Shown here: positions 1 through 39,913 of the stretch, in pieces | Layout: the number at the start of each line of letters is the position of its first letter | How positions within the stretch are numbered: the first letter of the stretch is position 1 | Source: a virus | Virus record (IMG/VR): IMGVR_UViG_3300010316_000019 | Coordinates: 1 to 39,913 of that record | DNA length: 39,913 nucleotides | Reading direction: 5' to 3' (one strand) | Position numbers and translations under genes: made by a program | Notes under the pieces: model-generated | Told to the model about the DNA's origin: nothing | The model's input: only the letters and a program-made list of their open reading frames with translations | Databases searched by the model: none

Positions 1-1
1 T

Positions 2-268
2 GTTTATCAAACAAATGGTGTGGAAGGTATTATACATGAAGTATTGAGTGATAGAATTTACATAATTAATTATAATGGACCATATAATGTAACTTTTGAT
101 GAAAATCTAGTTTTAAAGACAAATAACGCTGGTGATTTCGGTATAAATAGTATAAATTATTCCATTTACACACAAAAAAGCGGAGACGTTCTATACATGT
201 CAGACTTTTCACCAATAGAGAGAAAACAGACTACCATAGAACAAATTAAAATTCTAGTTGACTTTTAA
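2..268 (+). CDS. C-terminal end of a baseplate wedge-like protein (gp53-like), 5' truncated
   Basis: The reading frame is open from base 2 to the TAA at 266-268, so this is the last 88 codons of a gene that begins before the window. An internal GTG at base 20 could be read as a start, but nothing favours it and the frame stays open upstream. The visible tail includes GDVLYMSDFSPIERKQ and ends IKILVDF. From memory, this acidic 'VLY...PI.R...E.IK.I..F' ending resembles the C-terminus of baseplate wedge proteins (gp53 type) of marine T4-like phages, which would sit in the baseplate wedge. The gene directly downstream is also a tail protein, which fits. The identity is tentative because only the end is visible; another baseplate or tail subunit is possible. 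Confidence 0.5.
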   Translation, partial: VYQTNGVEGIIHEVLSDRIYIINYNGPYNVTFDENLVLKTNNAGDFGINSINYSIYTQKSGDVLYMSDFSPIERKQTTIEQIKILVDF

Positions 269-282
269 GGATATAAAATCAC

Positions 283-3200
283 ATGCCTATTAACACATCA
301 TTGAATATCGACCCATATTTTGACGACTATGATATTTCAAAAAAATATTATAGAGTTTTGTTCAAACCAAGATATGCTGTTCAAGCAAGAGAACTTACCC
401 AATTGCAGACAACACTGCAAAACCAAATTGAACAATTTGGCGATAATATATATAAAGAAGGGTCAATAATCAAAGGTTGTAACTTCACAGAACTATCTAA
501 TTTGAGATATGTGAAAGTTGCGGATGGCATAAGTCCTTCTTTGTATATTCAAAGAACAGAAGAAGACACGAACACTGATACTATTTACCAATATTATTAT
601 GAACTTGAAAATAACGATGGTCTAAAGGCATATGTCGTTACTGCGAGTGATGGATATCAATCAAGAGCGCCAGACCTTAACACATTCTTCATTAATTACA
701 CTTCTACGTCAAATAGTGGCGTCAAATCATTTGTTTCCGGTGAGTCTCTTTCTATAAGAGAAAAAGTTATTATAACAGAACTTGTTAATGGTAATAGCGT
801 TGAAACAATAGCAGACAATGGTGTAGTCGGTTCAACAACTGTTGCTACATTCTCAAATCCAGTTGGTTCGTCATACGGTCTTTCTGTATCAGAAGGTATA
901 ACTTTCCAAAAAGGACATTTTCTATATTCAGACGAACAGACTATAGTTGTTTCAAAATATGTTGACTTAACAAGTGAAATAAGAGAACCAAATCAACGTG
1001 CAGTTGGGTTTGTTATTGATGAAGAAATCATCACTTCACAGCAAGACACTTCCTTGTTCGATAATGCTAACGGTTCGCCAAATGAAAACGCACCTGGAGC
1101 AGACAGACTTAAACTATCACCAAGACTTATTGCTTTGGACACATCTATTGCAGATGCAGATGCTACCTTCTTCGCTCTAAGAAGATATGAAAATGGTAAT
1201 GCCATTCAAATTCGTGACGTTTCACAGTTCAATTCTATTGCAACAGAAATGGCAAAAAGAACATATGAAACAAATGGTGATTATATAACAAACCCATTCA
1301 AATTCGGCGTGAAAAGAAGAAGTAACGGTGTGAATTTGACTGTCGGTTCTGGTGTAATATATTCAAAAGGATATAGAGTAGAAAACAAAGCAGAAAGATC
1401 ATTCTTAATTGATGAAATTGCAAGTGATCAAACAAAAATACAAAACAACCAACCGATAACATTTGAATATGGCGGGTATTGTAATGTATTGGCAGCAACT
1501 GGTGTTGTTAACATAGAAAACTTTTCTATAGTGAGATTGCTTGACCAATCAGAAACAGAAATCGGTAATGCAGTTATCAAAAATTATAATGGCGATAGAA
1601 TATATCTATTTGCTATTAGAATGGACGGTAATAATAATTTCTCTGATGTTGTGTATGTTAAGGACGGGACAGGAAATACTGGTCTTATAGAAATAGAACC
1701 AAGAGTGCGCAATAGTGCAGACTCGAAATTGATTTTCGATACAGGGATGTTTTCTATCAAATCTGTGAATGATTTCACCTTTAATATAAGAAGACAACAA
1801 AGCAATGTTGCAGTCAATTCTTCTGGTGAATTGACTGTATTGCCGGAACCTTCTGAAACATTTAATAGTTATACTTTAAATAATGTTCTTGTCATAAATC
1901 AAAACTTTGAGCAATTGGAAATACAAACTTCTGCAATAACAGAACAAGGAAATTTATTCTTGGAAGTTAATGATGCGGACACAACTGCAACAGTATATTA
2001 TAATGCTCAAATAACACCTGATTCTGCGAAAGTTAAACAGACTTTTGATGTATTTGTAAAGGTATATTACACACAATCTGCGAATAAATTTACACTTGGT
2101 TTGCCAGACGTGTATGATATATTGTCTATAACTGGTTCGGATTCTGTTGATTACACTGATAGTTTCCGTCTAAACAATAACCAAAAAGACAATTTTTACG
2201 ATCACTCATATGTGTCATTCATCAATGGGAGAAAAGAACCTACAGAAGGTGAATTGTTGACAGTTAAGTTAAAAGTGTTTAAAGTAGACTTTTCAGAAAA
2301 CTATAACTTCTTCACAGTTAATAGTTATCCAAATATATCACTAGACAAAATACCATATTTCGAATCTGCTACTGGCAAAATAATGGATATGCGCAACTGT
2401 ATTGACTTCCGTCCATATAGAACTGCTATAGCATCATATTCTACAAACCTTGCTGGCGCAACTTCAATAGCTCCATCAACACCAATTGATTTGCCTGAAT
2501 ATTCAGAACAAATATTCAACACAAGCATCAATTATGCAGTTCCAGAATGTTTTGCTTCTGGTAGCGCAGATTTTGAATATTTTCTAAACAGAACAGATGC
2601 ACTTGTGGTAGATTCGTATGGAAACTTTAATCTAGTCAAAGGAACTTCTGGTCTTTCTTCTGCCCCAACTGTTGATAGAGACAAAACAGTAATCGCAGAA
2701 ATTTATATCCCAGGTTATCCGATATTAACGCAAGAAGAAGCGTCAATACGAAACAAAATGAGTTATGGTGTAAAGATCAAACCAAAAGGCATTGAAAATT
2801 ATACTATGAAAGAGATAAATGATCTTGCGAAAACCATTTCAAGATTGACATATTATGCGTCTGTTTCTTCTCTAGAATCTTCCGCACAAAATTTGTTGAT
2901 ACAAGATGAAAATGGATTGAATAGATTTAAAAATGGTATCGTAGTTGATCCATTCAATGACTTGTCCATAGCAAATGTCAAAGACCCTGAATTTAACGCA
3001 TCCGTAGATTTCACAGAAAAAAGTTTGGCACCTGCCGTTAAGACAATACCATTTAATTTGATTTTCAACGCCGCAGAGTCAGATTCTGTTCAAGTTTTCA
3101 ACAATAAAGTTGTAACACTTGCACCAAATCTTTCCGAAAACGATCCTGCTGCAAGAATTATATCACAACCGTATGCGACAAATTCAAGAAACTGTATCAG

Positions 3201-5709
3201 CAACTTCTTCTTCTTTAAAGGAACTGGTTTCCTGACACCAGAATATGATGGTGCATATGATGTTAATACAGACCCTGTTCAATTGGACTTGGATTTGTTC
3301 ACACCATTTTCGGATTTGGTAGATGGAATAAACGAATTTATCCCGTTGACAAGCACTAGTTCATCTTTGATTAGTTCTAGCACAAGCACAACAACTGATA
3401 GTTGGAGAACTGGTGGTCTATTTGGAACTGGACTATTTTCAAAAAATAGATCATCATCAACAAATGTGACAACAGACGTTTTCCAAGATGTGACAAGAAC
3501 ACTACAAGTTCTTGAAACTTCAAACGAACAATCTTTGGGTGATTTTGTAACAAACGTTCAATTCCAACCATATATGCGTTCCAGAGAAATCGAAATTGTC
3601 ATGCATAGTTTGCGTCCAAATACAAGACATTATTTCTTCTTCGATGAAATTGATATTAATGAGTTTGTCGCACCTGCATCTAGCACAGGTGAATTGAATA
3701 GAGTTTCAAGAAGTGGTGAATATGGTGATATTGTTTCAAGTGATGTAAATGGAACTGTTCGTGCAGTATTCTTATTGCCAGAAAATACATTCTTTGTTGG
3801 TGATAGAATTATGTATGTTGCAGATGTTGATAGTTTTGATAACATAAATTCTGCTTCAATTTCAAGAGGCACATTAACATATCGCGCATATAATTTTGAT
3901 ATTCAAAAAACAGGATTGACTGTTGCTACAAGAATACCAGAAATAGATATAGATGAAGTTGTCACCACAAGAACAGTCACAACAAGAGAAGTTGCCCCAA
4001 TAATTCTAAGGGAACGAGATGATAGTGGTCAAAACTTCGATCCACTAGCACAAACTTTCTTTATCAAAAATAACATGTCTGGTGGTGGAGAATGTATATA
4101 TGCAAGTTCAATTGATCTATACTTCAAGCGCAAAAGTTCTACCAATGGAGTTACTGTTATGTTGCGTGAAGTTAGCAATGGTTATCCTGCTAAAGAAATT
4201 CTACCATTTTCAAAAATTCACTTGGCACCAACAGATGTTATAGTATCAGAAAACGGTTCTTCTGCAACAAATATCGTATTTGATGCACCAGTAAGACTAA
4301 ATGTGGAAAAAGAATATTGTGTTGTCGTTATGCCAGATGGTAACGATCCAGACTATTTGATATACACATCAAAAATTGGCGGCACTGATCTAATAACTGG
4401 AAGTTCTGTTGTACAAGATTGGGGTGATGGGGTTCTATTCACATCAACCAACAATAGAGCATGGCAGTCATACCAAGATGAAGACATCAAATTTAATCTA
4501 TATAGATACAATTTCAATGCTTCAACTGGTTCCGCAGTATTTGAAACAGAACCAACTGAATTTTTAGGCGTCACAAATGCTATTGGTAAGTTTAGATTGA
4601 ATGAAAATGTATATGCCATAAAAGGAACTGACACATATACCGTCACTTTGGTTGCAGGGTCAAATATAGGAACAGGAACTAATTTGGGTTCATTCAATGC
4701 TGGCGAATACATTTATGTTATGAATGGTTCTGGTACAGAAAATCTATTGAAAATTGCATCTGCCACAACTACACAGTTGACTTTTGCGAATACACCTAGT
4801 TTTTCAGCAACTGTATCTGCAAAACCTGCCGTTGTTGGTTCGGTAGCATACTTCAATTATAGAGAACCAGACAATATAATTCTTGAAAATTCATCAGCAA
4901 GAGAAAACTTTGCATTTGAAGTCGGTGATGTTGTTTACGGTATATATTCTGGTGCGAGAGCAACAATTACTGGTTTGAATGATTTTAGAATTAGTTACAT
5001 GCAGACAATGTTGAATAAAATTACAGACACATATTCAACAGTGAATATGAGTGGTTTGTTTATTGATCCAGCATATCCAACTGACATTCCATATGCAAAA
5101 GAATTACAATTTGGAGAAAGTGAAAGATTCAATGAAAGAGGTGCTTTACTTAGAAGTAAATCAAATCCAGATGCAACAAATATAAGTGCAAAAATTGTGA
5201 TGAACATGTCTAATAACGGACTATTAACTTCTACTCCTTTCGTTGATTTGGAAACTGGCATGACATTTGTTTACCAATATAAAGTCGGTAATACTTCTGA
5301 AAAATCTGCTAAATACATATCTAAAAAGGTACAACTATCAGAAGGTTTTGTATCAGAAGATTTCAACATTTATGTTACTGCCCATAGACCAAATGGAACA
5401 GATATTAAAGCATATATAAGACCGCTTAATGAATCTGATCCATCTGCGCTATACGACAATGATTGGATTGAGATGATAATGGTAAATGGTGCTGAGACGT
5501 ACACATCTACAACAAACCTGAATGATTTTAGAGAGTATGCTTTCGAAATACCATCAACACAAAAAGACATTGATGGTGTCACACAATATACAAATAATAA
5601 CGGAACGTTCACTGGTTTCAGAACATTTGATTTGAAAATTGAATTGCTTTCTGAAAACGTAGATGTTGTTCCAAGATTACTAGATTATAGAGGGGTCGCG
5701 TTCGAATGA
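283..5709 (+). CDS. Large virion structural protein, DUF4815-type (baseplate/tail)
   Basis: This 1808-aa protein starts 14 bases after the preceding stop. Residues about 10-65 carry the signature I associate with DUF4815 proteins of T4-like phages: YFDDYDISKKYYRVLFKP, then QARELTQLQTTLQNQIEQFG and a following GSIIKG. The middle is beta-rich. A Ser/Thr-rich linker lies near residues 1020-1070. It is followed near 1093-1115 by YMRSREIEIVMHSLRPNT and a YFFFD stretch, and near 1255 by QTFFIKNN with a SIDLYFKRK segment, a block seen in other phage tail proteins. There is no signal peptide or membrane segment. The family is known as a virion component. A place at the baseplate or baseplate-fibre junction is inferred from its neighbours: a wedge-like gene before it and a fibre after it. 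Its stop overlaps the next start as ATGA. Confidence 0.85.
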   Translation: MPINTSLNIDPYFDDYDISKKYYRVLFKPRYAVQARELTQLQTTLQNQIEQFGDNIYKEGSIIKGCNFTELSNLRYVKVADGISPSLYIQRTEEDTNTDTIYQYYYELENNDGLKAYVVTASDGYQSRAPDLNTFFINYTSTSNSGVKSFVSGESLSIREKVIITELVNGNSVETIADNGVVGSTTVATFSNPVGSSYGLSVSEGITFQKGHFLYSDEQTIVVSKYVDLTSEIREPNQRAVGFVIDEEIITSQQDTSLFDNANGSPNENAPGADRLKLSPRLIALDTSIADADATFFALRRYENGNAIQIRDVSQFNSIATEMAKRTYETNGDYITNPFKFGVKRRSNGVNLTVGSGVIYSKGYRVENKAERSFLIDEIASDQTKIQNNQPITFEYGGYCNVLAATGVVNIENFSIVRLLDQSETEIGNAVIKNYNGDRIYLFAIRMDGNNNFSDVVYVKDGTGNTGLIEIEPRVRNSADSKLIFDTGMFSIKSVNDFTFNIRRQQSNVAVNSSGELTVLPEPSETFNSYTLNNVLVINQNFEQLEIQTSAITEQGNLFLEVNDADTTATVYYNAQITPDSAKVKQTFDVFVKVYYTQSANKFTLGLPDVYDILSITGSDSVDYTDSFRLNNNQKDNFYDHSYVSFINGRKEPTEGELLTVKLKVFKVDFSENYNFFTVNSYPNISLDKIPYFESATGKIMDMRNCIDFRPYRTAIASYSTNLAGATSIAPSTPIDLPEYSEQIFNTSINYAVPECFASGSADFEYFLNRTDALVVDSYGNFNLVKGTSGLSSAPTVDRDKTVIAEIYIPGYPILTQEEASIRNKMSYGVKIKPKGIENYTMKEINDLAKTISRLTYYASVSSLESSAQNLLIQDENGLNRFKNGIVVDPFNDLSIANVKDPEFNASVDFTEKSLAPAVKTIPFNLIFNAAESDSVQVFNNKVVTLAPNLSENDPAARIISQPYATNSRNCISNFFFFKGTGFLTPEYDGAYDVNTDPVQLDLDLFTPFSDLVDGINEFIPLTSTSSSLISSSTSTTTDSWRTGGLFGTGLFSKNRSSSTNVTTDVFQDVTRTLQVLETSNEQSLGDFVTNVQFQPYMRSREIEIVMHSLRPNTRHYFFFDEIDINEFVAPASSTGELNRVSRSGEYGDIVSSDVNGTVRAVFLLPENTFFVGDRIMYVADVDSFDNINSASISRGTLTYRAYNFDIQKTGLTVATRIPEIDIDEVVTTRTVTTREVAPIILRERDDSGQNFDPLAQTFFIKNNMSGGGECIYASSIDLYFKRKSSTNGVTVMLREVSNGYPAKEILPFSKIHLAPTDVIVSENGSSATNIVFDAPVRLNVEKEYCVVVMPDGNDPDYLIYTSKIGGTDLITGSSVVQDWGDGVLFTSTNNRAWQSYQDEDIKFNLYRYNFNASTGSAVFETEPTEFLGVTNAIGKFRLNENVYAIKGTDTYTVTLVAGSNIGTGTNLGSFNAGEYIYVMNGSGTENLLKIASATTTQLTFANTPSFSATVSAKPAVVGSVAYFNYREPDNIILENSSARENFAFEVGDVVYGIYSGARATITGLNDFRISYMQTMLNKITDTYSTVNMSGLFIDPAYPTDIPYAKELQFGESERFNERGALLRSKSNPDATNISAKIVMNMSNNGLLTSTPFVDLETGMTFVYQYKVGNTSEKSAKYISKKVQLSEGFVSEDFNIYVTAHRPNGTDIKAYIRPLNESDPSALYDNDWIEMIMVNGAETYTSTTNLNDFREYAFEIPSTQKDIDGVTQYTNNNGTFTGFRTFDLKIELLSENVDVVPRLLDYRGVAFE

Positions 5710-5885
5710 TTAGAGATTCTAATTCAAAGGCACTTGTAGAGACAGACGTTGACAAGAGGAATAAATATATAATGGAAAAGAAAAAGTTAAGAGAAATCAG
5801 CACAATCAAAAAGGACATATCCGATTTGAGACACACGGTTTCGGCATTATCGGAAAAATTAGAAAAGATTTTGGAAGAACAATAA
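5706..5885 (+). CDS. Small helical protein, 59 aa, unknown function
   Basis: A complete 59-codon frame runs from the ATG at 5706, overlapping the previous stop as ATGA, to the TAA at 5883-5885; the next gene's ATG follows at once. The product starts MIRDSNSKALVETDVDKRNK. From about residue 20 it is strongly charged and predicted helical, with hydrophobic residues spaced like a coiled coil through ISTIKKDISDLRHTVSAL and a Lys/Glu-rich end. The exact fit between two genes argues that it is real. I recall similar small Lys/Glu-rich proteins beginning RDSNSKAL at this place in marine T4-like phages, but know of no function. A helper in fibre or baseplate assembly, or a minor virion protein, is a guess. 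Confidence 0.75.
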   Translation: MIRDSNSKALVETDVDKRNKYIMEKKKLREISTIKKDISDLRHTVSALSEKLEKILEEQ

Positions 5886-7295
5886 ATGGCAAAAAATATT
5901 ACAAACGTTCAAATTTCTGATACTTTTCAGGTTTGGTTGAGCAAAACAAATGAATTAGTCGATCTAGTAAACAGTGACATTCTAACTGCATCTCAAAGTG
6001 GCGACACAACTATAGGTAATACCACTTTATCTGGAAACTTTGCTGCAAATAACATAACTGTTACTGGAACGACAGAAAGTAACATAATTCAGGCAAAAAC
6101 TATTGCGCTTCATAGCACAAGTTCACTTGGATACATTGATGTTACCGCTCAAACTAGATTTTCTTATGGTGAACAAAAAGCAGTCATCATAAAAAATTCC
6201 GTTGGACCTAGAATAGCAGTAGAAAACAATTCCGCTTCATGGGTATATGGATTACTTGACGACACACCAGCAACAAAATTTATCATAAGCACAGATGGTT
6301 TTGTCACACCTGCAATGAGTCTTACTTCTTCTGGTGATTTGTCTATTCTTAACAATATAAGCGCACAGAGTTTAACTGTCAATAGCATTTCAGCGCCAAC
6401 TATTGTAGGAAACGCATCAACCGCATCAAAATTACAAAATAGTTTTGATATTACTTCAATAGGTGGTGGTATAACATTATCTATCGCTGGGATTGATGGT
6501 AGTTCAAATGTCATTGGTTCTGCAACATTGAATATAAATGTTGTCGAAAATACAAATATAAGAAAAAGTGCAGCATTGTCTATAATAGGACGTTCTGCAA
6601 ACTCTTTGGGTAATGTGGCAGACATAACAGCATCAAGCGATCATCAAGTATTGAGAAGGTCAGGGGCCGCATTAGGTTTTGGTGCAATTGCTCTAAACCA
6701 ATCAAATGCGGTGACAGGAATACTTTCTGTAGCAAATGGGGGTACGGGCAAAGCAACAATAGCATCTGGGCAAATCATTTTTGGCAACGGTACAAGTGCA
6801 GTCGGCACAAGTTCTAATATGGTTTGGGATAATACAAACGGAAGAATGGGCATCAAGAAAGTTGCCCCCGCATATGAGATTGACGTTGTTGGCGACATAC
6901 AAGCATCTGGTCTTTTTAGAGGAACAGCAACTTCTGCACAATACGCAGACTTGGCAGAGAAATATCTTGCAGATGAAGATTATGAGGTTGGTACTGTAGT
7001 TTGTGTTGGCGGTGAAAAAGAAATTACAGCAACACAAACAGATGACTTGCCAATTGGCGTTATTTCAGGAAACCCTGCTTTCAGAATGAATGAAGGTCTA
7101 GAAGGTGGAATTTACGTTGCGCTAAAGGGTAGGGTTCCAGTGAAGGTTATTGGAAAAGTTGAAAAAGGCGATAAGTTAGTTCCATCATTTATGAAAGGAT
7201 ATGCAGAAGTCGCCAGTAGCAATTCACTTTATAACATATTCGCCGTAGCACTTAAAAATGACGAAAATGGAGTTGTTGAAGCAATTATTCTATAA
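5886..7295 (+). CDS. Tail fibre protein with GGTG motif and conserved C-terminal domain
   Basis: This 469-aa protein starts directly after the preceding stop. The N-terminal region is Asn/Thr/Ser-rich and beta-repetitive (for example TTIGNTTLSGNFAANNITVTG), typical of fibre shafts. Residues about 280-290 contain VANGGTG, a recurring element in phage tail fibres. A GIKKVAPAYEIDVVGDIQASG block follows, like the segment that precedes C-terminal chaperone or receptor domains in other fibres. From about residue 355 (ADLAEKYL and YEVGTVV) to the end there is a compact domain with GVISGNPAF and LKGRVPVKVIGKVEKGD. That arrangement recurs in fibres of marine T4-like phages and loosely resembles the domain of phage tail proteins called peptidase G2. 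I see no recognisable S74 catalytic pair. It probably assembles as a trimer on the virion and contacts the host surface. Confidence 0.8.
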   Translation: MAKNITNVQISDTFQVWLSKTNELVDLVNSDILTASQSGDTTIGNTTLSGNFAANNITVTGTTESNIIQAKTIALHSTSSLGYIDVTAQTRFSYGEQKAVIIKNSVGPRIAVENNSASWVYGLLDDTPATKFIISTDGFVTPAMSLTSSGDLSILNNISAQSLTVNSISAPTIVGNASTASKLQNSFDITSIGGGITLSIAGIDGSSNVIGSATLNINVVENTNIRKSAALSIIGRSANSLGNVADITASSDHQVLRRSGAALGFGAIALNQSNAVTGILSVANGGTGKATIASGQIIFGNGTSAVGTSSNMVWDNTNGRMGIKKVAPAYEIDVVGDIQASGLFRGTATSAQYADLAEKYLADEDYEVGTVVCVGGEKEITATQTDDLPIGVISGNPAFRMNEGLEGGIYVALKGRVPVKVIGKVEKGDKLVPSFMKGYAEVASSNSLYNIFAVALKNDENGVVEAIIL

Positions 7296-7304
7296 GGAAA
7301 CATT

Positions 7305-9392
7305 ATGAATATATCATTTATGAATTTGACCAATGAAAAAGAATTAATTACTTACGACTATTTTTGGTTATCTGTAAAAAGTTATATAGAAGACAATTAT
7401 GAGGGTAATTCTAGTTTCGTCTGGAATTACCCTCATAAATATCCTATAGCAAATAACGTAGAGGAATTTGCCCAAAACATAATAAATGAAAATCCAGATG
7501 TGTTTTTTGTTTCTCTATATGTTTGGAACTACCCACTTTCAAAAAAAGTAATGAAAATTGTGAAACGAAATCTGCCGAATTGCATAATAGTAATTGGTGG
7601 ACCGCATTTGCTATATAAAAAAGAATTAGACTTTTTTAAAAAACATCCTTACATAGATTACATATGTGAAAGCGAAGGATATGGAGAAGTCTTCGCAAAT
7701 GAATTTTTATATCAATTAGAGACAGATAAAAATTGGGATGAAGTACCATATATTATAAGACCAAAAGAAGATGGTATAGGGCATATAAGACCCAAAAAAC
7801 AATTCAATAAAAGAAACTTCGAATGGTCTAAAAAAATATTTGAAAGAAACTCTGATTATCTGATGTCTTTAAGGAAAGAGGCGGATGCTAAAACCGCGAA
7901 GATGTATTTTCATTATGAAAGTTCAAGGGGGTGCCCATTCGGTTGTACTTATTGTGAATGGGGTGGTGGGATAAATTCGAAAGTAAATTTCAAACCTACG
8001 GAAGATATTTTTGATGATCTTGATTTCATTTTTTCCAATATCAAACCAGAATTTTTCACTTTTACAGATGCCAATTTTGGTATTATAGAAAGAGACGTTG
8101 ATATTGCAAAAAAAATATGTGAATATAACGATACCATAGGTTATCCAGAAAAAATAAACATGTATGGTCCTACGAAAGTAAGAAAAGAGAACCTTTATAA
8201 AATTGAAGAAATGTTTGCCTCTAGAGATTTGACGACGATGTTGAAAATCCCTGTCCAAGATACAAATGATATTGTCAATAAAAATATTGACAGGACAGAT
8301 GATGATTGGAAAACACAAATGGTCGAATATGGTAAGATACGCGACAAACATAATGTTAAGATTATGCTTGAAATGATATTAGGATTGCCTGGTGCCACTT
8401 TGGATAGTTACTATGAAGGTCATGAGTTGACACAAGAGTATCGTGTGGATTCACTAAGATACGTCTGGCATTTCTTGCCAACTGCACCTGCCGCAAATAA
8501 AAATTATGTTGAAAAATTTAAAATAGAGACAATGAAATTGAATCAAGAATCTTTGTTTAATACCACATTTGAATTCAAAGGCATATTAAAAAAAGATGAA
8601 ATCATATCCTATAATGGAGAACACAATCTCAATAATGATACAAGATATGTCGAACCTTCTGAAATAGTTGTTTCCACTTATTCATATACCAGAGAAGAAT
8701 GGTGTGAAATGTGGTTAATGGAAAATTTTATAAACGTATTCGAATCAAAAGGATATCTGTCTAACATAACAAAATATTTGAGGCGCGAGAGAGGAATATC
8801 TATAGCAGACTTTTATAGAAAGTTGTGGAAGTCTTTCTTGAATAGTGATAATTTTTTGAATAAAAAACAAAATATTGTTAAGAATTCTATTATAAATGAG
8901 ACCATAAAAAGAGTAACATCCCCTAATAATGTTGAAGATTTTTATTTCTACGATCTTCCAGAAGAGTTTGGTTTGGAACTTAGAATGCAACTTCTGGTTA
9001 TGATAGTATTCATGATAAACATAAACAGAAAAGACTTTTATAAAGGCATTTTAAATTGGATGAAAGAAACATATGGTGATGACCCAATTCTTGAAGATAT
9101 GGTTTCATGGACAAATGAAATGATTCTATGGTTGGATTATGACCCAAAACAAGGAAAAGATATCATCTCTTTATATGATTGGGATTCTTGGTTAAAAGGG
9201 GAAGAACTTGAAAAAGTCAATACGAAATATTCTATAAATGATCAATATTATTTGGATGGAAGAAAAAAAATAGATTGGCATGAGAAAAATATGAAGGATA
9301 GAGTTTTGGATAGATTTTTTGTAATGTGTTCTGATTGTACATCATCTACACATCTTTTCAAAAAATGGGAGACTGTAAATGTCAAAAACTAA
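7305..9392 (+). CDS. B12-binding-domain radical SAM enzyme
   Basis: This 695-aa enzyme follows the fibre gene by 9 bases with an AAGGAAA ribosome site. Residues about 60-140 look like the Rossmann-type cobalamin-binding domain of class B radical SAM proteins: PDVFFVSLYVWN, then IIVIGGPHLL and YICESEGYGEVFANEF. The DxHxxG base-off motif is absent, which is common in this class. The radical SAM core has the cluster motif CPFGCTYC (Cys210, Cys214, Cys217), an FTFTDANFG strand, a PVQDTNDIVNKNI segment and LEMILGLPGATLDSY. About 250 further residues form an unassigned C-terminal domain. Enzymes of this class cleave S-adenosylmethionine with a 4Fe-4S cluster, and many methylate unreactive carbons or rearrange peptides. 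The substrate is unknown; the small proteins encoded just downstream are candidates. The stop overlaps the next gene by 14 bases, suggesting coupled translation. Confidence 0.88.
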   Translation: MNISFMNLTNEKELITYDYFWLSVKSYIEDNYEGNSSFVWNYPHKYPIANNVEEFAQNIINENPDVFFVSLYVWNYPLSKKVMKIVKRNLPNCIIVIGGPHLLYKKELDFFKKHPYIDYICESEGYGEVFANEFLYQLETDKNWDEVPYIIRPKEDGIGHIRPKKQFNKRNFEWSKKIFERNSDYLMSLRKEADAKTAKMYFHYESSRGCPFGCTYCEWGGGINSKVNFKPTEDIFDDLDFIFSNIKPEFFTFTDANFGIIERDVDIAKKICEYNDTIGYPEKINMYGPTKVRKENLYKIEEMFASRDLTTMLKIPVQDTNDIVNKNIDRTDDDWKTQMVEYGKIRDKHNVKIMLEMILGLPGATLDSYYEGHELTQEYRVDSLRYVWHFLPTAPAANKNYVEKFKIETMKLNQESLFNTTFEFKGILKKDEIISYNGEHNLNNDTRYVEPSEIVVSTYSYTREEWCEMWLMENFINVFESKGYLSNITKYLRRERGISIADFYRKLWKSFLNSDNFLNKKQNIVKNSIINETIKRVTSPNNVEDFYFYDLPEEFGLELRMQLLVMIVFMININRKDFYKGILNWMKETYGDDPILEDMVSWTNEMILWLDYDPKQGKDIISLYDWDSWLKGEELEKVNTKYSINDQYYLDGRKKIDWHEKNMKDRVLDRFFVMCSDCTSSTHLFKKWETVNVKN

Positions 9393-10434
9393 TTGGGTTA
9401 TCGTGTGGGAAAATAAAAAGTCTGAGCAATGGCAGGACGTGAACAAGAATATGAATTCTATAATAGATTTTGATAATTTTCTTGATACAAATGATGCAAC
9501 AAAAATGAAGCAAATGTTCATGAATAGAACAGAAAAAAACCATTTAGATTTCTCTGTTCCTGCTAATATAGAACTTATACCCGAAATGCTACAGTCGCTG
9601 CCAATAGCAAAAAAATTGGACGGTCAGTTGTTTGATCAGTTTCAAAATGAAAGTTATTCGTATGTTCTTCAAAAACACGTGGAAAGTAAATACAAACAGA
9701 ATGACGAATTAGTCATAAAAGAACATCTTTATCCAAATATAGCATTGAATGAAACGAACTGCAAAACATTAAACCTTGACCACATAAAAAAATTATTAGA
9801 AGATAATTCTTGGGTTGGTCTAGGAACACTTTTTGAAGTTGCTCAAAATGAATTCGACAAACTAAACATATTATCAAGTTCCGTTTTCTTAACCAGAGAT
9901 AAAGACACCCACAAAATCGTAAACTTGTCTAAAAAGAGACAACCAAATCCTAAAGCAAAATATTTGTCTTGTGTGACTTATGTGGTGTTCAAAAAACTGT
10001 CAGACAGCAATATTATTCTTGGTATATTGAACCCAAATCTAATAACATTAACACATTTTACCAACCTCGAAACAGAAAAACATAAGGTGACAACTCTTTC
10101 TAATATAGGTTCCATAGAAGAATATTTTCTGAAACCAAAAATAAAAAAAGGTGTGCTTGTTAACGAGAATTATTTGTTTCCCGAAAATGGTGAAATAGAA
10201 TTGGAATTGTTTGGTGATAGTCCTTATAAATACTTATATGAAAATACACCAAGGTTTCCATACACAATAAAAAGTAATGTCGAATACGAGATTGATCAAG
10301 ATATAGTGATAATAAAACCTAGAAAGAATGGTTATTTTGTAATTGAATTTGTCATTGACAGTATGATGAAATACGACTTTGATAAAAAGAATTCAAAAAC
10401 AAACAAATTAGAATACGTCATATTCGGAGAGTAA
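9379..10434 (+). CDS. Unrecognised 351-aa protein in the radical SAM cassette
   Basis: The ATG lies inside the end of the radical SAM gene (14-base overlap) behind a GGGAGA ribosome site, so the two are probably co-translated. The product starts MSKTNWVIVWENKKSEQWQD and has no signal peptide or membrane segment. The first 200 residues look mainly helical and charged. The last 150 alternate beta strands with turns (for example YEIDQDIVIIKPRKNGYFVI). Only a few cysteines are present and they form no metal-cluster motif. I do not recognise a family. Its place between a B12 radical SAM enzyme and two small HxH proteins suggests a partner of the enzyme, a scaffold presenting its substrate, or a virion protein that is modified. 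The sequence does not choose among these. Confidence 0.6.
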   Translation: MSKTNWVIVWENKKSEQWQDVNKNMNSIIDFDNFLDTNDATKMKQMFMNRTEKNHLDFSVPANIELIPEMLQSLPIAKKLDGQLFDQFQNESYSYVLQKHVESKYKQNDELVIKEHLYPNIALNETNCKTLNLDHIKKLLEDNSWVGLGTLFEVAQNEFDKLNILSSSVFLTRDKDTHKIVNLSKKRQPNPKAKYLSCVTYVVFKKLSDSNIILGILNPNLITLTHFTNLETEKHKVTTLSNIGSIEEYFLKPKIKKGVLVNENYLFPENGEIELELFGDSPYKYLYENTPRFPYTIKSNVEYEIDQDIVIIKPRKNGYFVIEFVIDSMMKYDFDKKNSKTNKLEYVIFGE

Positions 10435-10435
10435 G

Positions 10436-10639
10436 ATGGCAACTGAAACAAAAAACACAGACCCGTTTAATGGCGTGGCAACAGATGTTGATAGCAAAGC
10501 AACAGGCGAAGAAATTTCAGCAGATTCATTTCAGCAAATGGTTGATATTTTAGACTCACTTTTAGAACACCAGCATAATTTCACAGACACATACATATCA
10601 AATTGTGAATGTGAATGTGGTGGTGGCGGAACTATATAA
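10436..10639 (+). CDS. 67-aa small protein with HxH motif and CxCxC-Gly4 tail; candidate radical SAM substrate or fibre tip
   Basis: The ATG is one base past the preceding stop (TAAGATG). The N-terminal half is Thr/Ala/Asp-rich and probably flexible. Residues about 29-46 (ADSFQQMVDILDSLLEH) form a likely helix leading into HQHNFTDTY. The protein ends SNCECECGGGGTI, with three alternating cysteines and four glycines. The helix + HxH + aromatic-Thr-Asp pattern recurs in the next gene, so the two are related. In established cases (T4 gp37 tip, P2 gpV spike) HxH motifs in trimeric phage fibres bind iron. A conserved leader with a short Cys/Gly tail beside radical SAM enzymes also resembles the precursors of ribosomally made, modified peptides. 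Both readings are inferences: a metal-binding fibre tip, a modified peptide, or both. The location within late structural genes makes a virion role likely. Confidence 0.75.
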   Translation: MATETKNTDPFNGVATDVDSKATGEEISADSFQQMVDILDSLLEHQHNFTDTYISNCECECGGGGTI

Positions 10640-10651
10640 AAGGAAAAAACA

Positions 10652-11053
10652 ATGGCAACTACTACAGGAACCACAAGCGGTGTTACTGATATGGCACCTG
10701 CGGAATCAGTAAGATCAATATACACAAACCCATTAAGATCACGTATTCAAACAGGAAATACAATACGTGCTTCCGATTTGAACCTACTAAGAGACTTTAT
10801 ATCTACTGTCAGAAACCATAGACACACTTTAGTAGAATACACATCTATTAGTGAATTTGGAAATAATGGAAGCACAGTTCCAGTAAATAGAACTGCTTCT
10901 AAAGTTTACGATTCCTCAAATCAAATATTAGGAACACTGAATCTTCCTAATAGATCAAGGGGAGAAAAAATTGAATCAATTCACCACAACCTATTAAGAA
11001 TACCTTCAAGAAACCTAAGATCACATACACATCAATTTACGGATAGTTTTTAA
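10652..11053 (+). CDS. 133-aa small virion-like protein with two HxH units
   Basis: The start has a good ribosome site (AAAGGAAAA) 12 bases after the 67-aa gene. After a Thr/Gly-rich beginning (MATTTGTTSGVTDMAPAES) comes IRASDLNLLRDFISTVRNH leading into HRHTLVEYT. The C-terminus repeats the theme with IESIHHNLLRIPSRNLRSH leading into HTHQFTDSF. The protein is thus two copies of a short helix + HxH + (F/L)-(T/V)-(D/E) unit joined by a Gly/Asn/Ser linker, while the neighbouring 67-aa protein has one copy plus a Cys tail. I recall similar 'xASxxNxLR...HxHxYTD' units in virion proteins of marine T4-like phages. A trimeric, metal-bound fibre or needle element is plausible by analogy with HxH sites in T4 gp37. 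No enzymatic motif is visible. It is the second candidate substrate for the flanking radical SAM enzymes. Confidence 0.7.
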   Translation: MATTTGTTSGVTDMAPAESVRSIYTNPLRSRIQTGNTIRASDLNLLRDFISTVRNHRHTLVEYTSISEFGNNGSTVPVNRTASKVYDSSNQILGTLNLPNRSRGEKIESIHHNLLRIPSRNLRSHTHQFTDSF

Positions 11054-11058
11054 TACAT

Positions 11059-12357
11059 ATGGCATATACATTATTTGAATTACAAGATGGTCGTGAATTT
11101 TTCTATGATAGCAATGACAACACAATATATAATGGCAAAGGCGAAACATTAAATTTTTCCTTTGACAAATCTGACGAGTGGTATGAACAACAGTCAAAAG
11201 AATGGGGTACAGATCAGAAAACAGATAAACCTGTGTCATTAAGAATTTTATTGGGACATGCGTGTAATTATAATTGTTCGTATTGTATGCAAAAAGATAT
11301 TGGCGATCCTTCTGAAAGACCGCGAAGTTTGTGGACCGAAACTTTCATTGAAAAATTGAAAAAAAACTTGAGTTTTGAAAAACTATCAAGAGTAGAATTA
11401 TGGGGTGGAGAACCCTTTCTATATTGGAAAGATATGGTTGCTATCATGGAGTTTTTTGATCACCCTGATAGATATTTTTTCATATCTACTAATGGTTCTG
11501 CCTTTGTAGAAAAGCACTATGAATTTTTTAAAAAACTAAAATCACGGGTTATGATAAATGTAAGTCACGATGCTAAAAAGCAGGAATTGACAAGAGGTGT
11601 TGATGTTTTCAAAAATCCCAAAAAAGTAGATGTGATGAAAAGAATATTTGCACTTCCGAATGTGAGTTTTGCTTTTGGATGTGTGGTTAGTAGCGAAAAT
11701 CACGATCTTTTCGAAATCAATGAGTATTTTAAAGATTTTGTGGATAGAGAAGGTATTGTGGGCGCAAAATTGAATTTCATCCCTGCTAGAAATTATGACT
11801 TCCACGGAAAAGATGAAAACTCTGCGAAATATATCCTTAGAGGCGAAACCTTAAAGAAATTCAATGATCATATGTATGAATTTTTGAAAGTGGCAACAGA
11901 AGATATGGCACATGAGAAAACACTTCCATGTAGTTTGATGTATTCAGATTATGGAGTGGTCCAATATTCAAAATTTCTAAAAAATCAGGCACCAATTGTG
12001 TCTACATCAAAATGTGGTGCAGATTCAAATCGAGTTCTGAGCGTAGATTTGCAAGGAAATATTAGACTTTGCCCTCACTCTGACAATCATTTCAAAGCAG
12101 GAAGCATAGATGATTTGAAAGATATACGAATTCATGGTCTAGATTTGGAAAGAAAAAATAAGCATTGTATGAGTTGTCACGTCAAAAGATTGTGTAAAAG
12201 TTCTTGTCCTATTAAATTTCCAGATGAAGTTTTTTATAGCAATTGCGCACTAGAAAAAGTTTGGTGGGGTAATATTCAACTTGCATCAATGAGACTTTTG
12301 TTTGGTCAAGATGTTTCAATGATAAGCACTAATTTATCCAGCATGACTTCTTTATAA
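11059..12357 (+). CDS. Radical SAM/SPASM maturase
   Basis: This 432-aa enzyme starts 5 bases after the previous stop with no obvious ribosome site, suggesting coupled translation. The radical SAM cluster motif is CNYNCSYC (Cys69, Cys73, Cys76), followed by VELWGGEPFLYW, the GGEP element that helps bind S-adenosylmethionine, and later FISTNGS. The C-terminus has seven well-spaced cysteines (319, 338, 370, 373, 379, 383, 396) in the order C-x18-C ... CMSC-x5-C-x3-CP ... C. This matches SPASM domains, which hold auxiliary 4Fe-4S clusters. Members of this family include anaerobic sulfatase maturases and enzymes making thioether or carbon crosslinks in peptides, so a peptide or protein substrate is likely. 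The nearby Cys-rich 67-aa protein is the obvious candidate. All expected cysteines are present, so the enzyme looks functional. Its stop codon sits inside a late promoter. Confidence 0.92.
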   Translation: MAYTLFELQDGREFFYDSNDNTIYNGKGETLNFSFDKSDEWYEQQSKEWGTDQKTDKPVSLRILLGHACNYNCSYCMQKDIGDPSERPRSLWTETFIEKLKKNLSFEKLSRVELWGGEPFLYWKDMVAIMEFFDHPDRYFFISTNGSAFVEKHYEFFKKLKSRVMINVSHDAKKQELTRGVDVFKNPKKVDVMKRIFALPNVSFAFGCVVSSENHDLFEINEYFKDFVDREGIVGAKLNFIPARNYDFHGKDENSAKYILRGETLKKFNDHMYEFLKVATEDMAHEKTLPCSLMYSDYGVVQYSKFLKNQAPIVSTSKCGADSNRVLSVDLQGNIRLCPHSDNHFKAGSIDDLKDIRIHGLDLERKNKHCMSCHVKRLCKSSCPIKFPDEVFYSNCALEKVWWGNIQLASMRLLFGQDVSMISTNLSSMTSL

Positions 12358-12360
12358 ATA
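12353..12360 (+). promoter_or_regulatory. T4-type late promoter (TATAAATA)
   Basis: An exact TATAAATA lies 43 bases before the ATG at 12404 and overlaps the stop codon of the radical SAM/SPASM gene. The 46-base gap to the next gene is one of the few spaces in this crowded region. T4 late promoters have this sequence and are read by the phage sigma factor gp55 with gp33 and the sliding clamp. It would drive the structural block that starts at 12404. Confidence 0.75.
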
Positions 12361-12403
12361 AAAGAAAATAATTTCACAATCAAGGGACGAATAGGTAATC
12401 AGC

Positions 12404-15202
12404 ATGTCTTGGATATTAGTAAACACCACTCCTTTTCAAAGTGTCGCAGATACAAATTTAATTGTTGACACAACTTCACAAGCAATAACAATATTGTTGC
12501 CAGCAAATCCGGTTGCTGGTGAATCTTTGACAGTTGGCGATGCAAATGATTGGTCTGATAACCAATTAACCATAGCATCCGATACTACGATAGAAGGTTC
12601 TAACAATGATCTTATTCTTAATGTAAAATCAAGTCAATACCAGTTTATATATAATGGTTCAACTTGGAAATATTTCAATATTTCAAGACCACAGACGAAG
12701 ATTTCCGAACTAAATCAGGCTACCACAGTAGATGTGGATGATGACGATCTTATGCTTATTGTTGATAACACATCAATTGTAAGTACATCAAAATATGCTA
12801 CTTTTGGAACACTAAAAGGCAAGTTTAATGAAGACACATATACTACTATTGATAGTATAGTAACTGATTTGAATGCGCTCACTACTGGTGACATTTTGAA
12901 TGTGTATCAGTTGAATAGTGAACCTGCTTCATATTATCTAAATTATGAAAACTTCGATAACACGCCTTCCATACCTACAAAAACGAGTGACTTGACAAAT
13001 GATGGATCAAACCCCACAGATGGTTTGACCTACATGATAAATTTTGACGGGTTTACTACAGATGATCTAGATGAAGGAAGTATTAACAAATATTTCAATC
13101 AAACAAACTTTGACAATTTTTTCAATGAATCTTTTGCTGAAAATTACAGATTATATTCTGGTGATTTTTCTGAAACTCAGTTGCAAGATTCATTTGATGA
13201 TGTTATCGCTACCCCGAATGTCACATACCAAGCGACAGACACAATTCAATTAAACCAACTTTCAGATGTTTCTAAATTTTATGAAGGTCAGATATTGACT
13301 ATTTTTGGTGGTAGCATAGACACAGAAGTATTGACAATTCCTACATTAAGTAGCGTTACAGTAAATGGATTTTCTACCATAACTAATCAATCTATATTGA
13401 CCTATAGGATTGCACAGTTCGATTTGACAAATGGTAAAATATCTGCGCACACCGCGCCTAGTTCAACTGCAACAGTTGAATTTGATTCATTCAATGATGA
13501 AAATAATGTGACCATATCTTTCACTAGAAGTTCTGCAAGTAATGGGATTTTGGTATATAGAGATAAAGATGGTGGTGGTTTTAAACTTATAGAAGTTCTA
13601 GGACAAAACGAACTTGGAAACTCTACTTCTGGAACTTATACAGACTATGGGACATTTAATTACACAGAATGGTCATTAAAGAACAGCACGACAGGAACAT
13701 ATGATACTTCAACAGGCACAATTCATTTCCCACTAATTTCTTCTGGTGCAACACAAGAAGGATGGGTGGATGTTGAAGTGTTATCTATTGATACGAATTC
13801 AGGTGAGATAACACTAACTGAATCATATAATTTCAATAACACAGTTACACTTGTACAAAACGACACATCATTTCTTCAACAAGCAATTGATGAAAGAGAT
13901 GGAAACGGCATCAATTCTTTGACTATAAATGATAGAGTCTATAACGTCTCCACACTAAGATTGCCAGATGGGTTCTCTTTGTCTGGGAAAGGGCGCAAAT
14001 CAATCATCAAAAAAATGCCTTGGTCTACAGAAGATAACTTGAATATAGTGTATGCTTCTGGTTTGAATAACTCGAATATCACATTATCTAATTTCGACAT
14101 TGATGGGAATCAGCAAAACCAGTGGTTGCGTTCAACGATAAATGATTACAATAATGATGCAATAAAAGTTGTCGGTGATGGCATAGATATAAACAAAGTT
14201 CATATAAGAAACGTTGCGGGTGGTGGTATATACTCACCTAATAGTTCAAAAATTAATATCAATTCTTCACGTGTAGAAAACTCTGGTATGAATGATTTAT
14301 ATGCATTTTCACCTCTTACTGCCAACGAAGGTTCTGATATAATTGTCACAAACAATACGTTTAAAAATTTCACATCAAATATAGATTTGTCAACTACTTT
14401 GACTGGAATATTTTCAAATAATGTAGTTGATAATTGTGGAAGTGGTGTTCTTATATTTGGATCGAAAAACTTTATCAGTTCACCAAACTTGATAAAGGGA
14501 CCAGCAGGTGAATACATATCTGGACCAGATATACTTAATAGTGAATATGACAGTGTTAATATAAACATAGAATATGGTTCATCTTTCACAAGTGCGGAAT
14601 TTGTATATCAAGAAAATGGTGATTTGTTTGACCTAACTGCAAATAGGGCAGAACTTTCATATCAAGTCCAAAAATTACGTAAGGTTGATAATGTCGAAGA
14701 AGAATATGGTGAGGTGTTAATCAGTTCTTTATCACCATTGGCAAATGTATTTGATGTGAATGTTGAACCAGAGAACGGAGAATTCAAATTTTCCATATCA
14801 CAAACAAATGTCGATACTCTACTAACAACATACAGTTATTCAACGCTACATGACATTGATTCAAACCATGTTGGTTTGATATACAAAGCACAATTAACAG
14901 AATATGTCCCTTCTGGTACAATACAAGCACAAACCGCAAATAACACATCCTACGAAGTAAATGTTCAAGAATATTCAAATCTTTACGAAGGTTCTAAAGT
15001 AAGAATGTTGAACCATGGTGGCACACCGAATTTAGATAATCTTGTGGGAACTGTTATAAATATAAATGACTCATTAGCAAGCGGACCAAATCCAAGTCTA
15101 ATATTGACTATCGAATATGATCAATCAATATCAGCAGAAGGTTCTGGTGGTAACATAACAGTAGAGAATACATTCTTACTCGCAAAAGGAAAAGTTCAAT
15201 AA
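12404..15202 (+). CDS. Tail fibre/spike protein with predicted beta-helix
   Basis: This 932-aa protein is the first gene after the late promoter, with AGG in the leader. Residues about 1-93 form a fibre-type module ending QFIYNGSTWKYFNI. Residues about 97-140 hold a KISELNQAT...DDDLMLIVDNTS...STSKYATFGTLKG module, which is also found at the start of the 1521-aa fibre gene downstream. A proline-rich linker (NTPSIPTKTSDLTNDG) follows. Residues about 488-720 look like a right-handed beta-helix: an INSLTINDRVYNVSTLRLP entry strand, GFSLSGKGRKSIIKK, then short rungs with Asn/Ser/Gly turns such as DIDGNQQN and GGGIYSPNSSKININSS. Phage tailspikes with this fold bind or cleave surface sugars, but I cannot identify catalytic residues. 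The last 200 residues are beta-rich and unassigned. Confidence 0.75.
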   Translation: MSWILVNTTPFQSVADTNLIVDTTSQAITILLPANPVAGESLTVGDANDWSDNQLTIASDTTIEGSNNDLILNVKSSQYQFIYNGSTWKYFNISRPQTKISELNQATTVDVDDDDLMLIVDNTSIVSTSKYATFGTLKGKFNEDTYTTIDSIVTDLNALTTGDILNVYQLNSEPASYYLNYENFDNTPSIPTKTSDLTNDGSNPTDGLTYMINFDGFTTDDLDEGSINKYFNQTNFDNFFNESFAENYRLYSGDFSETQLQDSFDDVIATPNVTYQATDTIQLNQLSDVSKFYEGQILTIFGGSIDTEVLTIPTLSSVTVNGFSTITNQSILTYRIAQFDLTNGKISAHTAPSSTATVEFDSFNDENNVTISFTRSSASNGILVYRDKDGGGFKLIEVLGQNELGNSTSGTYTDYGTFNYTEWSLKNSTTGTYDTSTGTIHFPLISSGATQEGWVDVEVLSIDTNSGEITLTESYNFNNTVTLVQNDTSFLQQAIDERDGNGINSLTINDRVYNVSTLRLPDGFSLSGKGRKSIIKKMPWSTEDNLNIVYASGLNNSNITLSNFDIDGNQQNQWLRSTINDYNNDAIKVVGDGIDINKVHIRNVAGGGIYSPNSSKININSSRVENSGMNDLYAFSPLTANEGSDIIVTNNTFKNFTSNIDLSTTLTGIFSNNVVDNCGSGVLIFGSKNFISSPNLIKGPAGEYISGPDILNSEYDSVNINIEYGSSFTSAEFVYQENGDLFDLTANRAELSYQVQKLRKVDNVEEEYGEVLISSLSPLANVFDVNVEPENGEFKFSISQTNVDTLLTTYSYSTLHDIDSNHVGLIYKAQLTEYVPSGTIQAQTANNTSYEVNVQEYSNLYEGSKVRMLNHGGTPNLDNLVGTVININDSLASGPNPSLILTIEYDQSISAEGSGGNITVENTFLLAKGKVQ

Positions 15203-15203
15203 A

Positions 15204-18200
15204 ATGTCTAGTTTAACAAATATCAATAATAATGCATCTGTAATCAACGTAGGCAGAACAACACCAGTATCTCCTGGCGCGAGACCTGCATCACAATCTA
15301 TTCCTGTAGTTGTTTCTACAGATCAAAAACCTATACCTGTCATAGAACAACAAAAAGTGCAATCCGAAGTTGCTCTAAGTTTGTTGGGTATTCCTAGAAG
15401 TGAAGTTGCTTTGGGAATTTTTTCCGATGTTAATACATATGATGTAAACCCAAGTGAATGGTCATCATCACCACAAGAATATACTTTTGGACACGGTATC
15501 AAACACCTTCCACAAGAAGCAGGTGCGCTTGTACAAGCACCAAAAGACCATCTTGCAGTTCTTTCATCAAAAAGATTTTTCCGCTACCAACCGGGACGTG
15601 TTTCAGCAGCAACTTTTGGTGTAAAATCATCTGTTTCTCCAACACCAGATGTTGAAAATGGTGAATACGATTTGAACCCTGCGATAAGAAAATATGGTAT
15701 TTTTGATAAATATGATGGGTACTATTGGGAGACTAGAGGAAATTTCCTTGGTGATAATTTTGCAACAGTAAGAAGAACACAGTCTCTATTATACCAAACC
15801 CCTGTAGTATTTTCAAATACCACAACTAACCAATCTGATTATAGATATGTTGGCAAACCTGCAAATGACCCTGCACCAGAAGTGAATGCAGAACCAAGAG
15901 CAGTGGAAATACTTTTTGATCAAAAATATACTATAATTGAGAATGCTAGAATAGCAGCAAGAGATTCATTTACGGGTGGTTCGACACAATATAACCATAT
16001 CGAAAATAATGCAGATAAATGTGAAAGAGACATGGAGTTTGCTCTTGACGCATATATTTACGATTTGCAATATAGTGGAACAGGACATGCTGTAACTAAT
16101 GCAACTACGTATAGAACCGCGTTGCTTGGAAGTGGTAATACACTAATAACAGAAGCAGAAGCAGCAGTTCATACTTATTTGGCAGCAGAAATTGTTGATG
16201 TTTTGTCCAATGACTATTCTATTTCAACATTGAATGGTTCGGCAACAGCAACAAGAGTAAATGCTTTAAGAGATATTACTGTTGATGCAGTCAATGGTAC
16301 ACAACCAATTTCTGGAACCTTGACTTCAACTTCGACTTCTATTTGGGGCAGAAACAAAATTGATACTGTATTCTCCATATATAAAAGATATCTTGGTTAT
16401 TTGGTTTCAACTTCATTTGATGATTATAATCCACCAGTAGGAAAAACTCTTGAAGAAATTAAACACAAATGTTTGAGAGATGTTTCATATATTGTAGATG
16501 GATATGGTAGAGATTTAGCATATGGTGGAAATGCAGGGACTATATACAATGCACACAACTATTATTTTGCATTGGGAAGTCTAAGCGATTTGCAAGTGTA
16601 TTCACAAACAGCGTCCGGTGGTCCTTCTGAAATAGAAGCACATGAAGTTGTAAAATTACTATTGACAAAAACAAGTGCAGTAACAACTTCTGATGAACCT
16701 TCTGCTTCTTGGGATTTCACCAATGCAAACATTTCAAGTTTTGATTCAGTATTTGATTTATTCGGTTTTGATACCACATCAAGAACAAAAACAAACACCC
16801 TTTGTGACATAATAATTGACAATTTCACAACACCATATGTTGGTGCGGTTGATTATGGTAATGCGCCTCAATTTGGTGATTTGGTTGTTTTGAGAGATGG
16901 GTTGCTACATATCCATGCTGGTGTTTACGATCCGTCACTTCTTAAAGAAAAAAGAAATGTTCGTGTAAAAGTTAATGCAACAGATGATACGTTGACAGTA
17001 TCAGAAGGCGAATTTGTTGTTGGACAGCATGTGAACTTCTATGGAGATGCTGGTGGGTTGACAAATGCCAAAACATACGTTGTAAAGACCGTAAGTGGAC
17101 CTAAGAGCAACATAATAACTCTTTATGACCGTACAGCAGTAAATGATGATACTATTGATATAACAAGCAATGGTACAGACAATACAATAGAACCAAATAT
17201 ACCATTTGTTTTCCCTGACGTATATTCTGTAGGAACAGATGAAAAGGGTGGTGTTCCACAAGGTTCAACATTCCGCAAACAAGATGCTATGTTTCCTTTG
17301 ATGTATGTTACAAACACTGCAACAAACGTTGATGGAAATGGCAATGAATTGAATACTGGTTTGCCTGTTGATGGTGATGTTTCAGAATTGTTTGTGTTGG
17401 GTTACATAAACACTGCAATCGACACAACATCTTCAAATTATGAAATTTTGAAACAGCAAATTGATGCAGTTAATTTTGCATATAATAATTGGATCAAACA
17501 AAATGCAGACCCAAAATATTATAGTGTATATGAGTATCGTGTCCCAAGATCAAGATTCAGTTCTGATAAATTAGATGGACAAACAAGAGGTGTTGTTTAC
17601 AGTGATGTCGCAACTGGTGAATTTGAAGGTCAATCTGGTGTTATAGTAAGACCAGGACAGAGTGTTCTTTCAAATGGTGAAATTTTACAAGACGTTAGTG
17701 CTTGGAATATTGATATGTCCAAAGTTACCATGTTGAAAATCGAATTTTCATGGTATGGTGCGGTAGGTGCTATGTTCTTGGCATATGTTCCAGTTGGCAA
17801 CAACGAAGCAAGATGGGTTCGTGTTCATCACATGAGAGCATCAAACCAATTGAAAATTTCTTCACTTGGAAATGCTACCTTACCTATTACATACCTAACT
17901 TATGGCGGTGGTTCTGTAGACAAATTAGGTATTGATGATACCACAGATAAGACATACGGTTCTGCATCTAATCATATCGTGAAATACGGTGCATCATATT
18001 ATATTGATGGTGGCGATAGAGGAACAGTGAGATTGTATAGTCACACAAATCTTGCTAAATCTTCTGCATATGGAAACGAATACCAAATTGGTACTGTTAC
18101 ACAATCTTCTGATGGCATTGGAAACTACTTCACTATTGATGGTGGTGTAGGTCCAACTGACAAGACATATTTCATGAAAGCACAAGTTTTGACGAACAGT

Positions 18201-19034
18201 GCATTGGATCAAAACACTAAAGTTGTTTGGGTTGATGGAAATAAAATTTATTTGAGTTCTCCATTAAATAATGTCAATAACGTAAGATTGGTTGTGAAAA
18301 GACCTTCGCTTGTATTTGGGTTGAAAGCAAAAGAAAATATATTCAATTCAGAAGCAGTTGGAATTAGAAACCGTGTTCAAGTGTATCCAACAAAGATGTC
18401 AACTGGAAACTATGGCGATCAACCATTGAATTTAGATGTTCTAAAGACACCAGTTTTCCAATCAAATACCACTGTTTCTGGCACATTAAATCTAACTAGT
18501 TCATATGAAGTGACACCAGATAACAATGCATTACCAGTATCGAATGCTTCATATTTGAATGAAGATGGTAAATTTATTTACGGTTGGTTTATATCAAATG
18601 TTGGAACTGTTTTTGGAAAACTATCAAGAATAGGTGGACAGTATTTCTTCACATTAAGGGAAGTTTTCAATGTTCCTGTTGTTCTTTATAGTGGTGTAAA
18701 TTTCTTGAAAGATGGAAGATTTGGATTTGATGGAACAGATTTCACAGATGACATTTATGAAGCATCTACACAGAAAGAAAGACTGAGTTCTGTTATGATT
18801 TCTAATGTAATTCAAACACCAATTCCAGAAACAGGAAGTAATGTAACTTCATTCTTCATAAGTCCTGGGTCTGAACAATTTGATCTTTTGAGTTACTTTG
18901 ACTACAACAAAGATTATTTGTCTTATCCTCTAACAAATGAAGTAGAAAGTGTATACTTGGCAAGTTACATATCAGATGATGCAAATACATCATCTATTGA
19001 TTTGAATGTTAGTTTAACTTGGGAAGAACAGTGA
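15204..19034 (+). CDS. Large virion structural protein, paralogue of the next gene
   Basis: This 1276-aa protein begins one base after the previous stop. Near residues 50-70 it has EVALSLLGIPRSEVALGIFSDV, near 125 FRYQPGRVSAATFG, near 848 SWYGAVGAMFLAYVPVG with RWVRVHHM, and near 926 KYGASYYIDGGDRG. All four blocks recur in the same order in the following 1117-aa protein, so the two arose by duplication. Between the second and third blocks this protein also has two copies (near residues 273 and 422) of a CxRD...DAxxYDxxYxG unit (CERDMEFALDAYIYDLQY and CLRDVSYIVDGYGRDLAY). The same unit is repeated at least six times in the 1521-aa fibre at 28108. I recall these blocks from structural proteins of marine T4-like phages, but not a defined function. 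A long fibre or baseplate-attached adhesin is likely. No enzymatic motif is visible. Confidence 0.72.
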   Translation: MSSLTNINNNASVINVGRTTPVSPGARPASQSIPVVVSTDQKPIPVIEQQKVQSEVALSLLGIPRSEVALGIFSDVNTYDVNPSEWSSSPQEYTFGHGIKHLPQEAGALVQAPKDHLAVLSSKRFFRYQPGRVSAATFGVKSSVSPTPDVENGEYDLNPAIRKYGIFDKYDGYYWETRGNFLGDNFATVRRTQSLLYQTPVVFSNTTTNQSDYRYVGKPANDPAPEVNAEPRAVEILFDQKYTIIENARIAARDSFTGGSTQYNHIENNADKCERDMEFALDAYIYDLQYSGTGHAVTNATTYRTALLGSGNTLITEAEAAVHTYLAAEIVDVLSNDYSISTLNGSATATRVNALRDITVDAVNGTQPISGTLTSTSTSIWGRNKIDTVFSIYKRYLGYLVSTSFDDYNPPVGKTLEEIKHKCLRDVSYIVDGYGRDLAYGGNAGTIYNAHNYYFALGSLSDLQVYSQTASGGPSEIEAHEVVKLLLTKTSAVTTSDEPSASWDFTNANISSFDSVFDLFGFDTTSRTKTNTLCDIIIDNFTTPYVGAVDYGNAPQFGDLVVLRDGLLHIHAGVYDPSLLKEKRNVRVKVNATDDTLTVSEGEFVVGQHVNFYGDAGGLTNAKTYVVKTVSGPKSNIITLYDRTAVNDDTIDITSNGTDNTIEPNIPFVFPDVYSVGTDEKGGVPQGSTFRKQDAMFPLMYVTNTATNVDGNGNELNTGLPVDGDVSELFVLGYINTAIDTTSSNYEILKQQIDAVNFAYNNWIKQNADPKYYSVYEYRVPRSRFSSDKLDGQTRGVVYSDVATGEFEGQSGVIVRPGQSVLSNGEILQDVSAWNIDMSKVTMLKIEFSWYGAVGAMFLAYVPVGNNEARWVRVHHMRASNQLKISSLGNATLPITYLTYGGGSVDKLGIDDTTDKTYGSASNHIVKYGASYYIDGGDRGTVRLYSHTNLAKSSAYGNEYQIGTVTQSSDGIGNYFTIDGGVGPTDKTYFMKAQVLTNSALDQNTKVVWVDGNKIYLSSPLNNVNNVRLVVKRPSLVFGLKAKENIFNSEAVGIRNRVQVYPTKMSTGNYGDQPLNLDVLKTPVFQSNTTVSGTLNLTSSYEVTPDNNALPVSNASYLNEDGKFIYGWFISNVGTVFGKLSRIGGQYFFTLREVFNVPVVLYSGVNFLKDGRFGFDGTDFTDDIYEASTQKERLSSVMISNVIQTPIPETGSNVTSFFISPGSEQFDLLSYFDYNKDYLSYPLTNEVESVYLASYISDDANTSSIDLNVSLTWEEQ

Positions 19035-19040
19035 TAAAAA

Positions 19041-22000
19041 ATGTCAAAACAGATTAAAATTGGTTTCGATAAAACCTCACCTAGAGAAAGCACATTCGAC
19101 CAAATACTTGTAGATGTGAGAGGAAATTTCCTAAGAGATGAAAGGGGGAATTTTCTCTATACACAAGTTGAAGATGTGAGTCCTTCTTTTTTCAAAGAAA
19201 ACAATTCAATGTCCGTCTCTATAAACAATGAGGCGACAAAAGAAGTAGGTTTAGGTGGTTATCTTTCAGTAGAAGAACAGTTCCCACAATCTTCTGAGGT
19301 GAGTAATTCCTTATTAGGTATTCCAAGGGCAAACCAGCAACAATCTCTTTTGGCAGATGTTTCTGTTTATGGTCTAGAAGAAAATACATGGGAATTTTAC
19401 GGATACCCTTCACCATATCAACCAGTTGAATGGTCAACAAGGAAAAACCGTATTTACGGAAAAAGATACACACCAAGGTATAAGGAATATGCCGATCAAC
19501 AAGCGATTTCTGTTGAATCATTCCCTGTTCCTTACACATATCCATTTGGTCCACAATGGGATTCGCAAGGACTATATAATGCAAACTTGTTTACACGTTA
19601 TTTGCGTTTTGTAGAAACAGGTAACATACTATATGATTATTTCTTGTCAAGAGGTTATTTAAATTTTGCTAAAACGAATTTTCTTTCTAGAAATGATGCA
19701 CAAGTTGATGGTAATATCACTCTTAATAATGGTCAAGAAGCAGATGTTATCTATAATGACGATTTGAATATAGCATTTTCTGGCATAGAAAACTGGACAA
19801 TGACTTGGATGGATATAAGAGACAGTAAGTTGATCAATCCAGTAGACAACAAAAAGATTACACCTTCTTTTGTTAATAGTTTATTGTCTAATAACAGTAG
19901 AGTTTATGGTTTTGATGATACACAACCAGGATACAGTTCTTCGAATTATTACTATTACCAGTTGCAAAGTAAAGAGGCATTCAGATACCAACCTGGCGCT
20001 ATAAGCGGTTTCACATTTGGTGCGAAATTAAACACAGACCCATCGAAAACCGAAAACATTATTGAATGGGGTTGCGCAAATGACACTGACCAATTGATGT
20101 TTCAAGTAAGTGGATCAAACTTAAATATCATAAGAAGAAGCACAGTTCCATTAACTAATAAGTCACTTGGACTTAACAGATTGACACCAGAAGATCAACA
20201 TATAGTTGATGTTCCAAATCCATTTGAAAGAGATGATAGTCAAATTTTAACAGATAGCGGAGAATACATTGAACCAAAAGGTTCTGTATATGAAGCAGTG
20301 ATTAAATCAGAAAGTTTCAATGGAGACCCCCTTGATGGTAGTGGCGATTCAGGATACACTATAAGTTTTAATGAAGTGACTATGTATAAAATAGAATATT
20401 CGTGGTATGGTGCTATTGGTGCAAAATTCTATGCTTATATACCTGTAGGTAATGCAGAATGTAGATGGGTTCTTATACATACATTATTGATAGAGAACAG
20501 TCTTGACAAACCATCTCTTAAAAATCCTTTTATGCATTTCAGATATGTATCATATTTGAAAGACACATCATCATTACGTGAACCAATATATTTGTTCAAA
20601 TATGGTGCTTCATATTATATTGATGGTGCCGATGAAGGAACATATTCTTATAACAACTACAAAGCAAGAACAAAGAAAACAATAACAGCATCTAATTCAA
20701 GACCAGTATTAGGGTTTTCTTCGAAGCAGTTAATATACAATCGTGATGGCATTGGAACTGAAAGTCAAAAAAACTTTTATGTAGATGATATTTCAATAAA
20801 CACTGATGTTGACTCTAGAATAGATATACTTGAATGTGAAGGTTGTAGAAATGGATATGGTCATTTCTATGCTACAAGTCTTCTTAATGGAGAAAGTTCA
20901 AATATAGAACAATATACCATAAACGAACTTGGGCAATTGTATCATGCAAACACAAGCATTTACTTTACAGAAGAAGACCATGGTAAAAAGATAATTGGCG
21001 AAGGTATATTCAGTTCATATCTTGATATAAACCAAACTGGTATTATACAATTTGCTGATATCGCAAGAAGAATTGGGGCAACAAGAATAAATAATCCAAT
21101 TTCTTCTACAACATATACTACAAATGATCTGATACGAGTAGGTGGCGAAGATATATCACCCATTGGTTACACATTCGATGGAAGAATTACTGGATTTAAT
21201 GATATAATATCATCATCTGTCCCACTTACAAAAAATAATATCAGAGTTCATTTCTTATGTCCAATCAAAAAAGATGCATTAGGGCAATATAACGAGTTCA
21301 GAATAGGGGTGACACCAAAAGTCCCATTAGTTGAAGTCGTTGATTTCGAAACAAATGAAGAAAAACTTCTTTTTAACAGTGCCGTATTAAACCAAGAAGA
21401 AGAAATTTATGGTGAGTTTTCACAATACACATCTTCAAAAAATGCGCAAGGCGTTGAAGTTGGTGAGGATGATCGTAGATACGGAAATATGTTTGAAACA
21501 GACCCACGTATACCAAGACCAAATGGTCTTAATAGTGGTGATTGCTCTACTATATCATTTGAAATAAGAGACCGCGAAAACAGTGGTGTTGAATATAGAG
21601 ATGAATTGATATTAGATAGTGGTACTATTACTGGCAATTTTATAGTATTCGAAACAAATCCATCTTTAAGCGTTTTAGGTGGTGAAATTGGAGTATATGA
21701 TGGAAATGAATTTGTTTCTTCTGGCATCTTTTTCACTACAGAATTAGAAACTTTTACAGAAAGTCTTTTAACAAAATATTATGCTGAAATAAGCGATGTA
21801 ATTGATCTATCATCTTCCATAAAAAATGGACAACAAACAATTGCTTTCAAAACAATAAGAAGTTTTGGTAGATTTTGGGATAAGACAAAAGTATTCAATT
21901 TCAACACTTATGAGTTTTACTTATTCATATCAATGATGGATAACGCGCAAATAAACAATATTGTCATAGAAGAATTTGATGATATTTCTACAACTTCGCA

Positions 22001-22394
22001 TACACCAGATTGGATTGTTGATCCTAGTTCCAACATATCATTATTGAATGTGTCAGTCACCGAAGATTATAATCAAAATTCTGGAAAATTTGAAATGGGC
22101 GGCACTACATTCCAAGGAAACACACCATCTAACTTCATTGAAAAAAATAGACTTGATAGTGTAAAATTCGATGATAATATTGAATTGCCTCTGAGACCAG
22201 CAAATTTTAAATCATCTTTTTATGTGGGCGCAAACCAGACACAAAAGATAAGCATGGATTATTTGTTTGGGATTGATCGTTTCAAAGTAACGAAAGGCGC
22301 TTTGAATAATAAAACTGTATACTTCTCCGCAAAAGCGATAAATAGTGGTGATGTAGGTGAGGTTGAAATAACAGTCAACGGGAAGGAACAGTAA
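19041..22394 (+). CDS. Large virion structural protein, paralogue of the previous gene
   Basis: This 1117-aa protein lies 6 bases after its paralogue. Shared blocks are EVSNSLLGIPRANQQQSLLADV near residue 90, FRYQPGAISGFTFGAK near 314, SWYGAIGAKFYAYIPVG with CRWVLIHT near 454, and KYGASYYIDGADEG near 519. It lacks the CxRD units of its paralogue and has a different second half of about 550 residues, beta-rich with many Asn/Ser/Thr turns, probably the part that differs in binding. It begins with QILVDVRGNFLRDERGNFLY, a short internal duplication (RGNFLxD). There is no signal peptide or membrane segment. A virion adhesin or fibre role is inferred from the paralogue and the neighbours. The stop overlaps the next ATG by one base (TAATG). 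Confidence 0.7.
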   Translation: MSKQIKIGFDKTSPRESTFDQILVDVRGNFLRDERGNFLYTQVEDVSPSFFKENNSMSVSINNEATKEVGLGGYLSVEEQFPQSSEVSNSLLGIPRANQQQSLLADVSVYGLEENTWEFYGYPSPYQPVEWSTRKNRIYGKRYTPRYKEYADQQAISVESFPVPYTYPFGPQWDSQGLYNANLFTRYLRFVETGNILYDYFLSRGYLNFAKTNFLSRNDAQVDGNITLNNGQEADVIYNDDLNIAFSGIENWTMTWMDIRDSKLINPVDNKKITPSFVNSLLSNNSRVYGFDDTQPGYSSSNYYYYQLQSKEAFRYQPGAISGFTFGAKLNTDPSKTENIIEWGCANDTDQLMFQVSGSNLNIIRRSTVPLTNKSLGLNRLTPEDQHIVDVPNPFERDDSQILTDSGEYIEPKGSVYEAVIKSESFNGDPLDGSGDSGYTISFNEVTMYKIEYSWYGAIGAKFYAYIPVGNAECRWVLIHTLLIENSLDKPSLKNPFMHFRYVSYLKDTSSLREPIYLFKYGASYYIDGADEGTYSYNNYKARTKKTITASNSRPVLGFSSKQLIYNRDGIGTESQKNFYVDDISINTDVDSRIDILECEGCRNGYGHFYATSLLNGESSNIEQYTINELGQLYHANTSIYFTEEDHGKKIIGEGIFSSYLDINQTGIIQFADIARRIGATRINNPISSTTYTTNDLIRVGGEDISPIGYTFDGRITGFNDIISSSVPLTKNNIRVHFLCPIKKDALGQYNEFRIGVTPKVPLVEVVDFETNEEKLLFNSAVLNQEEEIYGEFSQYTSSKNAQGVEVGEDDRRYGNMFETDPRIPRPNGLNSGDCSTISFEIRDRENSGVEYRDELILDSGTITGNFIVFETNPSLSVLGGEIGVYDGNEFVSSGIFFTTELETFTESLLTKYYAEISDVIDLSSSIKNGQQTIAFKTIRSFGRFWDKTKVFNFNTYEFYLFISMMDNAQINNIVIEEFDDISTTSHTPDWIVDPSSNISLLNVSVTEDYNQNSGKFEMGGTTFQGNTPSNFIEKNRLDSVKFDDNIELPLRPANFKSSFYVGANQTQKISMDYLFGIDRFKVTKGALNNKTVYFSAKAINSGDVGEVEITVNGKEQ

Positions 22395-24754
22395 TGGCAG
22401 ACCCTGTAAGAGGTTTAAGAATTTCTCTTAAATTTGGCGACATTCTTGATGCAAACAAAACCTTGGAGAATTTGAATTTGCCCATAACTGATTTGGACAA
22501 AATCAGGGGAATTGGTGAAAGCGTTTCGCAAGAAGATTTGATAACGATAAGTGGAAATGATTTAGACATTGAAAAAAATGCAATTGGTATTTTTTCAGAA
22601 ACATTGTCTTATGAAAATGTACTTAGAAACCTTAATGATTCAAGAAGGCGTATTGGTCAAAACATTAATGTGAATGGTCGTTTTATATCACCAAGTTTCA
22701 AATTTAAAACAATTGATTTCGATAACGCAAACCAAATAAAGACGGTAGATTTTTCAACTTCAAGAGCATCTGCATGGTCTTCTTTTGGTGACGCATCATT
22801 GTCTATTTTCTATGGTGGTGATGTCAAAGTGACAAATGGTAATTCTGTTGAACTTTCATCTCTTGAATACACCGGAGACATAATAGAAAAAGAATTTGAT
22901 TCACAAGTTCCAACACACAAAATAAGAATTAATATTGATGGTTCTGAATATGACTTATATGCGATGAAAGGCATACCTCTTACATTCGCAGGTGCTATCA
23001 GTTCGGTGCCTGAAATGTCAATATCTTATAATGTTTTAGCGGGAGAAATAAAACCATCTTGGGTTATACAAAATAGCGACAATGATTTAAGATATGTTTA
23101 TAAAGATATTTCCACTGGTTCAGGATCAAGCAGAAAATCGACAATAAGTTTTTCTGATAGTAGAATATTAAATAGAGAAATAAAAGTCTATTACCCTGTT
23201 GATAATATAACTGAAATAAAATTGAATAATACAAGATTGGTTGATTTCCCGAAAGTTGTAATGAACAACTTGGTGACATTTGAGTGTATTAAAAACCAAT
23301 TCCTAGAAATTCCAGATTTTTCTGTATATGCACCATCACTCACCACATTAAATTTGAGTGATAGCGATATGAGATATTCAAACAATACAGATTTGAATAC
23401 ATTCACACAAGAAGTCGTTAAAAGACTCCCAAGCACATTGGTCAATTTATCATTAAACAATGTCTATTCGGATACTGCTGTTGTTGATTTTGGCGACCCT
23501 GTAGATGGTTTGCCTAATCTAAAATATTTCAGTGCAATTGCTTCTTCTTCTAATTCAAGAAGAATGTCAGGAACATCACCAGAGATAAATTCTGGATTGT
23601 TGACATATTATATACAAAGCAATAGATTCGATGATATTGCGAATACGGTTTTACAATCTTCTTCTTTGGAAAGAATTGATATATCAAATAATGATAGAGA
23701 ATTTTCTTCTACTATAGATTTTCCTAATGCATCTAATTTGAAATATTTTAAATCAGGATTGGGTAATAGACATAATATTGTTGACATGTCTGGAAAAAGT
23801 TTACTCGAAACATATTATATAGATAATATGTCATTTGTAAATGACAGTGTAGGAACAAATATAGTTAACAATTGTCCATCACTAACATATTTCAGAATGA
23901 ATAACACGAATGTATCTGGTGCATTGCCTAGTTTTGATACAAACACATCCTTGGAGCGCATAATATCTTGGTCTACGAGATGGGAAGACGCAGATGCAAC
24001 TTATAGTATTTCAAACACTACATTTGGATCAACTGGTGAATCGGGTTGCAGACCCACACTAATATATTTCAATTTGACAAGTGGATATTTAAGTGGTCCA
24101 ATTCATGAAGATGCATTGTTGAATATGACCAATCTTATAACATTTAGAATAAGTTCTGAGGGTAGTGGAATAACAGGAACATTACCTAAAACAAATTCAT
24201 GTCCAAAATTAGGATATTATTATCTAGACAGAAATAAACTTAGTGGTGCTATACCTTCACTAAATTCCAATCAAAGTCTTAGACTTGTGAATTTTAGTTA
24301 CAATCAGTTCGAAGATTTATTTCCAGCATCAAACCTCCCATTGTTGGGGCAGTTGATAGTTAATAACAACAATTTAATTGGTTTTAATGCTTTGAATCTG
24401 CCTTCTCTTTATACACTAAATGCCACAAATAATGCGGTAACAGCACTACCAGATTTTGAGAACATGCTCAACTTAAAATACATATATTTTGGAAAAAATA
24501 ATATTTCAAGTTATGATAAAGGTTCCATCACAAATTTGGCAAGAATGCAATTACTGGACTTATCAGACAACAACTTGACAACAGGTGATATTGATAACAT
24601 ATTGTTAGATTTGAATGATAATTATGATAACAATAGCAACAGAACAAATGTGAACATAAACTTATCTGGTAATGCACCAAGTTCTGGAACAGAAGAAACA
24701 TCAGCAATTGTCGCGAAGTTGGCAGCGGCAGGTTGGTCAATAGGATTAGCATAA
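22394..24754 (+). CDS. Leucine-rich-repeat virion-like protein
   Basis: This 786-aa protein has three parts. Residues about 1-60 contain LPITDLDKIRGIGESVSQED and LITISGNDLD, a block that matches DLDVIRGLGGTNVSPSTFTQIGG near the start of the minus-strand gene at 25748-27946. Residues about 100-265 look like a beta-rich spacer. From about residue 270 to the end there are many leucine-rich repeats, for example ITEIKLNNTRLVDFP, TLNLSDSDM, LERIDISNNDREFS, LGYYYLDRNKLSGAIP and LLDLSDNNLTTGDID. The C-terminal cap is VNINLSGNAPSSGTEE followed by AAAGWSIGLA. Such repeats form a curved solenoid that binds proteins or sugars. In a virion gene block the simplest reading is an adhesin whose N-terminal module attaches to the particle and whose repeat domain recognises the host surface. 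Confidence 0.78.
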   Translation: MADPVRGLRISLKFGDILDANKTLENLNLPITDLDKIRGIGESVSQEDLITISGNDLDIEKNAIGIFSETLSYENVLRNLNDSRRRIGQNINVNGRFISPSFKFKTIDFDNANQIKTVDFSTSRASAWSSFGDASLSIFYGGDVKVTNGNSVELSSLEYTGDIIEKEFDSQVPTHKIRINIDGSEYDLYAMKGIPLTFAGAISSVPEMSISYNVLAGEIKPSWVIQNSDNDLRYVYKDISTGSGSSRKSTISFSDSRILNREIKVYYPVDNITEIKLNNTRLVDFPKVVMNNLVTFECIKNQFLEIPDFSVYAPSLTTLNLSDSDMRYSNNTDLNTFTQEVVKRLPSTLVNLSLNNVYSDTAVVDFGDPVDGLPNLKYFSAIASSSNSRRMSGTSPEINSGLLTYYIQSNRFDDIANTVLQSSSLERIDISNNDREFSSTIDFPNASNLKYFKSGLGNRHNIVDMSGKSLLETYYIDNMSFVNDSVGTNIVNNCPSLTYFRMNNTNVSGALPSFDTNTSLERIISWSTRWEDADATYSISNTTFGSTGESGCRPTLIYFNLTSGYLSGPIHEDALLNMTNLITFRISSEGSGITGTLPKTNSCPKLGYYYLDRNKLSGAIPSLNSNQSLRLVNFSYNQFEDLFPASNLPLLGQLIVNNNNLIGFNALNLPSLYTLNATNNAVTALPDFENMLNLKYIYFGKNNISSYDKGSITNLARMQLLDLSDNNLTTGDIDNILLDLNDNYDNNSNRTNVNINLSGNAPSSGTEETSAIVAKLAAAGWSIGLA

Positions 24755-24755
24755 A

Positions 24756-25751
24756 ATGGTAGTAAGCACATTTCAAGGTTTTGACAAAGACCTAAATCTA
24801 AAAGAAACACAAGTAGACAGAGATTTCTTAAATAACTTAGGCGGTGCGCCTATCGCAGATGATATTGGATTATTTGTAAATAATAACAGAAATTTTTCTT
24901 CGATAAATGTACAAAGTTCTCAGATAAGCGGCGATACGATAACGTTTCCTTTAGATGTCACATTTGCATATACCGAAGGTACGACCATAACAATTGATGG
25001 CACTCCTTATTCAATTTTTGATGTATCAATAAACGAAAATGATGAAATAACAATTCGTTTGAAAAATGCTTCTGACGTAATAGTAGCAAATCCGCCCAGT
25101 GGAGACTATATTAGAAATGATGCAGTATCATACGATAATGTCACAAATCTTGTTAGATATAGAGATGTTGTAGTAGAAGATACCGCACTATCATTAGTTT
25201 TTTTTAGTGATGATGCAGAAGATATTACAGATCAAAATTCGCGAAACGTTTATTCTTCGTTGATAAATGTTTTCAATAAATATGCGACATATCCAGCAAC
25301 TTTGAAAGATTATCTATCATCTATTGAAATAAACATTGATTATGCAAATTCGAAAAGAGCAAATTCGATAGTAAAAAATAGAGACTTTTCTACAACATAC
25401 AAAACAGAAATAAATGGTGTTGCAGTTGTCAAAGACGAAGATGGACTAAATGACACTAGTGTCAGTTCTTCTAACCCAGGAATTTTTATTTTAAATACAG
25501 CAACTGGATCGTTTGCGAGAATTTTTTCAAGCAATGAAAATGTGTGGGAAAAGATTGGTTCTGATCTTGTTGCGGACACCAAAGAAATTTCAATTCAAAA
25601 TCTTGTTTTCGAAGATGAAATAAAATTGGAGACAAACGGCGTTTCAATAACAACAACAGAGAGTGGTGATGTGACAAGTGATTTCACACACTTCATGAAA
25701 GTATTGATAAACGGCGAAGAATACTATCTCTGCATGAAACCGGACGTTTAA
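24756..25751 (+). CDS. Structural-type protein of unknown function, 331 aa
   Basis: The ATG follows the leucine-rich-repeat gene stop by one base. The product starts MVVSTFQGFDKDLNLKETQV and has a VDRDFLNNLGGAPIADD stretch that may be a distant form of the DLDxIRGxG attachment block of its two neighbours; this similarity is weak. Residues about 45-130 are beta-rich (ITFPLDVTFAYTEGTTITID), and the rest mixes strands and helices without any motif I know. It closes the plus-strand block begun at 12404. Its TAA shares bases with the stop of the opposing gene (GTTTAAAC), and I see no terminator hairpin between them. A small fibre or an adaptor for a neighbouring fibre is possible. Confidence 0.6.
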   Translation: MVVSTFQGFDKDLNLKETQVDRDFLNNLGGAPIADDIGLFVNNNRNFSSINVQSSQISGDTITFPLDVTFAYTEGTTITIDGTPYSIFDVSINENDEITIRLKNASDVIVANPPSGDYIRNDAVSYDNVTNLVRYRDVVVEDTALSLVFFSDDAEDITDQNSRNVYSSLINVFNKYATYPATLKDYLSSIEINIDYANSKRANSIVKNRDFSTTYKTEINGVAVVKDEDGLNDTSVSSSNPGIFILNTATGSFARIFSSNENVWEKIGSDLVADTKEISIQNLVFEDEIKLETNGVSITTTESGDVTSDFTHFMKVLINGEEYYLCMKPDV

Positions 25752-27946
25752 ACACTGTCTGCTAGAATTTTGTAACCATTTGCAAGAACAATTGTGGTAT
25801 CATATGCAGGGGAAGAACCTGCACTTGAAACAGTGGTATTTGCTTCTGAAATAATATTTGCAAAAACTACGTTAAATTCAGTCGGAGATGTTGACTTTAT
25901 ATTATTCCCATCTGTACTTAATCCAGTATCAATTCCCAAAAATGGTGGTGATAAGTCAATAGGTAAAACACAACTTTCTTTGTTCGCAGAAGTTCCAGAT
26001 GGTGCAAAAATAATTGTAGAACCAGATTGTATTGTTTGGGTCACTGAATTTGAAATAGTAACATCATTACCAACTATAGATAGAACTGTTGTTGCAGATG
26101 GTATATATCCTTCAAATTGTACAACTTGACCACTAACTATACCATCAACAGAACCCAAAGTCAATGTGTCAGATGTAGCATTTGCGGTCAATACCTGCCC
26201 AAAAACACCATCACAGAAAATTTCTTTTGATCTATCAATAACACCAGCATTAGCATAAACAAAGACGTAAGCGTCCGTTATACCAAGATTTACAGAAGTT
26301 CTAAATTGTGTAGATGAAATTATTTCTGTTATTCTTACAAAATCTGTTGATAAGGTGGAAGAAGTTATACATATCATATCAACTCTTAAATTCGAAGTAT
26401 CACCCTCACTTATCGTGACAACATCACTTGCAGAAGTTGCAACATAATAATCAATTAAACCATTATGATTTATAACTTCCACAGACACACTAGTTTCTGT
26501 GGAAGGCATTGATTGGTTTACAATGCGCGTAGTAGAAATTGAAGTTGCACCTATTGTATCTTTCAATCTGAGATTTTTTGGTATTATGCCACCAATACCC
26601 ATTTGTGTTGGGTCAGTTGGAACTATGTAATTGCCCAATTCAGTTTGAGAAAGCGAAGAAGAATTTCCGATAATATATTTGTTATCTAATACATATTCTA
26701 TGGATAATCCGCTAACATTTGTTATTTGTGCTAAAGAACTTATAGGAGTGTATACTGATTGGAAATAGTTTTCATTTTGAAAATCTTTATAATCAGTTCC
26801 ACTTGATCCGGTTTCACCAAATTCTTCTTGTATTGGAGTTGTCGCATCTTCAATGAGTTTTCTTATCTCATAATCACCATACACATTAGTTGGTTCTTCT
26901 ATAGAAAATCTAGAAAATGGTAAAATAGTAGATGAAGAATATGCAACACTTAGATACTTAAATTCTGGATCATTCGATATTGTTGTGGGGAACCACCAGA
27001 AAAATCTGACCTTGAATGCTGGGGTTTCTGCCCTATCGGATATAATTGGTATTTCAAAACTTGCGTTAACATCATCAATCCCTGCAACAAATGTCAAAGT
27101 GAGATTTTCACCAGCATTAACAGAAATTGGATTTGAAAGCGTCAACACGTTACCAACAATGTTATCTATGAATATACTATCATCCCCATTTACAACATCA
27201 TTTTTTGCTACATATTTAACATCATCCTCTATGATAGAAACAGTTGTCGAATTTGATACAGTCGCTGCCACTTCAACAGTTCTTTCTTCTGCATATATAG
27301 AAGCAACTGTTAACCAATTCCCATCACCAAATCTATCATATTCTGCATGAAATAGACCTGTTGTAAGAAACGAAAAATTTTGATATGATGTTATAGGATT
27401 TGGAAGAAAATAACCTTCCCACATTATACCGCCATATGAATCTGGGAAGTTTGGTCTTATTCTATTGTTTATTTGAAACTCGCCAAGAACCCAAAAGTCG
27501 TCACTTGTTTCAACACCAGAAGTGTTTGCAGCATCATCGAAACTTGTAGTTTTCGTAAAATTTGATATTTTATCACTTGGTATGAAAAATGCTCTTGGAC
27601 CTAAACCGGAACCAAATTGCCCAACATCTCCCGTGACTTCACGATACTGTGTGAATCTATCTTTCAGACGAATTATTGGTGTTATATAATCTTCTTTAAT
27701 TTCGTCATTTTCAAAATATGTGTAAGTTGGTGCAGTCCCACCTATTTGTGTAAATGTTGATGGAGACACATTTGTCCCACCCAAACCCCTAATAACATCC
27801 AAGTCTTGTGATATGAATGTTTTTCCATCTACGACTACAGGAAGATTATCTAATAAGTTATTCAAACTTATTTCGGGGTTCTTAATATCTGATAGATTAT
27901 TTTCACGTCTTACACCATAGCGACGATATTTTGAAGTGCTTGCCAT
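25748..27946 (-). CDS. 732-aa virion structural protein on the opposite strand
   Basis: This is the only long minus-strand gene. Its ATG (27944-27946) has an AGGAATTG ribosome site and lies 34 bases from a minus-strand TATAAATA. The start MASTSKYRRYGVRRENNLSD and the block DLDVIRGLGGTNVSPSTF resemble structural proteins I recall from marine T4-like phages; the DLDxIRG block is shared with the leucine-rich-repeat protein. A GIMWEGYFLPNP segment lies near residues 170-180 and an FFWWFPTTI segment follows near 310. The last 200 residues have fibre-like repeats such as TLGSVDGIVSGQVVQFEGYI. Only the C-terminal end touches its convergent neighbour (4-base overlap of stops). Function beyond virion structure is unknown. 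Confidence 0.72.
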   Translation of the reverse strand: MASTSKYRRYGVRRENNLSDIKNPEISLNNLLDNLPVVVDGKTFISQDLDVIRGLGGTNVSPSTFTQIGGTAPTYTYFENDEIKEDYITPIIRLKDRFTQYREVTGDVGQFGSGLGPRAFFIPSDKISNFTKTTSFDDAANTSGVETSDDFWVLGEFQINNRIRPNFPDSYGGIMWEGYFLPNPITSYQNFSFLTTGLFHAEYDRFGDGNWLTVASIYAEERTVEVAATVSNSTTVSIIEDDVKYVAKNDVVNGDDSIFIDNIVGNVLTLSNPISVNAGENLTLTFVAGIDDVNASFEIPIISDRAETPAFKVRFFWWFPTTISNDPEFKYLSVAYSSSTILPFSRFSIEEPTNVYGDYEIRKLIEDATTPIQEEFGETGSSGTDYKDFQNENYFQSVYTPISSLAQITNVSGLSIEYVLDNKYIIGNSSSLSQTELGNYIVPTDPTQMGIGGIIPKNLRLKDTIGATSISTTRIVNQSMPSTETSVSVEVINHNGLIDYYVATSASDVVTISEGDTSNLRVDMICITSSTLSTDFVRITEIISSTQFRTSVNLGITDAYVFVYANAGVIDRSKEIFCDGVFGQVLTANATSDTLTLGSVDGIVSGQVVQFEGYIPSATTVLSIVGNDVTISNSVTQTIQSGSTIIFAPSGTSANKESCVLPIDLSPPFLGIDTGLSTDGNNIKSTSPTEFNVVFANIISEANTTVSSAGSSPAYDTTIVLANGYKILADSV

Positions 27947-27980
27947 TTCAATTCCTATTTTTATGAAATATGTTTATAGT

Positions 27981-27988
27981 TATTTATA
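27981..27988 (-). promoter_or_regulatory. T4-type late promoter, minus strand
   Basis: The plus strand reads TATTTATA, so the minus strand is an exact TATAAATA, 34 bases before the ATG of the 732-aa minus-strand gene. The spacing matches the plus-strand late promoters of this window. Confidence 0.75.
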
Positions 27989-28017
27989 AAATATACAGTC
28001 ACCAAAAGTCTTGATAG

Positions 28018-28025
28018 TATAAATA
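28018..28025 (+). promoter_or_regulatory. T4-type late promoter, distal copy
   Basis: An exact TATAAATA, 82 bases before the ATG at 28108, is preceded by AG and followed by ACAAT. It lies upstream of a second exact copy and may give a longer leader or simply extra strength. Being inside a short gene-free region makes a chance match less likely, though the composition is AT-rich. Confidence 0.6.
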
Positions 28026-28069
28026 ACAATAGAATTACACAGAATTAGTGTGCCGCTTTGAAAAGCACG

Positions 28070-28077
28070 TATAAATA
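28070..28077 (+). promoter_or_regulatory. T4-type late promoter, proximal copy
   Basis: An exact TATAAATA lies 30 bases before the ATG at 28108, the spacing seen at other late promoters here. It would start the block of fibre genes from 28108 to about 38518, which has no other clear intergenic promoter. Confidence 0.75.
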
Positions 28078-28107
28078 GATTAAACAGAAGAAAAGAGCGT
28101 AGGTAAT

Positions 28108-31100
28108 ATGTCAAAAATTTCCGAATTAGGTTCCATTCTAGGTAGTGCAATAAAAGACGAAGACTTATTTGTCGTAGTCAACCTAGAGCAAGGTGTTAAC
28201 GGTACAAAAAACATCACAAGAAAAGAACTTGTGAGTGCAATACAGCAAGAAGAATTTAAAAATATCAATATTACTGGTGGCAGTCTATCAAATATTGATC
28301 TTGATATTACTAATAGACACATACCGAATTTAGAAAATAATGATTACTTCATTATAAAGGATATTGGAACAAATACAACAAGAAAAATTACATGGGAAGA
28401 ACTAAATTTAGAATTTGCAAATAATTTTTCAGATGTCAAACACGTGTATGTTTCAGCAGATGCCGAAACAGATGGAAATGGTAGTCAATTAAGACCTTTC
28501 AACAATCTTGAATCTGCATTTGATTATGCATGGCAAAATGCTCCCGTGGGCATTACAGTTGGACCTGGGGATTATTATACAAACGGCAGTTTAGCACTAC
28601 CAGATAGTTGTGCTATTGAGTCTTCAAACGGTCAATATGTAACTAACATAATCATGAACGAAGGTTATGAAAATGCGAATGCTATTCTTGTAGGTTCTGG
28701 TTGTTATGTGAGAGGATTTGCTTTCAAAAATCTAAGAGTTGATAATTTCGACAACCCTACAGGCGGATTTGCTATTGCTTTCAGACCTGGTGCAAAAATT
28801 ATGCGTTCTCCTTATATCAGAGATAGTAGTCAGGTTTCAAACAATTTTGCAGAAAATATTGCCGCACCTCTAAACCCAAGAAACAGTTTAGGAACAATTG
28901 AGGATTTGGGTGATGATGATTTCCCAAATAAACTTGTTGGTCGTGGTGGTGGTGTAATTCTCGCAGATCGTGCCGTTCTAGACCAAAATTCAGTCTTCAC
29001 ATATATGTTGGCATTTGGTGCTACTCCACGTTCACCAAATGGAATGGGATATGTTGCAAAAAATGGTGCTGGTATCAACGGTATCAGTTCCTTGACAATT
29101 TTCCAAAGATGTTCTTTTTATGCATTAAATGGTGGTCAGATAACACTCAACAACTCAGGAACCCAATTTGGTGATATTTCCATGAGGTCAAAAGGTTCAA
29201 CACGTGTTGTCGATCCTTATGAAACATCACAAGAAATGTTCGTAAGTCCAACAGTCGCATTGGCGATTGAGACAAATAAAGATGATATAATTGATGATAT
29301 GTGGAATTATATGTCATCAAAGGGTTATGTGATTGACGAAACTGCAACACGTAGAGATGCAGGATATTTCTTAGATTCGATAAAATACGATTTTCTATCT
29401 GGCGACCAATCTTCTGCAAGAAACTTCATTGCTGGTTTTTTTGATTATAAAGCGGATTACACGTTCAACGCAGATGCTGCCGTAGGAACAGATAGTTTTA
29501 TATATGATAGTACAAAATGTGCAAGAGATGTTGGTTTTATTATTGATGCTATTGCATATGATGCAATGTTTGGTTCAAACTTCCGTTCTATTATAGCAGG
29601 TAGAGCATATTTAAGAGTAAATGCGGCAAAAGTTTTGTTGGGGCAATCACAGGTCACACTAGATGCGTTAGAGGAATTAAAAACCCAACTTATAGCAGAA
29701 GCAACAAACATTTCTTCGCCACAAAGTATCATAAATTCAATTACTGAAAATATGAATAATATAATATCTATCATATCAAATGGAGAAAGTTCAATACCTT
29801 CATATATACTACCAGACCCAACAGGATTTGATAGTGGTTATGAAAATGCTATTAATTTAATTGATTCAAATAGAGAATTCATTACAGCAGAAGTAACACA
29901 GTATATCCAAGACACTTTCAATGCTTTCACATATGATGAAACAGCATGTGAAAGAGACATTGGATATGTTATTGATGCTATGATATACGATTTGACATAT
30001 GGTGGAAACCTAGAATCCATAGTCGCTGGCAATTCATATTACGTAGGAACAAGTCTTGAAATTTCCTCTGAAAAAACACAAACAATAAAAGCGTATCAAT
30101 TCATGCGTGATTTGATCAAAGATATTGCTTTGAACAATGATGTGACAGAATTACAAGAAAATATTACACAGGTAACAGGAACCGCAGGTTCTTTATCCGC
30201 ATCTAATAAAGCAGGTGAATTGATTGATGTAGTCATTGAAATAATAAATGGTGACACAACACCAACAGCAGAAAATCCAGACACTTCATGGGTTGGCACT
30301 GACGAAACTGATTTCTTCGATGCAACACAAACAGAAAAAGAAAATATAAAAGATGCTATTATTGCTTATGTTGATACAAGCACAGAAGATTTCGTAAACA
30401 ACAAAGTAAAATGTGAAAGAGATGCAAGACTTATTACCGAAGCAATTGCATATGATTTGATGTTTAACTCAAATCACAGAAGCATAACAGCAGCATTAGC
30501 ATATTATAGAGCAAATGCGGCAGAAGTATTAAACTCTCAAAGATCAAGAACAGTATTCGCTCTAAGAGAACATAAAAAGATTGTTGCATCTTATCTGACT
30601 GACACATCATTGTCAAGATCAAATTCATTATTTGACGAAATAATTACTATAATCCTTTATGGTCCAGATTTTGCTTCTGAAAGATCATACACAGACCCTA
30701 CTGGATATGATACTGGATATTTCAATGCAAGACGCCTTATTGATTCAAATAAAACATTTATTCAAGATGAAGTTGATGCATGGATTGCAGATCAAATAAC
30801 AAATGAAATAGCACCATTTGATAGTGGTTTCGTTCCATTCACATACGATGACGAATTGTGCAGACGTGACGTTGGATTAATTATAGATGCAATTGGATAT
30901 GATTTGATGTTTGGTTCAAATTTCAGAACAATAACAGCAGCAAGATCATACTATAGAAACGGCGCATCACTTGTTACTACAATACAAAAACAAGCGACAA
31001 TCACCGCATTTGAAAAAATGAAAGAGTTGTTAATCTCTTTGGTTGATGGATATGATGCCGCATCACTTCAAGTCGAGACATTAGTTAACATAATAATTGA

Positions 31101-32673
31101 TGTTATTGAAGATGGTTTGGATTCTGTTCCAACACCAGTCTTACCGACTCCAACTGGTGGGGAAATAAATGCTTTCACAAATGAATACAAATATGCAAGA
31201 AATCTGGTAGAAGAAAATAGAAGTTTCTTGAAAGCAGAAGTTGTAGAGTATATTGATCAATATTACCCTGTCGTGAGCGGAACATACGATCAAGAAGCAT
31301 GTGAAAGAGATATAGATTTTATTCTTGATGCAGTATACTATGATATGACATACGGTGGGAACTTGGAAAGCGTTATTGCAGGAAATGCATATTATTCTGG
31401 TGCAGTTTTGCAACTAGGTATTGGTGAGGCATTAGCAACCATAGATTCATATGATTATTTAAAAGAAATAATGCAGTTTGTATCAAGAGGCGTTTCTGTC
31501 CCTTCACCATTACAGACAACAATAACACAAACAATAGATACAAGTGTTGGAAGTGTTGATGCCGCAACCAGATTGGGAACATTAATTGATGTTATCATAG
31601 ATACCATAGACACAGGAACTTCACAGACAGTAATTGAACCAGATACATCATGGGTTGATGTTGATCTTTCAGATGCACATGATTTAATGCAAACTAATAA
31701 ATCAACAATACAAAGTGCTGTTACTGATTACATTGATCAAACATATGTTCTTGGTTATAACAGTGAAGCATGTAGAAGGGATGTCGGTTATATTGTTGAT
31801 GCACTAAAATATGATCTGACATATGGTGGAAATCTTGAAACTTACATTGCAGCAATGGCATACTTTATTGGCACAGTTGGTCAGTTGGGTTCAAGTGAGA
31901 AAGATGTAACTATTGCAGCATTCGGAAGATTGGAAGATATCCTAGGTGACATTGCTCAGGGAGTATATATTACCCCAAGTAGTGGAAATATAACATTACA
32001 AGATACTTCTGGAACTGGTGGTAGTCTTTCAGCAGCAACATTTGCACAAGATAGAGTTGGTGAAATAATCACAACAATAGACACAGATGGTTTGACATTA
32101 CCAACAAAAATATTGCCAGATACTTCTTGGGTCGCATCACAATACGTAAGTTCTTTCAATATATTGAACAATAATATTGACGATATTGCTTTGGGTGTTG
32201 TTTCATTTACAAGTAGAATAACAGGAAATCTTATATCAACATTCTTGGAAGCATACGATAGAATGCGCGATTATATTATAAATATTGCAAATCCAACAAC
32301 AGATGAAATATTCATGTTAGATGCATTATTGAACGATATTATAAAAGACACACTAATAAACCCAAATAGATTACAGTTTGGCAGTTTGATTGAATCATTA
32401 GGTCATCAGTTTAACTTGGCGGGTGCTGGGGTTAACAGAAACGCATTACCATTGAACTTTAGAAGGGTTGGCAAACCATTGGCAGCAAGTGGTTCTGTTC
32501 TAGAAGAAGATGGTGGGAGAGTTCGTTGGTCTGGTGCTGACGAATTGAACAACCAATATTTCGCAAGAGGATTGAAAATTAATGGTAGAACTGGACGTTT
32601 GGAAGGTAGACCATTCACATCATCTGTTAGAAGATTAGCACGTAGAGCAGCAAATAGTAGGACATTCACATGA
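28108..32673 (+). CDS. 1521-aa tail fibre with at least six ~150-aa CxRD repeats
   Basis: An AGGTAAT leader precedes the ATG. Residues 1-50 carry the KISEL...DEDLFVVVN...NITRKELV module shared with the beta-helix fibre at 12404. Residues about 110-400 resemble the beta-helix-like head of marine phage fibres: VKHVYVSADAETDGNGSQLR, PFNNLESAFDYA, ITVGPGDYYTNG, GCYVRGFAFKN and KIMRSPYIRDSS. From about residue 470 a unit of 143-157 aa is repeated, marked by CARDVGFIIDAIAYD (470), CERDIGYVIDAMIYD (613), CERDARLITEAIAYD (768), CRRDVGLIIDAIGYD (917), CERDIDFILDAVYYD (1064) and CRRDVGYIVDALKYD (1221), with a cysteine-less copy near 414. The C-terminal 90 residues (AGAGVNRNALPLNFRRVG, GGRVRWSGADELNNQYFARG) end in an Arg-rich tail. 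A long virion fibre is likely; receptor and partners are unknown. Confidence 0.8.
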   Translation: MSKISELGSILGSAIKDEDLFVVVNLEQGVNGTKNITRKELVSAIQQEEFKNINITGGSLSNIDLDITNRHIPNLENNDYFIIKDIGTNTTRKITWEELNLEFANNFSDVKHVYVSADAETDGNGSQLRPFNNLESAFDYAWQNAPVGITVGPGDYYTNGSLALPDSCAIESSNGQYVTNIIMNEGYENANAILVGSGCYVRGFAFKNLRVDNFDNPTGGFAIAFRPGAKIMRSPYIRDSSQVSNNFAENIAAPLNPRNSLGTIEDLGDDDFPNKLVGRGGGVILADRAVLDQNSVFTYMLAFGATPRSPNGMGYVAKNGAGINGISSLTIFQRCSFYALNGGQITLNNSGTQFGDISMRSKGSTRVVDPYETSQEMFVSPTVALAIETNKDDIIDDMWNYMSSKGYVIDETATRRDAGYFLDSIKYDFLSGDQSSARNFIAGFFDYKADYTFNADAAVGTDSFIYDSTKCARDVGFIIDAIAYDAMFGSNFRSIIAGRAYLRVNAAKVLLGQSQVTLDALEELKTQLIAEATNISSPQSIINSITENMNNIISIISNGESSIPSYILPDPTGFDSGYENAINLIDSNREFITAEVTQYIQDTFNAFTYDETACERDIGYVIDAMIYDLTYGGNLESIVAGNSYYVGTSLEISSEKTQTIKAYQFMRDLIKDIALNNDVTELQENITQVTGTAGSLSASNKAGELIDVVIEIINGDTTPTAENPDTSWVGTDETDFFDATQTEKENIKDAIIAYVDTSTEDFVNNKVKCERDARLITEAIAYDLMFNSNHRSITAALAYYRANAAEVLNSQRSRTVFALREHKKIVASYLTDTSLSRSNSLFDEIITIILYGPDFASERSYTDPTGYDTGYFNARRLIDSNKTFIQDEVDAWIADQITNEIAPFDSGFVPFTYDDELCRRDVGLIIDAIGYDLMFGSNFRTITAARSYYRNGASLVTTIQKQATITAFEKMKELLISLVDGYDAASLQVETLVNIIIDVIEDGLDSVPTPVLPTPTGGEINAFTNEYKYARNLVEENRSFLKAEVVEYIDQYYPVVSGTYDQEACERDIDFILDAVYYDMTYGGNLESVIAGNAYYSGAVLQLGIGEALATIDSYDYLKEIMQFVSRGVSVPSPLQTTITQTIDTSVGSVDAATRLGTLIDVIIDTIDTGTSQTVIEPDTSWVDVDLSDAHDLMQTNKSTIQSAVTDYIDQTYVLGYNSEACRRDVGYIVDALKYDLTYGGNLETYIAAMAYFIGTVGQLGSSEKDVTIAAFGRLEDILGDIAQGVYITPSSGNITLQDTSGTGGSLSAATFAQDRVGEIITTIDTDGLTLPTKILPDTSWVASQYVSSFNILNNNIDDIALGVVSFTSRITGNLISTFLEAYDRMRDYIINIANPTTDEIFMLDALLNDIIKDTLINPNRLQFGSLIESLGHQFNLAGAGVNRNALPLNFRRVGKPLAASGSVLEEDGGRVRWSGADELNNQYFARGLKINGRTGRLEGRPFTSSVRRLARRAANSRTFT
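29514..31920 (+). repeat. Six diverged tandem units of about 450 bp inside the 1521-aa fibre gene
   Basis: The CxRD marker recurs at 29514, 29943, 30408, 30855, 31296 and 31767, so the units are 429-471 bases long. The copies are diverged in sequence. The residues after the marker fall into two kinds: FGSNFR/NSNHR-type (units 1, 3, 4) and YGGNLE-type (units 2, 5, 6). This suggests growth by duplication of pairs or single units followed by drift. The stop of the last unit is approximate. Confidence 0.75.
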
Positions 32674-33098
32674 GCAATACAGTAATTATTGAAACAAGTC
32701 AAGCACCTGACGCAAAACCGATTGGTTTGAGTCAGACTTTAACAACAAATTGGGAAACTCTTATTGAAGTTCCTAGTTATGAGGTTCCACAACAATCATT
32801 CGGTGGTGGAACTGATATCGTTCCTGGTGTTGGAGAAATAATTTCACCAATGCTAGTTTCAAACAAAGGGGCAAATACTGCTTCCATATCCATAAGAGTA
32901 TACAGGGACTCTTCAAACTCATATTTCTCAATAACAAATGAATTGTTAGTTCCTGTTAATGACTTATATGCATTTCCGTTGAATGGTCAATTTATTTACA
33001 CGGGTGATGTTCTTGAAGCAAAAGCATCCCTTGACGACACATTAGACATTACAATGTCATATACAGTTGGTCAAGCGGAGGAAGATGATGTCATATAA
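32670..33098 (+). CDS. Small virion structural protein, 142 aa
   Basis: The ATG overlaps the stop of the large fibre gene by 4 bases (ATGA). The product is beta-rich: NTVIIETSQAPDAKPIGL, then ISPMLVSNKGANTASISIRVY, PVNDLYAFPLNGQFIYTGD and a final LDITMSYTVGQAEEDDVI. This plan (two-layer beta domain with 'NGQF..TGD.L.A..S' and 'SYTVGQAE') matches what I recall of small virion proteins next to fibres in marine T4-like phages. It may cap or connect a fibre. There are no catalytic motifs. Its end overlaps the next gene. Confidence 0.7.
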   Translation: MSNTVIIETSQAPDAKPIGLSQTLTTNWETLIEVPSYEVPQQSFGGGTDIVPGVGEIISPMLVSNKGANTASISIRVYRDSSNSYFSITNELLVPVNDLYAFPLNGQFIYTGDVLEAKASLDDTLDITMSYTVGQAEEDDVI

Positions 33099-35253
33099 AT
33101 CAGTAACCGGAAGAACGCTCTTAGTAGGACGCGGACTTCCACAAGAAATACCAATCACACTTGACCCATTAGTTTATATCGGTGCAGTTGTTTACGGTGT
33201 AGATGGATTACTTTATACTTCAAATGGATCGGAATGGTCTTCTGTAGGAACTGGATTTACTGGTTCAACAGGATTTAATGGATCACGCGGTTATACTGGA
33301 TCAAAAGGCGATATTGGTTTCACTGGTTCCCGTGGTTTCACTGGATCAACAGGGTTTACTGGTTCGCAAGGTGATACTGGTTATACAGGTTCCGCTGGTT
33401 CTTCTCTATACATTCAAGGTAGTGTTCCAACAGTTGGTGATTTACCGCCAACCGGAAATTCTCAAAATGATGCTTATGTAGTTCAAGCAGATGGTCATTT
33501 GTATGTTTGGGATGGCGCTGCATGGGTTGATGTTGGGCAGTTTGTCGGATACACAGGTTCAACTGGATATACAGGTTCAATAGGTTTCACAGGATCACAG
33601 GGTGAAATAGGTTTCACAGGATCACAAGGCGATATTGGTTACACAGGATCACAAGGAGCATCTTTATATATTCAAGGAAGTGTTCCAACTGTAGGCGATT
33701 TACCCCCAACAGGAAATTCTGAAAATGATGCGTATCTTGTTCAAGCGGACGGTCATTTATATGTTTGGGATGGTGCAAATTGGTTGGATGTTGGTCAATT
33801 TAGAGGATACACTGGTTCAGTTGGTTTCACTGGATCAAAAGGCGATATTGGTTTCACTGGTTCAACTGGTGTAAATGGTTTTTCTGGATCAATTGGTTTC
33901 ACTGGTTCGACTGGTTATACAGGTTCCGCTGGTTCTTCTCTATACATTCAAGGAAGTGTCCCAACTGTAGGCGATTTGCCACCAACTGGCAATTCTGTAA
34001 ATGACGCATATCTTGTTCAAGCAGATGGTCATTTATATGTTTGGGATGGCGCAAGTTGGTTGGATATTGGTCAATTTAGGGGATATACCGGATCAAAAGG
34101 TGATTTAGGTTTCACAGGTTCAGTTGGTTTCACAGGGTCAAAAGGCGATATTGGTTTCACAGGGTCAAAAGGTGATGTAGGTTTCACTGGTTCGAAGGGT
34201 GATAATGGATTTACTGGTTCTCAGGGCATTTCTGGACAAGATGGAAGTGTTACAGAAACTTCTAATACCGCACCATCAAATCCTGTTGATGGTCAAATGT
34301 GGTTTGACACAAATGATTCAACATTTAATGTTTATTATGATGATGGCGATAGTCAACAATGGGTCACAACTTCTGGACCACAGGGACCACAGGGACCACA
34401 AGGACCAGTTGGATACGCAGGTTCAGTTGGATACGCAGGTTCAAAAGGTGAAATAGGTGCTATTACAGAAACTGTAAACACTGCACCATCAAATCCTGTT
34501 GATGGTCAAATGTGGTTTGACACAAATGATTCAACATTAAATGTTTATTATGATGATGGTGATAGTCAACAATGGATCGTGACTTCTGGTCCACAGGGAC
34601 CAGAAGGACCAACTGGTTACACAGGTTCTAAAGGCGATCCAGGCGAAGGCGTTCCTGTTGGTGGGACAACTGGGCAGTTACTATCCAAGTCCAGTGCGAC
34701 TAACTACGACACGATATGGGTTGACCCGTCTGCTGGCGGTGGGGATGTTACACTATTGGAAGTAGTTACGTGCAACAATACCTTTAGCGCGTTTGAGATT
34801 GACCTGCCTGCATCATACAGCTCATTTTTGCTTACTTTCAGTGATGTGCGCAGTTCGTCGTATGTTGCTACATACATGGTAGTTTCAGAAGACGGTGGAA
34901 GTAATTTTGTTGAATCTGGTTATGCCTCGTTTTCCGTCAAAACTCTACTCTCCTATGGCTCGAGTATTGGCACTATTAACTCGACAGCCGCCGAGCAATT
35001 TGATGTGTGGTATACCTCCAGAGAATCTTCGGGTTATATATTTATTAACAACTCCGATAACCTTTTTCAATACAATGGGGAGGGTATTACTAATGATTCT
35101 TCGTCACCAACAATTTATCTAGGCAGGAACTATATGGGTGGGCGTATTTTAACTTCCGAGTCTAGAGTGAATACTATAAGAATTTATCGGGGCAGTTCAG
35201 ATAACTTTGTGTCGGGTGAAATCCGCCTTTACGGATATAAGGAGACAATCTAA
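33088..35253 (+). CDS. Collagen-like tail fibre with imported C-terminal domain
   Basis: I chose the ATG at 33088 because GGAGG at 33077-33081 is 6 bases before it; an ATG at 33085 and a TTG at 33067 are less well placed. The gene overlaps the previous stop by 11 bases. The N-terminus (MSYKSVTGRTLLVGRGLPQE) is a short attachment part. Then Gly-x-x triplets run in blocks, mostly with a six-residue period (GFTGSK GDIGFTGS). These are broken by three copies of a 48-aa domain (SSLYIQGSVPTVGDLPPTG...HLYVWDGA) and then two copies of a 42-aa domain (NTAPSNPVDGQMWFDTND). After GPQGPEGPTGYTGSKGDPGEG the C-terminal 200 residues form a globular domain encoded by GC-richer DNA. Collagen-like triplets make trimeric rods, so this is probably a trimeric fibre with a receptor-binding head. 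The head probably folds with help from the next gene. Confidence 0.85.
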   Translation: MSYKSVTGRTLLVGRGLPQEIPITLDPLVYIGAVVYGVDGLLYTSNGSEWSSVGTGFTGSTGFNGSRGYTGSKGDIGFTGSRGFTGSTGFTGSQGDTGYTGSAGSSLYIQGSVPTVGDLPPTGNSQNDAYVVQADGHLYVWDGAAWVDVGQFVGYTGSTGYTGSIGFTGSQGEIGFTGSQGDIGYTGSQGASLYIQGSVPTVGDLPPTGNSENDAYLVQADGHLYVWDGANWLDVGQFRGYTGSVGFTGSKGDIGFTGSTGVNGFSGSIGFTGSTGYTGSAGSSLYIQGSVPTVGDLPPTGNSVNDAYLVQADGHLYVWDGASWLDIGQFRGYTGSKGDLGFTGSVGFTGSKGDIGFTGSKGDVGFTGSKGDNGFTGSQGISGQDGSVTETSNTAPSNPVDGQMWFDTNDSTFNVYYDDGDSQQWVTTSGPQGPQGPQGPVGYAGSVGYAGSKGEIGAITETVNTAPSNPVDGQMWFDTNDSTLNVYYDDGDSQQWIVTSGPQGPEGPTGYTGSKGDPGEGVPVGGTTGQLLSKSSATNYDTIWVDPSAGGGDVTLLEVVTCNNTFSAFEIDLPASYSSFLLTFSDVRSSSYVATYMVVSEDGGSNFVESGYASFSVKTLLSYGSSIGTINSTAAEQFDVWYTSRESSGYIFINNSDNLFQYNGEGITNDSSSPTIYLGRNYMGGRILTSESRVNTIRIYRGSSDNFVSGEIRLYGYKETI
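33400..34077 (+). repeat. Three 144-bp direct repeats separated by collagen-like triplets
   Basis: The copies lie at 33400-33543, 33658-33801 and 33934-34077, each 48 codons and starting with the codons for (S/A)SLYIQGSVPTVGDLPPTG. They differ mostly at third codon positions and a few residues (Q/E/V before NDAY; A/N/S in WDGA-x-W). Their starts are 258 and 276 bases apart, a difference of 18 bases, which is exactly one six-residue collagen unit. The 18-bp collagen repeats between them are also near-identical. Confidence 0.9.
34252..34590 (+). repeat. Two 126-bp direct repeats in the collagen-like gene
   Basis: The copies at 34252-34377 and 34465-34590 each encode 42 residues around TAPSNPVDGQMWFDTNDST and NVYYDDGDSQQW. 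They are nearly identical in DNA and differ at a handful of bases, so the duplication is recent or kept alike by gene conversion. A stretch of GPQGPQGPQGP triplets and GYAGS units lies between them. Confidence 0.9.
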
Positions 35254-35585
35254 TGACTAAACTACTACGCAGAGGTCAGATCGTTGATGTGCCTGACAGT
35301 GATTTTCCACATCCGCCGCTTACCGCCGATATGGTCAAACAGGAAGCGGCAAGGCGTATTCTCGCAATTTGTCCTGAATGGATGCAGCGCAACCTTACTG
35401 CCCGCGCTGCTGAACTTGCCATTAAAGGTCCAACAAACTGGACAGATCAAGAGCGTGCTGAACACGCTGCGGGACAAGTCCTTTGGGACCGGATTAAATT
35501 AGTTCGCGTCAAGTCAAACCAAATTGAAGCGATGACACCAATCCCGCCCGATTATTCAGAGGATAAATACTGGTATAATTATTAA
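34640..35585 (+). other. GC-rich patch: fibre head plus assembly gene, probable horizontal transfer
   Basis: Hand counts of 60-base lines give 55% G+C at 34681-34740 and 52% at 35341-35400, against 28% at 35641-35700 just outside. The change begins within the last collagen triplets of the fibre gene and ends at the stop of the 110-aa gene. Codon choice also shifts (many CTG, GCC, CGC, CCG codons that are rare in the neighbours). The patch therefore joins a fibre tip and its likely helper, a unit often exchanged between phages. Confidence 0.8.
35253..35585 (+). CDS. Tail fibre assembly-like protein, 110 aa
   Basis: The ATG shares one base with the preceding stop (TAATG). The product starts MTKLLRRGQIVDVPDSDFPH. 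Its core is QEAARRILAICPEWMQRNLT, then ARAAELAIKGPTNWTDQER, a helical Trp/Ala-rich segment ending VKSNQIEAMTPIPPDYSEDK. I associate this core (ARRI.AI.PEW.QRN..A.AAEL) with small tail-fibre assembly or chaperone-like proteins of phages and prophages of alphaproteobacteria. Its place directly behind a fibre head, in the same GC-rich patch, supports a role in folding or attaching that head. Base composition is quite unlike the rest of the window, a sign of recent transfer. Whether it stays in the virion is not known. Confidence 0.72.
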   Translation: MTKLLRRGQIVDVPDSDFPHPPLTADMVKQEAARRILAICPEWMQRNLTARAAELAIKGPTNWTDQERAEHAAGQVLWDRIKLVRVKSNQIEAMTPIPPDYSEDKYWYNY

Positions 35586-35605
35586 GTAATAAAGGTTATA
35601 AAAAT

Positions 35606-36058
35606 ATGTCATTAAACTTTCCATTAAATCCATCATTAAATGATATTCATACGCATAATGGAGTATCATATATTTGGAATTCAGTAAAGTGGGTTAATAT
35701 GAATAAACTCGCAAATACAATTGTGGGTGAATACCATAATATCACAATACAAACTGCAAATACAGTTTTAATTGAACCAGATAAGTACGATTATTATAAA
35801 ATAAATTTGGATGAAGATATTACATTTGATATTCCAAATGCTTCTCCAAATACAAGTTTTGTAGTTGAATTTAATAGAACGTATGTGGAAACTTCTGTGG
35901 AACCAACCATTACATGGACAGATAATATAAAATGGGAAGGTGGAATTGCACCTGCTATCGACTTCATATATGATACAAATATTTTAATAAACTTTACAAC
36001 ATTCGATGGTTCTGTCTGGATAGCAAACCCACTTTCATTAGATTTAAGGAACGTATAA
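35606..36058 (+). CDS. Small fibre-type protein, 150 aa (shortest of three tandem paralogues)
   Basis: The start follows an AAAGG ribosome site 20 bases after the previous stop. The beginning MSLNFPLNPSLNDIHTHNG and YIWNSVKW match the starts of the next two genes (MxxNFPxxPxxxD...GxxYxxxxxKW). The end, near residue 102 (TITWTDNIKWEGGIAP), matches their ends. Between these parts there is only a short beta-rich stretch (ITFDIPNASPNTSFVVEFN), whereas the paralogues carry five propeller-like repeats there. The protein is therefore either the ancestral short form or a deleted form. The 'NFP..P..GD...NG..Y.W....W' start is a common element at the front of phage fibre proteins, so a virion role is likely. 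Confidence 0.68.
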   Translation: MSLNFPLNPSLNDIHTHNGVSYIWNSVKWVNMNKLANTIVGEYHNITIQTANTVLIEPDKYDYYKINLDEDITFDIPNASPNTSFVVEFNRTYVETSVEPTITWTDNIKWEGGIAPAIDFIYDTNILINFTTFDGSVWIANPLSLDLRNV

Positions 36059-36059
36059 A

Positions 36060-37361
36060 ATGGCATTGAATTTTCCTATTTCACCTGTAGAGGGTGACAC
36101 ATACATAGATGATAACAATGTGACTTATATCTTCACTGGAACAAAGTGGAGACAGGAAGTCACAAACTACAATTACACTGGTTATTCACCATCTAGTGCA
36201 AATAATTCAACAGAAATAGATTTGTCACAAGGTAATTTTTTCAATGTTGAATTGACAGAAAAAACAAATATTTCTTTTGTAAATCCGCCTGACAGTGGAT
36301 ACTCACAAAAATTTCAATTGAAATTGAGAGTCCCAGAAGATTATAATGCAGCAACCAATTATTCAATTAAAGATATGACTTACGATAACGTGAGTTATTT
36401 GGCATTTCCACAAACGCCAGAACCAACAGCAACTGGTTCTGCAACTGCCACAGGTATATATTTTAAACCTGATGGAACAAAGATGTATTTGATGGGTTCG
36501 ATTTCTTCGGGGTACAATTCTGGAACGCAACAAAACGAGTATGTTTATCAATATTCTCTTTCTACACCATGGGACATATCAACCGCATCTTATGATAATG
36601 TATATGCCAACACATTTACAACACTAGGATATTGGGGGAATTCTGATATTCAGTTTAAACCTGATGGCACTGCTTTTTTTACGACTATTTTTGGAAGCAT
36701 TATAAAAAGGTTTAATCTTTCTACACCATGGGATATATCAACCACATCCTATTCTGGAATATTTTTCGACCAACTTTCTCTAAATTATGTGTATCCACAA
36801 CCAAAATTTTATTTTAGCGATGATGGTCTTAAATTATATACGTCTTCATATACCACCGATATGATTTATGAATATGATCTTGCATCTCCATGGGATATTT
36901 CAGATGTGTCCTACAACGGAAAATATTTGAGTGTTGGTTCGGAAGATGGATCACCTTTTCAAATTTCGTTCAATAAAACTGGATCAAGAATGTATATGTC
37001 TGGTGGCGTAAATAGTAAGATTTATGAATATTCCATAAGAACGCCTTGGGATATTTCGTCTGGATTATACACGGGGATAAGTTATAATTATGGTAATGAT
37101 ATCACATCTTCGTTAGGGTTCTTTATTAAACCGAATGGTGGAAAGATTTATTTGGGAGGTTACACCGACAAAAAATTATATCAATATGATATTTCCGGTT
37201 TTACTACAATCCCAGAAATAATATGGAATGATAATATTGTTTGGGAAGGCGAATACGCCCCAAATATACCACAAACAAACGAAATAAATGTATACGAATT
37301 TTATACAAATGACAATGGACTGACATACTACGGAAAACTATCAGAGGAAGATGTAAAATAA
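36060..37361 (+). CDS. Fibre-type protein with five propeller-like repeats, 433 aa
   Basis: It begins one base after the previous stop. The start MALNFPISPVEGDTYIDDN and YIFTGTKW match its neighbours. From about residue 120 to 380 there are five repeats of about 50-60 aa. Each pairs an FKPDGTKMYLMG-like strand pair (variants FKPDGTAFF, FSDDGLKLY, FNKTGSRMY, IKPNGGKIY) with a linking STPWDISTASY-like segment (four clear copies). This looks like a beta-propeller or a stack of similar blades. The C-terminus (EIIWNDNIVWEGEYAP near 386) returns to the shared ending. Five blades could close as a small propeller, which often binds sugars or proteins. A role as host-binding fibre tip is inferred. There is no signal peptide, so it is not secreted in the usual way. 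Confidence 0.72.
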   Translation: MALNFPISPVEGDTYIDDNNVTYIFTGTKWRQEVTNYNYTGYSPSSANNSTEIDLSQGNFFNVELTEKTNISFVNPPDSGYSQKFQLKLRVPEDYNAATNYSIKDMTYDNVSYLAFPQTPEPTATGSATATGIYFKPDGTKMYLMGSISSGYNSGTQQNEYVYQYSLSTPWDISTASYDNVYANTFTTLGYWGNSDIQFKPDGTAFFTTIFGSIIKRFNLSTPWDISTTSYSGIFFDQLSLNYVYPQPKFYFSDDGLKLYTSSYTTDMIYEYDLASPWDISDVSYNGKYLSVGSEDGSPFQISFNKTGSRMYMSGGVNSKIYEYSIRTPWDISSGLYTGISYNYGNDITSSLGFFIKPNGGKIYLGGYTDKKLYQYDISGFTTIPEIIWNDNIVWEGEYAPNIPQTNEINVYEFYTNDNGLTYYGKLSEEDVK

Positions 37362-38518
37362 TGAGCATGAATTTTCCAAACACACCAACAAATGGCGATC
37401 AAACTACAATAGATGGATTGACATATCAATACAATGATGGAAAGTGGATTTCAATTTCAAAAAGACTTTTGAGCAAGACCATAACATCTACCGGAACAAT
37501 GAATTTAGAAAATGCGTCTTCATTTAAATTTAATTTAAATGAAGACATACCCTCTAGGACTGTATTATTTTCAAACATTACCGAAGGAAGTAGTGTTTGG
37601 AGATTGCATGTCTCCGCAGAAGAAGGAGGTTGGTCGTTTAAAAATGCGTCTTATGATAATGTAACAGAAGCAGTGGGGTCAGGAACAGAATCTGTTTTCT
37701 TCAAACCAGATGGGACTAAAGTATCTAGTATTTCCGCTTCAACTTTGTATAATACGTCTCTTTCAAATAATTGGGATATAGGAAGTGTTTCTAGTACAAA
37801 TACAAGAATAGACCCTTCACAAGGTGATCCATACAAATCTATGTTCATAAAACCAGACGGTTCTATTTTGTATTTATTATCATCCAACACTAGAAAGATT
37901 CATGCATTTATATTATCAACACCATGGGATATAACTACATATGGGTCATTGATATATAATATAGATGATGATGTTATTAACAACTCAGATATGGACGGTC
38001 TTTATATAAGTCCAGATGGTACAAAAATGTATATAGCAGGTATAGATAATGATACTATTTATCAATACAATCTAACAACTCCTTGGGATATAGAAAGTGT
38101 AAGTAGTCTAATTTCATCAGTAACTGTTTCAGCAAATCCTGTTGGACTCCGTTTCAAACCAGATGGGACTAAAATGTTTTATGTGTCTGACAATTTATTA
38201 CATAGGGGTTACGAATACAACTTGACAACTCCTTGGGATTTGTCAACTGCAAGTTGGTCTAACAATCTTTTTATTATAAATTCAGAAGAAACAAATCCAA
38301 AAGATATAGATATCAAACCAGATGGGACTAAATTATATATCATAGGAGATAGTGGCGTGTCTCAGTATTCAATGATCTATACACCTTCAATCACATGGAC
38401 AAATAGTATTATTTGGGAAGAAAACACAGCACCAACTTTTGTTGCTGGCGAAGATTCTATAATTGAATTTTACACACCAGATGGCGGAAATACCATTTAT
38501 GGTGTTAAAATTTTTTGA
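37361..38518 (+). CDS. Fibre-type protein with five propeller-like repeats, 385 aa
   Basis: The ATG shares one base with the preceding stop (TAATG). The start MSMNFPNTPTNGDQTTIDG with YQYNDGKW matches the two upstream paralogues. Five repeats lie between residues about 114 and 335: FKPDGTKVSSIS, IKPDGSILYLLS, ISPDGTKMYIAG, FKPDGTKMFYVS and IKPDGTKLYIIG. The linkers are of PWDIT/PWDIE/PWDLS type. The ending SITWTNSIIWEENTAP (near 343) is the shared closing element. It is closest in plan to the 433-aa gene, but the repeats differ in sequence, so the binding surface probably differs. It ends the fibre series; its stop overlaps a late promoter-like GATAAATA. Confidence 0.72.
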   Translation: MSMNFPNTPTNGDQTTIDGLTYQYNDGKWISISKRLLSKTITSTGTMNLENASSFKFNLNEDIPSRTVLFSNITEGSSVWRLHVSAEEGGWSFKNASYDNVTEAVGSGTESVFFKPDGTKVSSISASTLYNTSLSNNWDIGSVSSTNTRIDPSQGDPYKSMFIKPDGSILYLLSSNTRKIHAFILSTPWDITTYGSLIYNIDDDVINNSDMDGLYISPDGTKMYIAGIDNDTIYQYNLTTPWDIESVSSLISSVTVSANPVGLRFKPDGTKMFYVSDNLLHRGYEYNLTTPWDLSTASWSNNLFIINSEETNPKDIDIKPDGTKLYIIGDSGVSQYSMIYTPSITWTNSIIWEENTAPTFVAGEDSIIEFYTPDGGNTIYGVKIF

Positions 38519-38524
38519 TAAATA
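38517..38524 (+). promoter_or_regulatory. Late promoter, variant GATAAATA
   Basis: GATAAATA differs from the T4 late consensus only at the first base. It lies 33 bases before the ATG at 38558 and overlaps the TGA of the previous gene. The short gap that follows ends in a good ribosome site (AAAGGAG). Confidence 0.6.
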
Positions 38525-38557
38525 CTAGAGTAGATTTAACACCAAAAGGAGTTTAGC

Positions 38558-39253
38558 ATGTTTGTAAAAACATATGGCAATAACAATATAGATGCGTTTC
38601 CATATTCGCTAGAAATGTTTCGTGAAGAGAATAGAAACGTAAGTCTTCCAAAATTTTTAAACAATCGTTTCTTGGAAACCAGAAATGTTTTTCCAGTCTA
38701 TGAAGCAGAAAAACCAGAGTTTGATGATGCTGTCGAAAGGTTGAAACCTAAAGACACACCAGAATTAACAGAAAAAACTGTAGATGAAGTGACCACAAAC
38801 AGATGGGAACTTGGATGGAACATAGTAGAAAAAACACAAGATCAGATTAATTCAGATTTCGAATCTGAAAAAGAAACCTTGTTAGCAAAAATCAATGATC
38901 TAAGAAATGAACATATTCACCAGACATATACAGTCAAGATTAGCGATACTTTAGAAATTCCCGTTGACATTCGTGAAGGCAAACCAGACCTATCTAACAT
39001 ATCAAATCTGGTTCTTGGTGCATCACTCAAAAAAATGAATGGTGACACATCAACAATTATTTTCAGAGATGCCAACGACAACGAAAATGCACTTACACCA
39101 GATGAAGTCATTCTTATGGGAACAACGATTTCAAATATGGTGACATATGCATACGAACAATCTTGGGACATGAAAAATCTCGTAGAAGCAGCGTCTGATG
39201 TCTATGAATTAAGAGCAATAGATACGAAATTCAAAACTTATGTGCAAGTATAA
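38558..39253 (+). CDS. DUF4376-like tail fibre assembly protein, 231 aa
   Basis: A strong ribosome site (AAAGGAG) precedes the ATG. The N-terminal 90 residues (MFVKTYGNNNIDAFPYSLEM, then FLNNRFLETRNVFPVYEAEKP) look like the front of phage tail-fibre assembly proteins that describe a short 'expected value' region. The middle is helical (QDQINSDFESEKETLLAKIN). The C-terminal half fits what I remember of DUF4376: PVDIREGKPDLSNISNLV, then TIIFRDANDNENALTPDEV and a helical YAYEQSWDMKNLVEAASD. DUF4376 proteins occur beside tail fibres and are thought to help their assembly. Having its own late promoter suggests it serves several of the upstream fibres. It is unrelated in sequence to the 110-aa assembly protein at 35253. 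Confidence 0.68.
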   Translation: MFVKTYGNNNIDAFPYSLEMFREENRNVSLPKFLNNRFLETRNVFPVYEAEKPEFDDAVERLKPKDTPELTEKTVDEVTTNRWELGWNIVEKTQDQINSDFESEKETLLAKINDLRNEHIHQTYTVKISDTLEIPVDIREGKPDLSNISNLVLGASLKKMNGDTSTIIFRDANDNENALTPDEVILMGTTISNMVTYAYEQSWDMKNLVEAASDVYELRAIDTKFKTYVQV

Positions 39254-39256
39254 ATA
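39249..39256 (+). promoter_or_regulatory. T4-type late promoter (TATAAATA)
   Basis: An exact TATAAATA lies 34 bases before the ATG at 39291 and contains the TAA stop of the DUF4376-like gene. The spacing equals that of the other late promoters, so the glycosyltransferase gene is probably expressed late. Confidence 0.75.
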
Positions 39257-39290
39257 AATACAAACACACCCTTAAATTATGGAGAATTGA

Positions 39291-39913
39291 ATGAAAATCG
39301 TTTTTATCGACAAACTTGGTCTGTCTTATGATGGCGACACTCTTAACAAAAATGGTCTAGGTGGTTCTGAATCCGCAGTCATTTTAATGACAAAAGAACT
39401 AAAAAAATTGGGGTTCGATGTTACAGTTTTCAATAACTGTAGTGACGAACCACATTCAACTGAGGGCGTATATGATGGTGTAAGATACATAGACAACACA
39501 AATGCAAAAGAACATAACGAAGTTTATGATGTTGCCATTGTATCAAGATCAGTTCAACCATTTCTAAATGACGAATATCCATTCTTGAAAAATGCTAAGA
39601 AAAGAATTCTTTGGTTGCACGACACTTTTATTGAAGGCGAACATGCATTAGAAGAACTTGTTCTTTCAAGAAAAATACATCATGTTTTCACTCTTTCAGA
39701 TTGGCATACATCATATATTCTCAATTCAAATCATGGCAAAAGAAGAAACTTCGAAGTCCTCAAAAAGCATTTCTTCCAAACTAGAAATGGTGCAGTTAAG
39801 CATATAAGCGAAGTGGATTTATTGAAGAAGGATAAAAACCATTTCGTTTACAATTCAAGTGCCACAAAAGGATTGTTACCTCTTGTAAATGATATATGGC
39901 CTGAAATCAAAAA
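39291..39913 (+). CDS. GT4-type glycosyltransferase, N-terminal part (runs off the window)
   Basis: The ATG follows a GGAG ribosome site, and the frame stays open for 207 codons to the end of the window, so the gene is cut. The product starts MKIVFIDKLGLSYDGD and has NGLGGSESAVILMTKELKKL near residues 21-40, the Gly-rich loop with GGSE that marks the N-terminal domain of GT-B, GT4-like enzymes. Later elements are DVAIVSRS, KRILWLHDTF near residue 105, and VFTLSDWHTSYIL. FVYNSSATKGLLPLV near the end fits the step into the nucleotide-sugar domain, where 'SS..KGL' is frequent. It should move a sugar from a nucleotide donor. The acceptor is unknown: modification of virion proteins, phage DNA or the host surface are all possible. 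The late promoter favours a virion protein. Confidence 0.8.
   Translation, partial: MKIVFIDKLGLSYDGDTLNKNGLGGSESAVILMTKELKKLGFDVTVFNNCSDEPHSTEGVYDGVRYIDNTNAKEHNEVYDVAIVSRSVQPFLNDEYPFLKNAKKRILWLHDTFIEGEHALEELVLSRKIHHVFTLSDWHTSYILNSNHGKRRNFEVLKKHFFQTRNGAVKHISEVDLLKKDKNHFVYNSSATKGLLPLVNDIWPEIK

What the first reader, a model, noticed from the sequence alone, without database searches (positions are those of the whole stretch)
7305..12357. Two radical SAM enzymes flank a Cys-rich small protein: candidate phage peptide- or fibre-modifying system
Seen: five tightly packed genes (14-base overlap, then 1, 12 and 5-base gaps) encode a B12-type radical SAM enzyme (Cys210/214/217), an unknown 351-aa protein, a 67-aa protein ending CECECGGGG, a 133-aa HxH protein and a radical SAM/SPASM enzyme with all seven SPASM cysteines. 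Everything around them is virion structure. Known: SPASM enzymes usually act on peptides or proteins, and a small precursor with a Cys/Gly tail beside them is the usual layout of modified-peptide gene clusters. Inference: the phage modifies its own small virion peptide late in infection, for example by thioether or carbon crosslinks or methylation, to make a stable tip or a bioactive cap. Against a classic secreted peptide: no exporter or leader peptidase gene is seen.
Basis: partly seen in the sequence, partly recalled or inferred. Interest (0 to 1): 0.85.

Follow-up and report, generated by a model that had tools for sequence, protein, structure and literature searches.

The report
Phage cassette modifying cysteine-tailed virion proteins
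Many uncultured bacterial viruses, and a few cultured ones, carry radical-chemistry enzymes next to tail proteins whose ends are strings of alternating cysteines, which suggests that these viruses chemically remodel the tips of their own particles; the five genes found here are a shortened version of that system.

Summary

The window is a reduced form of a conserved phage cassette. Of 51 IMG/VR loci with a window-type SPASM gene and at least 7.5 kb upstream, 43 carry a 63-93-aa HxH peptide ending in alternating cysteines, and 42 of these have four radical SAM genes.

A wider rule emerged. In viruses, proteins ending in Cys-Asn-type runs have a SPASM gene nearby on the same strand in 63 of 65 informative loci; the same DNA pattern in cellular genomes almost never does. 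The tails sit on 19 unrelated protein clusters, so the enzyme tracks the tail. 

Best reading: SPASM enzymes modify alternating-cysteine tails of virion proteins. The association is strong and makes the substrate assignment likely; the chemistry and presence in the virion are not shown. I found no paper describing it.

The parts
7305..9392 (+). B12-dependent radical SAM enzyme, 695 aa, CX3CX2C at C210/C214/C217; probable sp3-carbon methyltransferase
   Evidence: Pfam B12-binding 7e-11; NCBIfam KedN5 3e-33, below cut-off; nearest solved structures TokK 3e-49 and CysS 7e-39 for the four-member alignment
9379..10434 (+). p351, conserved cassette protein without a known family; AF2 model has a mixed N-terminal part and beta-sandwich-like parts; possibly structural or carrier
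   Evidence: Homologues in 41 of 51 cassette loci; model pLDDT 82, pTM 0.83; best viral structure match is an RP12 protein, E 6e-16; no good PDB match
10436..10639 (+). 67-aa HxH peptide ('pep') with alternating-Cys tail SNCECECGGGGTI; proposed substrate
   Evidence: Aligned with homologues of 63-93 aa: HxHxFxDxY...CxCxC; always with a SPASM gene where the contig is long enough
10604..10621 (+). Codons of the N-C-E-C-E-C run, the proposed site of modification (three cysteines, at residues 57, 59, 61)
   Evidence: Sequence; C57, C59, C61 invariant in 8 homologues
10652..11053 (+). 133-aa protein with two HxH motifs (H56/H58, H125/H127); probable metal-binding virion adaptor
   Evidence: All four His, G70 and D131 invariant in 29 homologues; start of longer proteins in two jumbo-phage loci; phrog_31780 3e-6
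11059..12357 (+). SPASM1 (SP1), radical SAM/SPASM enzyme with seven SPASM cysteines; proposed modifier of the Cys run
   Evidence: Pfam Radical_SAM 1e-13, phrog_1802 7e-44, PapB 9e-15 below cut-off, cysteine spacing, tree position
5886..7295 (+). Fibre-like protein directly upstream, with the C-terminal region shared by the upstream fibre gene of the related cassettes
   Evidence: 56-58% identity over 128 residues to the upstream fibre in L007, L009, L010, L011; phrog_19602 tail fiber 9e-5

Best explanation
The five genes are a reduced copy of a phage-encoded protein-modification cassette. Shown: the 67-aa protein belongs to a family of small phage proteins that carry an HxH motif and end in alternating cysteines; its gene sits with a SPASM radical SAM gene in a conserved order; and alternating-Cys tails on unrelated phage proteins, many of them tail fibres, are paired with SPASM genes almost without exception. 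Inferred: during late infection the SPASM enzyme (SP1) uses 5'-deoxyadenosyl radical chemistry to modify the CxCxC run, probably forming bonds from Cys sulfur to carbon of neighbouring residues. The B12 enzyme probably adds methyl groups to the same protein or to a partner. Also inferred: the modified small protein is mounted on the virion through its HxH region (metal-bound, together with the 133-aa double-HxH protein) and gives a fibre or adaptor a chemically altered C-terminal tip. In full cassettes three more radical SAM enzymes (SP2, SP3, rS4) go with a C-terminal xRG-(two residues) motif; the window has lost both. My estimates: SP1 acts on the Cys tail 0.8; the product is in the virion 0.6; the product is a Cys-to-carbon thioether 0.4.
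For: 63 of 65 viral loci with an in-frame Cys-Asn-type tail and at least 3 kb downstream have a SPASM-type gene, all linked genes on the same strand, median 1.2 kb away. 63 pairs form 30 SPASM clusters at 70% identity, and the tailed proteins without tails form 19 clusters. In cellular genomes the same pattern has a radical SAM hit in 2 of 119 stretches. Starting from the enzyme, 63 of 80 and 43 of 72 loci have an ORF with at least three alternating cysteines, against 0.145 and 0.042 per locus after shuffling. Conserved cassette in 42-43 of 51 loci. Tail type and enzyme set change together. Six of ten tailed proteins tested match tail-fibre or virion families. Runs are C-terminal in 74 of 79 linked cases, and the other five are directly followed by S74-like or Hint-like domains. 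JWF, an isolated phage, shows the same pairing.
Against: No biochemical or mass-spectrometric evidence. The peptide has not been shown in virions; RP31 virion data exist but the protein list was not readable here. The SPASM enzymes stay far below the score cut-off of every characterised maturase family. The nearest solved relatives of the B12 enzyme act on small molecules. The window's own tail has only three cysteines.
Confidence: 0.6

Rival explanations
1. Metal site rather than covalent change: the HxH and CxC motifs are metal ligands, and the radical SAM enzymes build or insert a metal cofactor on the virion tip (as HydE/HydG do for hydrogenase), leaving the peptide chain itself unchanged.
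For: HxH motifs are invariant, HxH iron sites are known in the T4 fibre tip (own knowledge), CxC is a common metal-ligand spacing, and several different radical SAM enzymes work together in full cassettes.
Against: Most viral cases have one SPASM enzyme and no other assembly gene recognised nearby; the SPASM enzymes score best against peptide maturases; the run varies in length from 3 to 10 cysteines, unlike a defined cluster site.
Confidence: 0.15
2. Diffusible modified peptide: the 67-aa protein is a precursor of a released bioactive peptide (bacteriocin-like or host-takeover factor), as in bacterial RiPP clusters.
For: Small Cys/Gly-ended precursor beside SPASM and B12 enzymes; a 58-aa CNC peptide next to a radical SAM gene also occurs in an Erysipelotrichaceae genome; the optional DUF3050 gene is related to MgoB, required for mangotoxin production (PMC3298696).
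Against: No exporter or leader peptidase recognised among the window or cassette proteins searched; the same tails sit on long tail fibres; the peptide lies among virion genes and shares the HxH motif with the 133-aa protein.
Confidence: 0.12
3. The enzymes act on sugars, lipids or other host molecules (surface remodelling), and only share the variable tail-fibre region with the Cys-tailed genes.
For: The equivalent region of SAR11 phages carries many lipopolysaccharide genes (PMC7029224); B12 radical SAM relatives include lipid and small-molecule methylases; the window ends in a weak glycosyltransferase match.
Against: A pairing of 63 of 65 with a tail motif on 19 unrelated protein clusters, and covariation of tail type with enzyme set, are not expected from shared location alone. 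This remains more plausible for the B12 enzyme, found in only 13 of 51 cassettes, than for SP1.
Confidence: 0.1

Closest known systems
Ralstonia phage RP12/RP31 radical SAM genes (RP12 ORF76, 77, 79, 80; PMC5468394)
   Same: Same gene order as the full cassette: pep, p351, SP2, SP3, rS4, SP1, DUF3050/MgoB-like, seen in L401, whose contig has the published RP12 length of 279,845 bp.
   Different: Annotated one by one as unrelated enzymes; neither the peptide nor a joint function was recognised. The window lacks SP2, SP3, rS4 and DUF3050 and has a B12 enzyme instead.
Achromobacter phage JWF fibre PJWF_00028 and 'anaerobic sulfatase-maturating enzyme' PJWF_00030
   Same: SPASM enzyme related to the window's (E 6e-24) near a fibre-like protein with NCNCDCNCNCSC.
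   Different: One SPASM enzyme only; the run is on a long protein followed by a Hint domain; no HxH peptide.
Pelagimyophage host recognition cluster with radical SAM cassettes (PMC7029224)
   Same: Radical SAM gene cassettes in the variable tail-fibre region of T4-like SAR11 phages.
   Different: Mentioned in passing, without substrate, peptide or function.
PapB-type ranthipeptide and other SPASM peptide maturases
   Same: Best named matches of SP1 and SP2; small Cys-rich gene next to the enzyme.
   Different: Scores far below cut-offs (54.7 against 340 for SP1), no recognised leader-binding domain, no exporter; proposed substrate is a virion protein with strictly alternating cysteines.
TokK / CysS / KedN5 cobalamin-dependent radical SAM C-methylases
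   Same: B12-binding plus radical SAM domains; nearest solved structures and best NCBIfam match.
   Different: Those enzymes serve antibiotic small-molecule pathways; here the neighbour is a small phage protein, and the KedN5 score is 115 against a cut-off of 700.

Membership tests
Radical SAM RiPP cluster (ranthipeptide/sactipeptide type) | Small Cys-rich precursor gene conserved next to a radical SAM/SPASM gene | tested here: met
   43 of 51 window-type loci
Radical SAM RiPP cluster (ranthipeptide/sactipeptide type) | Maturase above the cut-off of a known maturase family | tested here: not met
   PapB 54.7 bits against 340 for the window; SP2 125 against 340
Radical SAM RiPP cluster (ranthipeptide/sactipeptide type) | PqqD-like recognition domain, separate or fused | tested here: not met
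   No Pfam PqqD match in the five window proteins or in L011 cassette proteins; divergent domains could be missed
Radical SAM RiPP cluster (ranthipeptide/sactipeptide type) | Leader peptidase or exporter gene | tested here: not met
   None recognised among the window or L011 cassette proteins searched
Radical SAM RiPP cluster (ranthipeptide/sactipeptide type) | Modified residues in the core peptide | not testable with these tools
   Needs mass spectrometry
Cobalamin-dependent radical SAM methyltransferase (KedN5/TokK/CysS type) | B12-binding domain followed by a CX3CX2C radical SAM domain | tested here: met
Cobalamin-dependent radical SAM methyltransferase (KedN5/TokK/CysS type) | KedN5 subfamily score cut-off | tested here: not met
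   114.9 bits against 700
SPASM-domain radical SAM enzyme | CX3CX2C plus seven-cysteine SPASM pattern | tested here: met
   Cysteines 69, 73, 76 and 319, 338, 370, 373, 379, 383, 396
HxH-CxC phage radical SAM cassette (defined here) | HxH133, p351, pep and SP1 together | tested here: met
   All four present in the window
HxH-CxC phage radical SAM cassette (defined here) | SP2, SP3, rS4 and a C-terminal xRG motif (full form) | tested here: not met
   Window lacks all three genes and the motif: a reduced form, shared only with L388
HxH-CxC phage radical SAM cassette (defined here) | Peptide present in the virion | not testable with these tools
   RP31 virion data are deposited (PXD006355, PMC5468394) but could not be read here

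The most novel reading that the evidence does not exclude
Tailed phages of many kinds carry a dedicated post-translational chemistry for their own particles: SPASM radical SAM enzymes, alone or in cassettes of four or five with a B12 methylase and a DUF3050 oxidase, convert strictly alternating-Cys C-terminal tails of fibre and adaptor proteins into a non-natural tip (crosslinked, epimerised at alternate residues, methylated or metal-loaded) needed for adsorption, membrane contact or particle stability.
Probability: 0.45. Interest if true: 0.95.

Novelty: new variant of a known kind. Interest (0 to 1): 0.86.

Why it matters
Radical SAM genes in phages have been noted as curiosities or as metabolic helpers (11-12 per genome in Campylobacter phages CP220/CPt10, PMC2853527). 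A specific substrate, the alternating-Cys tail of virion proteins, would turn many of those annotations into one testable function: chemically modified amino acids on the virus particle. It would extend peptide-maturase chemistry from secreted natural products to virus structure, and it supplies hundreds of enzyme-substrate pairs (at least 577 viral loci for one SPASM type) in which the likely modification site can be read from the sequence. Models of such phage tips made without the modification may be incomplete.

Tried and rejected
Naming the enzymes from family libraries: only sub-threshold matches to specific families. Isolate phages by tblastn with the 67-, 133- and 351-aa proteins: no match; with SP2 and the RP12 SP3: none; RP12 and RSF1 records are not held. 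First scans with single sequences: one locus for the SPASM enzyme and none for the B12 enzyme, because single-sequence patterns were too strict. A recoded stop codon in L001 (in-frame TAA in two SPASM genes): rejected, since TAA ends most neighbouring genes and the genes are intact in near relatives. Chance occurrence of Cys runs: rejected by the wrong-frame control and by shuffles. A general attraction of radical SAM genes to CNC-coding DNA: rejected by the cellular-genome control, where hits are mostly simple repeats or Cys/Gly-rich proteins. p351 as an enzyme: no catalytic fold found. An existing description in the literature: none found in nine searches, eight of them on phage radical SAM systems; preprints and most subscription papers were not searchable.
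Full report
Observation. The window is a whole 39.9-kb virus record, and its surroundings are virion genes: an 1808-aa protein of PHROG families 358/877, fibre-like proteins and a beta-helix protein. Protein 1 is a B12-binding radical SAM enzyme and protein 5 a radical SAM/SPASM enzyme with CX3CX2C and all seven SPASM cysteines. Proteins 2-4 match no Pfam or NCBIfam family convincingly.

Close relatives. A scan with the SPASM protein gave one related contig (L001). It carries the same genes in the same order, plus more radical SAM genes between them and a DUF3050-like gene after them (DUF3050 confirmed for the L011 homologue). A scan with the 67-aa peptide gave five contigs, four of which were found again with the B12 enzyme. 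L007, L010 and L011 show the full arrangement: fibre, B12 enzyme, p191, p351, peptide, SPASM2, rSAM3, rSAM4, HxH133, SPASM1, DUF3050, two small genes, fibre. The window is shorter: it lacks SPASM2, rSAM3, rSAM4, DUF3050 and p191. Its SPASM1 is 57-59% identical to theirs and falls beside them in the tree with 99/100 support, so loss in the window lineage is the simplest history (inference).

The peptide. The 67-aa protein aligns with homologues of 63-93 aa: an HxHxFxDxY segment, then CxCxC, often extended to five cysteines, then one variable residue and RG plus two residues in nearly all. Residues between the cysteines are N, Q, A, E or D with one exception. The 133-aa protein has two HxH motifs, invariant in 29 homologues, and in two jumbo-phage homologues it forms the start of a longer protein.

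The general rule. The nearest SPASM enzyme in an isolated phage (Achromobacter phage JWF, E 6e-24) lies two genes after a fibre-like protein that reads NCNCDCNCNCSC directly before a Hint domain (Hint confirmed by Pfam). This suggested a test. Where the run is in frame within 45 residues of the end of an open frame of at least 60 codons, and at least 3 kb downstream is held, 63 of 65 loci contain a SPASM-type gene. Without the 3-kb condition it is 74 of 93, and all 74 are on the same strand, at a median of 1.2 kb. The two exceptions are frames of 63 and 64 codons that may not be genes. Hits that failed the tail criterion had a SPASM-type gene in 5 of 27, and those five are genuine runs followed by S74-like or Hint-like domains. 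The 63 pairs fall into 30 SPASM clusters at 70% identity and 12 at 50%; the tailed proteins, with tails removed, form 19 clusters. The enzyme therefore follows the tail rather than one protein family. Of ten tailed proteins tested, six match PHROG tail-fibre or structural families.

Controls. The same pattern in bacterial and archaeal genomes gave mostly simple repeats and Cys/Gly-rich proteins. Only two of 119 stretches had any radical SAM hit: one weak (L140), and one beside a 58-aa peptide ending CNCDCNCDCSSDD in an Erysipelotrichaceae genome (L235). Starting instead from the enzyme, 63 of 80 loci of the JWF type hold an ORF with three or more alternating cysteines, against 0.145 per locus after residue shuffling. 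For the window type the figures are 43 of 72 and 0.042, part of the shortfall being contigs cut before the peptide.

The full cassette. Among window-type loci with at least 7.5 kb upstream, 43 of 51 carry the peptide; 42 carry SP2, SP3 and rS4; 41 p351; 43 HxH133; 26 DUF3050; 13 a B12 enzyme. All enzyme types keep CX3CX2C in the members checked, and the genes are tightly packed. Seven of the eight loci without the peptide are distant or differently placed SP1 homologues; the eighth, L407, is cut short. Some distant ones sit near small Gly-rich proteins with CGACAC, CACACDC or CQCQCQC followed by a Gly run, which recalls the window's CECECGGGG but was not tested further.

Covariation. Every peptide in a locus with SP2 ends in xRG plus two residues. 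The two peptides in loci without SP2, the window (GGGGTI) and L388 (LGNGCNLV), lack it (L009 ends at its contig edge and is uninformative). I infer that SP1 serves the Cys run and that SP2/SP3/rS4 serve, or recognise, the RG end. Two exceptions are few, so this is a lead.

A cultured example. AF2 models of p351 (pLDDT 82) and HxH133 (pLDDT 72) find, as best viral structures, two proteins of Ralstonia phage RP12 with neighbouring accession numbers. Locus L401 lies on a contig of 279,845 bp, exactly the published RP12 length, and its order pep, p351, SP2, SP3, rS4, SP1, DUF3050 fits RP12 ORF76 (radical SAM), ORF77 (Fe-S oxidoreductase), ORF79 (MoaA-like) and ORF80 (MgoB-like) of PMC5468394. That paper reports 32 RP31 virion proteins (data PXD006355); the supplementary list could not be read here, so virion presence stays open. 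JWF and RP12/RP31 make the hypothesis testable in culture.

Mechanism. Most likely the SPASM enzyme modifies the Cys run of the small protein, and the product is mounted on the virion through HxH metal sites (inference). The runs are C-terminal, or are followed directly by S74-like or Hint-like domains, which in other proteins cleave themselves off (established knowledge); this fits a mature, exposed end. The bond is unknown: Cys-to-carbon thioethers are a common product of related SPASM maturases (established knowledge), while epimerisation of alternate residues, methylation by the B12 enzyme (nearest solved relatives TokK and CysS) and metal loading are not excluded.

Novelty. Radical SAM cassettes in pelagimyophage host recognition clusters (PMC7029224), the many radical SAM genes of Campylobacter phages (PMC2853527), and radical SAM genes in Ralstonia and Burkholderia jumbo phages (PMC5468394, PMC8066314, PMC11898562) are on record without a substrate. 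No paper describing the Cys-tail pairing was found. I rate it a new variant of a known kind (peptide-modifying radical SAM systems), with a substantial chance of being a kind of its own.

Noticed in passing
L001:6368-6370 and L001:10988-10990: In-frame TAA codons interrupt SPASM2 and SPASM1 in this contig only; both genes are intact in close relatives. Could be real nonsense variants in the population or assembly errors.
   Followed up: partly
L235:221-1465: A 58-aa peptide ending NNCNCDCNCDCSSDD directly before a radical SAM gene in an Erysipelotrichaceae genome: a possible bacterial (or prophage) counterpart of the phage pairs.
   Followed up: partly
L014:4170-9149 (Campylobacter phage CP220): CPT_0180 contains six CxCxC units (CTCDC type) in a 21-bp repeat array and lies about 2 kb before radical SAM gene CPT_0184, perhaps another form of the pairing, with internal repeats.
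   Followed up: no
L360, L363, L371, L378, L391: Distant window-type SPASM genes without the HxH peptide sit near small Gly-rich proteins with CGACAC, CACACDC or CQCQCQC followed by a Gly run.
   Followed up: partly
window 22394-24754: The C-terminal part matches leucine-rich repeats (PF13855, 2e-8), unusual for a gene in a phage structural region.
   Followed up: no
window 25748-27946: The only large gene on the minus strand (732 aa); no Pfam or PHROG match.
   Followed up: no
L382:8009-9283: A jumbo-phage cassette with an additional SPASM2-like gene between rS4 and SP1.
   Followed up: no
window 39291-39911: Open-ended ORF with a weak glycosyltransferase family 4 match (1.4e-3, below cut-off).
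   Followed up: no
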